Below, in pieces: positions 1 through 64,000 of a DNA stretch of 64,000 nucleotides. Both the position numbers and the translations under genes were made by a program. Source of the DNA: an uncultured Acidimicrobiales bacterium. GTDB lineage: Bacteria; Actinomycetota; Acidimicrobiia; Acidimicrobiales; SZUA-35. The stretch lies in NCBI GenBank assembly GCA_937922785.1, contig CALAJQ010000008.1, positions 62,001-126,000 on the forward strand, given 5' to 3'. The notes beneath the pieces were generated by a model. The model was not told the origin of the DNA. It did not search any database and saw only the letters and a program-made list of their open reading frames with translations. The first letter of the stretch is position 1. Each line of letters opens with the position of its first letter.

Positions 1-1622
1 AACACCGTGAGACCAAGCCGTTTGCCTTGTTGGTGGATTCGGTGGTTATGGCCGAGCGCGTAGTGGAGCTAGACCCAGTTGGGCGACAGGCCTTGGAAGC
101 TCCCGAGGCCCCAATCGTTCTGGCTGCAGCCAAGCCCACAACTTCCGAACTGGCGGCATCCGGGCCCGAATCCGGGCTTGGACACCGCCAGAACCAGAGT
201 GTTGGTCTTGAGGACCGCCAGAACCAGGGCGTTGGCCAGGTAGCGGACAACGTGGCACCGGGAACCAACCGTCTGGGCGTGATGCTTCCAGCTTCAAACC
301 TTCACAGTTTGCTGGCAACCGGAGCGGGCGTGCCTCTTGTTTGCACCAGCGGGAACCGTTCGAACGAGCCGATAGTGATCGATGATCAGCTAGCGGCCAC
401 AGCATTCGCCGACATCGCAGATCTCATCCTCACGCACAACCGTCCAATCGAACGGCGTGCCGACGACTCGGTTGGCCAAGTAGTTGCTGGGCAGTTTCAG
501 CTGCTTCGCCGAGCACGGGGTTACGCGCCTCGGTCCGTCCCGCTGCAATCGTCAGGGCCGACGGTGCTGGGCGTCGGGGCAGAGCTAAAGAGCACAACGT
601 GTCTGGCAGTAGACGACAGGGCATCGCTGTCGGTTCATCTCGGAGACCTTGAAAGCCCGTCGACGTTGGCCGCGTTTGAAGCCACCATCGCTGACCAGAT
701 CTCCTTCGCTGCCGCCGATGTGGCCTTGGTGGTGCATGACCTTCACCCCGAGTATCTGTCATCGAAGTTCGCCACTAGTCAAGACATTGCCCGGGCCTTT
801 GCGGTGCAGCACCACCACGCTCACCTGGTGTCGTGCCTGGTTGAGAACGGCCACGAAGGTCCGGCCATCGGGGTTGTGTTCGACGGGCTCGGTTGGGGTG
901 ACGACGGCACGGCATGGGGTGGCGAATTTCTAATCGGCGATGCCAACGGTTATGAACGGGCCGGCTTCTTGAAACCAGTAGCGATGCCGGGTGGAGCAAA
1001 GGCCGTTCGCGAACCGTGGCGAATGGCTGTCTCGTATTGCATTGCCGCCTTTGGTGAGGTTCCGGAGCGATTGCGGGGGTTGTTCAGCGAACACGCAGTC
1101 GATGCCATGGTTCGGCTGTCTACTGATCCGTCTGCCCTTCAGACTTCATCAGTCGGCCGATTGTTCGACGCCGTCGCGGCCATCTGTGGTCTGGCCCAAA
1201 CCGTTACCTACGAAGGCGAAGCAGCTATAGCTCTGGAAGCCTTAGCGACGCCCTTAGCGACGGAAGAAACTCGAGCCCAGCCCGGGTACCCGTGGGAAGG
1301 AACTGACCCGGCGCCGCTGATTCGGGCTGTGCTGACCGATCTTGATTCGGGGGTTGACCCGGCCGCACTTGCGTACCGGTTCCATCAGTCCATTGCCGAC
1401 TTTGTTGGTCGGACTGCCGAAGAGCTCGCAGCCGAGAGCGGACTCGAAACGGTTGCGCTAAGCGGAGGGGTGTTCCAGAACCGGCTGCTGGTGGAGCTGG
1501 TGCTACCCAAACTCCAAGGCTCGGGGCTTAAGGTTCTTCGCCATCAACAGATCCCTCCGAACGATGGGGGCATCTCGCTGGGTCAGGTTGCGATCGGCCG
1601 GGCCGCACTTAAGCGCCTATGA
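1..1622 (+). CDS. hypF: Carbamoyltransferase HypF, C-terminal part (5' end outside window)
   Basis: HypF makes the thiocarbamate/CN precursor for the hydrogenase Fe(CN)2CO centre from carbamoyl phosphate and passes it to HypE. The reading frame is open to the left edge (HRETKPFALLV precedes the first possible start), so acylphosphatase, zinc-finger and the first part of the YrdC-like domain lie outside. Visible are the end of the YrdC-like domain (GVMLPASNLHSLL, CTSGNRSNEPI) and the Kae1-like carbamoyltransferase domain with the metal-binding VQHHHAH motif, FDGLGWGDDGTAWGGE and the C-terminal LSGGVFQNRLL. Odd: an extra segment of about 40 residues precedes the GVMLP motif and is encoded by a palindromic repeat found elsewhere in the window (146-232). 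A 49-bp gap separates it from the next gene, a CooC-like ATPase on the same strand. Confidence 0.93.
   Translation, partial: HRETKPFALLVDSVVMAERVVELDPVGRQALEAPEAPIVLAAAKPTTSELAASGPESGLGHRQNQSVGLEDRQNQGVGQVADNVAPGTNRLGVMLPASNLHSLLATGAGVPLVCTSGNRSNEPIVIDDQLAATAFADIADLILTHNRPIERRADDSVGQVVAGQFQLLRRARGYAPRSVPLQSSGPTVLGVGAELKSTTCLAVDDRASLSVHLGDLESPSTLAAFEATIADQISFAAADVALVVHDLHPEYLSSKFATSQDIARAFAVQHHHAHLVSCLVENGHEGPAIGVVFDGLGWGDDGTAWGGEFLIGDANGYERAGFLKPVAMPGGAKAVREPWRMAVSYCIAAFGEVPERLRGLFSEHAVDAMVRLSTDPSALQTSSVGRLFDAVAAICGLAQTVTYEGEAAIALEALATPLATEETRAQPGYPWEGTDPAPLIRAVLTDLDSGVDPAALAYRFHQSIADFVGRTAEELAAESGLETVALSGGVFQNRLLVELVLPKLQGSGLKVLRHQQIPPNDGGISLGQVAIGRAALKRL
146..232 (+). repeat. Nested palindromic repeat copy inside hypF
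   Basis: Left arm 146-167 and right arm 174-195 are inverted (about 15 of 22 positions pair, core CTGGCGG/CCGCCAG). A second right arm follows at 206-225, joined by GTTGGTCTTG. The same layout, two right arms ending GCCAGAACC joined by GTGGTCTTG, is seen in the intergenic copy at 57252-57408, and one right arm is nearly identical to that at 52994-53016. The insertion keeps the hypF frame open. Confidence 0.7.
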
Positions 1623-1671
1623 CACACCAGGGCACCACAGGTAGTCTTGGAACGGAACGACAGGGGAAGTA

Positions 1672-2439
1672 ATGAAGATCGGAATCGTTGGAAAAGGTGG
1701 GGTCGGTAAGACGACCACTTCGTCGTTACTAGCCCGCGCCTTGGTGGATCGCGGTCGACGCGTGTTAGCGGTAGACACTGACTCCAACCCAAACTTGGGC
1801 CTTTCGCTTGGCCTCAGTCCCGATGCCACCGAGTCCCTAGAACCAATTCCCCGATCAATGGTTGTTGGCAAACGAGGCGACATGACAGTTGCCGAATTGA
1901 TGAACGACTTCGCAGTTCTCACCCCAGAAGGTGTCACGCTGATGTCTGCCCTGCGTGTGAACGAGGCGGGCGCCGGCTGTACCTGCGGAGGCCACGCCAG
2001 CGTTCGTAGTTTGTTGGGCGAAGCTCTGCATTCAGAAACCGATGACACCATCGTTGACATGGAAGCTGGCATCGAACACCTAAGCCGCTCTGGCGGAACA
2101 CTGGCCCACGCCGATGTTCTTGTGTTGATGATGGAGCCAAGCCGCAAAGCAATCATCACCGCGCAACGCACCATCGGGCTGGCCAAGGAACTAGGCATCA
2201 CTCACTGGGTCGGGGTAGGTAACCTCGTCACCGATGACGAAGCTCGCCAGGCTCTAGAAGAAATGTGCGCAGAACACGACGTGCCCCTAGATGTGATCAT
2301 CCCGTCCAGCCCTACGCTGGCCGCCGCCGACCGCAAGGGCCAACCAATGTCCCGTGACGACGCCCCAGAAGTGTGGGCTGCAATCGACACGCTCGTCGAC
2401 CGGCTAACAGCCCACGTCGGAGAACCAGCTGCTAGTTGA
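1672..2439 (+). CDS. CooC/MinD-like P-loop ATPase, probable nickel-insertion accessory protein
   Basis: A 255-residue SIMIBI-class ATPase. The deviant Walker A GKGGVGKT is at residues 7-14, VDTDSNPN at 34-41, and a CxC pair (C103, C105) lies in GCTCGGH. CooC uses a CxC pair at its dimer interface to bind nickel for CO dehydrogenase maturation; the same layout here, beside hyp genes, suggests a metallochaperone role in hydrogenase nickel loading. That role is inference. The ATG at 1672 is supported by AGGGGAAG just upstream. It is co-directional with hypF and convergent with hypE. A second paralogue is at 6060-6863. Confidence 0.82.
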   Translation: MKIGIVGKGGVGKTTTSSLLARALVDRGRRVLAVDTDSNPNLGLSLGLSPDATESLEPIPRSMVVGKRGDMTVAELMNDFAVLTPEGVTLMSALRVNEAGAGCTCGGHASVRSLLGEALHSETDDTIVDMEAGIEHLSRSGGTLAHADVLVLMMEPSRKAIITAQRTIGLAKELGITHWVGVGNLVTDDEARQALEEMCAEHDVPLDVIIPSSPTLAAADRKGQPMSRDDAPEVWAAIDTLVDRLTAHVGEPAAS

Positions 2440-2442
2440 GGC

Positions 2443-3525
2443 TCAGCAGATTCGGGGGAGTGGGGCTCCAACCAACATGTCGACAATCCTTGAGCCGCCG
2501 AATGGGGTGTGGGCTACGACCATGCCTGGGTGCTCGTCGTTGATCTCGCCAATCGCAACCGCCCCTGCTGAAACCGGGACCGCACGTAACGCCTCCAACG
2601 CCGCGTCGACTTGGTCGGCCGGAACCACCGCCACGAACTTGCCTTCGTTTGCCACATAGAGCGGGTCGAGGCCCAATAACTCACACGCACCGTTAACTGG
2701 CGGGTTCACGGGCAGCGACTCTTCAAACAACGAGACGCCGACGTTCGCCGCGGCGGCCAGCTCGTTGCACGCAGACGCCAAACCACCTCGGGTTGGGTCA
2801 CGCATCCACCGGGTCATCGGCACTGCTTCAAGCAACGCCGCGGTTGCCTCATGTAGAGGTGCGGTGTCTGATTCGATGTTGGCGTCCAGGGCTAGGTCGC
2901 CACGGGCCAGAATTACTGCCATGCCATGGTCGCCAATGGTGCCCGATACCAACACAACGTCGCCGGGCTGCACTTGGTCGGCACCGAGCTGGCGGTCGCT
3001 ACTTAATACCCCGATGCCGCTGGTTGTTAGATAGCACCCATCAGCGGCCCCACGCTCTACAACTTTGGTGTCGCCAGCCACGATCTCTACCCCGGCCTTG
3101 GCCGCAGCGGCGGCAACATCGCCGACGATGTCCCGCAACTCATCCATCGGAAGGCCCTCTTCGAGCACCGCCGAAACGGTTAGCCACTTCGGCGTTGCCC
3201 CCATGACGGCAAGATCGTTGACGGTCCCGTTGATTGCCAAGTCGCCTAGCGAACCGCCGGCGAATTTCCTGGGTGTTACAACAAAGGCGTCGGTGGTGAA
3301 CACGATGCGAGAGCCCGGTGGAACGTCTAACACTGCACCGTCATCAAGACGGTCAAGCTGCGGGCCACCGTAGGCGGCCTTGAATACCGCTTCGGTTAGT
3401 GACTGGCTGGCCTTGCCGCCCGCGCCGTGCGCCATCGTGACTACTTCGTCAGTGAGCTTCGGTGGCCGCAGCTTCCACTGCTCTATTCGCGCCAGTACCT
3501 GGTCGCGTTCGTCTTGGGTGCTCAT
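2443..3525 (-). CDS. hypE: Hydrogenase maturation protein HypE
   Basis: HypE dehydrates the carbamoyl group received from HypF on its C-terminal cysteine to a thiocyanate and donates CN to iron on the HypC-HypD complex. The 360-residue protein has the PurM-like ATP-binding fold: HGAGGKAS near residue 33, DDGAVLDVP, GDLAINGTVNDLAVMGA and DPTRGGLASACNE. It ends in the diagnostic PRIC, so the terminal Cys (C360) is intact. Last gene of the leftward hyp operon, 10 bp downstream of hypD; it converges on the CooC-like gene with 3 bp between stops. Confidence 0.97.
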   Translation of the reverse strand: MSTQDERDQVLARIEQWKLRPPKLTDEVVTMAHGAGGKASQSLTEAVFKAAYGGPQLDRLDDGAVLDVPPGSRIVFTTDAFVVTPRKFAGGSLGDLAINGTVNDLAVMGATPKWLTVSAVLEEGLPMDELRDIVGDVAAAAAKAGVEIVAGDTKVVERGAADGCYLTTSGIGVLSSDRQLGADQVQPGDVVLVSGTIGDHGMAVILARGDLALDANIESDTAPLHEATAALLEAVPMTRWMRDPTRGGLASACNELAAAANVGVSLFEESLPVNPPVNGACELLGLDPLYVANEGKFVAVVPADQVDAALEALRAVPVSAGAVAIGEINDEHPGMVVAHTPFGGSRIVDMLVGAPLPRIC

Positions 3526-3535
3526 GCTGGCCTGC

Positions 3536-4663
3536 TCACGTAGAAGTCACAGGAATGCGGGTCTTGGCCCGGAAACGCCCGTAGTTGAAATACGCAGCAC
3601 ACGCTCCCTCGGAAGAAACCATGCACGTTCCAATTGGCGTCTCGGGTGTGCAAGCACTGCCGAACACTTTGCATTCCCACGGCCGGATCGCGCCCTTCAG
3701 CACCTCGCCACATTGGCAAGCTTTCGGGTCGGCAACTCGAACGCCGGGAACTTCGAACTTCAACTCGGCATCGAACTCGGCAAAGTCTTCATTCAAAGCC
3801 AGCGCCGACTGGGCTATGAACCCAAGCCCACGCCACTCAAAATGGGGACGAATCGTGAACACCTGGCCAAGAATCTTCAGCGCGGCAGTGTTGCCACCGT
3901 CGCGCACAACTCGTTTGTACTGGTTCTCAACCTCGCACCGACCTTCGGCCAACTGGCGCAACAACATGGCCACACCCTGCAAAATGTCAACCGGTTCAAA
4001 CCCGGCTGCTACCAACGGCAGCCCGTACTCGCGGGGAACAAACTCATATGGTCCGGTGCCAATCACGGTGCTTACGTGGCCTGGGCCCAAGAAACCGTCC
4101 AGGCTCATACCGGGCGAATCCAAGATGGCCTTAACCGGTGGCACGATCGTCACGTGGTTGCAGAAGATGGAGAAGTTCGACACCTTGCGTTCTCGCGCCT
4201 GCATGGCAGTGACTGCGGTTGAAGGTGCGGTCGTCTCGAAACCGACCGCCAAGAAAACAACCTCTCGGTCAGGTTCACGTTCGGCAATTGCCAGCGCATC
4301 CAACGGCGAGTAGACAATCCGCACATCGGCTCCGTTGGCCTTGGCTTCAAGAAGTGTGCTCTTGCCGCCGGGCACCCGCATCATGTCGCCAAAACAACAC
4401 ATGGTTACGCCTTCGCGTGAGGCAACCGCAATTGCGTCGTCGATGCGCCCCATCGGGATCACACAAACTGGGCAACCCGGTCCGTGGACCATCTCTATTG
4501 ATTCGGGCAACAGCGTCTCGATGCCGTGGCGATAGATGGCGTGAGTATGGCCGCCACAAACCTCCATGAACTTGCGGGGCGGCTGATCCTTGGCAAGCGC
4601 AGTGATCTCTTTGATCAAGGCTCGGGCGGCTACGGGGTCTCGAAATTCGGTAACAAACTTCAT
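3536..4663 (-). CDS. hypD: Hydrogenase maturation protein HypD
   Basis: HypD is the Fe-S scaffold on which, together with HypC, the Fe(CN)2CO unit is assembled. In 375 residues the family motifs are complete: MEVCGGHTH (C36), GPGCPVC (C64, C67), the FFAVGFETTAPST-type segment (here FLAVGFETTAPST), and a cysteine-rich C-terminal region (CQCGEVLKG, PWECKVFG, CTPETPIGTC, EGACAAYF) that supplies the [4Fe-4S] ligands. Its start codon overlaps the stop of the SIS-domain gene by 4 bp, indicating translational coupling. Confidence 0.97.
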   Translation of the reverse strand: MKFVTEFRDPVAARALIKEITALAKDQPPRKFMEVCGGHTHAIYRHGIETLLPESIEMVHGPGCPVCVIPMGRIDDAIAVASREGVTMCCFGDMMRVPGGKSTLLEAKANGADVRIVYSPLDALAIAEREPDREVVFLAVGFETTAPSTAVTAMQARERKVSNFSIFCNHVTIVPPVKAILDSPGMSLDGFLGPGHVSTVIGTGPYEFVPREYGLPLVAAGFEPVDILQGVAMLLRQLAEGRCEVENQYKRVVRDGGNTAALKILGQVFTIRPHFEWRGLGFIAQSALALNEDFAEFDAELKFEVPGVRVADPKACQCGEVLKGAIRPWECKVFGSACTPETPIGTCMVSSEGACAAYFNYGRFRAKTRIPVTST

Positions 4664-5745
4664 CTACTCACCTCAAGTTCAACGCTCAGGCGGGCACACA
4701 ACTGGTCCATCAATACTCCTTGCGCTTCCTGAATCCGATGCACCGACGTCGAATCAACGGTGAGGCTGAGGTCGGTGGCCGGGTGCTGGGCTAGCGCCCC
4801 ACCGCCGTAACCAGCTGAGGCCACCACGGTTACGTCCGAAACTACGTCTATGTCTAACGCGGCCAGCAAGTTCGATGACGTTCCACTGGTGCTGAACACA
4901 AACAGCACGTCACCCGGCCTTACCGAAGCTTCGATCTGGCGGGCAAAGATTCTGTCAACACCAAGGTCGTTCGCCAGTGCGGTTAACACGGCGGGGTCGG
5001 CGGCGAGGCAGGTGGCCCGCACTTTGTGAGACCGCAGCTGACGGGCCAAACGAGCAGCATCACTAGAGCTGCCCCCGTTGCCGATGGTGTGAACGGTGTT
5101 GCCCCGGCGATGGCATGCATCGATGGCGGCCGCCACCGCGGTCAGTTCAGCGTCATTGTTGGCAACCGCCTGTGCGCTCACGTCGTTTGATTCAAGATCT
5201 TTGGCGTTGGCCGAGCTACGCATGGAATCTAGAAGTTCGGGTTCGCTGGTCTCGGCCGCATCGAGGAACGGGTAGAGGAAGTTGGTGCTGTCGCCGCCAG
5301 CAACCGCGGTGCCTCCGGTTAAACCCGGGTGTTTCAATCCCAACTGCACCAGCTCCCAAAGCACGTGGTAGTAACGCACGATTTCTGGTTCGGTCAACCC
5401 GGCGTCGGTTTGCAGAACCAGGGCTGCGGCTGGCAGCTCGCCATCGAAACGGGTAGGCGGGGTCAACACCAGCAAGGCGTCATTGGCTGACACGACGTGG
5501 GGCAGGTCATCGGCGTTCGCGGCAAACGCGGGAAGTGAGCGGGCGCCAACGATGGCCGGATGGATGAACTCAACGGCAACGTGTTGGGCATGGTCATGGC
5601 GGCCCGGAGCCACCACAACGAGGCGGCCACCGGCAGAAAACACTCGGGCCAAAGCCAGCGCCGAGTTAGCAAGATCCTTCTCCCCAAGATCCTGCCCCCC
5701 AAGAGCACCGGCAACTGGCCCGTCGAACGTTGAATCTCGGGTCAC
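4660..5745 (-). CDS. Double SIS-domain (GmhA-like) protein of the hyp operon
   Basis: A 361-residue protein built of two sugar-isomerase (SIS) type halves. The C-terminal half (about 190-361) has a recognisable GmhA-type phosphosugar-binding site (IGNGGSSSDAARLARQL, then VFSTSGTSSNLLAAL). The N-terminal half is a divergent copy (VVVAPGRHDHAQHVAVEFI, then HPAIVGARSLPAF). Phosphoheptose-isomerase-like genes are known companions of actinobacterial-type hydrogenase clusters, but I know of no demonstrated role. It overlaps hypC and hypD by 4 bp on each side, so it is firmly part of the maturation operon. Confidence 0.8.
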   Translation of the reverse strand: MTRDSTFDGPVAGALGGQDLGEKDLANSALALARVFSAGGRLVVVAPGRHDHAQHVAVEFIHPAIVGARSLPAFAANADDLPHVVSANDALLVLTPPTRFDGELPAAALVLQTDAGLTEPEIVRYYHVLWELVQLGLKHPGLTGGTAVAGGDSTNFLYPFLDAAETSEPELLDSMRSSANAKDLESNDVSAQAVANNDAELTAVAAAIDACHRRGNTVHTIGNGGSSSDAARLARQLRSHKVRATCLAADPAVLTALANDLGVDRIFARQIEASVRPGDVLFVFSTSGTSSNLLAALDIDVVSDVTVVASAGYGGGALAQHPATDLSLTVDSTSVHRIQEAQGVLMDQLCARLSVELEVSR

Positions 5746-6059
5746 GATTCGGAATGTTCGGCGGGTTGAGGCGGCGCCGCGGGCTCAGAGTGGGGGACCT
5801 CTGTGGAGAACGCCTCCACCTCTTCTTCATAGACAGAACCCAGCATTCGCATGAACTCCAACTGAGCTTGGGCCTCTTCTTCGTCGATAACGCTCATCGC
5901 GAAACCCACGTGAAGCAGCACCCAGCTGCCAACCTCGACCCCTTCGTTCTCAACCACGACGATGCTTACTTCGCGTCGGACACCTTCAACTTCAACTACA
6001 GCCATCTTCCGTTCGGCGGGAAGGATTTCAACAACTTGGGCAGGGATTCCAACACACAT
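5742..6059 (-). CDS. hypC: Hydrogenase maturation chaperone HypC
   Basis: HypC binds HypD through its N-terminal cysteine and carries the Fe(CN)2CO unit to the large-subunit precursor. The 105-residue protein starts MCVGIPAQVVEI, with the essential Cys at position 2, followed by the OB-fold (VGSWVLLHVGFAMSVIDEEEA). It carries about 25 more residues than a typical HypC: an acidic, Pro-rich tail after residue 78. Directly adjacent to the CooC-like gene upstream (no gap) and overlapping the SIS gene by 4 bp. Confidence 0.95.
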   Translation of the reverse strand: MCVGIPAQVVEILPAERKMAVVEVEGVRREVSIVVVENEGVEVGSWVLLHVGFAMSVIDEEEAQAQLEFMRMLGSVYEEEVEAFSTEVPHSEPAAPPQPAEHSES

Positions 6060-6863
6060 TTAGGGGGCCTTCTTAACGTCTGGATTCGATGGAGGAGCAG
6101 TATCAGGAGTGCTCGGAACTAAGGCGGAGCATATGGTCTGGATGGCGTCAACGACCGGGCTATCGGGGGCGAAGTCGAGCAGGGGGGTGGTGGCGGCGTC
6201 GGCGTCGAGCACTTCGTCTCCCCACGGAACCTTCCCGATGAGGTCCAGTTCGTGGTTACCGCAGAACTCGGCGATGGCGTCAAAGTCGCCAGCGGATCGG
6301 CACTTGTTGGCCAGCACCACAACTCGGCCGATGTTGGTTTCGGCCGCCAGCTTCGCTTGAAGCTTGGCCGCTTCGAGTGAACGGAAGTATGGCTCGGCCA
6401 CCAATAACAAAGTGTTGGCCTCACGGGCGGTGCCTCGGCTGAGGTGTTCGGGCGAGGCTTCCATGTCGAGCATGGTGATGGTGTCGACCTTGTTGTCGAG
6501 ATCACTAAGCAAAGCCGAAACAACAGCATGGGCTGAACACAAACAACCTTCGTCTGCGTGTTCGGGCATTCCCATACGAAGAAGGCGCACGCCGTCAGCC
6601 GCTGTGATTGTGTGGCGGTCAAGAACGTCGTCGATGGGTTCGTTCAGAGCAGGGCCGTTGAACCCGCGCGAAACCAGAGTGGTTGGCGGGAACGGCACCT
6701 TCTGCACGTCGGTGGTGCTTATGCCCAGAGCCGCGTGCAGGTTTGGGTTGGTGTCGGCGTCGATGGCCAGCACCGGATGACCGGCGCGGGCGAACAGGCG
6801 CGCCGCGGTAGCCGAGAACGTGGTCTTTCCCGCTCCACCTTTTCCGGCAACGGCTAACTTCAC
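6060..6863 (-). CDS. Second CooC/MinD-like ATPase
   Basis: A 267-residue paralogue of the protein at 1672-2439: Walker A GKGGAGKT at 7-14, IDADTNPNL at about 34-42, CxC pair C107/C109 in GCLCSAH, and an LDMEASPEHLSRG switch segment. The CxC pair matches the nickel-binding interface of CooC. Since no hypA or hypB is visible, this pair of ATPases is a candidate substitute for nickel delivery, which is inference. It sits between the PadR gene (10 bp) and hypC (0 bp). The C-terminal 20 residues are Pro-rich and probably disordered. Confidence 0.82.
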   Translation of the reverse strand: MKLAVAGKGGAGKTTFSATAARLFARAGHPVLAIDADTNPNLHAALGISTTDVQKVPFPPTTLVSRGFNGPALNEPIDDVLDRHTITAADGVRLLRMGMPEHADEGCLCSAHAVVSALLSDLDNKVDTITMLDMEASPEHLSRGTAREANTLLLVAEPYFRSLEAAKLQAKLAAETNIGRVVVLANKCRSAGDFDAIAEFCGNHELDLIGKVPWGDEVLDADAATTPLLDFAPDSPVVDAIQTICSALVPSTPDTAPPSNPDVKKAP

Positions 6864-6873
6864 GAAGCCGCCT

Positions 6874-7236
6874 TCACGAATCAGACGCTTGTTCTAGCGC
6901 GGCGCTTAAGTGATCTCTAGCGCTGCGAAGAGACTCGACCGCTTCAGCCCGAGCCGCTTTGCCCGCCGCAGTCATCATGTAGACCCGACGATCCGGCCCG
7001 TTCTGAGATGGCTCCCACTCCGAAGTAAGAAGGTCACGTTGCTCAAGCGCCCGCAGCTCTCGGTAAACACCGGCAAGGTCAACGGTAAGGCCATTTTCTC
7101 GCACGGCCTCGGCCAGTTCGTAACCATATGACCGCTCGTTTGAGCCAAGCGCCAGAAACAATAGTTGCCGCAAGAAACGCCGGGGCAGCACGCTTTCGGT
7201 GCTGGAGGTGGGCTTCTTTTTGTTAGCTGTGGCCAT
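6874..7236 (-). CDS. PadR-family winged-helix regulator
   Basis: 120 residues from the ATG at 7236 (MATANKKK). A longer frame exists upstream, but it would run into the gene in front and adds a low-complexity Thr-rich stretch, so I chose this start. The PadR N-terminal domain is clear: LLFLALGSNERSYGYELAEA, then GVYRELRALEQRDLL (recognition helix) and the wing GPDRRVYMMTAAGKAA. It overlaps the preceding His-rich wHTH gene by 14 bp. Likely regulates the divergent hydrogenase promoter, where a PadR-like palindrome is present (7779-7791). Confidence 0.85.
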   Translation of the reverse strand: MATANKKKPTSSTESVLPRRFLRQLLFLALGSNERSYGYELAEAVRENGLTVDLAGVYRELRALEQRDLLTSEWEPSQNGPDRRVYMMTAAGKAARAEAVESLRSARDHLSAALEQASDS

Positions 7237-7717
7237 GACCGTGCCCGTCATCGTGGTTGTGATCGCCGTGGTTGTGGGAGTGTTCGCCACTGGCATTCAT
7301 GTGTTTGGCGTCCATTGCGTGGTTGTGTTCGATTCGGTGCGCCATGCAGGCGTCGGCTTCGTCCACTGAAGCGTGGCACCAACAGTCGTCGCTGCATTCT
7401 CCGTGGGCGGGTTTGGTGAGTTCGTTAAACGACTCGGCGAACTCGCGCGCACCTTGTTTCAAGCCAAATTCCGACAGCGCGTAGAAAGAGCCATCGACAG
7501 TGAGGTAGTCCTCTTCGACCAGCCGATCCAGATAGCCAACGCCAATAGAAGCGTCAACACCGAGGAAGCGTTCGATCATTGGTGCGTCGACTATGTCTCC
7601 GAAGCCCTCGCCTCGCAGCCAATACATCACCTGGAGGATCTCGCTGCGCCAGTAAAGCATCTGCAAGGCCGATGACTTCGGTGCGGTGATCAGATTGTCT
7701 TCACCAGAAGGATTCAT
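7223..7717 (-). CDS. Winged-helix protein with Cys/His-rich metal-binding tail
   Basis: 164 residues. Residues 15-95 look like a winged-helix domain (ILQVMYWLRGEGFG, FLGVDASIGVGYLDRLVEED, YLTVDGSFYALSEFG). From residue 105 the protein becomes a metal-ligand tail with four Cys (108, 112, 114, 124) and about fourteen His, ending in a nickel-chaperone-like His/Asp/Gly run. First gene of the leftward hyp operon, divergent from the hydrogenase structural genes. Inference: a nickel-responsive regulator or a nickel store. It is not a recognised NikR or HypB; no GTPase motifs are present. Confidence 0.75.
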   Translation of the reverse strand: MNPSGEDNLITAPKSSALQMLYWRSEILQVMYWLRGEGFGDIVDAPMIERFLGVDASIGVGYLDRLVEEDYLTVDGSFYALSEFGLKQGAREFAESFNELTKPAHGECSDDCWCHASVDEADACMAHRIEHNHAMDAKHMNASGEHSHNHGDHNHDDGHGHGHS

Positions 7718-7757
7718 CAGGCCCTCGACTGTAATTTCGCCGCTCGACTACGGCCAC

Positions 7758-7791
7758 TTCGAGCGAATTCGAAGCTGTGTGTATAGTACAC
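7758..7791 (+). promoter_or_regulatory. Putative hydrogenase promoter with palindromic operator
   Basis: The 106-bp divergent gap holds the 13-bp inverted repeat GTGTA-tag-TACAC at 7779-7791. It overlaps a possible -10 TATAGT (7782-7787), with a weak -35 TTCGAG 18 bp upstream. TGTA/TACA palindromes resemble PadR operators. The hhyS start lies about 33 bp downstream with GGAG before it. Position suggests that the PadR or His-rich wHTH protein controls both directions; this is inference. Confidence 0.5.
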
Positions 7792-7823
7792 TTAGTCGTT
7801 CCTCAAGCGTAACCGGAGACTTC

Positions 7824-9050
7824 ATGGTGCAATACACAAAGGTTCCCGACCACCCACACAATGAGAACCCGCTGCTGCCGTTAATCACCGACCCGGCCGA
7901 CCCGCTCGCTCCCATTGCGTTACGCAGCACCCTGCTTGAGCCCAACACCGACCAGTTCCAGGGCCCGCTAGAGAAGGTGTACCTGTTCTGGATCGTCGGC
8001 GCATCATGTGATGGCTGCACCATTGCCGTCACCGGCGCCACCCACCCTCGGCTTGAAGACCTCCTACTAGGACGAGTTCCCGGATTACCTCGCGTAGAGC
8101 TGATCCACACCGTTGTGTCAGTTGAATCTGGCCCGGAATGGACCGAGAACCTTCGTATGGCCGCCGCCGGCGAACTTGATGCTCCCTTCCTTATTTGCTG
8201 GGAGGGTTCGATCATGGACGAGACCTACTCCGGCGACGGTTATTGGATGGGCCTCGGTGAAGATCGTGAGACCGGTCGCCAGATCACCAGCCTCGAATGG
8301 CTAGACCGCATGGCCCCCAAAGCAGCTGCGGTTGTTGCGGTTGGAACGTGTGCCACCTGGGGCGGAATACCGGCCGCCGCCAACAACCCCACCAACGCCA
8401 AAGGTGTAATGGACCACCTCGGCAAGGACTATCGCTCAACGCTGGGACTACCGGTTGTGAACGTGCCGGGTTGTTCACCAGTGGGTGACAACATCATCGA
8501 GACCGCAGCCGCCGCGCTTCTTTTCCTTAACGGCCTTGCCCCGCTGCCCGAGTTTGACGAGCTGGGCCGTCCAGCTTGGTTGTTCACCGAAACCGTTCAC
8601 CGCCACTGCCCCCGGGCCGGCTACTACGAAGAAGGTGTGTTCGCCGAAGAATACGGCGACAAAGAATGTCTGGTAGAACTCGGCTGCTGGGGTCCAGTAG
8701 TGCAGTGCAACATTGCCGAACGCGGCATCGTGGATGGCCACGGCGGCTGCATGAACATGGGCGGAATCTGCATTGGTTGCACCATGCCCGGCTTCCCCGA
8801 CAAGTTCGCACCGTTCTACGCCGCCCCTCCCGGTTCGTTCCTCAGTGGAACAACCAGTCGTGCGGTTGGCGGGTTTATCCGTCGGGTCCGACGGCTAACC
8901 ATGCACGACAAACAGCGCTCAGTCCGCTGGCAAGACGACGAGCTTCCAAGCGGCTGGGCCCGCTACAAAACCCAGCCAGTTGGGGCCGAGAAGGCAGTGC
9001 ACCGCTTCTACAGCAAAGTGCAGCATCACAACGACGGCGGAAGCCAGTAG
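7824..9050 (+). CDS. hhyS: Group 1h [NiFe]-hydrogenase small subunit
   Basis: Electron-transfer subunit with the three Fe-S clusters of a high-affinity, oxygen-tolerant H2-oxidising hydrogenase. I start at the ATG at 7824 (MVQYTKVPDH), preceded by CCGGAGAC; the frame is open further upstream but runs through the promoter. 408 residues. No Tat signal, as usual for this group. Motifs: FWIVGASCDGC (C62, C65), VAVGTCATWGG, VNVPGCSP, HRHCPRAGYYEEG, CLVELGCWGPVVQCN and CMNMGGICIGCTMPGFPDKF. The GASCDGC segment contains an Asp next to the proximal-cluster cysteine; three-Cys/one-Asp coordination of that cluster is known for this family. hhyL follows after 21 bp. Confidence 0.96.
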   Translation: MVQYTKVPDHPHNENPLLPLITDPADPLAPIALRSTLLEPNTDQFQGPLEKVYLFWIVGASCDGCTIAVTGATHPRLEDLLLGRVPGLPRVELIHTVVSVESGPEWTENLRMAAAGELDAPFLICWEGSIMDETYSGDGYWMGLGEDRETGRQITSLEWLDRMAPKAAAVVAVGTCATWGGIPAAANNPTNAKGVMDHLGKDYRSTLGLPVVNVPGCSPVGDNIIETAAAALLFLNGLAPLPEFDELGRPAWLFTETVHRHCPRAGYYEEGVFAEEYGDKECLVELGCWGPVVQCNIAERGIVDGHGGCMNMGGICIGCTMPGFPDKFAPFYAAPPGSFLSGTTSRAVGGFIRRVRRLTMHDKQRSVRWQDDELPSGWARYKTQPVGAEKAVHRFYSKVQHHNDGGSQ

Positions 9051-9071
9051 GCCAGTAGGTAACCCAAAAAC

Positions 9072-10961
9072 ATGTGCTTCAAGAACCTCCCCATCGAATT
9101 TGATAGCTCCGGTAAGGCGCGCCTCATCCAAAGCGGCGGCGACCCGTTTGCTGTAACCACCAGCCCCATCCGTCAATACGTGCGTCCCACCGAAGGTGGG
9201 AGCGGTGGGGCGTCACCAAGTTCTGCTCCGCCTCGCCTTCGCGAGTGGAGCATTGACCCGGTCACCCGTGTTGCTGGAGCGCTTGCCGTTCACACCACGC
9301 TTGACCTAGAGAACCGCAAAGCCGTTGACGCCTATTCGATGGCCATGCTCTTCCGTGGGTATGAAATCATCCTCCAAGGCCGAGACCCCCGCGACGCAAT
9401 CGACATCAGCTCTCGAGCTTGTGGTGTTTGTGGTGGCGTTCACTCAACAGTTTCGTCAATGGCTATCGAGCAAGCGTTTGGCATCGTGCCACCGCCGCTT
9501 GGTGTAGTGGTTCGGAACCTCGGCGAGTGCGCCGAGATGTTCTATGACCATCCGATTCACCTTGGGTTGTTGGCCGGGCCCGATTACTCCACCGCCCTAG
9601 TGCAGATGACCAACCCCGAGTTGGTCGTGATGGCCGAGCAGACCCCGGCTAAGAACGCTCACATCCATGGCTACAAGACGGTCAAGGACATCATGGATGC
9701 GATGAACCCGCTTGAGGGTGAGATCTACCTTGAGGCACTTGAATACACCCGGATCGGCCGCATCATGTGCACGCTGATGTTCGGCAAGTTCCCGCATCCG
9801 TCAACGCTTGTTCCCGGCGGCGTGTCAACGACGATCACCACCTCAACCTTCAACGAGTTCTACGCCCAGCTAGCGAAGATCTTTGACTACGCAAAACGGC
9901 TCGCTGGCTGGTGGGACGACATTTGTGACTTCTTCCTCGAAGCCGACCCGGCCTATGAACAGGTTGGTGCCCGGCCATCCAACCTCATCCAGACCGGCAT
10001 CTGGGATGACCCAAACGTCTATGACGCCACCTACAAGAACATCGACACTTGGGGCAACGCCCGGTACTCCGCACCCGGTGTGATTGTTGACGGCAAGCTG
10101 GTCACAACCGACCTAACCCGAATCAACATGGGCATCGAAGAATTTGTCGAGCACAGCTTCTACGAAGACTGGACAAAGAAGGGTCCGGTCGCATTCGAGA
10201 CCGATCCTCTGGGCAACCCGCTCAGCCCGTATCACATGATGAACAAGGTGACGATCCCTCGTCCTGAAGGCAAGAACTTCAAAGAGAAGTACACCTGGGA
10301 CACCGCACCTCGCTGGGACCGAATGTCTATGGAAACCGGCGTCTATGGCCGAATGTGGACCACAGCTTTGGCCGACAACCTGCAGCCCAACGACTTCTTG
10401 AACTCCACCGGTGACGGCCTTCGTATGGTGATGCCTCGTCACGAGCTTCCAGAGATGGTCCTGGAATGGAAGATCCCGAAAGTCCTCAACGCTTTCGAGC
10501 GCAACCGAGGCCGAGCCTACGGTGTGGCCTTCACCGCCTCGATCGCCATGATCAACCTGATGCAGGCCTTTGAGTACTGGCGCAAAGGTGAAACCAAAAC
10601 TGCCACCAAGTTCAAGGTTCCCCAAGACGAGCGAGTTGGCTACGGCTACTGGGAAGCCGGCCGCGGCTACCTAAGCCACCACCTCCACATGGACAAAGGC
10701 AAGTTGCTTAACTACCAGATCAACACGCCTTCCACATGGAACGCAGCACCGCGTGACCCCTTCGGCGAACCCGGCCCCTATGAAGAGGCCATCGTTGACA
10801 CTCCGATTCTCGAAAGTGTTTCCGATGACAACATCAAGGGCATCGACATTCTGCGGGCTATCCGCAGCTTCGATCCCTGCATGCCGTGCACAACCCACAT
10901 GGACACCGGTCGGGGCATCATCACCAGAGAAGTAAACAGCTGCAGCTGCACGCTCGAGTAG
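9072..10961 (+). CDS. hhyL: Group 1h [NiFe]-hydrogenase large subunit
   Basis: Catalytic subunit carrying the NiFe(CN)2CO site. 629 residues. Nickel ligands are in the L1 motif RACGVCGGVH (C117, C120) and the L2 motif DPCMPCTTH (C603, C606, H609). The residues after H609 (20 aa) form the peptide expected to be removed by the endopeptidase. Both nickel-proximal positions are Cys, not Sec. The extended middle region (GNARYSAPGVIVDGKL, HHLHMDKGKLLNYQI) fits the actinobacterial-type family. Role: scavenging of trace or atmospheric H2 for respiration, by family knowledge. Confidence 0.97.
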   Translation: MCFKNLPIEFDSSGKARLIQSGGDPFAVTTSPIRQYVRPTEGGSGGASPSSAPPRLREWSIDPVTRVAGALAVHTTLDLENRKAVDAYSMAMLFRGYEIILQGRDPRDAIDISSRACGVCGGVHSTVSSMAIEQAFGIVPPPLGVVVRNLGECAEMFYDHPIHLGLLAGPDYSTALVQMTNPELVVMAEQTPAKNAHIHGYKTVKDIMDAMNPLEGEIYLEALEYTRIGRIMCTLMFGKFPHPSTLVPGGVSTTITTSTFNEFYAQLAKIFDYAKRLAGWWDDICDFFLEADPAYEQVGARPSNLIQTGIWDDPNVYDATYKNIDTWGNARYSAPGVIVDGKLVTTDLTRINMGIEEFVEHSFYEDWTKKGPVAFETDPLGNPLSPYHMMNKVTIPRPEGKNFKEKYTWDTAPRWDRMSMETGVYGRMWTTALADNLQPNDFLNSTGDGLRMVMPRHELPEMVLEWKIPKVLNAFERNRGRAYGVAFTASIAMINLMQAFEYWRKGETKTATKFKVPQDERVGYGYWEAGRGYLSHHLHMDKGKLLNYQINTPSTWNAAPRDPFGEPGPYEEAIVDTPILESVSDDNIKGIDILRAIRSFDPCMPCTTHMDTGRGIITREVNSCSCTLE

Positions 10962-10964
10962 CTA

Positions 10965-11564
10965 ATGCCCGTTAGTGACCCATCCGCCGAAGGCCAGCCA
11001 GCGCCACTTGGCGACCTTGTGATTCCCGGCCTCACGGTTCCCGACCCTGAGCTGGGCAAACAAGTGACCTACGTGTTGCCCACTGAAGAAACGGGCCGAA
11101 CGTTGGTGGCCGGAATCGGTTTGCCTTGGCTTCGAGATCTCGACTTTGGCACCCAGTGGGTCAACCGAGTGGTTGACCTCGACTGGCCCAGCCACGTGCT
11201 GGTTGAAGACATGTCTTACGCCGCTCACCGAGTACTGCACCGGCTTCAAGAAGTTCGCCCGTCCAAGGTGATTTTGGTGGGCTGCATGCCCCGAAAGGTT
11301 GACCCGCCGGGAACCATCCGGCGATACAAATTAGACCTCACCCCGCCCGACGACGACGAGGTTCAAGACCGACTGTCCGAAGCGGCCATGGGCATCATCG
11401 ATCTTGACCACACCCTGGCAGTTGTCCGTTACTACGGTGAGTTTCCCGACAACACCGTTGTTATCGAGGTGGAACCCGCTGACGACTCGTTCGGGCTTGG
11501 GTTCTCTGACCCCGTCGAGGCTACGGTTGACCAGGTGCTAGACCTAGTGAGGCAAGAACTGTGA
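10965..11564 (+). CDS. HyaD/HybD-fold protease-like hydrogenase accessory protein
   Basis: 199 residues, 3 bp after hhyL. The segment LVAGIGLPWLRDLDFGTQWV resembles the start of hydrogenase endopeptidases (GxGN-xx-DD-xFG), and the alternating strand/helix order (HVLVEDMSYAAHRVL, KVILVGCMPRKVDPPGT, TVVIEVEPADDSFGLGFSDP) fits the same alpha/beta fold. The GxGN and DD positions are degenerate compared with the true endopeptidase gene at 12644. Possibly a non-catalytic escort or assembly factor for the large subunit. Fold assignment moderate; function unknown. Confidence 0.62.
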   Translation: MPVSDPSAEGQPAPLGDLVIPGLTVPDPELGKQVTYVLPTEETGRTLVAGIGLPWLRDLDFGTQWVNRVVDLDWPSHVLVEDMSYAAHRVLHRLQEVRPSKVILVGCMPRKVDPPGTIRRYKLDLTPPDDDEVQDRLSEAAMGIIDLDHTLAVVRYYGEFPDNTVVIEVEPADDSFGLGFSDPVEATVDQVLDLVRQEL

Positions 11565-12139
11565 GCCGGGGTGACGAACGGCTCGAATTTGATGAAGTAC
11601 TGCCCCGCATTGCCGAGCTGGCCGAGACACTAACCACCCACCAAGACCGGGCCACGGCGTCAACCGCAGAAGAACTTCTGGACTGGATAGACGTCTTTCA
11701 CGCCAACGGCATTGGCCGTATCGTCGAGATGATTCGCGATTGGCGAGGCGACATTCTGTTGGAATCGCTGGCCGCAGACCCGATCGCTAGCTCGTTACTA
11801 GACGCATACGGGTTGGGCAGCGGGACCGATCTCGAATCGGCCCGGGTCGCGGTGCAAGCAGCGCTAGCTGAAGTCCGCCCGTACCTGCATTCTCACGGCG
11901 GAGACATGGAAGTGGTGAACATCTCTGACGGAGTGGTTCGGCTGAAGCTGCACGGCAGCTGCGACGGCTGCACGGGAGCCGACGCCACAATTCTTGAGCA
12001 GGTAGAGCAGGCTCTGCAGACCCATTGGGTTGACTACCGCCGGGTTGAGATCGAAGAGATGGAAGCCGAGCCTCATCCACCTCCGGCTCCGGGCACCATC
12101 ACCACCGGCCTTCAAATCACGAGGCCGGAGAATGACTGA
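11561..12139 (+). CDS. NifU C-terminal-domain (Nfu-type) Fe-S protein
   Basis: 192 residues from a GTG that overlaps the preceding stop by 4 bp. Residues 92-160 form an Nfu domain: RPYLHSHGGDMEVVNISDG, then the cluster-binding CDGC (C134, C137). Nfu proteins carry [4Fe-4S] clusters on a homodimer and deliver them to apoproteins; here the likely client is the hydrogenase small subunit. The N-terminal 90 residues are helical with no known domain. The Pro-rich C-terminus is probably disordered. Confidence 0.85.
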   Translation: MSRGDERLEFDEVLPRIAELAETLTTHQDRATASTAEELLDWIDVFHANGIGRIVEMIRDWRGDILLESLAADPIASSLLDAYGLGSGTDLESARVAVQAALAEVRPYLHSHGGDMEVVNISDGVVRLKLHGSCDGCTGADATILEQVEQALQTHWVDYRRVEIEEMEAEPHPPPAPGTITTGLQITRPEND

Positions 12140-12647
12140 CCTTGACTCGCTGGACGAACGCGTTGCCGATCTAACTTTCAAAGCCCGAGCGCTCGCCCAA
12201 GCTCACCCGCTAACGGTTACCGCCACGGCATATCGCGAACAGATGATCGCCGAAGAGCGTCGTACCCAACCAATGCCAGAGTTCTCCGAATGGGCGGCAA
12301 CAGCCTTCCTTGTTGGCTACTGCATTCGCAGGGTTGAAGAGGCAGATTGTGGCCTGGCGCCTGAAACCAATTCGGGCAGTGATGCCCTGGTTCCCCTTGG
12401 TCATGACGCAGTGCGGTTCTCCGACGAAGTCCGCAGCGGTGGGCCAGCCGGGACCCGCTTGTTAGAACAAGAGCTAGTTGAAGCTTTGTTAGACCGGGTG
12501 ATCAGCACCGAGATCGAGAAGCGGGTTGAACACTGGAAGGCCCAGATCTCAAAGGCCGACTGGGCAATGTTTGAGGACTACATCGCCTGGTGGGTCATCC
12601 ATGGCTACTCGCTGCGAGCGGCCGAGATAGAACGAGTGCCTTCGTGA
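12132..12647 (+). CDS. Conserved-context hydrogenase-operon protein of unknown function
   Basis: 171 residues from the ATG at 12132, which overlaps the Nfu gene stop by 8 bp and has GGAG 5 bp upstream. Mostly helical, soluble, with a single Cys pair region (GYCIRRVEEADCG) and a Trp-rich C-terminus (WAMFEDYIAWWVIHGYSL). No family recognised. Its location between Nfu and endopeptidase genes, with 4-8 bp overlaps on both sides, argues for an assembly or electron-transfer accessory role. Confidence 0.7.
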   Translation: MTDLDSLDERVADLTFKARALAQAHPLTVTATAYREQMIAEERRTQPMPEFSEWAATAFLVGYCIRRVEEADCGLAPETNSGSDALVPLGHDAVRFSDEVRSGGPAGTRLLEQELVEALLDRVISTEIEKRVEHWKAQISKADWAMFEDYIAWWVIHGYSLRAAEIERVPS

Positions 12648-13177
12648 AAATCCTGGTGGCCGGTGTGGGCAACGTCCTACGCGGCGACGACGCCTTCGGC
12701 GTAGAGGTGGCCAATATCTTGTTGGAACGCCAGAACCGGCCCGAAGTGACCGTGGTGGAAACCGGGATCGCTGGCATCCAGCTAGTTCAAGACCTTCAGG
12801 AGGGCTTCGACGCAGTCATCGTGATTGACACTGTTGATCGAGAACGCGAGCCGGGAATGGTGATGACCATTGACTATGAAGTCATTGATGTTCATCAGCT
12901 AGATCACAACACAAAGTATGACCTCCTGGCCGACATGCACCTGGCAACGCCCGAACGGTCGCTAATGGTGGCTCGGGCTATTGGCGTGTTGCCGCCGATA
13001 GTGCGCATGGTTGGCGTGCAGCCAGTTGATGCCGACACAATGCACATCGGAATGTCCGAAATCGTCACCGAAGCAGTACCCGTTGCCATTGCCGAAGTTG
13101 ACCGTTGTGTTGCGTCACTGTTGGCCGAGGCCGAGGCTCAGTCAGAGGCCGAGCCTGAGCCCGAAGCGGCATCATGA
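12644..13177 (+). CDS. Hydrogenase maturation endopeptidase (HyaD/HupD family)
   Basis: Removes the C-terminal extension of the large-subunit precursor after nickel insertion. 177 residues from the GTG at 12644 (4-bp overlap with the previous stop). Family motifs: GVGNVLRGDDAFGVEV at residues 7-22 (acidic nickel-sensing residue in GDD), VVETGIAGIQLV, VIVIDTVDRE (second acidic ligand) and a downstream His in DMHLATPERS. The acidic Glu/Ala-rich tail is atypical and probably unstructured. Confidence 0.9.
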   Translation: MKILVAGVGNVLRGDDAFGVEVANILLERQNRPEVTVVETGIAGIQLVQDLQEGFDAVIVIDTVDREREPGMVMTIDYEVIDVHQLDHNTKYDLLADMHLATPERSLMVARAIGVLPPIVRMVGVQPVDADTMHIGMSEIVTEAVPVAIAEVDRCVASLLAEAEAQSEAEPEPEAAS

Positions 13178-14556
13178 CCAGCAGTTCAGGGCAAAACGAT
13201 CAACCTTCGGCCCTGTCGCCGGGAGAATCGGTCGCCGCGCTTAGCGCCAGTTTTGAAGCAATTGACCGAACCGCCGAACCATTGGCGTGGGCGACTGCGG
13301 CCTACAAGCTGGGCATGGCCACCGCTGAACAACCCAGCGCTCAGCCACAGGTGGTTCTGCGTGAAGCCTTGGAGTTGTATGAAAAGGCGGGCGCCATATT
13401 GTCGGCAGAGCGGGCCCCGGTAGAACACGCCCGCATCGTTAACGCAGCCGGCTCGGCCCATCGACTTCTCGGTGATGCGCCAAAGGCAACCCGACTTTTT
13501 CAACGTTCGCTCGAACTACTGAGCGGGCGGGGAGCTGAAGCCGAAGAGGCGTCGGTGGCAAACAACCTTGGGCTGATACTGGCCGAACAGGGCCGGATCG
13601 ACGAGTCGATTACTCAGTTTGACCGGTCGCTGGAACTGCTGGAAGGTAATCGCGAAGACGCGACAGCTGACAGGACAGATGATGTCGTCCGAACCCGTCT
13701 GGCGACGCTGCACAACTTGGGCCAAGCCCATATGGGGCGAGGCTCAGCCGCCGGCGTCGCCAAAGCGGTAGAGGTCTTTAACCAGGGCGCAGCCGAGGCC
13801 AGCGGGTTTGACGTTCCCATGCATTCAGGGCTGCTTGACCACAGCCGTGGGGTTGCTCTTAAAGCGTTGGCAAACCTAGATCCGGCGTCGGCTAGTAAAC
13901 ACCTCGACGACGCAATCGTTGCTTTCGAGCAAAGCCTTACCGTGTTCACCTCTGTTGGGTTCCCGATGCATCACGCCATCGCAAAACATAACCTGGGTCA
14001 CACACTGGCTGGTCGGGATGATCTCGATTCCATGCGCCGAGGCCTGGCGGCTTATGAAGACGCACTGCTCATGTTTGACCCCCGCCTCCATCAAGCGCAC
14101 TGGCAAGAGGCGTACAACAACGCCGCCGCCCTGGAAGCACGTTTGGCCCAGGTTGAACCCGATGCCACCAGGGCCGACCACATCGCCAGCCTTGCCGGAT
14201 CGATGAGCGACGACGAGCGCCTCACCTTCTTGCGGCACCGCCTGTTGCTGACCGAGCCGCTGCCAGAGAAACATCGCCAGGAGCGGCTTACCGCGTTTTG
14301 TTTTGCCATGGTCACCCAGAAGCCGGCTTCGTTTGTGGCGACCCTGCGCACCATGATCACCGTCTTGATGGAGTTGCCCGAAAACGTTCTGGAGAGTGCG
14401 CTTACTTCGTTGCTAGCCGCCCACGCCATGCTTGAAAACCACGAGCGGCGAGCGGCCGACTTTGTTCTCGACGAAGCGATTCAAGCCCAGCTGTTCGGGC
14501 CCCAGCGAATACGTGTTCGCGACATGCTTGACGACATTGGCTGGGAACGGCCGTGA
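13174..14556 (+). CDS. Tetratricopeptide-repeat protein of the hydrogenase operon
   Basis: 460 residues. Several TPR-like helical hairpins: AALSASFEAIDRTAEPLAWA, RIVNAAGSAHRLLGDAPKAT, ASVANNLGLILAEQGRIDES, HNLGQAHMGRG and AIAKHNLGHTLAGRDD. No signal peptide or membrane segment. Likely a cytoplasmic scaffold or chaperone for hydrogenase assembly; function unproven. Overlaps neighbours by 4 bp on both sides. Confidence 0.82.
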   Translation: MTSSSGQNDQPSALSPGESVAALSASFEAIDRTAEPLAWATAAYKLGMATAEQPSAQPQVVLREALELYEKAGAILSAERAPVEHARIVNAAGSAHRLLGDAPKATRLFQRSLELLSGRGAEAEEASVANNLGLILAEQGRIDESITQFDRSLELLEGNREDATADRTDDVVRTRLATLHNLGQAHMGRGSAAGVAKAVEVFNQGAAEASGFDVPMHSGLLDHSRGVALKALANLDPASASKHLDDAIVAFEQSLTVFTSVGFPMHHAIAKHNLGHTLAGRDDLDSMRRGLAAYEDALLMFDPRLHQAHWQEAYNNAAALEARLAQVEPDATRADHIASLAGSMSDDERLTFLRHRLLLTEPLPEKHRQERLTAFCFAMVTQKPASFVATLRTMITVLMELPENVLESALTSLLAAHAMLENHERRAADFVLDEAIQAQLFGPQRIRVRDMLDDIGWERP

Positions 14557-15023
14557 GTGACGGCCCCATGTTTGATGTTGGCGCCGGCAAGAGTGTTGAA
14601 CAAGCAGTACGCCGCTTTCTCGACGCGGTCATGTGGGGAGAACACCTTGTCGTGTGGGAGATGCTGAGCCCGGTTGGTAGAGAGTTCGTGCTGGCCGCGG
14701 GGGAGAGGCGAGGGTTAGACCCAATGCAGGCTCAGCGAATACGTCTGAGCACCAGCTCAGCGGAAGAACGAGACACTTTCTTATCGGGTTTGGTGCACGG
14801 ACTGCGGGTCGACTTCTCTCTGGTTCCACTTGAAGATGTGCAACCCGCCAGCATCGTGGCGACACAAGACGGAGTGGTCGAAGTGTTGTTGGAATGCCCG
14901 GCCAGCTTCGGTGCCGATGGTTGGGCCGCAGGCACGCTTGTGCTGAGCCACGCCGCCCACACTGTTTCGGGTGGCGGCTGGTTGGTTGATCGAGTGCAGC
15001 CGGTGGTTAGTGGTGGCGGATAA
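14553..15023 (+). CDS. Hypothetical protein of the hydrogenase operon
   Basis: 156 residues from GTG at 14553, overlapping the TPR gene stop. The opening AVRRFLDAVMWGEHLVVWEM and the later strands (GVVEVLLECPASFG, GTLVLSHAAHTVSGGGWLV) suggest a small alpha+beta barrel of the SnoaL/NTF2 type, but similarity is too weak to name a family. No catalytic motif seen. Overlaps the next gene by 14 bp. Confidence 0.65.
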   Translation: MSDGPMFDVGAGKSVEQAVRRFLDAVMWGEHLVVWEMLSPVGREFVLAAGERRGLDPMQAQRIRLSTSSAEERDTFLSGLVHGLRVDFSLVPLEDVQPASIVATQDGVVEVLLECPASFGADGWAAGTLVLSHAAHTVSGGGWLVDRVQPVVSGGG

Positions 15024-15735
15024 CCCAATCGTCATCCGTCGCTACGAGGTGGGCATGTCGGTTGAAGCTTTGGCGTCGTCATGGGCCCGTCAAGAACAAG
15101 CGCCCGACGGCGCAGTAGTTGTTATCGACAACGAAATTTCAGGTCGACTTCGAGGTGGCGAGCCATGGACATTACGAGGTGCCGACGCCGTGATGTTGGC
15201 CATGGTGGCCCGCCCAAAGATGGACCCTTTGCACGAAGCGCTTTTGTGGCTTCCCGCCTCGCTGGCCGCCGCCGATGCTCTTAGTGCAACAACAGATGGT
15301 GACTATGCCGTGCTTTGGCCCGACCGCGTAGTCGACCCAGCGTCGACGGTGCGGCGCTGTGCGGTGAACGTGTTGGTGCAGTTGGGCCCCGGTCGGGTCG
15401 AACACTCGATCTTTGCCGTTCGAATCGATGCACAGAGTTGGCCCGAAGATCAGCGGGCGTCGGCACAAGCTGATGAGATAATCCCGCCCTTCGTGGCCTC
15501 AGCCCGGCGTTATCTGGAGATGTTGGTGAACGATCCGACCGCCTTGTTGGCTGCCTACTCGGACCGGTGCGGTCAGATGGATCAGCGGGTTCGGGTGGAA
15601 ATGCTTCCACGCGGCGAGGCTCGGGGGCGGGTGGCCGCAGTAGATCGAGACGGGTTTCTGGTGTTGGAATCACCCACTGGCATGATTGAACGAATTGCCC
15701 CCGCTTCGCTCCGGTCAATCGAAACGGTTTCGTGA
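15010..15735 (+). CDS. Biotin-protein-ligase-fold protein lacking the catalytic lysine
   Basis: 241 residues from GTG 15010 (15013 is also possible); the frame is open further upstream but overlaps the previous gene more deeply. The layout follows BirA: a glycine/arginine loop GRLRGGEPW (45-53) where ligases have GRGRRGRxW, strand LWLPASLAAADAL, then YAVLWPDRVVD (about 99-109) in place of the ligase KWPND, and a C-terminal SH3-like BPL_C domain (RGRVAAVDRDGFLVLESP). The Lys that contacts biotinyl-AMP is replaced by Leu, so biotinylation activity is unlikely. Last gene of the hydrogenase structural operon. Confidence 0.68.
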   Translation: MVADNPIVIRRYEVGMSVEALASSWARQEQAPDGAVVVIDNEISGRLRGGEPWTLRGADAVMLAMVARPKMDPLHEALLWLPASLAAADALSATTDGDYAVLWPDRVVDPASTVRRCAVNVLVQLGPGRVEHSIFAVRIDAQSWPEDQRASAQADEIIPPFVASARRYLEMLVNDPTALLAAYSDRCGQMDQRVRVEMLPRGEARGRVAAVDRDGFLVLESPTGMIERIAPASLRSIETVS

Positions 15736-15776
15736 ATGGCCGCTGGATGACCAAACGCCGCCGAAACCACTAGATG

Positions 15777-15806
15777 TAGACAACACCTAGCCCACTGATC
15801 TATGCT
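15777..15806 (+). promoter_or_regulatory. Candidate promoter of the small membrane-protein operon
   Basis: TAGACA (15777-15782) and TATGCT (15801-15806) with an 18-bp spacer lie in the 134-bp gap before the first small membrane-protein gene. Spacing and hexamers fit a SigA-type promoter; not otherwise supported. Confidence 0.4.
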
Positions 15807-15869
15807 GAGCCACTGCCAGTGGCCTGCCTTAATAGGGTTCGGCTTAGAGACGAAGGGGGCCTCGAATCG

Positions 15870-16115
15870 ATGTTGTGGTGGATTGCCAACGCAATTATCT
15901 TGCTGGCCGTTGTGCCGCTAGTCCTGCTTCTGGCCAACCGAGTTATTCGGCCAGCGCTAGAGATCCAAGAATACGCCGATGATGTGCTTGAACACGGTGT
16001 AAAGCTGACCGGTCATCTCGATCCGGTGCCGGCTCTTATCGACACGGACAACCTGATCACAGGGGTTACCGGCGAAGCAGTTCGTTATGTCACCGCACTG
16101 CGGAGGATGGTTTAG
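15870..16115 (+). CDS. Small single-pass membrane protein A
   Basis: 81 residues from the ATG at 15870 (GAAGGGGG upstream). One N-terminal membrane helix (about 3-24, WWIANAIILLAVVPLVLLLA), then a soluble helical tail (RPALEIQEYADDVLEHGVKL) and a hydrophilic end. First of a six-gene cluster directly after the hydrogenase operon. No family recognised. Possibly part of a membrane anchor or quinone interface for the hydrogenase (inference from position only). Confidence 0.72.
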   Translation: MLWWIANAIILLAVVPLVLLLANRVIRPALEIQEYADDVLEHGVKLTGHLDPVPALIDTDNLITGVTGEAVRYVTALRRMV

Positions 16116-16117
16116 CC

Positions 16118-16387
16118 GTGCCCATTGCCGCAGTAGTCATGATCGTGCTCTTTGTGGTGCTGTTGCTTGCAGTTGCCGCGTACCTAATCCGAGTGATCAT
16201 GATCTTGACCCACGTCAACGACCAGCTCGGCAAGATCACCTTTGGTGTTAGGGCAATCGCCCATCAGACAAAACCCATCAACGAACTGACCGAGTCAATG
16301 AACGCAAACCTCGGTGCCGTCGCCGGGGCACTTGGTGACTTGGTCGCCGACGTTTCGGCGCCAGCTGCGGAAGAAAACGCCGCATGA
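16118..16387 (+). CDS. Small single-pass membrane protein B
   Basis: 89 residues. N-terminal membrane helix (about 4-27), then an amphipathic coiled region with the segment LGKITFGVRAIAHQTKPI. That segment recurs as LAKITFGVRAVETQCSTI in the last gene of the cluster (17129-17398), so the two are paralogues. Start 2 bp after the previous stop. Function unknown. Confidence 0.75.
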   Translation: MPIAAVVMIVLFVVLLLAVAAYLIRVIMILTHVNDQLGKITFGVRAIAHQTKPINELTESMNANLGAVAGALGDLVADVSAPAAEENAA

Positions 16388-16406
16388 AACCGCGAAAGGA
16401 ATGTCG

Positions 16407-16583
16407 ATGACTCTTGAGTTTCGTTGCAGTGCAGTGGGTGTGACTGACTGCAAGTCGGTCACCAAGGCTGATTCCGCCGAGGAGCTGTTAGGCAAGGTGG
16501 CCGCGCACGCCCGAGACGTCCATGAGGTCGAGCTAAACCAGACGCTAATCAACTACGCACTGACCACAGTGAAAGAGGTCTGA
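16407..16583 (+). CDS. DUF1059 family small protein
   Basis: 58 residues from the ATG at 16407, which has AAAGGA 6 bp upstream; an ATG two codons earlier would overlap that site. Sequence FRCSAVGVTDCKSVTKADSA, then EELLGKVAAHARDVHEVE, matches the DUF1059 pattern: two Cys near the start, HAxxVH in the middle. Soluble, unlike its five neighbours. The stop overlaps the next ATG by one base. Confidence 0.82.
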   Translation: MTLEFRCSAVGVTDCKSVTKADSAEELLGKVAAHARDVHEVELNQTLINYALTTVKEV

Positions 16584-16840
16584 TGAGCGACTGGTGGTTC
16601 ATCGGTTGGGGCGTCGGATTGCTCTTTGTAGTTATCGTCGTCGTGCTGTTGTTGCTGATGATTCGGGGCGCGTCACGCGCCGGAGACAAGGCCGAGTCGA
16701 TCATCGAAGCGTTCAACGAGGCCGAAGGCAACACCTCGGGCCTGTGGAACGTGGCCACGACCAACCGCACGATTGTGGACATAACTTCGTCGGCAAGATC
16801 TGCCCGTGAATACCTTGAATCAACTGCAGGAGAGATATGA
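16583..16840 (+). CDS. Small single-pass membrane protein C
   Basis: 85 residues. N-terminal DWWFIGWGVGLLFVVIVVVL helix, then a basic stop-transfer (RGASRAGDK) and a helical tail with GLWNVATTNRTI. Paralogous to the next gene: both begin with a WW-containing membrane helix and share an (L/I)WN-AT-NxT tail motif. Overlaps the next gene by 4 bp. Confidence 0.74.
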   Translation: MSDWWFIGWGVGLLFVVIVVVLLLLMIRGASRAGDKAESIIEAFNEAEGNTSGLWNVATTNRTIVDITSSARSAREYLESTAGEI

Positions 16841-17127
16841 GTAACGACGCAGCATGGTGGATCACCCTCGGAGTCGGTCTTGTGGTTGCGATCGTCGCAG
16901 TTGTTCTGCTTCAGATCTTCCTCAACAAGGTGCGCAGAGTCGAACAAGGTGCCCTAGCCATCTGGAATTCAGCCACGCCGGTTGCTCGCAACACCGCAAC
17001 CACTTGGATGCTCACCCAAACCACCGTCCGCCTAGACAAGCTCACCGAAGAGGCGCTCAAGCACGACGCCTTGCTTACTTCGGTTCAAGGTGCGGTAGAC
17101 GCCGACGCGGTCGAGGGGGGCTCATAA
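16837..17127 (+). CDS. Small single-pass membrane protein D
   Basis: 96 residues. N-terminal helix AAWWITLGVGLVVAIVAVVL, then KVRRVEQGALAIWNSATPVA and a Thr-rich coiled tail. Paralogue of the preceding gene. Co-transcribed (4-bp overlap upstream, 1-bp gap downstream). Function unknown. Confidence 0.74.
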   Translation: MSNDAAWWITLGVGLVVAIVAVVLLQIFLNKVRRVEQGALAIWNSATPVARNTATTWMLTQTTVRLDKLTEEALKHDALLTSVQGAVDADAVEGGS

Positions 17128-17128
17128 C

Positions 17129-17398
17129 GTGCGCACTCTCTTGATAGTTCTTTCCGTAGTCGAGGTGCTGGTTGTCATCATTGCCCTGGCCTACTACCTC
17201 ATCCAGATCTCAAGTTCTCTGCATGAGACCTCACGCCATCTGGCGAAGATCACCTTCGGTGTTCGAGCCGTTGAGACTCAGTGCTCGACCATCGGCCCCA
17301 GCGTTATAAAGATCAACGAACAGCTCACCACCATTGCTGGAGCGGTAGCTGGAGTAGCGGACAAAGCTGAGGCAATCGCCGACAGCGCCGCCGCCTAA
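17129..17398 (+). CDS. Small single-pass membrane protein E
   Basis: 89 residues from GTG. N-terminal helix LLIVLSVVEVLVVIIALAYY, then the LAKITFGVRAVE segment shared with protein B (16118). Ends in an Ala-rich helix (AVAGVADKAEAIADSAAA). Last gene of the small membrane-protein cluster. Confidence 0.75.
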   Translation: MRTLLIVLSVVEVLVVIIALAYYLIQISSSLHETSRHLAKITFGVRAVETQCSTIGPSVIKINEQLTTIAGAVAGVADKAEAIADSAAA

Positions 17399-17426
17399 GA
17401 CCCGCTTTGTAAGATAGTTCCAGAGC

Positions 17427-17458
17427 CAACTTGGCCGCTAGCCGCTAGCCGCAAGTTG
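17427..17458 (+). terminator. Possible weak hairpin after the small membrane-protein operon
   Basis: CAACTTG (17427-17433) and CAAGTTG (17452-17458) form a 7-bp stem around a long loop made of a CGCTAGC tandem. There is no U-run, so it is at best an inefficient or Rho-assisted terminator. Confidence 0.25.
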
Positions 17459-17533
17459 CGAAGGCTTTTGTGGGCCGAGTATTGTCGCCGTTTGATCGAA
17501 TCCCGTCGGTCGCTCGGATAGAAGGCATCGGAA

Positions 17534-18631
17534 ATGGCAGCGCAGATTACTACGAACCAAACCGAGCGGTCACGCCGCTTGATGACCCGGCTGCGGATTC
17601 TTCCCGCAATGTTGTTCGCTTTGGCGCTAATCGCAGCTGCGTGTAGCAGTGACGGCACCGCCGATAGCGACACAACCGAGGCCGAGGCGGCCACCACAAC
17701 TGAGGCTGAGGCAACTACCACCGAAGCTGAGCCCGAGCCAGAGCCCGAGGAAACGACCACGACCGAAGCCGCAGAACCGACCCCTGTGCGCCTGGTATTT
17801 GTGCCAGCAACCACTGGACTGTTGGTGAATGTGGCCCAGGAACAGGGTTTCTTTGCCGACAACGGCCTGGCGGTAGAGCTAACCCCGGCCGCCAACATTT
17901 CTGAGATCATCCCGACGCTCGGCCAGCAGGTTGATATCTCACTTGGCACCGCCACCGACCTAATTCGAGCCTCAGACTCGGGCCTCGATGTGGTCCAAAT
18001 CTTGGGCAACACCAACGACACCGAAGACAACCCGTTCGTGCGGGTGATCGTGCCGGCCGACTCGGGTATCGAAAGTGTCACCGACCTTGCCGGCAAGCGA
18101 GTTAGCAGCCCGACACTTAGTGGTGTTATCCACGTGGCCACTCGTTACTGGGCCCAACAAGAAGGCATTGACCCAGACTCAATCGAAGGCGTCCAGGTTC
18201 CGCCGCCCGCCACTGTCGAGCAGTTCACCGCAGGTCAGGTCGACGCAGCTGAAGCCCTTGAACCGTTTGCTGGCGCACTAATTGGCCAAGGTAACGTTTC
18301 GATTGGTGATCCGTTTGCTTCCATCGGACTACCGCTTGCCACCAACTTCTGGGTAGCAAACGGTGAGTGGGCTGCGGCTAACCCGGATGTGATTGCGGCC
18401 TACAAGCTGTCGCTGGAACAGGCACAGGCGTTTGTTGAGTCGAACGAAGCTGAAGCTCGGGCCATCCTGATGGGCTACACCGGCATGCCAGAGCCAGTGG
18501 CCACCAACGTCGCCTTGCCCACGTTCAATCTCGACATCCGAACCGATGATCTCAGCCGTTGGGTTGAGGTTCTAGTCTCCCTTGGAGACTTCGAGGGTGA
18601 GATCGATGTGTCAACCCTCGTGCTTGGCTAA
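17534..18631 (+). CDS. ABC transporter substrate-binding lipoprotein (NMT1/SsuA-like)
   Basis: 365 residues. Signal peptide with lipobox LIAAAC (C37 from this start; an ATG at residue 17 is an alternative). A Glu/Thr-rich linker (38-85) is typical of actinobacterial surface lipoproteins. The binding domain follows the NMT1/THI5-like pattern: LVFVPATTGLLVNVAQEQGF, LTPAANISEIIPTLGQQVDI, LAGKRVSSPTLSG and VDAAEALEPFAGALIG. Likely binds a small organic ligand (sulfonate, pyrimidine or thiamine precursor class); the substrate cannot be told from sequence. Followed by its ATPase and two permeases. Confidence 0.9.
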   Translation: MAAQITTNQTERSRRLMTRLRILPAMLFALALIAAACSSDGTADSDTTEAEAATTTEAEATTTEAEPEPEPEETTTTEAAEPTPVRLVFVPATTGLLVNVAQEQGFFADNGLAVELTPAANISEIIPTLGQQVDISLGTATDLIRASDSGLDVVQILGNTNDTEDNPFVRVIVPADSGIESVTDLAGKRVSSPTLSGVIHVATRYWAQQEGIDPDSIEGVQVPPPATVEQFTAGQVDAAEALEPFAGALIGQGNVSIGDPFASIGLPLATNFWVANGEWAAANPDVIAAYKLSLEQAQAFVESNEAEARAILMGYTGMPEPVATNVALPTFNLDIRTDDLSRWVEVLVSLGDFEGEIDVSTLVLG

Positions 18632-18640
18632 GAAACCCGA

Positions 18641-19405
18641 GTGAGTTTCGAGTGTCGTGCGCTAAAGGCTGAAGTTGGCTTCGGCGACGCCTCGAGGACG
18701 GTTCTAAACAACGTCTCATTCGATGTAGCCAAGGGCGAGTTCGTCTCGATCATGGGGCGTTCGGGTGTAGGCAAGACCACGTTGCTTCGAATCATGGCCG
18801 GCCTGATGGGGCCGGCCGCCGATTCCACCGTGATGTTCGAGGGGCGCCCCATTGACGGACCACCCGAAGGCCTAAGCCTGGTCTTCCAGGACTACACCAG
18901 CGCACTGTTGCCGTGGCGCACTGTGGCCGCCAACGTTGGTCTTCCCCTCGAAGGCCATATGGCCAAGTCAGAGCGAAACCGCCGGGTGATGGCCACGCTA
19001 GAGATGGTCGGTTTGGCTGATCGAGCTAACGATCGTCCGCCGCAGCTGTCTGGTGGGATGCAACAACGGGTTCAGCTGGCCCGGGCGCTGGCTTCACGCC
19101 CGACTGCACTTCTGATGGACGAACCGTTTGGAGCGCTGGATGCTTTAACCAAGTCAGATCTTGAGGATGAGCTTCTCGGTCTTGTGGCTGGCACCGGAAT
19201 CACCGTGGTGTTCGTGACCCATGACATTGACGAGGCCGTGTATCTGAGTGATCGTGTGATTGTGTTGGGCGGCACTCCCGCCGGTGTTGCCGCCGATGTT
19301 GTTGTGAACAGCCCAAGACCTCGGTCTCAGATTCAGACCCGCGAATCGGCCGAGTTCTTGGCTGCTCGGTCTCGGGTGCATGAGGTGATCTTTGGGACGC
19401 GATGA
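18641..19405 (+). CDS. ABC transporter ATPase (SsuB/TauB type)
   Basis: 254 residues from GTG. Walker A GRSGVGKTT, Q-loop FQDYTSALLPWRT (the SsuB/TauB style PW after the Q-loop), signature LSGGMQQRVQLARAL, Walker B ALLMDEPFGALD and H-loop FVTHDIDEAVYLSD. Powers the importer encoded by the flanking genes. Overlaps the first permease by 14 bp. Confidence 0.95.
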   Translation: MSFECRALKAEVGFGDASRTVLNNVSFDVAKGEFVSIMGRSGVGKTTLLRIMAGLMGPAADSTVMFEGRPIDGPPEGLSLVFQDYTSALLPWRTVAANVGLPLEGHMAKSERNRRVMATLEMVGLADRANDRPPQLSGGMQQRVQLARALASRPTALLMDEPFGALDALTKSDLEDELLGLVAGTGITVVFVTHDIDEAVYLSDRVIVLGGTPAGVAADVVVNSPRPRSQIQTRESAEFLAARSRVHEVIFGTR

Positions 19406-20183
19406 TGGGCAACGTTGGAGAGCCCTGAACCCTGCCGGAGTTGCGGTACTGGTTGCAGTAGCTGGCCTGTGGGAACTGTTGGTGTGGGCCGAGTTTGCGG
19501 CGCTGCGGTTCCTGCCGGCTCCGTCAGAGATCTCAGTTGCGGCTCGCCAGGCGTTGGCTGAGGATGAGTTGGTGGGGCGCATCCTTCACACCTTGGGGGT
19601 CACCTTGGGCGGCTGGGCAATTGCGAGCGTTTTGGGCTTCGGGTTGGGCCTGGCGTTAGGTCTATCGGACCGGGCCTATCGCTATTCGATGACCAGTTTC
19701 GAAGTGACCCGGGCGATACCTCCAATCACCTTTGTTCCGGCGGCGCTAATCATCTTCGGATTCTCCGTGAAGATGGAACTGATGCTGGTGATCTTTGGTG
19801 GTGTGTGGCCGGTGTTGGTGAACACCATCGGCGGAGTACACGCCGTTCCGTCCGAACTTCACGACGTCGGTGTTGTGCACCGGCTGGGCAAACTCTCAAC
19901 GATTCGCAAGATCGTCCTGCCGGCCGCGTTCCCATCGGTCGTGGTTGGCCTGAGGCTGGCACTCTCGTTGTGCCTCGTGCTGTCAATCGTTGCCGAAATA
20001 GTCGGCAACCCGGCAGGAGTCGGGAATGGTCTAATCAGGGCAAGTCAAGCTCTCCAGCCGCCGTTGATGTTTGTTTACGTGCTTGTTGCCGGCCTGATGG
20101 GGGTTGTGCTGAACGCTCTGTTTGGTGCGGCCGTAAAGCGGTTCATGCCTCCTGTTCAAGGTCATGAGGCGCAATCGTGGTGA
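19392..20183 (+). CDS. ABC transporter permease 1
   Basis: 263 residues from TTG. Five to six membrane segments and the BPD_transp_1 core with the EAA-type loop (ELHDVGVVHRLGKLSTIRKI, followed by VLPAAFPSVVVGLRLAL). SsuC/TauC class. Overlaps the ATPase by 14 bp and the second permease by 7 bp. Confidence 0.92.
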   Translation: MGRDDGQRWRALNPAGVAVLVAVAGLWELLVWAEFAALRFLPAPSEISVAARQALAEDELVGRILHTLGVTLGGWAIASVLGFGLGLALGLSDRAYRYSMTSFEVTRAIPPITFVPAALIIFGFSVKMELMLVIFGGVWPVLVNTIGGVHAVPSELHDVGVVHRLGKLSTIRKIVLPAAFPSVVVGLRLALSLCLVLSIVAEIVGNPAGVGNGLIRASQALQPPLMFVYVLVAGLMGVVLNALFGAAVKRFMPPVQGHEAQSW

Positions 20184-21004
20184 CGGCGGCCCGGGCAGGG
20201 GCAACTGACGGTTCCCAACCCCAACTGCGGCCCGACTCTGCAGATCGGCCGGCTCGCTTTGGCCGGTTCGAGGTGCTCACTGGGCTCGTGCCTCTGGCGC
20301 TTTTGTTGATCGTGTGGCAGCTGGTGGGGTCGCCAGATTCGCCTCGTTTCCCGGCGCCGTCATCGTGGTGGCCGGCGCTGTTTGTGCGGGGCCAAGGTGA
20401 AGACATCATCCCCGCAGTGCTCGACACAACCCGGACGTTCGGCCTCGGTCTTGTGCTTGCCACCATTGTTGGTGTGGCAGTGGGGATCGGGGTTGGGGTG
20501 TCACGAGGAGCCGACCGGGCCTTTGGCCCGATGTTCGAGTTCGCCCGAGCATTGCCGCCAGCCGCCATGGTGCCGGTGGCGACGCTTCTGCTTGGATTCG
20601 ATGAGCCCATGAAAGTTGCGGTGGTTGTGCTTGCGGCAGTCTGGCCGATCATGCTGAACACCAGATCTGGGGTCCGAAACATCAACCCGGTGTTGTTGGA
20701 TATGGCCCGCTCACTTCGTTTGTCGCCGACCAGCACTGTCGGTCGGGTGCTGCTGCCGTCGGTTACACCAGCTGTGTTGTTGGGCATTCGGGTAGCTACG
20801 CCGGTGGCGTTGGTTATCACACTGCTGGTGGAGTACCTAACTGGCGTCAACGGACTTGGTGCGCTGGTTGGAGACGCCCAACGAACCTTCCAGCCAGCGC
20901 GCGTTTATGCCCTGATCGTGATCACCGGACTGATCAGCTTGCTGGTCAACTCACTCGTCCGAACTGCCGAGCAACGAGTGCGCCGAATTCATTCAGGTGG
21001 CTGA
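20177..21004 (+). CDS. ABC transporter permease 2
   Basis: 275 residues from GTG. Same class as permease 1; EAA-type loop LLDMARSLRLSPTSTVGRVL, then LPSVTPAVLLGIRVA. Residues 1-30 are a charged cytoplasmic tail. Two different permeases imply a heterodimeric channel, whereas SsuC/TauC systems usually use a homodimer. Confidence 0.92.
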   Translation: MVTAARAGATDGSQPQLRPDSADRPARFGRFEVLTGLVPLALLLIVWQLVGSPDSPRFPAPSSWWPALFVRGQGEDIIPAVLDTTRTFGLGLVLATIVGVAVGIGVGVSRGADRAFGPMFEFARALPPAAMVPVATLLLGFDEPMKVAVVVLAAVWPIMLNTRSGVRNINPVLLDMARSLRLSPTSTVGRVLLPSVTPAVLLGIRVATPVALVITLLVEYLTGVNGLGALVGDAQRTFQPARVYALIVITGLISLLVNSLVRTAEQRVRRIHSGG

Positions 21005-21025
21005 CGAGGGCTAACCTCAACTGCC

Positions 21026-21535
21026 GTGGAGTTGTTCCTGACGAGAGTCGCCGATGAGTTGGTGCCACCGCTGAGTGCGGACTTGAGAACAGTGTTGGAA
21101 GCAACTCCATCTGACTGTTACGGGTATTCGCTGTTACCTGGTTCGATCCACTCGGTCACCTCGCTGGTGGCGGCCTACAACTGCGAGAGTGACCTAACCG
21201 ATGAGCATCGAGCCGATACCTACTACCGATTCTCGGTAGACGAGTGGAGCCACTACGTCCATGAGGGGTTCGACCAAACCAATGCCAAGCTCGTGGAACT
21301 GAACAACCAGCTTTCGGAACTAGGCGGTGAAGACCAGCACACAGAGGCCTACATTGAGGCCTTATTCGCGGCGATGTTGCTGGCAATGAAGACAGTTCAA
21401 AGTGATGCCGGACTTGAGCGGATTGAGTTTGGCGTGATCTGGTTGTCTGACTCCGGGCACGGAATTATCACTCGATCAGCTCAGACGCTCAACTCGGCCG
21501 AGGTGTTTGAAACCTTCGCCGCAGAGTTTGGTTAG
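21026..21535 (+). CDS. DUF4303 family protein
   Basis: 169 residues from GTG. The pattern CYGYSLLPGSIHSVTSLVAA, YYRFSVDEWSHY and a C-terminal FGVIWLSDSGHGIITRSAQT fits DUF4303, a small soluble family sometimes found with polymorphic-toxin immunity genes. No toxin is adjacent here. Function unknown. Confidence 0.68.
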   Translation: MELFLTRVADELVPPLSADLRTVLEATPSDCYGYSLLPGSIHSVTSLVAAYNCESDLTDEHRADTYYRFSVDEWSHYVHEGFDQTNAKLVELNNQLSELGGEDQHTEAYIEALFAAMLLAMKTVQSDAGLERIEFGVIWLSDSGHGIITRSAQTLNSAEVFETFAAEFG

Positions 21536-21562
21536 GCCTAATGATGATTCTGGTTCGTTCCC

Positions 21563-22786
21563 ATGAGTGAGCACGCCCGTCAGGCCGAGCTCTACCGATT
21601 TGATACTTCGACCATCGTCCACCGGACTCCTAAGCATCCAGTGCGCGACGGACTTGAAGTGATGAGCATTGCCTTTAACGCTGATCCGATGCCGGCCATC
21701 AATTGGATGCACAACCATGCCCCGGTCTACTGGGACGACCACACGGGGCTTTGGGCCATCACCCGTCATAGTGACGTGAGTCGGATCGAAGCTAACTGGG
21801 AAGATTTCACCAGCGCCAAAGGGTCACGCCCTGAGAGTTCGGTGCCATCAATGATCAACGCCGACCCGCCTGATCACACGCGGCGTCGGCGGATTGTCAG
21901 CTCAGGTTTTACCCCACGGAGGGTAAGCGCCCACGAAGAATTCATACGGGCGACCGTCACCGATTTGATTGACGCCGTGATCGAGGCTGGTCGATGCGAC
22001 TTCGTCAACGACATCGCTAAACCGATTCCGCTTCGGATGATCGCCACACTGATGGGTCTGCCGCTGGCTGATGAAGCCAAGTTGTTGCATTGGTCAGACC
22101 TGTTTGCAATTGGCGGCGACGAAATTCGCGAACAAGTCCATGCCGCCGTGTTGGAGTGGGCCGAGTACATAGTCACCGAGATGTCAGCTCGGACCGACCC
22201 CGAAGCCGAAGACCTCATCAGCCTCCTGATGTACACCGACGGAGAGCCCCTATCCACCGAAGATCTGATCTATGAGACGATGCTGATTCTGGTAGGTGGT
22301 GACGAGACCACTCGGCATGTGATGTCGGGAGGTTTAGAAGCACTGCTGCTAAATCCCAGCCAATGGAACGCATTAAAGGCCGATCGTTCTTTGTTACCGG
22401 GTGCGATCGAAGAGATGTTGCGCTGGGTTTCGCCGGTGCGCAACATGAACCGGACGGCAACTCGCGACCTTGAACTAGATGGCCAACAGATTCTGAAGGG
22501 CGACCGCCTGTTGCTGTTGTACTTAGCGGCTAATCGCGATCCCGCTGTGTTCGAAGACCCGCATGTCTTTGACATTCGTCGCGAGCCGAACCGCCATGTG
22601 GCGTTCGGAGCCAACGGACGACACTTCTGCCTTGGTGCCCAGCTGGCCCGGCTTGAACTGCGTGTGTTGTTCGAGGAGATCCTTGACCGGCTACCAAACA
22701 TCGAGCTGGCCGATCCATGCGGGCCTCAACCTGAACGAGCCGGCAACTTCGTGCTGGGCTTGGATCAGCTCGACGTAATTTGGTGA
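21563..22786 (+). CDS. Cytochrome P450
   Basis: 407 residues, soluble bacterial class. I-helix oxygen-binding ILVGGDETTRHV (GGDET in place of AGxET), K-helix EEMLRW (ExxR), and the heme loop FGANGRHFCLGAQLARLE with the ligand Cys. The loop has one more residue than the canonical FGxGxHxC, as in some actinobacterial sterol/fatty-acid P450s (CYP124-like GGGGAHFC). Likely substrate: a lipid, steroid or terpenoid. No ferredoxin gene adjacent. Confidence 0.95.
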   Translation: MSEHARQAELYRFDTSTIVHRTPKHPVRDGLEVMSIAFNADPMPAINWMHNHAPVYWDDHTGLWAITRHSDVSRIEANWEDFTSAKGSRPESSVPSMINADPPDHTRRRRIVSSGFTPRRVSAHEEFIRATVTDLIDAVIEAGRCDFVNDIAKPIPLRMIATLMGLPLADEAKLLHWSDLFAIGGDEIREQVHAAVLEWAEYIVTEMSARTDPEAEDLISLLMYTDGEPLSTEDLIYETMLILVGGDETTRHVMSGGLEALLLNPSQWNALKADRSLLPGAIEEMLRWVSPVRNMNRTATRDLELDGQQILKGDRLLLLYLAANRDPAVFEDPHVFDIRREPNRHVAFGANGRHFCLGAQLARLELRVLFEEILDRLPNIELADPCGPQPERAGNFVLGLDQLDVIW

Positions 22787-22818
22787 GGCAGTGACACGTG
22801 GAGTTGAGAGAATGACAC

Positions 22819-23739
22819 ATGAGTGAGTACCGAAACTTCCATTCCGGCGAAGCCACGATTCAGGCCGAATCCGGAATCGACACTGCCAAGTTCGACCACG
22901 ACGTAGATCAGCCCTTCCAACCTGAGCTCAACGACAGTGAAGTCAGATTCGTGGGTGGTCGCACGTTTTCGGTTGCGGCCTCGCTTGACCAGGACCGGCG
23001 CCCTTGGGCTTCGCCGCTGATCGGCGAGGCAGGCTCGTTGTTCTCAGTTCTCGACCTCACCACAGTGCGGGTGCAGCCACGCCGTGTCGACGGGGATCCG
23101 CTTTTCGGCAACGTCGAGGCCAACGGCTCGATGGGCGTCTTGTACTTCAACCCCGAGATCCGCCGGCGTGCCAAATCCTTGGGTAGCGGTCATGTTGAGC
23201 CCGACGGCTCCATCACTTATCGAATGCACAGAATGTTCGGCCTGTGCCCCAAGTACATCTTCAAACGCTCCCATGACCCAAGCGAAACCAACAACAATGA
23301 GACCGACGCCGACGCGTTCCAGCCGACCTCTGCGCCGTCACTGACCGCCGAAGACCGTCACCAACTTGAGCGATCCGACACGATCTTCCTGGCGAGCCAC
23401 TCCGAAGCTAACGGGACCGATCCGACCCACCGAGGCGGACCGCCGGGCTTCATCACTGTCGAGAACGACTCGACGATCTCTATGCGGGAATATGTCGGCA
23501 ACGGCATGTTCCAAACACTTGGCAACCTGCTTCTTGACGACCGAATCGGCCTGCTGGATGTTGACTTCGGCAGCGGGCGGATCCTTCAGCTGACCGGCCG
23601 TGGTTCGGTGAAACCAGCAGAGCCGAACGGCGTTGAGACCGAACGAATTCTGCGTATCGAAATTGACGAGGTTCGGGTCGGGTTTGTTGTCGTTGGCGTC
23701 TGGACCAATATCGAAGCCTCGCCTCTAGTCCCTTCCTAA
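22819..23739 (+). CDS. Pyridoxamine 5'-phosphate oxidase-like flavin-barrel protein
   Basis: 306 residues with two split-barrel halves. The N-terminal half has FVGGRTFSVAASLDQDRRPWASPLIGE (partly shown; residues about 44-70). The C-terminal half has DTIFLASHSEANGTDPTHRG, GPPGFITVENDSTISMREYV and GNMFQTLGNLL-type barrel strands (GNGMFQTLGNLLLDDRIGLL). This resembles the FMN-binding family that includes MSMEG-type general stress and pyridoxamine oxidase-like proteins. The substrate is unknown. It follows the P450 by 32 bp and may be co-expressed. Confidence 0.8.
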   Translation: MSEYRNFHSGEATIQAESGIDTAKFDHDVDQPFQPELNDSEVRFVGGRTFSVAASLDQDRRPWASPLIGEAGSLFSVLDLTTVRVQPRRVDGDPLFGNVEANGSMGVLYFNPEIRRRAKSLGSGHVEPDGSITYRMHRMFGLCPKYIFKRSHDPSETNNNETDADAFQPTSAPSLTAEDRHQLERSDTIFLASHSEANGTDPTHRGGPPGFITVENDSTISMREYVGNGMFQTLGNLLLDDRIGLLDVDFGSGRILQLTGRGSVKPAEPNGVETERILRIEIDEVRVGFVVVGVWTNIEASPLVPS

Positions 23740-23776
23740 GTCAGTGCCCGTCGCAGTTTCCTAGCCCAATCCGGGT

Positions 23777-24190
23777 CTAGCTGGGGGAGTCCACGAACTG
23801 GTCTCGAGCCCGGCGTACATCTGGCAGATGTTGTTCGGTCCACACCCGGATTGCTTCCAAAGGTTCGGTGATTGTTTGGCCGAGATCGGTTAGTGAATAT
23901 TCGACTCGGGGCGGCCGCATCTCGGCCAGTACCTGCCGGTGAACAATGCCGTCTCTCTCCAGGCGCCTCAGGGTCTGGGTCAACATCTTCTGGGTGATTC
24001 CCGGCACCGCGCGCCGCAGTTGGCCAAAGCGGTATGGGCCCTCTTCGAGACGGCCGATGACCAGAACAGACCATTTGGAGCCGATTAGATCCAGCACGTC
24101 TCGACACGGACAACCATCTGAATAGAGGTCCCCAGGGTCGTCCGGGCCCAGCTCATCGAAGGTAGTATCCTTTGGGTACCTAGTGGACAT
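23777..24190 (-). CDS. HxlR-family transcriptional regulator
   Basis: 137 residues from the ATG at 24190 (AGAAGG upstream). HxlR signature: CPCRDVLDLIGSKWSVLVIG, RFGQLRRAVPGITQKMLTQT, LRRLERDGIVHR. The two Cys at the domain start could sense electrophiles or oxidants, as in related HxlR proteins (YodB, QorR). Divergent from an SDR gene, the classic arrangement for an HxlR regulator of an oxidoreductase. Confidence 0.92.
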   Translation of the reverse strand: MSTRYPKDTTFDELGPDDPGDLYSDGCPCRDVLDLIGSKWSVLVIGRLEEGPYRFGQLRRAVPGITQKMLTQTLRRLERDGIVHRQVLAEMRPPRVEYSLTDLGQTITEPLEAIRVWTEQHLPDVRRARDQFVDSPS

Positions 24191-24222
24191 TGAAGTGCCT
24201 TCTTGCGAATCGAAACTACTGG

Positions 24223-24232
24223 CATCATGATG
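24223..24232. promoter_or_regulatory. Short palindrome in the HxlR/SDR divergent promoter
   Basis: CATCATGATG is a perfect 10-bp palindrome within the 104-bp divergent region, flanked by TTCGAA-like sequences. A possible HxlR operator; evidence is position and symmetry only. Confidence 0.3.
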
Positions 24233-24294
24233 TATTTCGAACCGAAAGGCAACCCTGTCTTTTGGTAGCGACACACCTTCATGGAGATCGAGTC

Positions 24295-25104
24295 ATGACA
24301 AAGACCATCCTGATTACTGGCTCAACCGACGGTATTGGACTTGAAACGGCCAAGTTGTTGGCCGCCGCGAATCACAACGTGCTGCTTCACGGTCGCAGCG
24401 AAGCCAAACTCTCGGCCGCCGAGAAAGAAGTTCGCGCCCAAGGTGGAACCGGAACCGTTGAAACCTTCAATGCCGATCTTTCAAGCCTCAGTGACGTAGA
24501 CGCGCTAGCCGACGCAGTATCTGAACGCCACCAAAACCTTGACGTGCTCATCAACAATGCGGGCGTGTTCCGGGTTGAGCCATCGGTCGGGGCCAATGGG
24601 CTTGACCTTCGGTTCATGGTGAACACGATCGCTCCTTACCGACTCACGATCAAACTGCTACCGATCATCGGGTCTAACGGCAGGATCGTCAACTTGTCTT
24701 CTGCGGCCCAAGCACCGGTAGACCCCAATGCGTTGGCCGGTAAAGCAGCCCTCGATCACGGCACCGCTTATGCCCAAAGCAAACTCGGACTAACGATGTG
24801 GTCCAATGATCTCGCTCGCCAGTTGGGTCCCGACGGACCCGTTGTGGTGGCCGTCAATCCGGGGTCGTTCCTGGGAACGAAGATGGTCAAAGAGGCATAT
24901 GGATCCTCGGGTAACGACATTGGCATTGGCGCCGGAATCCTGGCCCGGGCTGCACTGTCGGAGGAGTTCGCAGATGCCTCAGGTCGTTACTATGACAACG
25001 ACTCGGGACGTTTCGCCAGTCCACATCCGGACGCCCTAGACGAACGCAAGAACACAGCCATCGTCGGCGTCATCGAGGCGGCGATCGAAGCTATCGCAAA
25101 CTAA
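24295..25104 (+). CDS. Short-chain dehydrogenase/reductase
   Basis: 269 residues from the ATG at 24295 (GGAG upstream); an earlier frame opening lies inside the regulatory region. Nucleotide motif TGSTDGIGLETAKLL, NNAG motif INNAGVF, catalytic Ser in NLSSAAQ and YAQSKLG for the Tyr/Lys pair. Probably NADP-dependent. Likely induced through the divergent HxlR regulator. Confidence 0.92.
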   Translation: MTKTILITGSTDGIGLETAKLLAAANHNVLLHGRSEAKLSAAEKEVRAQGGTGTVETFNADLSSLSDVDALADAVSERHQNLDVLINNAGVFRVEPSVGANGLDLRFMVNTIAPYRLTIKLLPIIGSNGRIVNLSSAAQAPVDPNALAGKAALDHGTAYAQSKLGLTMWSNDLARQLGPDGPVVVAVNPGSFLGTKMVKEAYGSSGNDIGIGAGILARAALSEEFADASGRYYDNDSGRFASPHPDALDERKNTAIVGVIEAAIEAIAN

Positions 25105-25123
25105 AAAACGGGAGCAAACACCA

Positions 25124-26035
25124 ATGACTTCTAACCAACTCGAGCGCGCTCGCGCATTGGCACTACCACAACGAGAAGCAATGCTTAGGCGTGACTCCTC
25201 GGTTGAACAATTTTGGACCGTGAACCGGGCCTTGTTAGTAGACGCCTGGTCTGAATGGGATGAAACAGAGGCCACCAATGCCGGTGCACTCAACAGCTCT
25301 TTGATTCACAAAGACCTGCGTGTCGCGGTCACAGACGCCTGGGATGACCCAAGCAAGGAATCGGCCGTGCGCGACCTGATGCAAGAACCAGTTGAAGGGG
25401 TCTTCTCATTTCAGTTCTTTGACCCGGAGAAGTTGGCGGACCTGCGTGACTACCTGGAACAGGTCTGGGACGCTGGCATCCCGCTTCGGCCACCTTATGG
25501 GATCGTGCTGAACCGCAAGGGAGCGATGTTGGACAATCGGTCTACCGGGTGCTTGGCCGCCCCGAGCTTCCAGGACTTCTACTCGCTGGTGATGGACACT
25601 TACATGCGTCCAATTTCGCGGCTGTTGTTCCCCGAGATCGTTGGATATGACACCCAGACTTTCGGGTTCTCAATCAACTACCAGCCGAACACCGACACCT
25701 CGATTCGGCCCCACTCTGACGCTTCAGCAGTAACTCTGAACATCAACCTGAACCTGCCCGATGAGCAGTTCACCGGTTCTACCGTTGACTTCCTCGATTC
25801 ATCCACCGGACAGGGCGTGGGTCTAACTTTCGAGCCAGGCACCGCAATGATCCATCGTGGTCTCGTGCCCCACGCCGCCCAACCAATCACATCGGGGGAG
25901 CGAACCAACTTCGTTCTTTGGCTCTTTGGCGAGGGTGGAGCCGTGCCACCGCAATGGAACGATTCCACAACAGCTAGTGCCGCCGAACGCTGGACGGTTC
26001 CGAACGCACCACAGGACTTCTACGCTCCGTTCTAG
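25124..26035 (+). CDS. 2-oxoglutarate/Fe(II)-dependent oxygenase-like protein
   Basis: 303 residues. The C-terminal half has the double-stranded beta-helix facial triad pattern: PHSDAS (HxD), then a distal His in HRGLVPHAAQPI followed by GERTNFVLWLFG, where the Arg binds 2-oxoglutarate. It resembles prolyl/lysyl hydroxylase-type (P4Hc) domains. Start follows AAACGGGAG. Co-directional 19 bp after the SDR, so the two may form one oxidative unit. Substrate unknown. Confidence 0.82.
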   Translation: MTSNQLERARALALPQREAMLRRDSSVEQFWTVNRALLVDAWSEWDETEATNAGALNSSLIHKDLRVAVTDAWDDPSKESAVRDLMQEPVEGVFSFQFFDPEKLADLRDYLEQVWDAGIPLRPPYGIVLNRKGAMLDNRSTGCLAAPSFQDFYSLVMDTYMRPISRLLFPEIVGYDTQTFGFSINYQPNTDTSIRPHSDASAVTLNINLNLPDEQFTGSTVDFLDSSTGQGVGLTFEPGTAMIHRGLVPHAAQPITSGERTNFVLWLFGEGGAVPPQWNDSTTASAAERWTVPNAPQDFYAPF

Positions 26036-26097
26036 GCAGCGGGCTCTAGGCGTGGGTTTGCAAGTGCGTTAAAGGGGTTTGGTGTAAGTTCCGCTGG

Positions 26098-27099
26098 GTG
26101 GAGGCAACCCCGGACATGATTGAGGCGGTCGCGGTTTATGAGCCGCGGGCGCGCATCGTGGGTGTTTCCCACCTTGTTGGAGGTGTTTCGGCGCTTGTCG
26201 TGCGTCTCGATCTCGATCTCGACGACGATGGGCTGAAGCGGCGTGTCGTGTTTCGCCAACACAGTGATAAGGCGCAGAAGAATCACACAGACACCATCGC
26301 CGCGAAAGAGTTCGCGGTTCTTGAGCACCTGAGCCGAGCTGGCGTTGCCGTACCGACGCCGCTTGCGACGTCAACGTCAAACAATGGCCAGGGGCCGTGG
26401 CTGCTTCTGGAGTGGATTGAGGGTTCGACCGAGCTGACGCCGGCATGGGTCAATATCGGCCTCGACGCCATGGTCGACTTTCTACACGTGCTTCAAGCGG
26501 TCGCCTTGCCCACCACCACGCTTCCCGGAATCGAACCCATCGAAAATCCCGAAGAGGCCATTGTGCCGCATCTACCCGATGACGAAATTGGCCGGGCCCT
26601 CGCCGAGCATCTGGCAGCCGGTATCAAACGGTCGCCGAACCAACGGGTGCTACTCCATGGGGACTACTGGCCCGGCAACGTCTTGTTTCACGAAGGCAGT
26701 CTCGTGGCGGTAATCGACTGGGAGGATGCGGCCGTAGGTGATCCGCTGGTCGACCTGGCGACGGCTCGCGTCGAATTGATTTGCGCCTACGGCCAAGCAG
26801 CGGTCGACCGGTTCACCGAACGCTTCCTCGGTCAAACGCCTCCGCTGGATCTCACCGATCTCCCGCTGTGGGACATCTACGTGTCGGCAACTGCACTTTC
26901 AGCAATGCACCTCTGGGGTCTGTCGCCAGAAGAAGAGGCCAAGCGCCGGCAAGCGACCAGGGATTTCTTTGAACGAGCGGCCGAAGAAATTGTGTCCCTT
27001 AGATCGCGACCAGCCATACGGGCGACAAACCTGGCACCACGCTACGGCGCACGTCGGCACCGAGGGCTCGATATGCGATCGCCGACTAGGTGGTCGTAA
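26098..27099 (+). CDS. Aminoglycoside phosphotransferase/choline kinase-like protein
   Basis: 333 residues from GTG. Kinase-like fold: Lys/Glu lobe (AAKEFAVLEHLSRAGVAVPT), hinge LLLEWIEGS, catalytic loop VLLHGDYWPGNVLF and metal-binding VAVIDWEDAAVGDP. Such proteins phosphorylate small molecules (antibiotics, choline, acyl-CoA precursors); the substrate is not predictable. The C-terminal 30 residues are Arg-rich. Confidence 0.88.
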   Translation: MEATPDMIEAVAVYEPRARIVGVSHLVGGVSALVVRLDLDLDDDGLKRRVVFRQHSDKAQKNHTDTIAAKEFAVLEHLSRAGVAVPTPLATSTSNNGQGPWLLLEWIEGSTELTPAWVNIGLDAMVDFLHVLQAVALPTTTLPGIEPIENPEEAIVPHLPDDEIGRALAEHLAAGIKRSPNQRVLLHGDYWPGNVLFHEGSLVAVIDWEDAAVGDPLVDLATARVELICAYGQAAVDRFTERFLGQTPPLDLTDLPLWDIYVSATALSAMHLWGLSPEEEAKRRQATRDFFERAAEEIVSLRSRPAIRATNLAPRYGARRHRGLDMRSPTRWS

Positions 27100-27147
27100 C
27101 CGCTCGCAAGCGGGAATATGAGGCAGTTGGCGACAACATGTTTCCAA

Positions 27148-27170
27148 GATGGTAACATCTTGTTACCATC
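27148..27170. promoter_or_regulatory. Perfect TetR-type operator abutting the regulator start
   Basis: GATGGTAACA-tct-TGTTACCATC, 10-bp perfect arms, ends 6 bp before the ATG of the TetR gene. There is no Shine-Dalgarno between, so transcription probably starts in or near the palindrome (leaderless mRNA) and the repressor blocks its own promoter. Confidence 0.75.
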
Positions 27171-27176
27171 TACTGC

Positions 27177-27758
27177 ATGCCCAAGATTCAGGCCGATACG
27201 GTTGCTGCCCATCGCGAGGCAAAGGAGCGCGAGATCCTCGACGCTGCTTCCAAGTTCTTCGCTGTCGGGGAGCTGGCCACGATCGCAACGTTGGCTGATG
27301 CTGTCGGCTTAAGCCGAACAGCCCTCTACAAGTACTTCGGGTCAATCGACGAGATTCGCTGGCGAATCATTGAAGACTCCTTCGCCGAGTGGGGAGAGAT
27401 AGTCGCCTCACGAGTGGCCGAAGCCAGCACGCCTGAAGGAAAGATAGATGCTTACGTAGAAGCGACGCTTGCGTTAGCGGACAGGGGTGTTCATCGAATA
27501 GCGACACAAGCCGGTCAAACGGCCCAGTCGCCGGAGCACGATGAGCGCATTGCCACATTTATGGAACGTCTGGGCCTGCCGCTGGTCGCTGCGCTGCTCG
27601 AACTGGAGGTTAACCACGCCACGATTGTTGGCACGCTCATCGATGGAATTCTCGGGCGTGCCATCCAACTTATCGATGCCGGGCGAGACGTTGAAGTGAT
27701 TACAGAGACCACCCTCGAACTTGTACGTCGAGCAACGATCGCCCAGGAGAAAGAGTGA
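27177..27758 (+). CDS. TetR-family regulator
   Basis: 193 residues. N-terminal HTH: REILDAASKFFAVGELATIA, LADAVGLSRTALYKYFGSID. The C-terminal ligand domain is helical and unspecific. Likely autoregulated via the palindrome upstream, and controls the ABM monooxygenase gene whose GTG overlaps its stop by 4 bp. Confidence 0.93.
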   Translation: MPKIQADTVAAHREAKEREILDAASKFFAVGELATIATLADAVGLSRTALYKYFGSIDEIRWRIIEDSFAEWGEIVASRVAEASTPEGKIDAYVEATLALADRGVHRIATQAGQTAQSPEHDERIATFMERLGLPLVAALLELEVNHATIVGTLIDGILGRAIQLIDAGRDVEVITETTLELVRRATIAQEKE

Positions 27759-28063
27759 CGGAAATGACCTACATCGTTGTCAACGAGTTGTTTGTCGAAG
27801 CGAAGGACGCTGACACCTTTGAAGCGAATTTCGGGGCGAGCATGCGAGGGACGTTGGGTGAGGTTCCCGGGCTCATGACAGCCCGGCTGCTCGCTCCTCA
27901 GAGCGATGATCGAGGCTACTTATCCGTTTTGGAGTTCTCCGATAAGGGATCGTACGACTCGTACCTGATTTCTCCAGCCTTTGCCGCGGCCCATCAGTGG
28001 CCCGCTCACGCTCCCTTTAGTCGCAATGAACTCGGAGAATTTACCCAACTCATGCAGCTCTAG
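27755..28063 (+). CDS. Antibiotic-biosynthesis monooxygenase (ABM) domain protein
   Basis: 102 residues from GTG 27755 (an ATG 3 codons later is equally possible). Ferredoxin-like ABM fold: YIVVNELFVEAKDADTFEAN, PGLMTARLLAPQSDDRGYLS and VLEFSDKGSYDSYL. Small dimeric proteins of this family oxidise or bind quinones, heme or aromatic substrates. Translationally coupled to the TetR gene. Confidence 0.85.
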   Translation: MTEMTYIVVNELFVEAKDADTFEANFGASMRGTLGEVPGLMTARLLAPQSDDRGYLSVLEFSDKGSYDSYLISPAFAAAHQWPAHAPFSRNELGEFTQLMQL

Positions 28064-28100
28064 TTCTGCTCACAGACACCAGCACGAAGGAGAACTGATA

Positions 28101-28345
28101 GTGGAGACAGATCAACTTCTCAAAGGTTGATGGACCATTGATCCATCGAGAGCGAGCGTTGCAGCGACCGCAAAATGATGAAGTTCGTCCGCGTCAAAGC
28201 CAGGCCCGACCTGGAGTCCGGTTGGATCTCCGTCGATAGTGGCAAGATCTCGGGGAGATCACATTTCCAGATATTGCTGTCGTTAGTGAGGAAACACCAC
28301 TCAAAGCCGAGAATCACTGCGGTCCCAGAATCATTCTCGTCGGGC
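28101..28345 (+). pseudogene. Decayed YceI-family remnant
   Basis: AAGGAG and a GTG at 28101 open a frame (VETDQLLKG) that hits TGA at 28128, then continues WTIDPSRASVAATAK, a YceI-like start (W-x-I-D-P-x-x-S). After a frameshift near 28173 the neighbouring frame gives KFVRVKARPDLESGWISVDS. A further frame gives GEITFPDIAVVSEET (compare YceI P-x-ITF). The TGA is not at a Cys position, so decay is more likely than recoding. Fills most of the 369-bp gap between the ABM and HNH genes. Confidence 0.42.
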
Positions 28346-28432
28346 TCATAACCCGAAGGTCGGGGAAGAGGGAGAACCCTACTGTTTAGTGGATTTTTCG
28401 ATAGTGTCATAGGCCCTCGTCATACTGTACTC

Positions 28433-29707
28433 ATGAACAAATCGGCGGATTTTGAACAGTATTTGGAGACGGCTAACGAGGCGTTGCAGGCCTTGTTGGC
28501 CGAGATGGATTCAACGGAATTGACGACACAGATGACCCCGGCTGACGTTGCCTGTTTGGTTGCTAAGACGCGGTTGGCTCAGCGTCGGTTGGCTGCAGTG
28601 TTGATTCTGGCTAGCGAGGCGGCGAAGCTTCACGCTGCCGCCGGCGTTGGCCCGCCGGTTGAAGAGGTACTTCGCGATGGCTTGTCGGTCGGTGAGGTCA
28701 CCGCCCGGCAAGAGACTGAGCGTGCCCGTGTAAGCGAGCGGTTCCCGGCCGTTCGTCAATCCATTGTTTCCGGCGAAGCGTTTCCTGAGAATGTTGATGT
28801 GTTGGCTCGGATAACGTCCCGAATGACCGAGACAGAAATCACCGAACTGGCAGAGGCCGACCATCGGTTGGCGAAATCCGCGGGCCGGCTGTCGTCAGAT
28901 TCGTTCCGCAAATCCCTAGAACGCCGACGAAACAAGATCCGGGCCGATCATGGCCAAACCGCTGCCCAGCAAGCATCGGCTAACACGTTTGCGTCGATCC
29001 GGGCATCGAATGATGAGCGCACGTTTCGGGTGGCTGCCGTGTTTGACCCACTGCAGGGCACGGCAGCCCAGATCGCGCTCGATCACGAGTTTCGACGACT
29101 AAGTAAAGAACTCGGAGAGGGCCACGGAATGGATAGCGAGCAGATTTCGGCCCAGGCCCTTCACGATCTGATTGTGCGGGGCGCTTCCACCACGCCCACC
29201 GAGGAAAACAACCGGCCCGGCGTCGTACTTCATGTCCACACCGACGGCCAAACAATGGCAACCGGCCCGCACAAGCATTCGATGCTTGAAACCAACGACC
29301 GGGTTCCGTTAACGCCCGGCGTCCTTGGCCGTTTGGCGTGTGATTGTGTGATTCGCCGGATCGAAACGTTGCCTGACGGGAACGTGCATGTGTCCGTTTC
29401 ATCTCGGACAGCCACCCCAACTCAAAGGGCGGCGCTTCGAGCACTGTATGACCGGTGCCCGATCAGTGGTGCGCCGTGGTCGCAGATGGAAGTGCACCAC
29501 GTGAAGTTTGTGTCCGACGGAGGCGAGACAGAACTGTCGAACCTAATTCCTATCAGTAGGCGTTGGCACCATCTCATCCATGACGAGGGCTGGAAGCTGG
29601 CGATGGCCGCCGACCGGACACTCGAGCTGTCCCGACCGGACGGGACGCTCCACAAATCCATCGCCCCACCAATCCCAGTTCTACACCAACACGCACTCGC
29701 TGCCTAA
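28433..29707 (+). CDS. DUF222/HNH endonuclease-domain protein (13E12 repeat family)
   Basis: 424 residues. Helical DUF222 domain (about 1-330) followed by an HNH nuclease motif: CPISGAPWSQMEVHHVKFVS, LSNLIPISRRWHHLIHDEGW. This family is multicopy in many actinobacteria (mycobacterial REP13E12) and often marks mobile or recombining DNA. No terminal repeats are evident here. The absence of a Shine-Dalgarno suggests leaderless translation. Confidence 0.9.
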   Translation: MNKSADFEQYLETANEALQALLAEMDSTELTTQMTPADVACLVAKTRLAQRRLAAVLILASEAAKLHAAAGVGPPVEEVLRDGLSVGEVTARQETERARVSERFPAVRQSIVSGEAFPENVDVLARITSRMTETEITELAEADHRLAKSAGRLSSDSFRKSLERRRNKIRADHGQTAAQQASANTFASIRASNDERTFRVAAVFDPLQGTAAQIALDHEFRRLSKELGEGHGMDSEQISAQALHDLIVRGASTTPTEENNRPGVVLHVHTDGQTMATGPHKHSMLETNDRVPLTPGVLGRLACDCVIRRIETLPDGNVHVSVSSRTATPTQRAALRALYDRCPISGAPWSQMEVHHVKFVSDGGETELSNLIPISRRWHHLIHDEGWKLAMAADRTLELSRPDGTLHKSIAPPIPVLHQHALAA

Positions 29708-29812
29708 CGGCGCCACCCACAAACCACGAACCTACGAATACTCAATCCGGCTAGCACCTGCGGCCCGCCGCCCGCAGCACTACTAGCTAGATGCCCATCG
29801 CTTCTTGACAAC

Positions 29813-29844
29813 TAAATAGCACTGTCGATAAATAGCACTGTCGA
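29813..29844. repeat. 16-bp tandem duplication
   Basis: TAAATAGCACTGTCGA occurs twice in exact tandem in the 185-bp convergent gap between the HNH gene and the SDR gene. Confidence 0.85.
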
Positions 29845-29863
29845 CGAAATCGCTAGGTCGGCC

Positions 29864-29894
29864 AAACAGCCAAGCCCTAAAACAGCCACGCCCT
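29864..29894. repeat. 15-bp near-perfect duplication at an SDR gene end
   Basis: AAACAGCCAAGCCCT and AAACAGCCACGCCCT (one mismatch, period 16). The second copy overlaps the stop codon of the leftward SDR gene. Confidence 0.75.
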
Positions 29895-30666
29895 AGTTGG
29901 GGAATCGCATCTGTTGCACTTGGGCTGACAGGCCTCCATCGAGAACCCACAACTGGCCTGTGGCGTATCGTGCTTCGTCCGAAGCTAGCCAAAAGACCAG
30001 GTTGGCCATGTCGACAGGAGTGCCGATCGTTCGAAGTGGGTGGACAAATTCTGCCTCGGCCCTTGCTGCGGCGGGGTCAACACCGTCCGGGTAGAACTGT
30101 TCGAGCATGGGGGTGTCGATATATCCCGGGCAGATTGCGTTAACTCGAATTCCTTCGGGTCCGTGGTCAACTGCCATTGCCTTTGTGATCATGTGGACCG
30201 CACCCTTTGTTGCGCAATAGGCCGCCAGTTTCGGATCCGCGATGTAGCCGTCGTAGCTACCAAAGTTGATGATCGACGCACCCGGAGACTGCCGCAACAT
30301 CGCCAGCGCGTGCTTCGATGCCAGGAAGGTTCCGGTCACGTTGATGGCGAAGATTCGTTCCCACTCCTCAACAGTGGTGTGCTCGACGGTTTTCTCGATC
30401 TCGATTCCAGCAGCGTTAACGACGATGTCGAGACGGCCTTGTTCGGCCTCGATCTGATCGATTCCAGCCTTTACAGCGGCTTCGTCAGTTACATCGAAGG
30501 GCAAGAAGGTTCCCGCCGCCGGAGAGTCGCCAATGGTTCCGTGTTCGCTTAGGTCGCCAGCGTAGACAAACGCGCCTTCTCGCTCGAGGCGCTCACAAAC
30601 TGCTCGTCCCGCCCCGCCACGACCTCCCGTGACTAACGCAACTCGTCCTTCTAATGGCCTGGTCAT
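29893..30666 (-). CDS. Short-chain dehydrogenase/reductase
   Basis: 257 residues, classical SDR: TGGRGGAGRAV (NAD-binding), VNAAGIE, INFGSYDGY (Ser) and YCATKGA (Tyr/Lys), C-terminal GQLWVLDGG. Its start overlaps the Rieske oxygenase stop by 4 bp, so it probably oxidises the oxygenase product, for example an alcohol or dihydrodiol. Confidence 0.94.
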   Translation of the reverse strand: MTRPLEGRVALVTGGRGGAGRAVCERLEREGAFVYAGDLSEHGTIGDSPAAGTFLPFDVTDEAAVKAGIDQIEAEQGRLDIVVNAAGIEIEKTVEHTTVEEWERIFAINVTGTFLASKHALAMLRQSPGASIINFGSYDGYIADPKLAAYCATKGAVHMITKAMAVDHGPEGIRVNAICPGYIDTPMLEQFYPDGVDPAAARAEAEFVHPLRTIGTPVDMANLVFWLASDEARYATGQLWVLDGGLSAQVQQMRFPN

Positions 30667-31778
30667 GCGGTGCCTTTCCGGTAACTCTCCAGAATCAGTC
30701 CGTGGAAGTGATGGAGAGCATGTTCTGATAGTCCCGAACCTGCTGGGTCGTTGACGATTCGGCCTTGAGTGAATGCTGGCGTAGTCATTCCCCGCTGCAC
30801 GCTTTCCACCAGGTTGATGTCTTCCACCTGAAGCACCTCGTCGAGGTAGCGAATCGATTCGAGTTCTGCGGTGTTTGGCTCGTTCGATTCCAGAAAGAAG
30901 TCATATGTTTCATAGGTAAGGCTCGGCCCGGCGGGGATGATGTTCAGAATGATCATGTTGCCGCGGCCGGGGTAGCGCATGATGCAGGTGTTGGGCCACA
31001 GCCACCAGACTGCGTGGTCGGTTACCGTGGCGTCGCTGACGTCATAGGCGGTGTTGTCGGACTTGCCGGCTTCGGCCATGTGGCTTGAGTAGATGCCGTG
31101 AGTAGTCACTCTGTAAGTGTCCATATCAACCAGGGATACGAAGTCTTTGTGGGCGACATGGCAGTGGTAGCACTCAAGGAAGTTGTCAACCACGTTCTTC
31201 CAGTTGCTGTTGATCGTGTAGCTCAATCGATGGGCAAAGGTCAGTTGCTCCACATCTGGCGCCCAATGAGCAATCTCTGCCCCGAGGTCACCAGCCTGTT
31301 CGGCCAATGAGGCTGCGGAGCTGTCGAGATTCACATAAACGAACCCTCCGAATTCTTCAACCTGCACGTCGTCAAGACAGATTGATCCAGTGTCGAAATC
31401 CTGAAGTGAGTTGGTGTGGCGGGCGGCCAACAGCTGACCGCCCAGGTCGTAAGTCCAAGCGTGATACGGGCAAACGATGCTGTTTGTGGTGCCTTCGCCT
31501 TCCAGCAGATGATGGGCCCGATGCTTGCAAACGTTGTAGAAAGCGCGCAGCACTCCGCCCTTGTCTCGAACACAGACAATCGGCATTCCGGCCACTTCTA
31601 CGGTTACGTAGGCACCCGGGTTTCGAACCTTCTCGGTGTGGCAAACCCACTGCCAGTTCTTGGCTATGACGTGGCGCTGGTCAGCCTCGAACCAAACCTG
31701 TTTGGTGTACGCGTCGGCGTGCAAGGACATTGACTGGCCAGGATCTGGTTTCCAGCCGCTACTGATGTCGACAGTCAT
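30663..31778 (-). CDS. Rieske non-heme iron oxygenase, large subunit
   Basis: 371 residues. Rieske [2Fe-2S] ligands in CKHRAHHL and CPYHAWTYDL. Mononuclear iron site in NFLECYHCHVAH (two His), with the acidic third ligand expected in the C-terminal half. The length and motif spacing resemble the GbcA/choline-monooxygenase/carnitine-oxygenase branch, so a quaternary-amine or similar substrate is possible. No reductase gene adjacent. Forms an operon with the SDR downstream. Confidence 0.92.
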   Translation of the reverse strand: MTVDISSGWKPDPGQSMSLHADAYTKQVWFEADQRHVIAKNWQWVCHTEKVRNPGAYVTVEVAGMPIVCVRDKGGVLRAFYNVCKHRAHHLLEGEGTTNSIVCPYHAWTYDLGGQLLAARHTNSLQDFDTGSICLDDVQVEEFGGFVYVNLDSSAASLAEQAGDLGAEIAHWAPDVEQLTFAHRLSYTINSNWKNVVDNFLECYHCHVAHKDFVSLVDMDTYRVTTHGIYSSHMAEAGKSDNTAYDVSDATVTDHAVWWLWPNTCIMRYPGRGNMIILNIIPAGPSLTYETYDFFLESNEPNTAELESIRYLDEVLQVEDINLVESVQRGMTTPAFTQGRIVNDPAGSGLSEHALHHFHGLILESYRKGTA

Positions 31779-31852
31779 ACTTGGGCCGTGGGGAGTCGAG
31801 TCATTTTCACACCCTAACTCCCGGCCCTGATTTCATCGAGCCGGTGGTAGAG

Positions 31853-32449
31853 CTAGCTAGCGATCAGCGCCTCAACGTCTGAGCGCAGCGAGCCGTAGCC
31901 TGTGGTTTGCCAGGTGCCGTCGTCGTTTAGGTACACATAGGTTCGCTGCTCGTCAACGCCGAAACGGTCCCAAAGTTCGGTGCCGTCAGCTACATGGGCA
32001 AAGGAATTTGCTCCGGTTTGATCTAGGAACTGAGCCTTCGAGCTGGCGTTGTCACTTAGTCCGGGTACGCCAATGAATAGAACTGCGTCACCGAATTCTT
32101 GCTGGACCTCCACGACCGTGGGGGCTTCCCGTCGTCAATGCGGTCACCACGGGGCCCAGAACCAAAACACCACGTCCTTGTTTTGGACAGTCTCCAAATC
32201 GAGAATCGGCCCGTCGATTGTTGCGAACTCGCCGGTGAGAATCTGGTCTATGGGCAGAGCAGCATTGTCAGATGAGCTTCCGGCTTCACCGCCTGCCGCA
32301 CACCCAGTGAGTAACAGGCCAATCCCAATTGCCAAAGCAAACAAGGCACGCAACCGAGACCGCGGCTGCTGGGTCAACGCAGTTGCTTTAGCGTCGGTTG
32401 CTGATCTTGTGCCCACTGCGAAGACTTTACATGCGGTGGCTGACTTCAA
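31853..32449 (-). CDS. Probable selenoprotein: thioredoxin-like lipoprotein with UxxU active site
   Basis: Read through two in-frame TGA codons (32144-32146 and 32135-32137), the frame encodes about 198 residues. It has a signal peptide with lipobox LLTGC (C50 from the TTG at 32449; GTG 32416 is an alternative start). A TlpA/ResA-like thioredoxin domain follows, with active site FWFWAPW-U-P-H-U-RREAPTV and C-terminal strands (DAVLFIGVPG, TYVYLNDDGTWQ). Both TGAs fall exactly on the two catalytic Cys positions of WCxxC. A hairpin with GGTC loop lies 10 nt beyond the second TGA (32107-32124). It directly follows the response regulator stop, so belongs to the DUF1772/kinase/regulator operon. Likely an extracytoplasmic thiol/selenol oxidoreductase. 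Confidence 0.8.
32107..32124 (-). promoter_or_regulatory. Candidate bacterial SECIS hairpin for the UxxU protein
   Basis: On the minus strand CCCCCAC-GGTC-GTGGAGG: 7-bp stem with one mismatch and a GGTC apical loop. The loop starts 17 nt after the second TGA and 26 nt after the first, inside the 16-37 nt window known for bacterial SECIS elements. GG/GU in the loop is the SelB-contacting feature of E. coli fdhF. Confidence 0.6.
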
Positions 32450-33100
32450 TCAGTCACCAAGACTGACGATGCCAGACTCATAGGCGGCGATAACCGCTTG
32501 GACGCGATCTCGGATGCCAAGTTTGGTTAGCACGCGGCTGATGTGGGTTTTTACAGTTGCCTGGCTTAAGAACAGACGCTCGGCGATTTCGGCGTTAGAG
32601 AGACCGCCGGCCAAGCTCTTGAGAACCTCAAGTTCGCGTTCTGTCAGCTGATCCATGCCGGCCACAACTCGTGGTTTCGCGGCACCTCGCGCCTGTTCGA
32701 AGACTGCCTGCACCAGCGAAGGGGCAAGCACCGCATCACCGTCGGCGACAGCTCGGATTGACGCTACAAGCTCATCCGCGGATGCGTCCTTAAGTAGAAA
32801 GCCAGACGCGCCTGCGGCAATTGCCGCCGACACGTATTCATCAAGGCCGAACGTGGTGAGGATTATGATCTTCGGCGCGTCGGGCTCGCCAAGGATGTGT
32901 TTGGCTGCCGCTAGCCCGTCGAGCTCTGGCATGCGGATGTCCATCAGCACGACGTCGACGCGTCTCGTCCGGCACGCTTCGATGATTTCTACACCGTTCG
33001 CCGCCGACGCCACGATGGACATGTCAGTTTCGTTGCCCACGATCAACTCGAAACCGGTGCGGATCATTTCGAGATCGTCAGCTACGGCTACACGAATCAT
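32450..33100 (-). CDS. NarL/LuxR-family response regulator
   Basis: 216 residues. Receiver domain with phospho-Asp in VVLMDIRMPELDG, and switch residues in IIILTTF. C-terminal LuxR HTH: LTERELEVLKSLAGGLSNAE, then RLFLSQATVKTHISRVLTKL. Overlaps the kinase gene by 4 bp. Its stop directly abuts the UxxU selenoprotein frame, so the selenoprotein is probably co-transcribed. Confidence 0.96.
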   Translation of the reverse strand: MIRVAVADDLEMIRTGFELIVGNETDMSIVASAANGVEIIEACRTRRVDVVLMDIRMPELDGLAAAKHILGEPDAPKIIILTTFGLDEYVSAAIAAGASGFLLKDASADELVASIRAVADGDAVLAPSLVQAVFEQARGAAKPRVVAGMDQLTERELEVLKSLAGGLSNAEIAERLFLSQATVKTHISRVLTKLGIRDRVQAVIAAYESGIVSLGD

Positions 33101-34323
33101 GGACGCACCTCAGTTGGGTTGGATTTGTGTCCGATGGGCAGCATTGCGTGAATGACGAACTGGCCCTCGTCGCGATGTTCCGAAGAGCGATGTTCCGAAG
33201 AAAAAGTGCCTCCAAGCACTGCGGCGCGTTCGGCCATTCCGGCAAGGCCGCTACCACCGACGGTAGGTTTTGATGGTCCGCCAGAAACCGTGTTAGTGAC
33301 AGTGATCCTAAGTTGCTCAGGACCGCTGGTGCGATGTGTTCCTGCGTCAACTTCAACCGTAACTTTCACATCAGGACCCCCATGCTTTATGGCGTTTGTG
33401 ACCGCCTCCTGGACGATGCGGTAGGCGCTGCCGGCAACAATGGGCGACGTGTCGACTTCGAGACAACTCTGATCGGTGAAGGTGATGTCTATTCCGTTGG
33501 CGCCGAGGTCGTTAACAAATCGGCGGATTTCGCCAAGGTCGGGCGGTGGCGCCAAATCGGCAGTAGAGGACTGTTGAAGCCCGGCCAAAACGCGTCGCGT
33601 GTCAGACAGCGCAGCGCGTGCCGACGTTGCAATGTCGGCCACTGCATCGCTGGCTGCCGTTGGGTGATTGTGACCCACACGGTTAGCAGCCTCGGCCCTG
33701 ACGGCGATAACAGACAGCGAGTGTCCGATGATGTCGTGAAGTTCTCGGCCAATATGAGCTCGCTCTTGTTCCACGGCTTGAGTCTGGTGATGCTGGGCAG
33801 TTAGTCGAGCATGGGCGGCGGCTGCGGCCAGTTGGCTAGCGTGAGCCTGTTGTTTGGCCGCATTGACACCGAGAGCCACAGCCGTGCCACACGTAAGCGC
33901 AACTAGCGGGAGTTGGTAGACCGAAACGTCGACTGCCAGCCGAACTCCAATTGCGGTGACGGCGGTCAACACGGCGCTGGAGGCAAGCGCAGCCCGGATT
34001 CCTCGGTTGTCAGGTTCTGAAGATGCGGTGTAGAGAATAACTATCATCGGAAGTAGCACTTCGGGAAGATCCGAAACCCAGACCGCAGTTTGGGCTGCGG
34101 TTGCTAGCGCAACGATCAACCGTGGGTTTGTTCGACGGAAGGCAACAAGAATTGGGGGAGCGACGATGAGCGCCCAGTGCCACCAAGTTGATGGTTCCAC
34201 AGTGTCCGGCCTCGCCGCATTCAGGTAAAGCCCCGAGAGGACGGCCACAACAGCCAGGCTTGCGGCGAGGGCGATGTCAGCCACGCCGGGTACCCAAGAA
34301 TTGGGTTCGTCAATGGCCACCAT
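33097..34323 (-). CDS. Sensor histidine kinase (HisKA_3 type)
   Basis: 408 residues. About five membrane helices in residues 15-165, then a dimerisation helix with the phospho-His in ERAHIGRELHDIIGHSL and an HATPase_c domain (YRIVQEAVTNAIKHG, GGSGLAGMAERAAVLGG). A 15-bp in-frame tandem duplication (33172-33201) yields SSEHRSSEHR near the C-terminus. Cognate of the regulator downstream. The membrane-embedded sensor suggests an envelope signal. Confidence 0.95.
   Translation of the reverse strand: MVAIDEPNSWVPGVADIALAASLAVVAVLSGLYLNAARPDTVEPSTWWHWALIVAPPILVAFRRTNPRLIVALATAAQTAVWVSDLPEVLLPMIVILYTASSEPDNRGIRAALASSAVLTAVTAIGVRLAVDVSVYQLPLVALTCGTAVALGVNAAKQQAHASQLAAAAAHARLTAQHHQTQAVEQERAHIGRELHDIIGHSLSVIAVRAEAANRVGHNHPTAASDAVADIATSARAALSDTRRVLAGLQQSSTADLAPPPDLGEIRRFVNDLGANGIDITFTDQSCLEVDTSPIVAGSAYRIVQEAVTNAIKHGGPDVKVTVEVDAGTHRTSGPEQLRITVTNTVSGGPSKPTVGGSGLAGMAERAAVLGGTFSSEHRSSEHRDEGQFVIHAMLPIGHKSNPTEVRP
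33172..33201. repeat. 15-bp exact tandem duplication in the kinase gene
   Basis: GCGATGTTCCGAAGA twice in tandem, duplicating five residues (SSEHR) between the last two strands of the ATPase domain. In frame, so probably tolerated. Confidence 0.85.
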
Positions 34324-34325
34324 GT

Positions 34326-34868
34326 TTATCGATTCTGGCCCATTTGGTAATGGTTGTCAGTATTGGCCCGCGCCGACCTTAGTAGCACAGCGCACACAAG
34401 GCAGACGAAGCTTGCGACACAGCTGATCGTTCGACGAAGGTTTAAGGCGTTCCAATCATCTTCGAATACGTCTCGAGCTGTGGTAGCGGTTGCGGTGCTG
34501 ACGTCGACTACCTCTGCTAGCTCGTCGTTAAGTGGGACGTTTCCAGTGCCTGTGATGAACAGCGTTGTGAGGTAGAGGGCGGCAGCTGAAACGAGAAGCA
34601 CGCGCACTGTCTTGGTTGCGGTGGTCCAGTTCGTTGCTATCGCTATGGCGATGGCGGGAATCGTGCCAAAGAAAATGGTGCCGAATGCCGGGTTGCGAAT
34701 CGTTTCGTTGATTGCCTGGAACGTCTTCACATAGGTGACGTCGTCGACCTCGGCTAAGGCCAGTGTTACTGATACTTCGTAGGTGTAGAAAAATCCGGCA
34801 GACAATCCGGCCAGGGTCGATGCTGCCAGCAGCGTTAGTTGTTGAGGTTTGAATGGTGTGGTGGTCAT
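34326..34868 (-). CDS. DUF1772 (anthrone-oxygenase-like) membrane protein
   Basis: 180 residues from the ATG at 34868, preceded by AGGAGACGAGCC. Four membrane helices: LLAASTLAGLSAGFFYTYEV, FGTIFFGTIPAIAIAIA, LLVSAAALYLTTLFI, and SCVASFVCLVCAVLL. The long loop with NVPLNDEL before the last helix is the DUF1772 hallmark. First gene of a four-gene operon with kinase, regulator and selenoprotein. Function unproven. Confidence 0.85.
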   Translation of the reverse strand: MTTTPFKPQQLTLLAASTLAGLSAGFFYTYEVSVTLALAEVDDVTYVKTFQAINETIRNPAFGTIFFGTIPAIAIAIATNWTTATKTVRVLLVSAAALYLTTLFITGTGNVPLNDELAEVVDVSTATATTARDVFEDDWNALNLRRTISCVASFVCLVCAVLLRSARANTDNHYQMGQNR

Positions 34869-34980
34869 GGCTCGTCTCCTGAGACTTGGTGGATCGGTAG
34901 GTGTTGATCTCATGATGGGCGCGCAGCAGCTGGCGAGAATCGGGCAAACGTCGCAACCTAAGTCATCCAAAAGTCGCACA

Positions 34981-34994
34981 TGACTGATCAGTCA
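34981..34994. promoter_or_regulatory. 14-bp perfect palindrome in a divergent promoter
   Basis: TGACTGATCAGTCA lies between the DUF1772 operon and the EthD gene, 38 bp before the latter's ATG. GAC/GTC half sites of this type are common for TetR-family repressors. No regulator gene of that type is adjacent. Confidence 0.5.
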
Positions 34995-35031
34995 TTCGGT
35001 GTCAGCTTCGAAGTCGTGACAGACTCACAGC

Positions 35032-35322
35032 ATGATCTCTGTTCACATCCTTTACCCAAAGACCGACGACTCAACCTTCGATATGGACTACTACTGCTCC
35101 ACCCACATGCCAATGTTGGCTGACGCTTTGGGTGACGCTTGTAAAGGTTGGGGAGCTTCCTCGGTAGCAGCTGGGGCCTGGGCCGCAATCGGTTGGGCCA
35201 ACGTTGAGTCTCAAGAGGCCTTCGATGCGGCAATGAAAGAGCATGGCGCCGCAATCATGGGAGACGTGCCGAACTACACCAACGTCGCCCCTGAGCTAGT
35301 CGTTGGCCAGATCGCCCACTAG
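35032..35322 (+). CDS. EthD-family protein
   Basis: 96 residues, dimeric ferredoxin-like fold. ISVHILYPKTDDSTFDMDYY, then STHMPMLADALGDACKGWG is the EthD pattern (Y-x(n)-HxPL). No Shine-Dalgarno visible before the ATG. Divergent from the DUF1772 operon. Confidence 0.85.
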   Translation: MISVHILYPKTDDSTFDMDYYCSTHMPMLADALGDACKGWGASSVAAGAWAAIGWANVESQEAFDAAMKEHGAAIMGDVPNYTNVAPELVVGQIAH

Positions 35323-35330
35323 CCAAAGCT

Positions 35331-36005
35331 TCAGCCACCAGAGTTGATGGCCTCAAGCCACTCGGACCAGTAGAACTTCCACCACTCAACGCTTTCATAG
35401 GTGGGAAGTTTCTCGTGCTGAACCGTCACCTTCGCAAGACCATCGCCGGCGTCGGCAATTGTGAACATCGCAGCTGCTTTGTCTGGGCCAATCGCAATGC
35501 GCAGAACCTTGGTATCGGGCTTGGAGCGTAGCTCAGTGGGTTCGTCAGGGAACAGATCTGCGCGGTGGTCAGCACTTAGCAACATCTTTCGTAGAACCTC
35601 TGTGTCCGCAGTTACGGTCCGGGTCTTGCTGCAAGCAAACAGCCCGTCCGAGCGCTGATACGGAAGTCGGAGGCCAACGATTCGTTCATAGCTAACTGTC
35701 ACCGCCTGGGACCACCAGGCGTCAAGCTCTTCGAATTCAGCGTGAAGGTACCGGGCTATTGCTGTGTGGTCGGTCGAATCCCCTTCCCACGCTTCAATGA
35801 TGTCGGCCCATTCGTTGTGGCCACGACCGGTTCGAGCCTTCATCTTTTCATCGGACATCTCAGGCGGCGAGACCCAGACCCTGGCGTTCTGTTCGGCTAC
35901 TGCTGCAGCCTGATCTAGAAGCACTTTGCGTGCTGCGGTGTAGCGTTCGCCGGTCTTGGCCATGCGCTGGCGAACTCTGCGCTTAAACGATTCTTGACTG
36001 GTCAT
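35331..36005 (-). CDS. SRPBCC/DUF4287-like hypothetical protein
   Basis: 224 residues. N-terminal helical part (about 1-110) with RTGRGHNEWADIIEAWEGDS and HTAIARYLHAEFEELDAWWS resembles DUF4287. The C-terminal half (115-224) resembles a START/AHSA1 barrel (RTVTADTEVLRKMLLSADHR, VTVQHEKLPTYESVEWWKFY). Such proteins are common in actinobacteria but uncharacterised. Convergent with the EthD gene, 8 bp between ends. Confidence 0.72.
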   Translation of the reverse strand: MTSQESFKRRVRQRMAKTGERYTAARKVLLDQAAAVAEQNARVWVSPPEMSDEKMKARTGRGHNEWADIIEAWEGDSTDHTAIARYLHAEFEELDAWWSQAVTVSYERIVGLRLPYQRSDGLFACSKTRTVTADTEVLRKMLLSADHRADLFPDEPTELRSKPDTKVLRIAIGPDKAAAMFTIADAGDGLAKVTVQHEKLPTYESVEWWKFYWSEWLEAINSGG

Positions 36006-36282
36006 TTCAACTCACTCTGCCTAGCCACAACCGAGTGCAATTCACGCTTGCTTTCCCAGCCGGCCAGGACGTTCTAGTCAGTTTGAAACAACTATGTTCT
36101 GAAACTTGTTTGAACAACTCTGCCGGGCACACAAGGTCCCCTTTGCCTTCACGGCCAATGGCCTACCAAGAGCGTGAATCTCGATCCGAAGGTTGGGCGT
36201 GGCAATACGCCTGGGGTAAATGTACACCGATCAGGCAATTCTGTTCCAGCGAGTTAGGCAGACGACTTCAGTGCCGGGTTCG

Positions 36283-36693
36283 TTAGCGGCGCTCGAAACG
36301 AATCAGTGGAATGACTCGATCCGTCTTGGCCTCATATTCTGCAAATTGAGGTGCGTCGACCTTCTGCGCCTCCCAGATCGTGCTTCGTGCTGCGCCGGTC
36401 AGCTCGACGGCGTTCACATCAATCTTCTCGGAACCAACCTCGATTGCAGTGTCCGGGTTGGCCTTCAGATTGTGGTACCAATCCGGGTTGTCGGGTGCTC
36501 CTGCCTTCGAAGCAAAGATGACCCAGCCGTCGCCGTCGTTGCGGTAGACCAGAGGCGTGACCCGCTCAGTTCCCGAGCGCGCACCGGTGTGGTGTACCAG
36601 CACCATCGGCGCACCCTCGAAGGGGCCACCTACTTTGCCGCCGTTCGCTCGGAACTCATCTATGACGTCCTTGTTGAATTCGTTCATGTCCAT
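36283..36693 (-). CDS. F420H2-dependent nitroreductase-family (DUF385) protein
   Basis: 136 residues. Split barrel with MVLVHHTGARSGTERVTPLV, GDGWVIFASKAGAPDNPDWY, HNLKANPDTAIEVGSEKIDV: the Ddn/FGD-like pattern for deazaflavin (F420) binding. Supports an F420-producing actinobacterium. Substrates of the family range from quinones to nitroimidazoles. The 277 bp upstream (36006-36282 lies on its 3' side) show no gene. Confidence 0.9.
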   Translation of the reverse strand: MDMNEFNKDVIDEFRANGGKVGGPFEGAPMVLVHHTGARSGTERVTPLVYRNDGDGWVIFASKAGAPDNPDWYHNLKANPDTAIEVGSEKIDVNAVELTGAARSTIWEAQKVDAPQFAEYEAKTDRVIPLIRFERR

Positions 36694-36732
36694 AGGGTCA
36701 CGCTACCGAATTCTCTACATAGTGTTTGGGTA

Positions 36733-37938
36733 CTACATGGTGTTCGGGTAGTAGTCAGCCGCTGGAGTCTTGGATGTTTCAGAGGTGAAGGTTCCTGCGA
36801 ATGGCCAGTCGGCTTCGGCGCCCGGAAGGGGTCCTTGGTTGAACCGTCCCAACTCGCCGCCACCTGCTGCTTCGTTGCCAACTAGCGACCAAGCTTGGCG
36901 CTTATAAGTCCAGTTGTCAGGTTGAAGTCGGTGAGCTTCGTTGAAATGCTTGATAGCGCTTTCGCGGTCGCCCTCGGTCCAAAGATGATTGGCCAATTCG
37001 AAGTGCGCAGCACCTTGGCTCTTATCGACACCCCGGTCTGTCGATGCCGCAAGAACCTCATCTGGTGTCATGACAAACTGACTGTCGGCTCCATTGTGAG
37101 CCCAGTCTCTGATTGCGTCGGGGTAGGAGTCTCGTTCCTGACCGCCACGCATACGGGCGGCCAGTTCTGGATCATCCTTTTCGATCTCTGAGGCCTTCTT
37201 CTCGATGGCTACGTCGCGATCGTCAAGAAAGCTGCGGAGCCAGTCGGGGTAGTCGTCACCTGGTGGCCATCCTGGCTCGGGCGGCCGCACGATCATGCCG
37301 GCTTCGTCAATCCAAATCACGTTTGGAATGTTGACTACACCAAAGAGTGTGTCGAGTTGATGCTTGGGGTCTAACAATGACGGGTGTGTCGGATTCGCCG
37401 CTTCGATGAAGGGCCTAGAAACATCGGGCTCGCTCAGCTCAAGCGAGACGGTAACAATCTCGACACCTAGGGGAGCGAGTTCCTCGCGCAGTGCCTGCCA
37501 ACCTGGCAGGTCGTAGCGACAGCCTCAATATGGCGCCCAGGCAACAACGACCACTTTCTTGCCCCTCAGTGACGAGAGGTGAAACTCATTACCGTCCAAG
37601 TCGGGCAGAACAACCTCTGGTGCTTGGGCTGTCACAAGAGCTCTGCCGCTGAGCGACTCTGGGCCCAGTGCCGATAGACCGGAGGCGTCGTCACTGACGA
37701 TTGCCATGCCAAGTCTTTCCGCAGCGTAAGTGGCCGAGTAGCCATCGGGCAGCGGTACACAAACTTCGCCTTTGCATGCACCTTCGGGTTTGATGTCCCA
37801 GCCAGTAGCGGAGGCGAAATCGTCAGCGGAGATGTCGAGCGTTTCAGTGATCACGACCGTCAGGCTCTCAGGTCCGGGGCTGGGCGGCAAGTCCTGCAAC
37901 GCACTAGAAGATGCACCGCCTAGAACATGTACGGACAC
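36733..37938 (-). CDS. Probable selenoprotein: TlpA-like redoxin with C-terminal TPR
   Basis: Read through the in-frame TGA at 37525-37527, one frame gives 401 residues. N-terminal region with GACKGEVCVP (two Cys), a redoxin domain (APEVVLPDLDGNEFHLSSLR, VVVVAWAPY-U-GCRYDLPGWQ), PSLLDPKHQLDTLFGVVNIP, VIWIDEAGMIV (cis-Pro region INIP-like), and a C-terminal TPR-like pair (AAHFELANHLWTEGDRESAI). U138 replaces the first active-site Cys; the second (C140) is present, giving UxC rather than CxxC. A perfect 6-bp hairpin with AGGTT loop lies 14 nt after the TGA. The GTG start (37938) overlaps the upstream GNAT gene by 19 bp. No signal peptide; likely cytoplasmic peroxidase or reductase. Confidence 0.8.
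37494..37510 (-). promoter_or_regulatory. Candidate bacterial SECIS hairpin for the TlpA-like selenoprotein
   Basis: On the minus strand CCTGCC-AGGTT-GGCAGG: a perfect 6-bp stem and 5-nt loop. The loop G residues lie about 21-23 nt after the TGA, within the SelB-recognition window. The AGGT loop start matches the fdhF SECIS apical loop. Confidence 0.68.
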
Positions 37939-39134
37939 CAGGGGGCTCGGGCGGTGGCAAAGAGATGTCCTAATCGGCGGACCGCCAGGTCTTCACCCTC
38001 TATCTCGCCGAGGCGGGCAAGTTGGTCAACGCAGACTCGCCCCAAATAGAGGGCGCCGAGCGTCCGGACGTCTAGCGCCACGTCAGGGGCATCGGTTGTC
38101 TCGCCAACTTCGGCGACACCACCTGTCACTTGCATCCGGTACGTGCCGGCCGCATAGTCGAGGTCATCGGAAATTCTTAGAACAAGTTCGCCGTCTGTTT
38201 CATACGTTCGATCAGACAGCGCCGCCCCAAGGTCCAAGATTCTCACGTACAGACCGTCGGCAAGTTTGCGTTGCACCGACCGGGCATTGCTTACTGAATA
38301 TGCCAAAGCGTCGTCGGTTGCGCCATCCCAGAAACTGATGTTGGGGAACAAGTCAATGTTGGACGCGTAGTGCCAGAGCGCGTATTCCGCCTCGTTGGTT
38401 TCACCGACCATTGCTTGGATCGCAATTGAACCGTCGGCGATGAAGTCGTTCCACTTCTCGATCTGTCGGTATGACAAGTAGCCCACGACGTCGTCACCGC
38501 TAGTCGCGATCACATGCCGCAATGCCGATCCGGGGCCACGGCGGTGCTCGGGGTCGGCAATGATGTTGTCCCAACGCTCGGGGCCGCGGTTGAGGAAACC
38601 TGGCCGCTTGGTTGCCATCGCGGCCCAGAAGGGGGCGACCACCGAAGGTAGGTCGTTAGCCTTGATCATCGACACCTTGATTGTGTCAGCTGGTTGGGCC
38701 ATCTGAAGGTGGCGGTTGTCAATCTTGACGTCATGACACTCGGTGGCCAGCCCGAAGCCGAACCGGCCGTAGATGCCGGGCTCGCTAGCCCACAGGCCCG
38801 CTAGTGGATCTCCGCGGTCGGCGGCTTTGCGGAGGTAGGTGTTAACCATCGAACGGAGGATGCCTTGGCGGGTTCGGTCGGCTCGTACGCCCACCATCGT
38901 CATGCCAGCCATCGGAAGTTGCGCGCCACCGGGAACAGTCAGCTGCAGCGGGAAGTCGCCAAGGTTGCCCACAATCTCATCGCCATCGAAGACTGCAACC
39001 GTCCGGTCTAAGGGCAGCAGAGTCATGAACCGCTCGTTGTCCTCGGGTTTGGCATCGCCGCCGAACCCGAGTGTTATTGCTGATCGGAACGCAAAAACTT
39101 CGTCAGCGCTTATCGGGCGAATTTCATAGTCCAC
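37920..39134 (-). CDS. Eis-like GNAT N-acetyltransferase with SCP2-type C-terminal domain
   Basis: 404 residues. N-terminal GNAT domain (AVFDGDEIVGNLGDFPLQLT, VGVRADRTRQGILRSMVNTY with the acetyl-CoA loop RxxQGI), a second GNAT-like middle domain, and a C-terminal sterol-carrier-like domain (GELVLRISDDLDYAAGTYRM). This is the Eis/enhanced-intracellular-survival architecture, which acetylates amines, including aminoglycosides, in relatives. The last residue is Phe, in YMF. Upstream of and overlapping the TlpA-like selenoprotein gene. Confidence 0.88.
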   Translation of the reverse strand: MDYEIRPISADEVFAFRSAITLGFGGDAKPEDNERFMTLLPLDRTVAVFDGDEIVGNLGDFPLQLTVPGGAQLPMAGMTMVGVRADRTRQGILRSMVNTYLRKAADRGDPLAGLWASEPGIYGRFGFGLATECHDVKIDNRHLQMAQPADTIKVSMIKANDLPSVVAPFWAAMATKRPGFLNRGPERWDNIIADPEHRRGPGSALRHVIATSGDDVVGYLSYRQIEKWNDFIADGSIAIQAMVGETNEAEYALWHYASNIDLFPNISFWDGATDDALAYSVSNARSVQRKLADGLYVRILDLGAALSDRTYETDGELVLRISDDLDYAAGTYRMQVTGGVAEVGETTDAPDVALDVRTLGALYLGRVCVDQLARLGEIEGEDLAVRRLGHLFATARAPWCPYMF

Positions 39135-39209
39135 AAATGCGAATCTAGTTCGGCCCGTCAGAACCCCACTGATATTTACCTGAGCGACCTGGCGGGTAGT
39201 CTTTGGACT

Positions 39210-39362
39210 ATGAGCATCATCAAGCGACTAGGTAGCTTCCTCACTGCACTATTTACCAAGCCGGAGGTCGAGGTGAAGAAGCCCGACACTGAAGCTCAGG
39301 CGCAAGCAAACGCCATTGAGTATGAGCGGCTTCAGAACAACGTCGGCCGAGGCGGCGGCTAG
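39210..39362 (+). CDS. Small hypothetical protein (50 aa)
   Basis: ATG at 39210. Starts with an amphipathic segment (MSIIKRLGSFLTALFTKPEV), followed by a charged helix and a Gly-rich end (ERLQNNVGRGGG). Short but well formed, in the gap between the divergent GNAT gene and the next rightward gene, 14 bp ahead of it. No family recognised; no strong ribosome site. Confidence 0.45.
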   Translation: MSIIKRLGSFLTALFTKPEVEVKKPDTEAQAQANAIEYERLQNNVGRGGG

Positions 39363-39376
39363 TCCGCCCGTTACAC

Positions 39377-39895
39377 ATGACTTCGGAAACAGCTACCAAG
39401 ACCGTTGACATACCGCTGCGATTGCTTGACGTTGAGCCGACGACGGTTTGTGGCGACCGGGCCTTTGTGTTGTTGGCTGACGGCGTTGGCAGAGTCGAGG
39501 TGGGCAGCCCGCTGCCTGAGGATGACATCTGGAATCATCTAGAAGGCGACCTAATGTTGACCACAGTGCAGGCAGCTGGTGATAGCGGAAGTAGTGGCTT
39601 TGGCGGTGATCAGTGGAGTGACACTCAACTTTCGGTTGGGTGGTCAGAGCCAGGGTCAGGCACCGGTCCAGACGACAAGGCCTGGGTGGTTGTCGGTCGC
39701 ATTCCCGACCGGTTCCAGACAGTGTTGGCCCGACAAGGTCACACCACGATGCGTCAGACGCCAGTAAACGGGCACGCCTTTTTGCCACTCAATAACGATG
39801 GACCAGCAGATTTCGAAGTGGTTGGCGTCGATGCCAACAGTGAAGAAACCATGCTGTTCAATCCCAACGAAGGCCCACCGGCCGCTTTCGAGTAG
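39377..39895 (+). CDS. Hypothetical beta-rich protein
   Basis: 172 residues, soluble. Contains VDIPLRLLDVEPTTVCGDRA, a Gly/Ser-rich loop (GDSGSSGFGGDQWSD) and VGRIPDRFQTVLARQGHTTM. No catalytic motif or known family. Probably co-transcribed with the 50-aa gene upstream. Confidence 0.6.
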   Translation: MTSETATKTVDIPLRLLDVEPTTVCGDRAFVLLADGVGRVEVGSPLPEDDIWNHLEGDLMLTTVQAAGDSGSSGFGGDQWSDTQLSVGWSEPGSGTGPDDKAWVVVGRIPDRFQTVLARQGHTTMRQTPVNGHAFLPLNNDGPADFEVVGVDANSEETMLFNPNEGPPAAFE

Positions 39896-39973
39896 CTGGC
39901 CTCACCCTTCAAGCGATCCAGACTCTTTTAGCCAGCTGTCACGGAAATTGAAGGTTTGGGGCTTTACCTACAT

Positions 39974-40420
39974 ATGACGTTCGATTCGTTTCTCGAGAAA
40001 TCGGGTCCTCCGCTCCGGGCGGCACTGGTGGCGGCGTATGGTCATCAGGTCGGCAACGATGCTGTAGCCGCAGCGGTTGCCTACGGATGGGAGCATTGGG
40101 GCCGGCTACAGGAAATGGATAACCCGGCCGGCTACCTATATCGAGTGGGTCAAACGGCGGCCAAGAAGGCGTTCCGCCCACAACCGTTCTTGCCGGTTCC
40201 TCCTCCCCAGGAGATGCCCGAGTTCGAGCCTCGCTTGCTGCCAGCTTTGGAAGCGCTAAGCGAAGGCCAGAGAGTTGCGGTCTTACTTGTGCACGCTATG
40301 GGGCACACCCAAGCTGCGGCTGCAGAAATCCTCGAAGTATCTGAGTCGACCATCCGAACCCATTTGCAACGTGGCTTGAAACGCCTACGTCAAACACTGG
40401 AGGTAGAGCCTCATGTCTAG
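39974..40420 (+). CDS. Sigma-70-family (ECF-like) factor
   Basis: 148 residues from ATG 39974. Region 2-like N-terminus (FLEKSGPPLRAALVAAYGHQ, MDNPAGYLYRVGQTAAKKAF), Pro-rich linker, and region 4 (LLPALEALSEGQRVAVLLVH, GHTQAAAAEILEVSESTIRT, HLQRGLKRLRQTL). Region 2 is shorter than in most ECF sigmas. Overlaps the following membrane-thioredoxin gene by 8 bp, the arrangement of a sigma/anti-sigma pair. Confidence 0.85.
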   Translation: MTFDSFLEKSGPPLRAALVAAYGHQVGNDAVAAAVAYGWEHWGRLQEMDNPAGYLYRVGQTAAKKAFRPQPFLPVPPPQEMPEFEPRLLPALEALSEGQRVAVLLVHAMGHTQAAAAEILEVSESTIRTHLQRGLKRLRQTLEVEPHV

Positions 40421-41792
40421 AGCAACCGACACAACAACTAATTCTGAAGACTGGGTCCTCGAACAGCTGGGTATGTACGGCCAATGGCTGACGGGCCCGG
40501 CAAATGTGGGTCTCTCGTCAGACCAAGCAACTAGCGATGAGGGCGTTGTATTCATTGATCCGAGCACGACCAATCACGGCGCCGGTGGCAGTCACGCCCG
40601 GTCCGCCGAGCAAGTCTCAATCGATCCAGGTTCGCGTCACGCCTGGATCGCCGCAGCTGTGGCGGTTGCAGTTGCCTTGGCTGCATGGGCGGTAGTTGGG
40701 CTGTCGAACGAAAGCGAGGAACCGGCAGTGAGGATGGACCTCGTCCTTGATGGCGAGCAGGTGATCTCCACAGACCCTTTGATTGTCTTGCCAGTGCCCG
40801 TTGACGCCCCGTTGTTCGACACCTCCGGACTGGGCGAAGACGTCTCGGTTCAGCCGGCAACATCTATGGGCCCCGAGTACCAGGCTCTGATCGATGGGTT
40901 CTATGCACCGACGGGAACTTCTAGACAAGACCAGCAGCAGATCATCAAGGTTTCGCTGGTGGGCACCCTGGACGGCGAGCCCTGGGCGATGATCGTTAGT
41001 GACGGTCCCGACACGTTGGGGTGGTTCGAAAATCAGGAGGGCGATGTTCTCCGGCTGCGAACACCCGCATCCCCTGGCCGCTTCGGCTCCTCAGGAGACA
41101 AGGTCTTCGCCGACACGCTGGATTTGGTCGCCCCACCTGAGACGATTAGTGGGAGCTTCGGGCTTAGCTACCCGGTTGGCTGGTTCATATGGGACGAGTT
41201 GTCACCCGAAGTCTCGGTTGTTTCGTTTGCTGACGCAGACCGAAATCTCTGGGTTCGCCCAAGCGGTGGCGTTGCGATCTTCAGGGGTCAATTCGACGAC
41301 GGCGAGAGCTGGACTGTCACGGCATACGACAAGAACGGCAGTGTTCTTGAGACTCGCAGTGATGTAGGCGGTCGTGCCTCTGACAACGCCGATTCGATTC
41401 CGGCGTTTGGTGAAGTCATCGAAGACCTTGGAGTTGGCAGCCAGGATGGAACTAAACCGACCCTTGTTCTGTTGGGCGCCGGCTGGTGCGTTCCATGTAA
41501 TCAAGATGTTTCTGGTCTGATCGATGGACTCTCGGGCATTGACGACCAAGTCAACGTGTACTCAAAAGTCTTGCATGCCGACGGACTGGAGTGGCCGGCG
41601 GCTGAGTTTGATTGGCCTTATGAGCAGCTTGATGCGGACGGTCCGGTCTTTGCCCAATGGGGTTCGGTTCCACTAGCGGTGTTACTGGATGCAGAGAATC
41701 GTTTGGTTTCTTACGACAAGTCTTTGGCCCAACTCGGTGATGATTTGGAAGCCCTCGGTGTCGATTTAGGCAACTCAGACTTCTGGAACTAG
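40413..41792 (+). CDS. Membrane protein joining an anti-sigma-like N-terminus to a thioredoxin domain
   Basis: 459 residues. Cytoplasmic N-terminus of about 75 residues, one membrane helix (about 76-97, AWIAAAVAVAVALAAWAVVG), an extracytoplasmic beta-rich region, and a C-terminal thioredoxin-like domain with LVLLGAGWCVPCNQDVSGLI (C359, C362). Coupling to the sigma gene suggests an anti-sigma whose external domain senses or edits thiol/disulfide state; no ZAS zinc motif is seen in the N-terminus. Both active-site residues are Cys, unlike the two nearby selenoproteins. Confidence 0.75.
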   Translation: MSRATDTTTNSEDWVLEQLGMYGQWLTGPANVGLSSDQATSDEGVVFIDPSTTNHGAGGSHARSAEQVSIDPGSRHAWIAAAVAVAVALAAWAVVGLSNESEEPAVRMDLVLDGEQVISTDPLIVLPVPVDAPLFDTSGLGEDVSVQPATSMGPEYQALIDGFYAPTGTSRQDQQQIIKVSLVGTLDGEPWAMIVSDGPDTLGWFENQEGDVLRLRTPASPGRFGSSGDKVFADTLDLVAPPETISGSFGLSYPVGWFIWDELSPEVSVVSFADADRNLWVRPSGGVAIFRGQFDDGESWTVTAYDKNGSVLETRSDVGGRASDNADSIPAFGEVIEDLGVGSQDGTKPTLVLLGAGWCVPCNQDVSGLIDGLSGIDDQVNVYSKVLHADGLEWPAAEFDWPYEQLDADGPVFAQWGSVPLAVLLDAENRLVSYDKSLAQLGDDLEALGVDLGNSDFWN

Positions 41793-41794
41793 AC

Positions 41795-41813
41795 CCACAT
41801 CAGAGGCCGCTGG
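41795..41813. repeat. 19-bp direct repeat, left copy
   Basis: CCACATCAGAGGCCGCTGG, identical to 46962-46980, beginning 2 bp after a stop codon. The similarity continues loosely (TTTCGG) for about 12 bp. The two copies flank the DUF4129/MoxR/DUF58 cluster. Confidence 0.85.
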
Positions 41814-41996
41814 CCAATTTCGGCTGAATTTGTTCGTTTCTAGACACATTTTTTGACCCAAATCCGCTTGTAGAACTCGAATTTGGGTATTCCAGCCCGT
41901 CAACTTGGACATCCAGCGAGCCGATTCACCAGCCATGACTGAAGGCGTCAAATCAGGTACGGGGAACCAATTACGCCGTGGCTGCGTGAGTAATTG

Positions 41997-43631
41997 ATGG
42001 GGAACGACTTCGAATTCGGTGGCCACAATCAAGGCCAGGGCTACAACAACGCCGGCCCAGAAGACGGTAATCCTGTGACCGAAAGCTCTCGAATGCGCAA
42101 GCGCCTGAGTGATGTTGGCCTGCTCTTAGGCATGGTCGCAATTGTTGTAGCAGTCCTAGCGGTTCTGTCGAGCCTCGATATTGAGGGCTTCGCCCGTGAC
42201 GCGTCAGATCAAGCCGAAAGCGCTGACAGCTCGCAATCAAACGACGACGGTAACGCAACCGACAGCGACGAAACCGACGGCGGGGGAACCGAAAGCGGAG
42301 GAGAACTAGCACGTAAGCCCAATTCTGGTGGTGCAGCTTCAGGTGGCGTCGGTTCCCTTGGCGGGGGATCGGGCATAGGTGGTACGCCGGTAGAGGTTGA
42401 TGACATCATCATCAAGAACGGAAACTCGGGGGGTGTACTTGGCAGGTGGGTCAACGGAGTGTTCTTCGAAGGAGACGTTGACGGCTGGTTGAACCTGCGC
42501 CGATCAGTTGAGCCGATGACCGGGTTGCTCAACCGCGAAGGTGTTGTACGTAACGGAACCGAGAGCTCGGCAAAAAGCACCGACGTAGCAGTCACGACGC
42601 ATTCCGACGGCACGATCGTCATTTCAAAAGACGGCGAAGTGATTGGACTGCTTCGGGCGCTCGAGAACTCCGGAGGACTGGACGGCCTGCAGTCGGTCGG
42701 TGACGTGACTATTGACGCCGATACTGGCCAAGCGATGACTTCGCCGGATTCGGGCGGAAGAATCAACCAAACCGGAGCCCAGATCTTTGACATGGGCGGC
42801 TGCAAAGCACTTGTGCGTATGGAGGATGGATCAACGGCAATCCTAGGCAAGGGCGACGGAATTCGCTTCAACTCAAATGGCACACACGAGATCGGAAGGT
42901 TTGGTCAGGACGGATTCAACGTTGGTGTTGACGACAGCTGCAACATCACCAACGACGCAGACGTCGACATCACCGAAGCCTGGTCCGAGGCTGACAAAGA
43001 CAAGTGGAACCAAGCCCTCGAGGAAAACGAAGCTCTTGAGCAGGCCCAGGCTGAAGACAACCAACCGGACCCAGCTGATCAGGCAGCCGATGAGGACCTA
43101 GACGAGGACGCAGATTCCGATAGCTCAACATCGTTTGATGCAAAGCTTCTTCTTTACGCGGCAGCCGCTATTGCACTGCTAGTGACGCTTGGCCTCATCG
43201 TCACCACCCTCATGGGCCGCAACAAGGCCGATAAGAAAGAAGATGAGGTCGTCGAAGACGAGGTCGAAGAACCAACTGGCCCACCGATGATGGCGCACGA
43301 AGACGCCATTAGGTCCTCGCTTGAAGAACAGATCCAGGCGATCACGTTGGCGGCGGACCCACGCATGGCAATTCAGCAGGCCTATCTGTTGGCTGAAGGC
43401 GGCTTTGGTGTTCCATCGCTAAGTCGGCGCCCAAGCGAATCACCAGGGGAGTTTGTGCACCGATGCGTTGGAGGCTTTGGACAACCCGACGCACTTCGGG
43501 AACTGGTCCGACTGTTTGAGATAGCCCGATACTCACGGGAGCCTGTTACCGAAGCAATGCGCAGCGATGCCCGCGCTGCCCTGATCGCTTTGAAGGATGC
43601 AGTTGGCACTGACGATCGGATGGTGCTGTGA
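41997..43631 (+). CDS. Two-pass membrane protein with C-terminal DUF4129-like domain
   Basis: 544 residues from ATG 41997 (a TTG one codon earlier is possible). First membrane helix (about 40-60, VGLLLGMVAIVVAVLAVLSS), a long low-complexity Asp/Ser/Gly extracytoplasmic domain with beta-strand repeats, a second helix (LLLYAAAAIALLVTLGLIVT), and a cytoplasmic C-terminus with RPSESPGEFVHRCVGGFG, LRELVRLFEIARYSREPVTE: the DUF4129 pattern found with transglutaminase/MoxR/DUF58 operons. Role in envelope maturation inferred. Confidence 0.78.
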   Translation: MGNDFEFGGHNQGQGYNNAGPEDGNPVTESSRMRKRLSDVGLLLGMVAIVVAVLAVLSSLDIEGFARDASDQAESADSSQSNDDGNATDSDETDGGGTESGGELARKPNSGGAASGGVGSLGGGSGIGGTPVEVDDIIIKNGNSGGVLGRWVNGVFFEGDVDGWLNLRRSVEPMTGLLNREGVVRNGTESSAKSTDVAVTTHSDGTIVISKDGEVIGLLRALENSGGLDGLQSVGDVTIDADTGQAMTSPDSGGRINQTGAQIFDMGGCKALVRMEDGSTAILGKGDGIRFNSNGTHEIGRFGQDGFNVGVDDSCNITNDADVDITEAWSEADKDKWNQALEENEALEQAQAEDNQPDPADQAADEDLDEDADSDSSTSFDAKLLLYAAAAIALLVTLGLIVTTLMGRNKADKKEDEVVEDEVEEPTGPPMMAHEDAIRSSLEEQIQAITLAADPRMAIQQAYLLAEGGFGVPSLSRRPSESPGEFVHRCVGGFGQPDALRELVRLFEIARYSREPVTEAMRSDARAALIALKDAVGTDDRMVL

Positions 43632-44041
43632 ACCCCAATCTCGTTCTTGCACTGCTTGGCGCCGCCGTTATAGCCGCCAGTCTGAAGCTGGCGTCGGCGC
43701 GAAGTTGGCAAAAGCTCAGTGTCGGCGAATTTCACGCAGGCACTGCCGAACGCGAGGACCCTCCTCCTCCGCCTAGATCCCAAGCCTCAAACAATTCATT
43801 CGCCGTAACTGAGGTCCGAAACCTGATGGCGCACAACCGCATCAAAGGTCTAGAAGACGACCCCTATCTGTGGGAGCGCCTCGGCGGGCGGCTTTCCAAC
43901 ATCGACCGAGCCTTGCCTGGCGATCCAGTCGCTATTCCTGCAAATGGCGATGTAGAAGTTCTTGCTCGACTGTTGGACCAGCTCGAGCTCAAAGTCGGCT
44001 TCGGCCCGCTTCCAGCGATGAAAGAAAGCGATAGCAAATGA
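43628..44041 (+). CDS. Small membrane-anchored protein of the MoxR cluster
   Basis: 137 residues. N-terminal helix NLVLALLGAAVIAASLKLAS, a Pro-rich linker and a soluble C-terminus (EVRNLMAHNRIKGLEDDPYL). Overlaps both neighbours by 4 bp. Family not recognised. Confidence 0.72.
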   Translation: MNPNLVLALLGAAVIAASLKLASARSWQKLSVGEFHAGTAEREDPPPPPRSQASNNSFAVTEVRNLMAHNRIKGLEDDPYLWERLGGRLSNIDRALPGDPVAIPANGDVEVLARLLDQLELKVGFGPLPAMKESDSK

Positions 44042-45096
44042 CAAATACCTCACCGCTACCCCCGCAGCCGCCTCAGAACAACGGCGCTCAACTGGCATCG
44101 AGCAATCCACCACATCCTGACCTTCCAAAGCCAACGCCTCAACACGTAAACGTTGCAATTGAGACCGTCCTGGATGAGCTTGAGCGGGCCATTTACGGCA
44201 AACGCGATGTTCTGAAACTGATCTTGTGTGGTCTTGTGGCCGACGGACATATTCTGCTGGAAGACGTGCCCGGAGTCGCCAAGACAATGATTGCCCGTTC
44301 TGTTGCCTCGGTAAGCAGCCTTGATTTCACCCGAGTGCAGTTCACGCCAGACCTAGTCCCCGCCGACATCACTGGCTCGACGGTCATGGACCTCGCCACC
44401 CGACAAACTCACTTTGAACCTGGCCCGATCTTTGGAAACCTTCTTCTAGGTGACGAGATCAACCGGGCGCCACCAAAGACTCAAGCTGCTTTGCTAGAAG
44501 CCATGGCGGAGCGCCAAGTTACAGCCGACGGTGTCACGCGTCCGTTGCCCAAACCGTTCTTGGTAATCGCAACCCAGAACCCAATCGAGTCTGAAGGCAC
44601 ATACCCGTTGCCTGAAGCCCAGCTTGACCGGTTCTTGTTCAAGACCACCATTGGTTATCCGAGCAACGCGGACGAGACCTTGATGTTGCAAAGCCGAGCG
44701 GAACGCAAACAGGACCACGTCGAGCTCAAACCCATACTAAGTATCGACGACGTCATCGCTCTTCAACAAGCGGCAGAACAAGTTGACGTTCATCCCGACC
44801 TACTTGCCTACATGGTTGCCATTGTGGAAGCCACCAGAGTCTCGCCCCGTACCGAACTGGGTTCTAGCCCGCGTGGTTCGTTGGCGCTATTGCGGGCATC
44901 GCGAGCTTGGGCGGTCATGTCGGGTCGTACGTTTGTGACACCCGACGATGTGAAGGCGATAGCAGTTCCAGCGCTTGCACACCGGCTGATCATGAATCCC
45001 GACGAATGGCTTCGCGGCACAACCGCCACTGAAGTCATGCAGACGATTCTGCAGAGCATTCCTCAGCCCGAAACCATCTCCCAACCAGCAACCTAA
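44038..45096 (+). CDS. MoxR-family AAA+ ATPase
   Basis: 352 residues. Walker A LLEDVPGVAKTMIARSVA, Walker B LLLGDEINRAPPKTQAALLE, then MAERQVTADG, sensor 1 VIATQNPIESEGTYPLPEAQ, and LDRFLF arginine-finger region. MoxR ATPases act as chaperones with DUF58/VWA partners to assemble or activate enzymes. The DUF58 gene is next. Confidence 0.95.
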   Translation: MTNTSPLPPQPPQNNGAQLASSNPPHPDLPKPTPQHVNVAIETVLDELERAIYGKRDVLKLILCGLVADGHILLEDVPGVAKTMIARSVASVSSLDFTRVQFTPDLVPADITGSTVMDLATRQTHFEPGPIFGNLLLGDEINRAPPKTQAALLEAMAERQVTADGVTRPLPKPFLVIATQNPIESEGTYPLPEAQLDRFLFKTTIGYPSNADETLMLQSRAERKQDHVELKPILSIDDVIALQQAAEQVDVHPDLLAYMVAIVEATRVSPRTELGSSPRGSLALLRASRAWAVMSGRTFVTPDDVKAIAVPALAHRLIMNPDEWLRGTTATEVMQTILQSIPQPETISQPAT

Positions 45097-45098
45097 AC

Positions 45099-46445
45099 GT
45101 GACCACCTACGCGCCGGATACCTATTCTGGCTTCGGGCATCAACCCGAAGCGATAGTTGGAAACGTTCACGCGCGCGTCCTTCACACCGGTTTGAAAGCG
45201 TCAGCATTGGTCACCTCGGGGTGGGTTGCAATTGGCATATTGGCCGCAATCGCCATAATCGGCCAACAACCCAAACTTCTGTGCATGATCACCCCTATGG
45301 CCGCCGTTCTGGTTTGGGCTCGACGAGCAGAAGTACCCGAGGTAGCGGTTGAAGTTGCGGTACCGAGACCGCGCGTCGTTGAGGGCGACGAGGTCGTGTT
45401 TGCTGTGAAGATATCTGCAGTCGGCAGCCCGGCCCGGTGGGTTGACGTGGAGTTTCAGCTTGGTTCTGGGTTACAGCCGGTTGAAGACTCGCCGTTACGT
45501 CACATCGTCGGCGCCGACAACGAAGAAGCCACCGAGATTGAATTCTTGGGAAGGGCCTTCGAGTTCGGAACAGTCAGCCCCAAGGGTATGACTGTTCGAG
45601 TAATGGGACCTTACGGACTTTACGGGCGTGATTACCGCTTCACATTGGTTGCGCCAATCCGGGTCCATCTCCAGTCTCCGAAGACCCGAACCACTCTTAG
45701 CCCATCACAGTTCCGGGCAGAGTCGGGCACCCACCTATCTCGCCAGCGCGGCGACGGTTGCGAAGTGGCCGACTTCAGACCGTTCCGGCCGGGCGACAAC
45801 CCTCGTCAGATCAACGTGAAGGTCAGCAACCGTCGAGGAGACTTGTGGATTGCCCAACGGCACCCTGACCGAGGTGCAGACCTTGTGCTGGTTATCGACA
45901 CCGATGATGACTCTTCAAACATTCGTCGGGTTGCGCAGGCAACGCTGGCACTAGTTGATCTGCATCTGCAAGTACATGACCGGGTTGGAGTTCTGTTTGC
46001 AGGCATGGGATTCCATTGGATTGAGGCCTCCATGGGGCGACTGCACAGGCATCGAATTGTTGAGCTGATTCTTGAGCTTCAAGGCAACAGCAGCGCGGCC
46101 GGGCGCAAGGCTCGGAGTTTCCCGGATCGCACGTTACCGCCTAACGCCATCGTGGTCGCCTTCAGTCCGCTGTCAAACCGAAGATCCCGAACGATGTTGG
46201 CCGAGTTCCGTCAACACGGTTTCACCGTGTCGGTGGTTGACACCCTTCCGCCCTCGCTTGACCTCTACGCCGACAACGTCGCAGGTCGGCTTGGCGCTCG
46301 GATCTACCGCCTTGAGCGCGAAGCAAACAGAGCCGAGTTGGCGGCAATTGGCGTGAATGTTGTGAGATGGCGCCACGACCTCTCACTTGAGCAAGTCATC
46401 AGAGCTCTTCGACTGGGTCAACGCAACAGGGGAGGCCGCCGATGA
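45099..46445 (+). CDS. DUF58 protein
   Basis: 448 residues from GTG. Two N-terminal membrane helices (about 34-75), beta-rich domain (VVEGDEVVFAVKISAVGSPA), the DUF58 signature EVADFRPFRPGDNPRQINVK, and a VWA-like domain with LVLVIDTDDDSSNIRRV. Partner of the MoxR ATPase upstream. Confidence 0.93.
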   Translation: MTTYAPDTYSGFGHQPEAIVGNVHARVLHTGLKASALVTSGWVAIGILAAIAIIGQQPKLLCMITPMAAVLVWARRAEVPEVAVEVAVPRPRVVEGDEVVFAVKISAVGSPARWVDVEFQLGSGLQPVEDSPLRHIVGADNEEATEIEFLGRAFEFGTVSPKGMTVRVMGPYGLYGRDYRFTLVAPIRVHLQSPKTRTTLSPSQFRAESGTHLSRQRGDGCEVADFRPFRPGDNPRQINVKVSNRRGDLWIAQRHPDRGADLVLVIDTDDDSSNIRRVAQATLALVDLHLQVHDRVGVLFAGMGFHWIEASMGRLHRHRIVELILELQGNSSAAGRKARSFPDRTLPPNAIVVAFSPLSNRRSRTMLAEFRQHGFTVSVVDTLPPSLDLYADNVAGRLGARIYRLEREANRAELAAIGVNVVRWRHDLSLEQVIRALRLGQRNRGGRR

Positions 46446-46954
46446 AGCTCCTTGGGTACCGGCTAGCCATCTTCGTAGCTGTCCTTCTACCGCACCTGTT
46501 GGTCCTAGATAACGAAGGGCCTTGGCTTTGGTTAGGTATCGGGTGCGGCGTGGTGGCCGTCGTTGAGGAGAAGAGTCGCACAAGCGTTCTGACAATGATC
46601 TTGGCTGTTGAGCTGGCGCTAGTGGCGTTGCTGGTGCCAAAGGTCGGTACGTTTGCTGAGTACGCCGTGCCTGTTGTGGCTGGAGTGTGTCTTGTGGCGG
46701 TGCTGGCTTTGTTGCACTGGAGTCAGGCCCTGCGCCGCGAAGCGGTGGTCGAGCCGGGCGTTATTGCTGACGAGGCAAGCGTGCTATCTCTAGTGATGAT
46801 GGTTGCAGTGCTGGCAGCAGCCTTGATCTGGCTGGTGGCCCAAGTGGTGTGGCCGTGGTTCACGGTTCCCGTCGCGGCGGTCGTTTTTGGCGGTGCCTTG
46901 CTGGTAGCCCTAGACGCATTCCGGAACAAACCTCAGGATGCAGTTACGCCTTAG
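46442..46954 (+). CDS. Polytopic membrane protein of the MoxR cluster
   Basis: 170 residues, five predicted membrane helices (YRLAIFVAVLLPHLLVL, WLWLGIGCGVVAVV, TMILAVELALVALLV, AVPVVAGVCLVAVLALL, LVMMVAVLAAALIWLVAQVV). Last gene of the cluster, overlapping DUF58 by 4 bp. Function unknown. Confidence 0.78.
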   Translation: MKLLGYRLAIFVAVLLPHLLVLDNEGPWLWLGIGCGVVAVVEEKSRTSVLTMILAVELALVALLVPKVGTFAEYAVPVVAGVCLVAVLALLHWSQALRREAVVEPGVIADEASVLSLVMMVAVLAAALIWLVAQVVWPWFTVPVAAVVFGGALLVALDAFRNKPQDAVTP

Positions 46955-46961
46955 CTTTGGT

Positions 46962-46980
46962 CCACATCAGAGGCCGCTGG
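46962..46980. repeat. 19-bp direct repeat, right copy
   Basis: Exact copy of 41795-41813, beginning 7 bp after the stop of the last MoxR-cluster gene. Confidence 0.85.
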
Positions 46981-46993
46981 TAGTTTCGGGTGT

Positions 46994-47953
46994 GTGACCA
47001 CACCTCAGCAACCAATCGCATCTCCTTTCGGCACCGCATCAACCGCGGCCGAAGTTATCGAAGGTATTGACCTCACCGGCAAACTGGCAGTAGTGACCGG
47101 TGGATATTCGGGCCTAGGTCTTGAGACAACCCGAGCGCTTAAGGGCGCCGGCGCCGATGTGATTGTTCCCGCCCGTCGGCCAGAACATGCCCAAGAGATT
47201 CTTGGTGATCTGGCCGAGGTTGCCGAAATGGATCTTGGCGATCTCGACAGTGTTTCTCGCTTCGCCGCTGCACTTGTTGAAGATGGACGCCCGATTGACT
47301 TGTTAATCAACAACGCTGGCATCATGGCCAACCCAGAAACCCGCGTGGGGCCAGGTTGGGAATCACAGCTGGCCACAAACCACTTCGGCCACTACGCCCT
47401 AACCAACCATCTATGGCCTCTACTTGCCGATGGGGGAGCGCGAGTAGTGGCGCTGTCATCCACTGGCCACAAGCTTTCTGACATCCGGTGGGATGACCCA
47501 CACTTCAACTCTGAGCCCTACAACGAATGGGTTGCTTACGGTCAAGCCAAGTCTGCGAACGCCTTGTTCGCGGTTCAGCTGGATGCCTTGGGCAAGGACT
47601 CTGGCGTGCGGGCGTTCTCAGTTCATCCCGGCGGAATCATGACCGAGCTTCAACGTCACATGCCCAAAGAAGACCTGCTTGAACGCGGTTGGATCGACGC
47701 TGATGGCAACCCGAACCCGTTGTTCAAGACACCAGAAGGTGGTGCTTCCACTTCAGTCTGGGCTGCCACTTCACCAATGCTCGAAGGCATGGGCGGCGTC
47801 TACTGCGAAGACTGCAACATCGCCGCCCCGACCGATCCCAGCTCTGACTTTGCCCGCTTCATGGGCGTAAACGCTCACGCGGTTAACGCCGAAAGTGCCG
47901 AGCGTTTGTGGGCTATGACAGCCGAGGCAACAGGGATCAACGCTTTTGGGTAA
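46994..47953 (+). CDS. SDR oxidoreductase (retinol-dehydrogenase-like)
   Basis: 319 residues from GTG. TGGYSGLGLETTRAL (cofactor), INNAGIMANPET, ALSSTGHKLSDI (Ser) and YGQAKSANALF (Tyr/Lys). The HFGHYALT segment and the PGGIMTELQRHM end fit the light-dependent-protochlorophyllide-reductase/retinol-dehydrogenase-like SDR branch. Overlaps the next lipoprotein gene by 8 bp. Confidence 0.93.
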   Translation: MTTPQQPIASPFGTASTAAEVIEGIDLTGKLAVVTGGYSGLGLETTRALKGAGADVIVPARRPEHAQEILGDLAEVAEMDLGDLDSVSRFAAALVEDGRPIDLLINNAGIMANPETRVGPGWESQLATNHFGHYALTNHLWPLLADGGARVVALSSTGHKLSDIRWDDPHFNSEPYNEWVAYGQAKSANALFAVQLDALGKDSGVRAFSVHPGGIMTELQRHMPKEDLLERGWIDADGNPNPLFKTPEGGASTSVWAATSPMLEGMGGVYCEDCNIAAPTDPSSDFARFMGVNAHAVNAESAERLWAMTAEATGINAFG

Positions 47954-48713
47954 GGCTGCGGCGGTTGGCTTTCTGCTGCTGCCGCTAGCCAGCGCTGCTG
48001 CCTGCACAGCGGGTGAAACCGCTGAAACAACGCTGGCGGTTGAAACAACCCCCTCAGTTGAACCAACACTGGCGGCTACAACAACGACCGCTCCCGCCGT
48101 CAGTGCTCCACCGGCGTCAAGAGCCGAGAAAAACCCAGGGGACTCTACGCAGAATCACTGGATAGGTCGCAACAAGATGACTTCGAAGTCAATCGAGGTG
48201 GTCTGGTCCGAAGTTGAAGACGTGCAGACCTACCGCATCCATCGGTTCGGCGAAGGCAGCCCAGGACCGGCTGACGTGCTTCTCGATGAAGTCAGCCTTG
48301 TCTTTGAAGGACTCGCCACTACTTTCGTCGACGAGGCGGTTGAAGAAGGTCAGTTCTACACCTACGTGCTGGAGGTTCGGACCGGCGCCGAAACTTTGGA
48401 TCGCCGGTGGACCAAAGGCCTGGCCATGGATGACACGGTTCCGCCCAGTCCCATAACCAACTTGCGGGCTGAGATTGTTGGCGAAGGCGTGCTACTCAGT
48501 TGGGACCCTTCGTCAGACAACGTTGAGTTTGCGGCGTACTCGGTATCAATAGTTGAAGGGGATCAGCTTCGCTACATCGGTGGCGGGGCTGACATCGGCC
48601 AGTCGTCGTTCCTTGATAATAGGCCCTTGCCCGGCGATGTCACTTACGCAGTTCAGGCCGCGGACTTCCATGACAACCGGACCGAACCGGCGTTAATCAC
48701 TATCTCTAGATAG
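47946..48713 (+). CDS. Secreted lipoprotein with fibronectin-type-III-like domain
   Basis: 255 residues from TTG. Signal peptide with lipobox SAAAC, a Thr/Pro linker, then two FnIII-like beta sandwiches (SIEVVWSEVEDVQTYRIHRF; ITNLRAEIVGEGVLLSWDPS, SDNVEFAAYSVSI). Likely a surface adhesion or binding module; no enzyme domain. Confidence 0.75.
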   Translation: MGKAAAVGFLLLPLASAAACTAGETAETTLAVETTPSVEPTLAATTTTAPAVSAPPASRAEKNPGDSTQNHWIGRNKMTSKSIEVVWSEVEDVQTYRIHRFGEGSPGPADVLLDEVSLVFEGLATTFVDEAVEEGQFYTYVLEVRTGAETLDRRWTKGLAMDDTVPPSPITNLRAEIVGEGVLLSWDPSSDNVEFAAYSVSIVEGDQLRYIGGGADIGQSSFLDNRPLPGDVTYAVQAADFHDNRTEPALITISR

Positions 48714-48737
48714 CGCAGTCTCTAGTTGAGGCTGTCC

Positions 48738-50000
48738 CTAGTTGAGCACGTTGTACACGTGAACCACAGGGTTGGTTCCCTCTGCGAACTCTTGGGCGAT
48801 GAAAATTCGATTGTTCCCAGCGTCATAGGCTGCGCCAGTCAGCTGGAAACTTGATGCGGTCATGGGTAGCTTTAGCTCCCAATAGTCATAGGGCATCAGC
48901 GACTCCGGTGCCTTTTCTCCGGCCGCCACCTGGGCCAGGTCAGCTGCATCATAAGCCCAGACTTGGTATCGGTAGGGGTAAGCGTGGGTCCCTTTGGAAG
49001 AGTTGATCGGATCGTTGCATTCTTCGCCCGTGCCATAGCAATAGTCACCAACGCCCTGGGTTCCGAAGAACAAAACCGAGTTACTTCGTTCCGGAAACAC
49101 GATGCCTGTAACGGTTGATGTCAGGTTCCAAAGGTCGCTTTGGCGTTCCGGAACATCCAAGGGGCTGGCCAGCGGGTAGCCAAGCACAAGCGATGCGGGT
49201 TTTGTGTTGCTGAACGCTTCAGGCGAGAACGTTGCGGCGGCCGGGCCGACTGAGGAGTTGCTGGCAATCGACACTCCGCCAAGGCCACCGATGTAGGGGT
49301 CGCCGCCAAAGGCTGCTTGCCACTGTTGTGGGATATGGGCCATCGGTCCGCCCAACCAACGGGCTGAGATGTCGGGCGAGATTGCTTGCAGCTCCGAGCT
49401 TGGACCTAACGCAGTGTCGGTTATCAAGTGGGATCTGCTCTGTTCACCGGAGGCGTCGTAGTAATCGAACGCAGAGACAATCAGTGAGTCACCGTCAACG
49501 AGGTATCCGCCGACCCTGGCGTACTCGGGGTCGGCCGGAGTCGAGATATCTTTTAGCTTGCCATCGGCTGCGTCCTGTGGCTTTTTGACAAACACGGCGC
49601 GATTTAGTGAGGCCGGATCTGAACCGGGGACAAGAGGCGGAATTGATATTTCGGCGGTCAACTGATGCCAGTCGTGGCCGGTGATGAACAACGAGTTGTT
49701 TGCTGGGTTGAAGGCCAACCCGTAGCCGCCGTAGGCCAACGAGTCTTCGGTGCCGGAACTTTCGTCGGGCACCGTAAACGAGCCTTCGTAACTCAGATCG
49801 TCAGCCCCAATCAACCCTTCAGCAGCCGGCGCTGACGCAACGGTGGTCTCGGGTGCAGGCTCGGGTGCAGGCCCGGTCGTGGGCAAGTAGGCACTGGTAC
49901 TGGTCGTGCACGCAACGGTTGCTACTAGGAACAGGATGCCAAAACACCGCAGAAGAAGGAGGCTGCGAGTCCGCGGCCAATTCGTTGAGTCTGGATCCAT
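48738..50000 (-). CDS. Secreted lipoprotein, beta-propeller-like
   Basis: 420 residues. Signal peptide with lipobox VATVAC, Pro/Thr linker, then repeated beta segments (YGGYGLAFNPANNSLFITGH, RVGGYLVDGDSLIVSAFDYY, IVFPERSNSVLFFGTQGVGD, GAAYDAGNNRIFIAQEFAEG) suggesting a propeller. Two Cys (GDYCYGTGEECNDP) probably form a disulfide. The extreme 3' end (CTAGTTGAG) is partly duplicated downstream. Confidence 0.72.
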   Translation of the reverse strand: MDPDSTNWPRTRSLLLLRCFGILFLVATVACTTSTSAYLPTTGPAPEPAPETTVASAPAAEGLIGADDLSYEGSFTVPDESSGTEDSLAYGGYGLAFNPANNSLFITGHDWHQLTAEISIPPLVPGSDPASLNRAVFVKKPQDAADGKLKDISTPADPEYARVGGYLVDGDSLIVSAFDYYDASGEQSRSHLITDTALGPSSELQAISPDISARWLGGPMAHIPQQWQAAFGGDPYIGGLGGVSIASNSSVGPAAATFSPEAFSNTKPASLVLGYPLASPLDVPERQSDLWNLTSTVTGIVFPERSNSVLFFGTQGVGDYCYGTGEECNDPINSSKGTHAYPYRYQVWAYDAADLAQVAAGEKAPESLMPYDYWELKLPMTASSFQLTGAAYDAGNNRIFIAQEFAEGTNPVVHVYNVLN

Positions 50001-50060
50001 GTTCTTAAGGTAAACCTAGATGGATTAAGGGATCATGAAGGAACGGGACTACCAACGTTC

Positions 50061-50125
50061 AAACACTGCATGTCAGAAACACCGCATGTCAGAAACACCG
50101 CATGTCACAAACACCGCATGGTCAG
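50061..50125. repeat. Four 16-bp tandem repeats in a divergent promoter
   Basis: Units AAACACTGCATGTCAG, AAACACCGCATGTCAG, AAACACCGCATGTCAC and AAACACCGCATGGTCAG, contiguous with no spacers. They lie between the leftward lipoprotein gene and the rightward TfoX-like gene, so may be iterated regulator sites or slippage products. Confidence 0.88.
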
Positions 50126-50137
50126 AAACGGAGAGAC

Positions 50138-50470
50138 GTGAGCGTAAACAAACATGAAGCCGACAGTGAACTCTTTTGGGAGCTTGTCAGCGAGCTACAG
50201 GCCGAAGACCAGCGAGTGGTTGAGGGCACAATCATGGGCGGCGCGTGTGCCCGAGTGAACGACGAGTTTCTTGCCCTGGTCGATTACAAGGGTTCGGGGC
50301 TGGTTGTGAAGCTACCTCGGGAGAGGGTTGCTGAACTAGTGGCCGACGGGACCGGAAACCCGTTTGGTCCAGCAGGCAAGATCTTCAAAGAGTGGGTGTC
50401 AGTTCCGACCGCTGACGCAAAGCTCTGGAAGGCTCTTTTGCGAGAGGGCATCCAGTTCGTCAGTTCTTAA
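50138..50470 (+). CDS. TfoX N-terminal/YjbR-like small protein
   Basis: 110 residues from the GTG at 50138, with GGAGA just upstream. An ATG at 50102 lies within the tandem repeats and seems less likely. Pattern VVEGTIMGGACARVNDEFLA, LVVKLPRERVAELVADGTGN, FKEWVSVP fits TfoX_N/MmcQ-YjbR-like domains. Soluble; function unknown. Its 3' end overlaps the convergent gene by 11 bp. Confidence 0.78.
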   Translation: MSVNKHEADSELFWELVSELQAEDQRVVEGTIMGGACARVNDEFLALVDYKGSGLVVKLPRERVAELVADGTGNPFGPAGKIFKEWVSVPTADAKLWKALLREGIQFVSS

Positions 50471-51011
50471 GCGCTTGCCGGCTGCGCTTGCGGCTACGAC
50501 TGCGAATCTTTACTCCAATGACCGAGCCGATCACAGCAAGCCCACCGCCGAAAAACGCTACCTCGCGGTTGGCGTAACTGCGGCCCGGGCCAATGGAAGC
50601 GTTCGGTGGCTGAGGGTCACCGAAGCCGGCCGCCTGAGCAGGAGACCCGGTGTCGCAAGAGATCGTGTTCCAAACCCCGCCTTGGTCGAAGGCGATAACG
50701 GCCAATGTGTCTCCTACTTGGGCCCCCAAAGCGCACGATGCTGATAGCGACGGGGCGCGAACTAGCACGGTTGGGCCCGCCTCTCCCACTAAGACTTCGG
50801 TAGTTTCAAAGGTCCAGATCTTGTCGCTCCGGGCGAACAGCGAGGCTTCGTCGGTCACTGTGCCGATGAACGCCAGCTCAACTTCGGCTTCGTCGAAGAA
50901 CTCGAACGCGTTGTCGCCGCAGCTGCAGGCCGACGCAGGGGTGGCGCTAACCAGCGTGATGCCGATTGCCGACAGCAGAATTGATATCGCAGCTGCCATA
51001 ACTCGTCGCAT
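50460..51011 (-). CDS. Exported membrane-anchored protein with N-terminal CSC motif
   Basis: 183 residues from the ATG at 51011. Signal peptide ending ATPASA, then CSCGDNAFEFFDEAEVELAF, a TIMP/netrin-like (NTR) start seen in several bacterial surface proteins. Beta-rich middle with two further Cys, and a C-terminal membrane helix (REVAFFGGGLAVIGSVIGVK) with a basic tail. Probably cell-surface; function unknown. Confidence 0.75.
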   Translation of the reverse strand: MRRVMAAAISILLSAIGITLVSATPASACSCGDNAFEFFDEAEVELAFIGTVTDEASLFARSDKIWTFETTEVLVGEAGPTVLVRAPSLSASCALGAQVGDTLAVIAFDQGGVWNTISCDTGSPAQAAGFGDPQPPNASIGPGRSYANREVAFFGGGLAVIGSVIGVKIRSRSRKRSRQALKN

Positions 51012-51128
51012 GGGTCTCACTATCTCACATCGGGGAATGGCTGAGAGAGATTGTGCTGTGTCAATATCAGTCACAAGCGCCGAGCCCTAGTTGCCGGCGT
51101 TGACCAGGACTCGAAGGGCAATTTCCAA

Positions 51129-52910
51129 ATGACAGACACGCTTGATACCGAGGCGCTTCGAGCCAAGTATGAGGCCGAGCGAGTTAAGCGATTGCGGGGC
51201 GATGGTAACGAGCAGTATGTCGAGCCGGTCGGGCAATTCGCTCACTACTTGGATGACCCTTACGTCGAGGTGGTGGAACGAGAGCCAGTGACCGACGAAG
51301 TCACTGTTGCGTTTGTTGGTGGTGGATTCGCCGGTCTTGTGACGGGTGCTCGGCTGAAAGAAGCAGGAATCGAAGATGTGCGAATCATCGAAAAAGGTGG
51401 CGACTTCGGTGGTACCTGGTATTGGAACCGGTACCCCGGAGCGCAGTGCGACACGGCCGCATTTATCTATATGCCGTTGCTTGAAGAGACGGGTCACATG
51501 CCCAGCCGCAAGTACACCCAAGCGCCGGAGATCCTCGAGCATTGCCAGCGAATTGGCAAGCACTTCGATCTTTACAACAACGCCCTGTTCTCCACCGAGG
51601 TAACCGAGATTCAGTGGGAGGAATCGTCAAAGCGTTGGATCATTCGCACCAATCGCGGTGACGAGATGCGGGCCAAGTTCGTGGCTCAAGGGACCGGTCC
51701 ATTGCACCGCGCCAAGCTTCCGGGGATTCCGGGGATCCAGTCCTTTGGCGGTCACAGCTTTCACACCAGTCGATGGGACTATGACTACACAGGTGGTAGC
51801 CCCTCAGGCGAGCCGATGGCCAATCTGGCCAACAAGCGGGTTGGGATAATTGGCACCGGTGCTACGGCGGTTCAGTGCGTGCCACACCTAGCTGCCACCG
51901 CTGGCGAGCTTTTTGTGTTCCAACGGACGCCATCGTCAATTGACGTTCGTAACAACCAAGACACCGATCCCGAGTGGTTTGCAACGCTTGGGCCCGGGTG
52001 GCAGCAAGAGTGGCTTTGGAATTTCACCACGCTGCAGACGGGCGGGTTCACCGACGAGGACTTGGTCATGGACGGCTGGACCGACATCTCACAACGAATT
52101 CGAGACAAAGCCCTAGAAAACGGTGACTTTAGTGAGGAGGGTTTGGTTCAGGCCTACCACGACTCTGACGATGAAAAGATGGCTGAGATCCGAGCCCGCG
52201 TTGACCAGCTGATCAAAGACCCAGCCACAGCTGAAGCACTTAAGCCGTGGTACCGCCAGCTTTGCAAGCGGCCATGTTTCCACGACGAGTACCTTGATGC
52301 GTTTAACCGTGGCTCGGTGAACCTGATCGACACCGACGGCAAAGGCGTCGAACGAATCGATGAGACCGGTGTCTGGGTTGGCGACCAGCACTATGAACTG
52401 GATTGTCTCATCTACGCGTCTGGGTTCGAGGTGGGCACCTCCTATGAGCGGCGTAGCGGCTTCGATTCGATCGGTCGCGACGGCGTTCGGCTTTCAGAAG
52501 TGTGGGCTGACGGCATGGTCACAAAACACGGAACTCATGTGCATGGCTTTCCGAACCTGTTCATTGTCGGTCCGAACCAAGGCGCCAATTTGATCTCGAA
52601 CGTGCCTCACAACCTGACCGAGCGAGGTGCCACCATCGCTGCGATTCTGCGTCACTCAATTGACGGTGGGTTCGACGAGGTCGAAGTATCAGCTGAGTCT
52701 CAGGATGAGTGGATGAGTTTGCTTGAGGCTGGCGGCCGCTCGTTTGGTAACGACCCGAGCTGCACTCCTGGCTATTACAACAACGAGGGCAAAACTGAGA
52801 CCCGCGGCACGCGGAACTTTCTGGGTTATCCCGACGGGCCTATCGCCTATTTCGACTACATCAAGCAGTGGCGAGAGTCAGGCAAATTCGAAGGTCTCCA
52901 ATTCCGCTAG
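51129..52910 (+). CDS. Baeyer-Villiger-type flavin monooxygenase
   Basis: 593 residues from ATG 51129. First FAD-binding motif VAFVGGGFAGLVTGARLKEA, GGTWYWNRYPGAQCDT, the BVMO fingerprint FGGHSFHTSRW (FxGxxxHxxxW) and the second nucleotide motif VGIIGTGATAVQ for NADPH. Resembles phenylacetone/cyclohexanone monooxygenases (ketone to ester or lactone). Likely used on steroid or terpene ketones. Confidence 0.95.
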   Translation: MTDTLDTEALRAKYEAERVKRLRGDGNEQYVEPVGQFAHYLDDPYVEVVEREPVTDEVTVAFVGGGFAGLVTGARLKEAGIEDVRIIEKGGDFGGTWYWNRYPGAQCDTAAFIYMPLLEETGHMPSRKYTQAPEILEHCQRIGKHFDLYNNALFSTEVTEIQWEESSKRWIIRTNRGDEMRAKFVAQGTGPLHRAKLPGIPGIQSFGGHSFHTSRWDYDYTGGSPSGEPMANLANKRVGIIGTGATAVQCVPHLAATAGELFVFQRTPSSIDVRNNQDTDPEWFATLGPGWQQEWLWNFTTLQTGGFTDEDLVMDGWTDISQRIRDKALENGDFSEEGLVQAYHDSDDEKMAEIRARVDQLIKDPATAEALKPWYRQLCKRPCFHDEYLDAFNRGSVNLIDTDGKGVERIDETGVWVGDQHYELDCLIYASGFEVGTSYERRSGFDSIGRDGVRLSEVWADGMVTKHGTHVHGFPNLFIVGPNQGANLISNVPHNLTERGATIAAILRHSIDGGFDEVEVSAESQDEWMSLLEAGGRSFGNDPSCTPGYYNNEGKTETRGTRNFLGYPDGPIAYFDYIKQWRESGKFEGLQFR

Positions 52911-52950
52911 CTATTACCTTGTTTCTGCCGGCACCCAACTGGCGGTGCCT

Positions 52951-53016
52951 GGAACCGCAACAATCGGTTCTGGCGGCGCCCACGACCGTTTCCGGGCCTG
53001 GACACAGCCAGAACGG
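52951..53016. repeat. Palindromic repeat copy between convergent genes
   Basis: Left part GGAACCGCAACAATCGGTTC, then TGGCGGCGCCCACGACCG, is near-identical over 38 bp to 57301-57338. The right arm GGGCCTGGACACAGCCAGAAC folds back on it. Located between the convergent BVMO and SRPBCC genes, so it may also act as a bidirectional terminator. Confidence 0.75.
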
Positions 53017-53021
53017 AAAAG

Positions 53022-53792
53022 TTAGTCGGCTCTAGCGTCTAGCCAGCTTTGCCACTGCGGTTCATCTCGTTCGACGATGGCGCCGCTGTCGGGTCCATAC
53101 AGGTAGGACCAGATTGAAATACTCATGCTGTCGCCCATACTTTCCGCAGCCAAGATGGCTGTGCCGGGCGCTGGCTTTTCTACCAGCAAAGAGATCCGCC
53201 ACTGGGCGGTATCGATGACCGATCCGGCAAGAACTAATCCCTCCGAAGTCTCAATGTCGACGCGGTCACCAACTTCGGGGGTTGCACTAATGCCTAGTTC
53301 CCCGGTGAGCTTTTGCCACGCCGCATCTCGGGGCCCAGGCCATGTTCCAGTGGGCAAGCTGGCCGTGGCCGACTGGCCCATGAAGTGCTCAAGGTGGGCC
53401 TTCAAGTTGCGCATGAACATGATCCAGCCGCCGGTCATAGCGTCATACTGAGCGTCCCAGTCATCGCCGTGCCCGAACCCACTGTTGACTAGCCGAACAA
53501 TGCACGTGCCGCCGTCGCGTGCTTCAACCAGCCATTCGAATGCCATTCCTCCTACGTCTTCGCCCCCATCGAACACGATGCGGTTCGGTGGTTCCCATGC
53601 GGCGACCCGGCCTGGCACTTCCATCTCTGGGCCTGGTCCAAACCTTGCCGTTGCCGCCCCGTCCTGCTTTTCTTCAACGGCGTGAGGCACGTACCACGAG
53701 GTGATACCCGGTCCGGTTGCGATTGCCCGCCAGACCTCTTCCGGTGTTCCTGGCACTTCGATCTCTAGCTCTAACGAGCGATCTTCAGACAT
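53022..53792 (-). CDS. SRPBCC (AHSA1/START-like) protein
   Basis: 256 residues, possibly two barrels. N-terminal AHSA1 pattern VPGTPEEVWRAIATGPGITS, WYVPHAVEE and RIVFDGGEDVGGMAFEWLVE. The C-terminal part (about 170-256) is less clear. Such proteins bind hydrophobic ligands and are often paired with ArsR-type regulators; one lies upstream at 53843-54433. Confidence 0.85.
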   Translation of the reverse strand: MSEDRSLELEIEVPGTPEEVWRAIATGPGITSWYVPHAVEEKQDGAATARFGPGPEMEVPGRVAAWEPPNRIVFDGGEDVGGMAFEWLVEARDGGTCIVRLVNSGFGHGDDWDAQYDAMTGGWIMFMRNLKAHLEHFMGQSATASLPTGTWPGPRDAAWQKLTGELGISATPEVGDRVDIETSEGLVLAGSVIDTAQWRISLLVEKPAPGTAILAAESMGDSMSISIWSYLYGPDSGAIVERDEPQWQSWLDARAD

Positions 53793-53842
53793 GGTTTCAA
53801 GCCTTCCTTTTCGGCAATCGGTTTCTGTTTTGGACTTTGGTG

Positions 53843-54433
53843 TTAGGACTTGGGTGTTGTTGGCATTCGCGGGTGAGCGGCGACGACCAGCCGGTGCCAG
53901 CGCCCCCCGGCTGAGGTTTCGTCGTGGTATCTAGCTGTCAATGTTGTGACGGTCTCGGCAAGCTCGCTGGCGAACGCAGCTCGGTCAGCTGCGTTGGCGA
54001 AGCGAATCTCTGAGTCGATGGTCAAAGTTGCCAAAGGACGATTCGCGGCCCGAGCTCTGCGAGCCAACTCGCCAACCTCACCGAGCATGCGAGCTGCCAC
54101 TGCGACCAAGTAGTGGGCAGACAATCGGTCAATCTTGCTGAGATCTGCGGCGGAGTCGGGAAGTACTTCGGGCGCCAGGACGTATGACCGAGCGGAGGCA
54201 ACCATGACACGTTCGGTCAGACCCCGCCGGGGACGCTCTTCGACTAGCTCAACCAGGCCATGTTCTTCCAGCGTGCGCAAGTGATAGTTGACCTTCTGTC
54301 GGGTCTCTCCGATTGCATCAGCCACAGTTGTGGCCGAGCCTGGGTTTGCCAAGGCAGCTAGGACCTTCGCCCGAACGGGATCCAAAACGGCCAGCGCAAC
54401 AGCCCGGTCGTCTATGACATCGAGGTCCAGCAC
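53843..54433 (-). CDS. ArsR-type helix-turn-helix regulator
   Basis: 196 residues from GTG 54433. The open frame continues upstream, but across an operator palindrome and promoter region, so I reject the longer start. wHTH: VRAKVLAALANPGSATTVAD, AIGETRQKVNYHLRTLEEHG, LVELVEERPRRG. Helical C-terminal domain, possibly ligand-binding. Followed by the SRPBCC gene 50 bp downstream on the same strand. Confidence 0.85.
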   Translation of the reverse strand: MLDLDVIDDRAVALAVLDPVRAKVLAALANPGSATTVADAIGETRQKVNYHLRTLEEHGLVELVEERPRRGLTERVMVASARSYVLAPEVLPDSAADLSKIDRLSAHYLVAVAARMLGEVGELARRARAANRPLATLTIDSEIRFANAADRAAFASELAETVTTLTARYHDETSAGGRWHRLVVAAHPRMPTTPKS

Positions 54434-54445
54434 ACCTGCATTGTC

Positions 54446-54471
54446 GTATTGACAAATGAATTTGTCAATAC
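54446..54471. promoter_or_regulatory. 26-bp perfect palindrome, likely ArsR-type operator
   Basis: GTATTGACAAAT-GA-ATTTGTCAATAC, 12-bp perfect arms, ends 12 bp before the GTG of the ArsR-type gene and contains TTGACA-like hexamers on both strands. Autoregulation is the simplest reading. Confidence 0.82.
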
Positions 54472-54534
54472 AAGCTGGTGCTTCACCCCCTTGGCGTTGG
54501 GGCAATCTGGGTGGAGTGCGGGAACAGCAATTCA

Positions 54535-54563
54535 CAATTGCGGACATAATCTGGCCGCAATTG
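54535..54563. promoter_or_regulatory. Inverted repeat upstream of the WYL regulator
   Basis: CAATTGCGG (54535-54543) and CCGCAATTG (54555-54563), perfect 9-bp arms with an 11-bp spacer that holds CATAAT, a possible -10. 16 bp before the ATG at 54579. Confidence 0.7.
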
Positions 54564-54578
54564 AAGTAATAGTTGGTT

Positions 54579-55535
54579 ATGGCTGACACCGCATCTCGAA
54601 CCTTGCGTTTGCTCGGACTAATGCAACACCACCGCTTCTGGCCTGGTGAAGAGCTGGCCGATCGACTTGAGGTCTCGGCGCGAACGTTACGGCGAGACAT
54701 TGATCGCCTTCGCCAGCTGGGCTATCCGGTGAAGTCAACCCCAGGCCTAGATGGTGGATATCAGCTTGAGCCGGGGGCAACCATGCCGCCACTGTTGCTG
54801 GAAAACGACGAGGCAATCGCTCTTGCAGTCGGGCTCCAGGGCAGCGCCAACGCAGCGGTGTCCGATGTAGCCGAAGCATCGGTTCGGGCCTTGGGCAAGG
54901 TCATGCAGATCCTCCCGCATGCGGTCCGGCGCGAGGTTGATGCAGTTCACACAATGACAATCTCCAGTCCGTCTCCAGCCCACGGACCTGCAATTACCTC
55001 CCATGTGCTAGCCACTGTGGCCCAAGCTTGCCGGGATGAGGTGCGGTTGAGTTTCGGGTACACCGCACGCGACGGGGAGGATTCGGAGCGAAGCATTGAG
55101 CCCTATCGAATTGTCAACATAGGCCGCCGCTTCTACTTGGTCGCCTATGACATGGACCGTGCCGATTGGAGGACGTTTCGGCTGGACCGAATTAGTGAGC
55201 CCGTTCCAGCCCGGAACAGATTCGACCCGCGGCCACTGCCGTCGGATGATCTTGGGGACTACGTGCGGTCGCGAATCGAGCAGCACCTTGCCACCTATCA
55301 GGTCGAAGTATTGATTCACGCATCTATCGACATCGTAAGACCGCGTATTGGCCGTCACGGCGAGCTTGAGCCATCGGGTCCTGATTCATGCCGCCTCTCT
55401 CTGACGACTTATGACTTGGACTGGCCAGCGTTTGCGCTTGCGACTATCGGCGCCCCTTTCGAGATCCTGGAACCGGCAGAGCTGGTTGACGTGATTCGCA
55501 CGTGGGTAACAAGGCTGGATGCTTCTACTAGTTAG
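54579..55535 (+). CDS. YafY-type HTH/WYL-domain regulator
   Basis: 318 residues from ATG 54579. N-terminal HTH_11 (LRLLGLMQHHRFWPGEELAD, RLEVSARTLRRDIDRLRQLG), middle WYL domain (VRLSFGYTARDGEDSERSIE, PYRIVNIGRRFYLVAYD, FRLDRI) and a C-terminal WCX-like extension. WYL domains bind nucleic-acid or nucleotide ligands. Its stop codon lies in a 20-bp tandem duplication. Probably controls itself and/or the exporter genes that follow. Confidence 0.93.
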   Translation: MADTASRTLRLLGLMQHHRFWPGEELADRLEVSARTLRRDIDRLRQLGYPVKSTPGLDGGYQLEPGATMPPLLLENDEAIALAVGLQGSANAAVSDVAEASVRALGKVMQILPHAVRREVDAVHTMTISSPSPAHGPAITSHVLATVAQACRDEVRLSFGYTARDGEDSERSIEPYRIVNIGRRFYLVAYDMDRADWRTFRLDRISEPVPARNRFDPRPLPSDDLGDYVRSRIEQHLATYQVEVLIHASIDIVRPRIGRHGELEPSGPDSCRLSLTTYDLDWPAFALATIGAPFEILEPAELVDVIRTWVTRLDASTS

Positions 55536-55568
55536 ATCACACAGCAAGTAGTTAGATCACACAGCAAG
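55529..55568. repeat. 20-bp exact tandem duplication across a stop codon
   Basis: TAGTTAGATCACACAGCAAG twice in tandem. The first copy contains the TAG stop of the WYL regulator. Confidence 0.88.
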
Positions 55569-55647
55569 AAATCAGACAGCCTCAGTTATCAGGACACAAA
55601 GTGACCGCATTGCCAATCAGTATGAACGAAGACAAACAGGAGACTAG

Positions 55648-56439
55648 ATGAGTGCAATTACTGCAACCGGCCTGAAGAAGACCTATCAGAGCGGGGACGA
55701 ACAAGTTGAAGCCGTACGGGGAGTTGACATTGAGGTTGATCGAGGGGAAGTCTTCGGTTTTCTAGGTCCAAACGGAGCTGGCAAATCTACGACGGTTCGC
55801 ATGCTGACAACCCTGATGACGTTGAGCGGTGGCTCGGCAACGGTCGGGGGAGTTGACGTAACTGCCGATCCCTATGGGGCAAGACGCAAGATCGGAGTCG
55901 CTCTTCAAGAGGCTGGTCTGGATGTTCGCCAAACTGGGCGTGAGATTCTTACTCTTCAGGCTCGGCTCTTTGGCATGACTGCCAGCGAGGCAGCCGATCG
56001 AGCCCAGGAGCTCCTTGAATTGGTTGATCTTTTAGACGCTGGTGACCGCCGTGTGAAGGGTTACTCAGGTGGCATGAAGCGACGCCTAGACCTGGCGTCG
56101 GCCTTGGTGCACCGGCCCGAAGTTCTTTTCTTGGACGAGCCGACCACCGGCCTAGATCCGGCAAGTCGGTTGACGGTGTGGGACGAAGTGAAACGCATCA
56201 ACGCCCTCGGAACAACCGTCTTCCTGACGACCCAGTATCTGGAGGAGGCCGATCAGCTTTGCAACCGTTTGGCCTTCATCGATGACGGTCTAATCATCCG
56301 TGAAGGCACTCCGGCTTCGCTAAAGCAAGAGTTGCGCGAGCGCCGCAACATGACCACTGAACCAACCCTCGATGACGTATTTCTCGACGCAACTGGCCGT
56401 ACCCGTGAGCGGGTAGCGGGCGAAGTAAAGGAAGTCTGA
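55648..56439 (+). CDS. ABC exporter ATPase (DrrA-like)
   Basis: 263 residues. Walker A GFLGPNGAGKSTTVRML, signature GYSGGMKRRLDLASALVH, Walker B LFLDEPTTGLDPASR, H-loop VFLTTQYLEEADQLC. The short C-terminal region with EPTLDDVFLDATGR is typical of daunorubicin-resistance-type exporters. AGGAG precedes the ATG. The permease follows by 2 bp. Confidence 0.95.
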   Translation: MSAITATGLKKTYQSGDEQVEAVRGVDIEVDRGEVFGFLGPNGAGKSTTVRMLTTLMTLSGGSATVGGVDVTADPYGARRKIGVALQEAGLDVRQTGREILTLQARLFGMTASEAADRAQELLELVDLLDAGDRRVKGYSGGMKRRLDLASALVHRPEVLFLDEPTTGLDPASRLTVWDEVKRINALGTTVFLTTQYLEEADQLCNRLAFIDDGLIIREGTPASLKQELRERRNMTTEPTLDDVFLDATGRTRERVAGEVKEV

Positions 56440-56441
56440 CA

Positions 56442-57251
56442 ATGACCACAGCAACTAAACCCCAACTATCAACACCGGCGCCCCAGACCAGCACAATGTC
56501 TGAGTCGTTGATCCTCGGAGGGCGAGCGATTCGCGAAGCGCTTCGCACTCCAGATTCTTTGCTGCCCACCATGTTCATTCCGTTGTTCTTTCTGGTGGTC
56601 AATGTCGGCCAGGCGGCCCGGATCTTCCCATCAGGTGACACGCCATTCTTGGAGGGCCAGAACTACGGCGCCTTCCAGTTGCCGGCCTCACTGTTGCTTG
56701 CGGCATCGTTCGGCAGCGCTGCGTTGTACCTGGTGGAAGAGATCGAAGGTGGTTATTTCGACAAGTTGCGCGCCGCCCCGATCTCGCGGATGTCCCTAAT
56801 ACTTGGGCGTCTCTACGCCGAATTCGTGAAGACGGGCGTTGTTTCCATCGTGATGGTTCTGCTTGCGCTGTTGTTCGGAATACGGATTAAGTCAGGTATT
56901 GCGGGCTTTGTTGTATTGGTCGTGATGGTCGCTATGTGGGCGATGGTCTTCAGCGGGTTCATGCAGTTGATAGCGCTTAAGACACGCAGCGCAGCGGCAA
57001 CCCAAGGGGCAAGCATGATCTTCTTTCCGCTGCTGTTTCTGACGCCAAACTTTGTGCCTCGAGAGCAGCTAACCAGGCCGATGGAGATAGCTGCAACGTT
57101 CAATCCGGTCACCTACGTGATGGAGGCCGCCCGGTCTCTAATTCTTGAAGGCTTTGATGGCCCGGCCTTGACCAAGGGATTTGCGGTTGTTGGACTGAGC
57201 ATGGCTCTGATGTTGTTTCTTAGCGTGCGAATGGTCAATAGCTACGACTAA
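56442..57251 (+). CDS. ABC-2 type exporter permease (DrrB-like)
   Basis: 269 residues with six membrane helices. LLPTMFIPLFFLVVNVGQAA opens the first; AAISRMSLILGRL-type loop (APISRMSLILGRLYAEFVKT) and LTPNFVPREQLTRPMEIAAT, NPVTYVMEAARSL fit the ABC2_membrane family. Forms an exporter for drugs or lipids with the ATPase upstream. Confidence 0.93.
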   Translation: MTTATKPQLSTPAPQTSTMSESLILGGRAIREALRTPDSLLPTMFIPLFFLVVNVGQAARIFPSGDTPFLEGQNYGAFQLPASLLLAASFGSAALYLVEEIEGGYFDKLRAAPISRMSLILGRLYAEFVKTGVVSIVMVLLALLFGIRIKSGIAGFVVLVVMVAMWAMVFSGFMQLIALKTRSAAATQGASMIFFPLLFLTPNFVPREQLTRPMEIAATFNPVTYVMEAARSLILEGFDGPALTKGFAVVGLSMALMLFLSVRMVNSYD

Positions 57252-57408
57252 ACCAACGATCGGTTCTGGCTGTCGCAACAATCGGTTCTGGCTGTGTGGG
57301 AAACCGCAACGATCGGTTCTGGCGGTGCCCACGACCGGATGCGGTCTCGGGCACAGCCAGAACCTGGAATTGTGGTCTTGGGCACAGCCAGAACCTGGAA
57401 TTGTGGGG
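57252..57408. repeat. Nested palindromic repeat array between convergent genes
   Basis: Three left arms (CAACRATCGGTTCTGGC type, at about 57255, 57276 and 57307) are followed by two right arms (GGGCACAGCCAGAACCTGG, at about 57349 and 57380, each followed by AATTGTGG). The inner pair 57313-57334 and 57342-57363 gives a stem of about 22 bp with three mismatches and a short loop. Situated between the exporter permease and a leftward SRPBCC gene. Same family as 52951-53016 and 146-232. Confidence 0.8.
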
Positions 57409-57412
57409 AGGC

Positions 57413-57898
57413 TTAGGCCGTGAGCTCGGCGATGCGGGCTTCCATCTTGTCGATTGCCATGTTCCAGCCTTGGCCACCGGGGGAGTCTGCGGGTACGCCG
57501 ACGTGAGTCATCACCATCTTGGTACTGGTGCCAAGATCGGTAAGTTCAACCACAACGGAAGTCTCCATAGGTGAGCCTGCGGGCATTCCCATTTGCTCGG
57601 CCGTCATCGCGTTGCCATCGGCGTCGCCCATTGACTCGGTGTAAACCAGGCGAGTCTTAGGATCGATCTCTTTGTATTCGCCAATGAAGAACATTTCCAT
57701 TGGTCCGTTCGGCGTATCCATGGCCATGCCGATATGGCGCTTGCCACCAACAGTCACATCCATCTCGGCCTTTGGGATCGAGGCTCCCATTGGTCCGTAC
57801 CAGTTGGCGAAGTGCTCTGCTTCGGTCCACATTGCCCAGATCAGATCGAGTGGTGCTTCGAATGTGCGCTCGATTTGTACGTTCTTCATTTCACTCAT
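57413..57898 (-). CDS. SRPBCC (AHSA1-like) protein
   Basis: 161 residues from ATG 57898 (a second Met three codons later is possible). IERTFEAPLDLIWAMWTEAE, HFANWYGP and VTHVGVPADSPGGQGWNMAI are the AHSA1 hallmarks. Transcribed with the ArsR regulator 4 bp upstream, the classical ArsR/SRPBCC pair. Confidence 0.9.
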   Translation of the reverse strand: MSEMKNVQIERTFEAPLDLIWAMWTEAEHFANWYGPMGASIPKAEMDVTVGGKRHIGMAMDTPNGPMEMFFIGEYKEIDPKTRLVYTESMGDADGNAMTAEQMGMPAGSPMETSVVVELTDLGTSTKMVMTHVGVPADSPGGQGWNMAIDKMEARIAELTA

Positions 57899-57902
57899 TT
57901 TC

Positions 57903-58268
57903 TCATTTTGCTTTCTTGTCTTGGGTGTTTTGTAGTGTCTGGACGTAGTCGTCCAGGCGGTCGAATCGGTCGTCCCAGATGTGGCGATATTGCTCGGTCC
58001 AGCTGGCAACGGTTGCCAACTGCTCGGGCGCAATTGTGCATGGTCGAAACTGTGCTCGTCGGCCCCGAGTGATCAGCCCGGCTTGCTCCAGCACCTTGAT
58101 GTGTTTGGAGATGGCCGGAAGCGTCATGTCAAAAGGCTCGGCAAGATCGTTGACGCTGGCTTCGCCTTCGGCCAGCCGGGCCAGTATTGCCCGTCGGGTC
58201 GAATTGGCCAGTGCAGCGAAAGTCTCGTCGAGTCGGTCTTCGTCGAGTGTTGCGGTAGATGTTGCCAA
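57903..58268 (-). CDS. ArsR-family regulator
   Basis: 121 residues from a TTG that has AGGAGG 8 nt upstream, which decides the start. LANSTRRAILARLAEGEASV, NDLAEPFDMTLPAISKHIKV, LEQAGLITRGRRAQFRPC: the non-metal ArsR subgroup usually paired with SRPBCC proteins. Single Cys at the wing end. Confidence 0.92.
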   Translation of the reverse strand: MATSTATLDEDRLDETFAALANSTRRAILARLAEGEASVNDLAEPFDMTLPAISKHIKVLEQAGLITRGRRAQFRPCTIAPEQLATVASWTEQYRHIWDDRFDRLDDYVQTLQNTQDKKAK

Positions 58269-58421
58269 TTGTCCTGCCTCCTGCCCGTAGTTTCTGGATC
58301 TGACACTTTCTGGAGCCGTAGTTTCCGTATCTGTTAATTAACCTAATTGGAAAGTAATCCGCAAGATCATTCTTGTCAAGAGCCTTTTCGAAGACTCGCA
58401 GCTTCACGCTAACTTGGCCCT

Positions 58422-59273
58422 ATGTCTGCTCAGTCCTCACTTCAGCTGGAACTTGAACCAATTTCGGGTGTGCTTGGCGCCACCGTTCAAGGGGTAGATC
58501 TGGCCAGTGAACTGAGCACCGAAACTGTGGCCGCGATCCGGCAAGCCTTTGTTGAGTATCACGTTCTTTTCTTTCGTGACCAGTCGCTGACCCCCGAACA
58601 ACAGATGAAGTTCGGACGCCTCTTCGGCAAGTTGGACGTCCATCCGTTTGTTCACGGCACAGATGCCCATCCAGAGGTGCTCGACGTACTCACTCTTCCA
58701 GAAGACACCGTCAACTTTGGGGGAGGCTGGCACTGTGATGTGACGTTCCTCGAAGAGCCTGACCTGGGGTCAATCCTTTACGCAATCGAGGTTCCCCCAG
58801 CCGGGGGAGACACCCTCTTCGCCAACCAACACGCAGCGTATGAGGCTTTGAGCGACAAGATGAAATCGATGCTGGAAGGGCTAATCGGGGTGCACTCTGC
58901 TGGCGTCCAGTACAACGACGGCGGCCCCTCAACTCTGTCCAAGGCGATGAAGACAAAGGACGCCGACTTGGCTAGCACTGAGGTGCTGCACCCAGTGGTT
59001 CGGACCCACCCCGAGTCTGGCCGCAAAGGTCTTTACGTCAACCGCGCCTTTACTACGCGCATCAAAGGCTTGCGTCGAAACGAGTCGAACGCATTGCTGC
59101 AGTTCCTGTTTGATCATGCAGTTGAAGAACGTTTCACTTGCCGGTTCCGGTGGCAGGCGGGTTCAGTTGCGATGTGGGACAACCGAAGCGTCCAGCACTA
59201 CGCGCTGCATGACTACACCGGGCATCGCCGCCACATGCGACGCATCACAGTCTGTGGAGACAAGCCGGTCTAG
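58422..59273 (+). CDS. TauD/TfdA-family 2OG-Fe(II) dioxygenase
   Basis: 283 residues. Iron ligands in GGWHCDVTF (HxD) and the distal His in VQHYALHDY; the 2OG-binding Arg in [10 protein letters not shown]. Catalyses hydroxylation/cleavage of substrates such as taurine, alkylsulfates or phenoxyacetates. The substrate is unknown. The SsuABC-like importer at 17.5-21 kb is not adjacent. Confidence 0.94.
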
Positions 59274-59289
59274 CGGGCCTCAAACTGAT

Positions 59290-60483
59290 CTATGCCTCGG
59301 TTTTTGCGCCGAAGCGTTTGGCCCAAGTGGAATCACGAGCACCATCGCGTTCTTCATAATCCGCAAGAGCTTCGGCCAGAGTCGGGTTGAAGTTGGCTTC
59401 CTTATCGTTTGCTAGCGCCGTCAAACGCATCGTGTACCAGGCGGTCACGCCTCCCGGTGGTGTGGTGTCGAAGCTGGGGAATTCGGGATCGCCTTCAGAA
59501 GTAAGCCACGTGGCGGCCAAGTCCGGATCGATCACCAAAGCGCGGGCAAGGCCAACCAAATCGGTCGCGCCGCCAGCTACGGCGTCAGAGGCTTGCTGCC
59601 TCGTTTTGAATCCACCCGTTGTCATGAGCGGAGTGTTGGTGACTGCCCGAGCACGGCGCACAAAATCAACAAAGTAGGGCCCTGAAGACCTGCGATCGGT
59701 GCTGGCGGCTGCGCCCGGGAAGTAGGTGCCGCCGCTGATGTCAACTAGGTCGACGCTGGTTGCGTCTAGCAACTCGATTACCCCAAGCGAGTCCTCCTCT
59801 GTCAGCCCGCCTTCCAGCTGGTCTGTCGAGTTGATCTTCACCCCAATGGCGAATTCGGATCCAACCTCTTGTCGAACAGCGTTCACAATTTCGATGAGAA
59901 CCTGAGACCTTGCTTCGCACGAGCCGCCGTAGCGATCCTGGCGCCGGTTAAACAGTGGAGACAGGAACTGGCTAAGCAGGAACCCGTGCCCCGCATGGAT
60001 CTGCACTCCACTGAACCCTGCACGCAGCGCCTTGCTTGCTGCGGACGCATAAGCGTTCGGCAGCTGCTGGATCTCATCAGTTGAAAGAGCCCGGCAGGAA
60101 AGTCCTTCGACGTCCAAAGCCGTTGGGCCCGCGGGGTTAGAAATGGGGCCGTGCGCCAAAGCTCCGGCGTGGCCAAGTTGGGGCCAGATGTGGGAGCCAT
60201 CGGTTTCGCCCGCCTTGGCCAGCTTTGCCAGGCCAGCTTCGTCGGCCAAGTGGTCTAGGACGAGATTGCCAGGCTTCTCTGGAAACCGATGGTCAACTTG
60301 AACCTCGCCGATAATTGACAGGGCAACTTGACCTTCGGTCCATCGTTGGTACAAGCGAATCTGTTGCGGAGTAACCGCTCCAGCGCCGTCGCCGAGAGAG
60401 TCAGACATTGCAGCTTTGACAAGACGGTTCTTCAGTATCAGCCCACAGGGAAGCTCAAGCGGGGATCCTAGCGATTCACTCAT
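59290..60483 (-). CDS. Old-yellow-enzyme-like NADH:flavin oxidoreductase
   Basis: 397 residues from ATG 60483 (MSESLGSP). The longer frame upstream is anti-structured and overlaps the neighbouring gene. FMN TIM barrel: LKNRLVKAAMSDSLGD, WPQLGHAGALAH, GFSGVQIHAGHGFLLSQFLS, PLFNRRQDRYGG, VDISGGTYFPGA and LVGLARALVIDPDLA. The H-x-x-H/N active-site pattern is IHAGHG. No 4Fe-4S domain, so a single-domain ene-reductase. Overlaps the upstream gene by 8 bp. Confidence 0.93.
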   Translation of the reverse strand: MSESLGSPLELPCGLILKNRLVKAAMSDSLGDGAGAVTPQQIRLYQRWTEGQVALSIIGEVQVDHRFPEKPGNLVLDHLADEAGLAKLAKAGETDGSHIWPQLGHAGALAHGPISNPAGPTALDVEGLSCRALSTDEIQQLPNAYASAASKALRAGFSGVQIHAGHGFLLSQFLSPLFNRRQDRYGGSCEARSQVLIEIVNAVRQEVGSEFAIGVKINSTDQLEGGLTEEDSLGVIELLDATSVDLVDISGGTYFPGAAASTDRRSSGPYFVDFVRRARAVTNTPLMTTGGFKTRQQASDAVAGGATDLVGLARALVIDPDLAATWLTSEGDPEFPSFDTTPPGGVTAWYTMRLTALANDKEANFNPTLAEALADYEERDGARDSTWAKRFGAKTEA

Positions 60484-60874
60484 CGGTGGCAGATTCGATA
60501 GCGGCGGCCAGACCTTCGGGGTCGGCAACGCTAACCCAAAGCGCTGAGTGCTTCTTTGTGCCGATGACCCTTGGGATCTTGTCAATGAATTCGATGCAAA
60601 GACCCGCTTTGTGGTTGGTGCCGAATGTGAGGCCGTCATCGGCGAAACTCAGGCGCAACCCAACTGCGGTGTACCAACGATGATCGGCGGTGACCAGTGT
60701 GTGGTCGATGTTACTTAGCGGCGTCTTAACTTTGACTCGTCCGTATTTGGCCAACATGTAACCATCGGTCGTAAGGCGGACACCGTCGGACTCTTTGACC
60801 CCAAGAGTCTTGAACAGCACCGACCATCGCTTGTCGAGCTTGTAAGGAAAGAACGATTCGGTGTCGGATGCCAT
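60476..60874 (-). CDS. Hypothetical PH-like small protein
   Basis: 132 residues. Beta-rich pattern (GVRLTTDGYMLAKYGRVKVK, LRLSFADDGLTFGTNHKAGL, HSALWVSVADPEGLAAAI) like a bacterial PH/GRAM domain; no motif of certain function. 9 bp after cydB, possibly in the same transcript. Confidence 0.6.
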   Translation of the reverse strand: MASDTESFFPYKLDKRWSVLFKTLGVKESDGVRLTTDGYMLAKYGRVKVKTPLSNIDHTLVTADHRWYTAVGLRLSFADDGLTFGTNHKAGLCIEFIDKIPRVIGTKKHSALWVSVADPEGLAAAIESATDE

Positions 60875-60883
60875 CGATGGAGC

Positions 60884-61915
60884 CTACGGCGACGGTTGGG
60901 GGGTTTCAGTTTGAGGGGCGCTGCCGACCTTGTTGGCATCGGCCAGGGTGAACAGATAGACCAGCGGCGGCACCACGAGTACTGCAGCGATCGCGGATGC
61001 AACCATAAGACCAACCAAGGTTGCTTGGGCGCCGGCCGCATCGTCAATGAGTAGCTCATCGATGAGGATCCACGGATACTGAGCCGCGCCCCACCCGGCC
61101 ACTACTAGCGCCACTGCGGCGGCGGCCGAGGCTCTCGCTCGGCGGTGCTGACGGATCCAGAGTTGGTGCATCGCAAGCAGGCCAGCAATTCCGGATCCGA
61201 GCACGAACGGCAGCCCCCGCCCTAGCAGCCCGTCCACCAAGGTGCGGTCGTCTATGAGGAGGACGGGAATTCCCGCTAGAACAATTCCACCGGCAATTAG
61301 GCCGCCTATCAGTGACTTGCGGCGCAACTCCTCTACGAGTGAGGTATAACCCAGCCTTTCAGCATCCGCCGTGAGAAGAACACCAGCCAAAAACGTGCAC
61401 GTTGAAACGGCCAGGAAACCGCCAAGCAAAGAGGTCGGATTAAGCCAAGACGTCCAGATGTCGCCGGTGCCTGAGGCCGGCACTCGGCCTGAAGCCACAC
61501 CGCCAGCGATGGTGCCAAGGAAGAACGGGGTAATCAGCGATGACGTGGCGAAGATTGCCCCAGAGATTCTGGCCCAATGCAACGTTGGTGCGAACTTTCG
61601 GAACGCGAAGCCCGCTCCGCGAGCCACGATTCCCAAGCCTGCTAACCAAAACGGGATTGCGAGCGTTCGCATAAGAGCGGCGAAGGCCGCCGGAAATCCG
61701 GTCCACAAAAAGACCAATATGAATATCAGCCAGACGTGGTTTGCTTCCCACACCGGGCCGACCGCGTGATCGATAAGGCGACGAGTGCTTGCACCTCGGC
61801 GGGCATCGCCCGCGGTCAGATCCCACACTCCGGATCCGAAGTCTGCGCCCCCAAAGACTGCATAAAGAATGACGGCCAGAAACATGACCGCAGCTACAAC
61901 GTCGGCGGCACTCAT
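60884..61915 (-). CDS. cydB: Cytochrome bd quinol oxidase subunit II
   Basis: 343 residues with eight to nine membrane helices. Starts MSAADVVAAVMFLAVILYAV, then FGGADFGSGVWDLTAG (the conserved GGADFGxGVWDL), NHVWLIFILVFLWTGFPAAF and RGAGFAFRKFAP. Forms the oxygen-reducing bd complex with CydA, whose gene overlaps by 4 bp. High-affinity terminal oxidase, plausible electron sink for hydrogenase under low oxygen. Confidence 0.95.
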   Translation of the reverse strand: MSAADVVAAVMFLAVILYAVFGGADFGSGVWDLTAGDARRGASTRRLIDHAVGPVWEANHVWLIFILVFLWTGFPAAFAALMRTLAIPFWLAGLGIVARGAGFAFRKFAPTLHWARISGAIFATSSLITPFFLGTIAGGVASGRVPASGTGDIWTSWLNPTSLLGGFLAVSTCTFLAGVLLTADAERLGYTSLVEELRRKSLIGGLIAGGIVLAGIPVLLIDDRTLVDGLLGRGLPFVLGSGIAGLLAMHQLWIRQHRRARASAAAAVALVVAGWGAAQYPWILIDELLIDDAAGAQATLVGLMVASAIAAVLVVPPLVYLFTLADANKVGSAPQTETPQPSP

Positions 61916-63321
61916 GTTGCGTTGACGCTTCGCGTTTGGTCCGGGTCCGCTGGCAACAAGTCCAGTTCGGGACCATAGGGACTAGCAAGATCTATCTCAC
62001 CCTCGCGCCAACGGCGGCTCATCGACTTGATCACCATCGTGGCGCCAACCGTCATGCCGCCATAGACCACAACCAGCACCGTCAGTGTTATCCAGATGTA
62101 GCCCGAATCGGTAACCGCGTCTTCGGTTCGCAGTAGGCCGTGGACAATCCAGGGTTGGCGTCCAACCTCGGTTGTGATCCATCCGGTTTCCATCGCTACG
62201 ATCGCGGCCGGCCCGGCCAGAATCAGCGCCCTCAAGAACCATTTTGAACCGAACAAATCTTCCGGGTGGCGACGCCATCTCCAAGCAGCCCATGCAATCA
62301 AGCCGACCAACGCCGAGCCAATTGCCACCATTGTCTGGAACGCTATGTGCACTATTCCAACCGGCGGTCGATCCTCTTCGGGTACCGAGTCCAAACCAAT
62401 TAGTTCCGCGTTGAAGTCATTGGTGGACATAAACGAAAGCAGCCCGTCGATGGGAACTTCAATTGCGCCGACCAGCTCTTCGCCATTCCAATAGCCGCCT
62501 AGTTCCAGGCGAGCGGCAGTGGTCGTTTCGGCCAGGCCTTCCATCGCCGCCAGCTTGATTGGTTGTTCAGTGGCCAAGCGTTGTCCGGCAAAGTGTCCGA
62601 CTACCGGCTGAAGGGGTGTTGCGACGGCGGCAAAGCACAACGGAACGATCAGGCCTAAGCGGTGCATGCGGTCGTGGCGGCCCCGAAGCCAGCCCATTGC
62701 ATAGATCGCTGCAACACAGAAGCCGACCACCATGACCGCTGCCAGGTACATGTGCAAAAACTGCAGTCCGGCGGCGGAGTTGAAGATGGCGGCCAGCGGG
62801 TCGATGTCGGTTGGGACTCCGTCAACCAATGTGAAACCGGCGGGCGCGTTCATCCAGGCGTTCACTGAGATCACCATGAACGAGCCAACCACGCCCGCGG
62901 CCATGATCGGGATCAGCATCATCGAGTGCAGGCGGCCTGGTAGACGTCCCCAGCCGTAAACGTAGATGCCAAGGAAGATGGCTTCGATGAAGAACGAGAT
63001 GCCCTCTAAGGCAAAGGCCAGTCCGATGACGTCGCCGTAGGTCTCCATCAGGCCCGGCCACAGCAGGCCCAACTCGAACGAAAGGATTGTGCCCGAGACC
63101 GCCCCGATCGCAAAGAGGACTCCAGCCACTTTTGACCACCGTTTTGCCAGCTCAAGAGCAATCTCGTCGCCCTTAAGGCCCTTGCGGTGCAGCACAAAGA
63201 TCATCGCCGGGAATACCATTCCGAAACACGCCAGAATGATGTGCCATCCAAGGGACAGCGCCATCTGATTGCGGGCAGGCAAAAGTGCGTCGGTCGCAAG
63301 CACGGCGGAGGTGAGTCCCAT
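61912..63321 (-). CDS. cydA: Cytochrome bd quinol oxidase subunit I
   Basis: 469 residues. GWHIILACFGMVFPAMIFVL (His ligand of the high-spin heme), FALEGISFFIEAIFLGIYVY, LQFLHMYLAAVMVVGF (heme b558 His), GRQPWIVHGLLRT (the conserved GRQPW segment). The periplasmic Q-loop is of the short type. The start is an ATG with no extended leader. CydDC is not in view. Confidence 0.96.
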   Translation of the reverse strand: MGLTSAVLATDALLPARNQMALSLGWHIILACFGMVFPAMIFVLHRKGLKGDEIALELAKRWSKVAGVLFAIGAVSGTILSFELGLLWPGLMETYGDVIGLAFALEGISFFIEAIFLGIYVYGWGRLPGRLHSMMLIPIMAAGVVGSFMVISVNAWMNAPAGFTLVDGVPTDIDPLAAIFNSAAGLQFLHMYLAAVMVVGFCVAAIYAMGWLRGRHDRMHRLGLIVPLCFAAVATPLQPVVGHFAGQRLATEQPIKLAAMEGLAETTTAARLELGGYWNGEELVGAIEVPIDGLLSFMSTNDFNAELIGLDSVPEEDRPPVGIVHIAFQTMVAIGSALVGLIAWAAWRWRRHPEDLFGSKWFLRALILAGPAAIVAMETGWITTEVGRQPWIVHGLLRTEDAVTDSGYIWITLTVLVVVYGGMTVGATMVIKSMSRRWREGEIDLASPYGPELDLLPADPDQTRSVNAT

Positions 63322-63389
63322 GTGTCAACCTTCCCATGTCACGTGCCCCAACCGTGACACCCAAGATGACGGTCGGTTGGCACATCTAC

Positions 63390-64000
63390 TTAGGCAAGAG
63401 TCATCTCCGGTTTGGGGGAGGCAGCGTTGGGTGAGCGCTCCGAACGTCTGCGGAAAGCTTCGGCAATCACCATTCCAAGAGGCGCCGACAGCCAAATGGA
63501 AAGCAGAAGCGAGACGGTTTCATAATTGCGTAGCAACGGCCCGGTCACTACCAACATCACTCGAAAGAGCCAGAAGGCACCCCACATCGCACCGGCGTAA
63601 CGGATTGACCAGACGCGGTGGGCTGCGGTGTCGCCCTTGCGAATTGTGGCGACGCTCATGATCGCCGAGCCGTATACGACTAGCGACATTGAGTAGAAAC
63701 CGAGCATCGCCAGGTTCCCGCCGTATTCGCTAACGGTGCCGTGCTGAGACGCCAGCACAACGGCAAAAAACGTTCCGGCTGTTACAGCAAAGAACGAGAC
63801 ACGTCCGAGCAGTCGGTGTCGTGCTCGGTCAGCCCCGAAGCCAGGCTTCCACAGTTGGAGGTGAAGCAGCACAAACGCAATCGAGTTGAAGAAGATGTGG
63901 GCGTAAAGCATGTTGGTTCGAGAGGCTGGACCGTTGGCAAAACGGTCATGGAACGCCACACCCCAGGACTGATGGTTTACATACCGGTCACCCCAAACTG
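63390..64000 (-). CDS. DUF2306-like polytopic membrane protein (5' end outside window)
   Basis: At least 189 residues. Four or five membrane helices (HIFFNSIAFVLLHLQLW, FFAVTAGTFFAVVLASQ, MLGFYSMSLVVYGSAIMSVA, GAMWGAFWLFRVMLVVTGPL, LLLSIWLSAPLGMVIAEAF) and a conserved-looking HRVWSIRYAGAMWGAFW. A GTG at 63959 could start it, but the frame stays open to the window edge (VWGDRYVNHQSWG), which reads like protein, so the true start is probably beyond 64000. DUF2306 members resemble heme-binding membrane proteins. Confidence 0.7.
   Translation of the reverse strand, partial: VWGDRYVNHQSWGVAFHDRFANGPASRTNMLYAHIFFNSIAFVLLHLQLWKPGFGADRARHRLLGRVSFFAVTAGTFFAVVLASQHGTVSEYGGNLAMLGFYSMSLVVYGSAIMSVATIRKGDTAAHRVWSIRYAGAMWGAFWLFRVMLVVTGPLLRNYETVSLLLSIWLSAPLGMVIAEAFRRRSERSPNAASPKPEMTLA

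Follow-up and report, generated by a model that had tools for sequence, protein, structure and literature searches.

Locus and reading frame

The analyzed stretch (the window; 64,000 nt from an uncultured Acidimicrobiales bacterium) carries on its minus strand a frame with two in-frame TGA codons, hereafter the UxxU gene, which lies directly after a gene for a response regulator (Table 1). A histidine kinase and an anthrone-oxygenase-like protein are also encoded upstream, and a Rieske oxygenase and a short-chain dehydrogenase downstream. Read with both TGA codons as selenocysteine (Sec, U), the frame gives ...VVFWFWAPW-U-PH-U-RREAPTVVEV... and closes at a TAG stop (31855-31853). The initial annotation had described this leftward frame from 32449 with two TGA codons at the spacing of a CxxC motif, and its frame, coordinates, and motif proved correct. 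Initiation at TTG 32377 or GTG 32416 would provide a more usual signal peptide. The N-terminal signal is lipoprotein-like (..LLLTG-C..) and is followed by a thioredoxin-like domain with the motif FWAPW-U-PH-U. LTG-C, which we take to be a lipobox, has counterparts in 10 of 12 UxxU genes (L010 to L021; none in L015, and L021 is clipped by a contig edge), and the protein would thus be lipidated and anchored in the envelope.

Table 1. Features of the UxxU locus, in window coordinates
Feature	Position	Strand	Basis or remark
UxxU lipoprotein coding frame	31853..32449	-	198 residues from TTG 32449; true start uncertain
LTG-C, lipobox-like; Cys50 would carry the lipid in the mature protein	32300..32311	-	Motif presumed to be a lipobox
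First TGA (Sec102), N-terminal CxxC position	32144..32146	-	Frame reading and homologue alignment
Second TGA (Sec105), C-terminal CxxC position	32135..32137	-	Frame reading and homologue alignment
Bacterial SECIS-like hairpin, 8-pair stem, GGTC loop 32117-32114	32106..32125	-	Invariant loop, covarying stem
Arg169 codon, at the cis-proline place of the thioredoxin fold	31943..31945	-	Profile and homologue alignments
LuxR/NarL-type response regulator, TGA as normal stop	32450..33100	-	Neighbor, outside any conserved unit
Histidine kinase (HisKA_3)	33097..34323	-	Neighbor, outside any conserved unit

The translation matched AhpC-TSA (PF00578) with 33.5 bits against a gathering score of 26, and Thioredoxin (PF00085; 33.3 against 23.5) and Redoxin (PF08534; 32.4 against 26.6) scored almost level with it. 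All three exceeded the Pfam cut-offs, in agreement with the annotated thioredoxin continuation past the TGA codons, and termination at the first TGA would break off the frame within the fold. Truncation of UxxU genes at that codon is to be expected from standard gene callers. The open stretch after the second TGA spans 93 codons, a length with a chance of ∼4% in random sequence of the same composition, and the 48 nt around the hairpin fold otherwise when taken alone (see below). For these two reasons, the window on its own would not prove a double Sec, and the case depends on homologues.

Homologues retain both TGA codons

Two-TGA matches were found in 12 genomes (15 rows) among the matches listed for 60 relatives plus the window's own genome, those from other genomes being 46 to 57% identical over the aligned part. 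A scan of a contig collection for the exact pattern [FY]WAPW-U-xx-U, which leaves room for UxxU relatives with other flanks, returned 45 stretches: 29 true relatives (30 genes), all titled Acidimicrobiales or Ilumatobacter and several identical to genes of the 60-relative set, and 16 out-of-frame chance matches. The genes common to both sets assign the window's genome, by kinship, to Acidimicrobiales. The same pattern had no match in a viral collection. One Acidimicrobiales genome (locus L088) holds a tandem UxxU pair on its minus strand (3931-3978 and 4718-4765), each member with two TGA codons and a hairpin. Searches of the order and phylum were capped at 11 scored candidates per genome. Across the order (397 genomes, matches to E 1e-22), 19 two-TGA matches from 17 genomes and three families scored 149.7 to 207.6 bits, and the matches listed from 143.5 bits down had at most one TGA each. 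Among the 37 matches listed for 396 genomes of the phylum, two TGA codons occurred only in the window's own gene, one in 23 (counted irrespective of its place), and none in 13.

Removal of duplicates by their first 90 bases reduced 61 genes to 50, of which 31 were UxxU genes, 29 of them full length. Alignment A5 contains no Cys rows and omits L021, L060, and L078, which are clipped by contig edges. Relatives with Cys at one or both Sec positions, as predicted in the initial annotation, were recovered with the motifs CTTC, CTVC, UPTC, and UTSC. Close homologues did not end at the same stop, the outcome that would have spoken against Sec; their frames continue beyond both codons, for 92 to 94 codons after the second TGA in 29/29 full-length UxxU genes. 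Among these genes (L060 and L078 left out), pN/pS had a median of 0.48 over 406 pairs and a highest value of 1.02, with pS near saturation.

These data bear on two alternatives to double Sec insertion. In one, only the first UGA would be read as Sec and the second would often serve as a stop, for regulated truncation; Sec insertion in bacteria is inefficient, so two successive UGA codons must cost product. However, both TGA codons are present in 31/31 kept genes, and a pure stop would not preserve the second half of the fold, which makes this reading improbable. The window's genome is a 4.9-Mb draft in 45 contigs, a circumstance in which a sequencing error or a pseudogene might be suspected, but the identical two codons recur in the 30 other kept genes with the frame conserved beyond them, leaving this explanation a negligible probability.

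A single SECIS-like hairpin follows the two codons

The predicted hairpin with a GGTC loop lies downstream of the second TGA, as annotated, but begins 9 nt after that codon rather than 10. The first G of the loop is located at +17 nt from the second TGA and +26 nt from the first. Bacterial SECIS distances range from 16 to 37 nt, so the distance suits both codons, as had been claimed. GGTC is found exactly at +17 nt in 31/31 kept UxxU genes, of which 29 are full length and 30 differ from one another over the 48 nt, a fixed offset that lifts the case for a SECIS above chance, and at the equivalent place, 26 nt after the lone TGA, in 22/22 UxxC genes. Only one of four Cys rows has it: this Cys-only relative (L123; CTSC) carries GGTC at +17 with a less well paired stem, and its loop may be left over from a Sec site since lost.

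Support for the stem comes from covariation. In the UxxU set, the covariation score was 0.263 versus 0.139 in shuffles (0/500 as high) and 0.050 to 0.160 in slid controls; with 16 UxxC genes added it reached 0.345 versus 0.174 (0/500), with slid controls at 0.068 to 0.123. Paired stem cells amounted to 87.9% in the UxxU set and 81.3% in its shuffles. Two of the five covariation measures did not beat the shuffles, either in the UxxU set or with UxxC genes added; double-change pairs numbered 4 versus 2.9 shuffled (100/500) in the former and 5 versus 3.5 (58/500) in the latter, and further pair types 6 versus 7.5 (497/500) and 10 versus 9.0 (153/500). Of the 30 distinct UxxU rows, 19 have a mismatch at the stem pair of columns 25/38. 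RNA folding of the window region, the check proposed in the initial annotation, did not give the SECIS hairpin, since the window's own 48 nt prefer another structure (z −0.62), and an Rfam search of the hairpin region returned no family match. A stem-loop 3′ of the UGA with a G in its apical loop is thus indicated by covariation instead. At the protein level, the stem couples two residues. The combination is Thr..Val in 28 of the 31 UxxU genes and Ala..Ala in the other 3. Of the 22 UxxC genes, 19 have Ala..Ala (the remainder S/V, S/A, and G/A), and the four Cys rows have D/V, D/V, E/A, and A/E, the last of which is an unrelated thioredoxin.

Very probably, one SECIS hairpin serves both UGA codons, as the UxxC relatives carry the loop in the same place. 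SelB with Sec-tRNA-Sec would bind this single hairpin 3′ of the active site, and the distances of its loop from the two codons would allow the same element to recode both. The clade offers naturally replicated material for testing whether a single bacterial SECIS supports Sec insertion at two positions nine nucleotides apart.

The host genome encodes the Sec machinery

The check for selA, selB, selC, and selD suggested in the initial annotation turned up all four in the window's genome. The tRNA-Sec gene scored 66.7 bits (gathering score 47; ARAGORN anticodon tca), selA 384.6 against a cut-off of 267.9, selB 275.2 against 242.25, and selD, which itself has an in-frame TGA, 368.1 against 125. 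selA and selB form one operon, in the same direction and with a four-base overlap. Of 61 genomes (60 relatives and the own genome), 45 had SelB above the cut-off, including 12/12 that carry a two-TGA match (for G034, this required its neighbors in the frame), and tRNA-Sec was detected in 10 of these 12, the search finding none in G015 and G034. Sixteen genomes fell below the SelB cut-off, and none of the 15 homologues listed for them (9 genomes) had a TGA; four of the 16 (G021, G053, G054, and G056) gave a tRNA-Sec match despite their SelB score.

Nothing was found in favor of a changed genetic code in the lineage or of a UGA reading by another tRNA. Against this explanation, TGA terminates the neighboring response regulator gene and 10/29 full-length UxxU genes, the Sec machinery and the hairpin exist, and the Sec positions align with Cys. 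We regard it as very improbable, in keeping with the initial annotation. Homologues, stop usage, and Sec machinery together led us to reject pseudogene, sequencing error, and changed code.

At least 12 genes in the window's genome are candidates for selenoproteins, namely, nine PF00578 members, the UxxU gene, a UPTC relative on contig C5, and selD (loci L128 to L131, L134, L136 to L138, L141, L050, and L154). Nine of its 16 PF00578 matches have one in-frame TGA, in every case in a redox-like motif. This selenoproteome is rich for an actinobacterium and suggests the same for Acidimicrobiales; neither this order nor Actinobacteria as a whole is named in the main text of two reviews on prokaryotes that we searched for them. 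A second selenoprotein gene lies in the window itself (36733 to about 37854, minus strand, start uncertain; TGA 37527-37525). Its product is a ResA-like WAPY-U-GC protein (NF041054, 439.8 bits against a cut-off of 300), and a hairpin, CCTGCCA-GGT-TGGCAGG, is predicted after the TGA.

Predicted fold

The AlphaFold model of the mature UxxU protein had a pLDDT of 86.2 and a pTM of 0.80. Its best structural match was mycobacterial DsbF (Mt-DsbF, 3ios; Z 20.5, 129 residues, rmsd 1.6), followed by Mt-DsbE (1lu4; Z 19.3), thiol-disulfide oxidoreductases of the ResA kind (Z 17.3 to 18.0), and, more distantly, GPx and PrxQ structures (Z 14.6 to 15.1). A profile search agreed, with Mt-DsbF (132 bits) and Mt-DsbE (112 bits) as the best solved relatives. 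The modeled fold is DsbF-like, of the actinobacterial DsbE/DsbF-ResA-TlpA type. On the sequence and model evidence, the UxxU gene most probably encodes a genuine double-Sec thioredoxin-fold protein; for the joint claim of a double-Sec protein with this decoding and this fold, we estimate a probability of roughly 0.88.

Origin of the second Sec and loss of the cis-proline

A tree of 54 proteins was computed with both site residues masked and rooted at the midpoint; it excludes the unrelated Cys thioredoxin of L023 as well as L060 and L078. The 29 UxxU proteins fell on one side of a branch (support 96/83), which adjoins four UTSC/UGAC proteins (joint branch 99/92), with the remaining UxxC rows around them. 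In the simplest reading, the second Sec seems to have been gained once, atop an older Sec and an older hairpin. No loss of the second Sec was seen among the listed matches of the 61-genome and 397-genome surveys. Since the root is a midpoint, the direction UxxC to UxxU is one that we infer.

The cis-proline of the thioredoxin fold takes part in substrate binding. It is absent from 28/28 aligned UxxU rows, which have Arg in 25 cases and Gln, Ser, and Gly in one each, but is kept in 18/22 UxxC rows. The four sister rows have Ser, with an Arg one residue earlier, and the more distant one-Sec paralogue in the window's genome (L138; UPTC) also lacks the proline, so its loss is not confined to UxxU proteins. 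The order of change is likely legible in living forms: UxxC with the cis-proline, UxxC without it, and then UxxU. Each of these steps would be open to mutation, and the clade likewise offers test material for what a diselenide gives an envelope redox enzyme. A more speculative and, in its entirety, rather unlikely scenario is that a DsbF-like exchanger became a diselenide enzyme for small oxidants, losing the cis-proline and then acquiring the second Sec and the Arg, which would converge on the peroxiredoxin layout, while one SECIS came to be used twice three codons apart with SelB reloaded.

Possible roles of the Sec pair

Judging from the fold, Sec102 would attack and Sec105 would resolve, and the pair would cycle via a diselenide. 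We tentatively put first a DsbF/ResA-like role in selenol/thiol-disulfide exchange at the cell surface, mainly reducing and resistant to overoxidation, a reading that takes in the subcase of thiol oxidation as by Mt-DsbE and Mt-DsbF. These two proteins are the closest solved relatives and, as reported in PMC3853704, fold hirudin oxidatively and show no isomerase activity on the substrate tested. In a Grx octapeptide, the diselenide has a potential of −381 mV versus −180 mV for the disulfide (PMC10096412). A diselenide is thus hard to reduce and ill suited to an oxidase, which counts against the plain oxidase subcase and for exchange in the reducing direction. The missing cis-proline weighs against the DsbF/ResA-like role in general, as does the outcome of the partner search: DsbD/CcdA models (PF02683 and PF13386) had no match, and VKOR (PF07884) had a single one of 21.7 bits, below the cut-off. 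This last hit, a Sec-containing VKOR considered as a partner, was discarded as a chance match.

The runner-up, possible though on balance unlikely, is that the same double-Sec protein is a peroxidase-like enzyme, in which Arg169 would act as the peroxiredoxin Arg, the Sec pair would reduce peroxides, and diselenide formation would be the resolving step. The active-site Arg of peroxiredoxins occupies the cis-proline place (our literature search for this correspondence found no paper), and the prevalence of Arg and complete lack of Pro there in UxxU rows, versus Pro in most UxxC rows, fits such a function. An Arg at the Arg169 offset, nine residues before the last residue of the turn, also occurs in four proteins of the window's genome (L127, L128, L129, and L133) whose motifs look peroxiredoxin-like by eye; this is suggestive of a peroxidase-like role but no proof. 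GPx and PrxQ structures do align with the model, but the nearest folds are those of DsbF and DsbE. The peroxiredoxin motif PxxxTxxC is absent, with Trp98 and Sec102 at its Pro and Thr places. Moreover, Arg is replaced by Q, S, or G in three UxxU rows, the sister UxxC rows have S with the Arg one residue earlier, and L138 shows that proline loss is not tied to UxxU alone. Exchange of the DsbF/ResA type hence stays our first reading.

Relation to known selenoproteins

UxxU as such is already known. Reviews list Prx-like thiol:disulfide oxidoreductases of PF00578 as UxxC/UxxU selenoproteins, along with further UxxU families (PMC9312934 and PMC13188914). The initial annotation had called two Sec in one redox motif rare; the arrangement is uncommon among proteins, but it already figures in these PF00578 tables, and what stands out here is its fixation across a whole gene clade. 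The PF00578 entries share with the UxxU protein the Pfam family, the UxxU spacing, one or two Sec residues, and a predicted redox role. As tabulated, they give neither a lineage nor further detail for UxxU, whereas the clade described here is actinobacterial and DsbF-like, with lipobox-like signals and without the cis-proline.

SelL and Prx-like 2, compared here by description only, likewise have two Sec in one CxxC-type motif (UxxU, diselenide). A diselenide in a redox motif is reported in a 2007 study by Shchedrina on SelL. PF04592 did not match the UxxU protein at E 0.001. The GOS study lists UxxU in Prx-like 2, which it gives as of low similarity to pfam04592 (PMC2398784).

Mycobacterial DsbF and DsbE, also extracytoplasmic and actinobacterial and the nearest PDB entries by both fold and profile, have Cys at both sites and Pro at the cis-proline place, where the UxxU protein has Sec102, Sec105, and Arg169. 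ResA, TlpA, and CcmG resemble it in fold (ResA Z ∼17.3 to 17.8) and in the WxxxCxxC-type context, but differ by their Cys active site and Pro; the NCBIfam ResA and TlpA models scored far below their cut-offs on it. The ResA-like WAxxUGC_long family (NF041054), to which the other selenoprotein of the window belongs, is also TlpA-like but has one Sec in a UGC motif, and the UxxU protein scored 20.9 against its cut-off of 300. Our literature search, largely confined to papers outside subscription journals, recognized no treatment of Acidimicrobiales or Ilumatobacter UxxU selenoproteins. Relative to the literature searched, the new elements are the actinobacterial DsbF-like UxxU clade, its cis-proline loss, and the comparative evidence for one hairpin with two UGA codons.

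Gene neighborhood

The initial annotation placed the UxxU gene at the end of a two-component operon. It does directly follow the response regulator gene, but the other UxxU genes do not share the two-component neighbors: clustering of the proteins encoded around 31 UxxU sites, out to 5 kb where the loci extend that far, revealed no two-component genes among the shared clusters, and a two-component regulatory link was rejected. The association is local only and implies no such link. Large clusters arose only from frames overlapping the UxxU gene itself, several of them antisense; the others were a block in four loci, sets of three or four, and generic short-chain dehydrogenases, including that of the window.

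In the four loci with the common block (L074, L081, L083, and L092), the UxxU gene adjoins genes for what are presumably, from reading their sequences, CDP-alcohol phosphatidyltransferase-like and acyltransferase-like proteins, joined in three of them by a glycosyltransferase-like protein. Finally, in L088 and L089 the UxxU gene is preceded by a further lipoprotein-like frame, which perhaps belongs to another selenoprotein. This frame stops at ...LLWFWSPH, just where the active site of a thioredoxin would come next.
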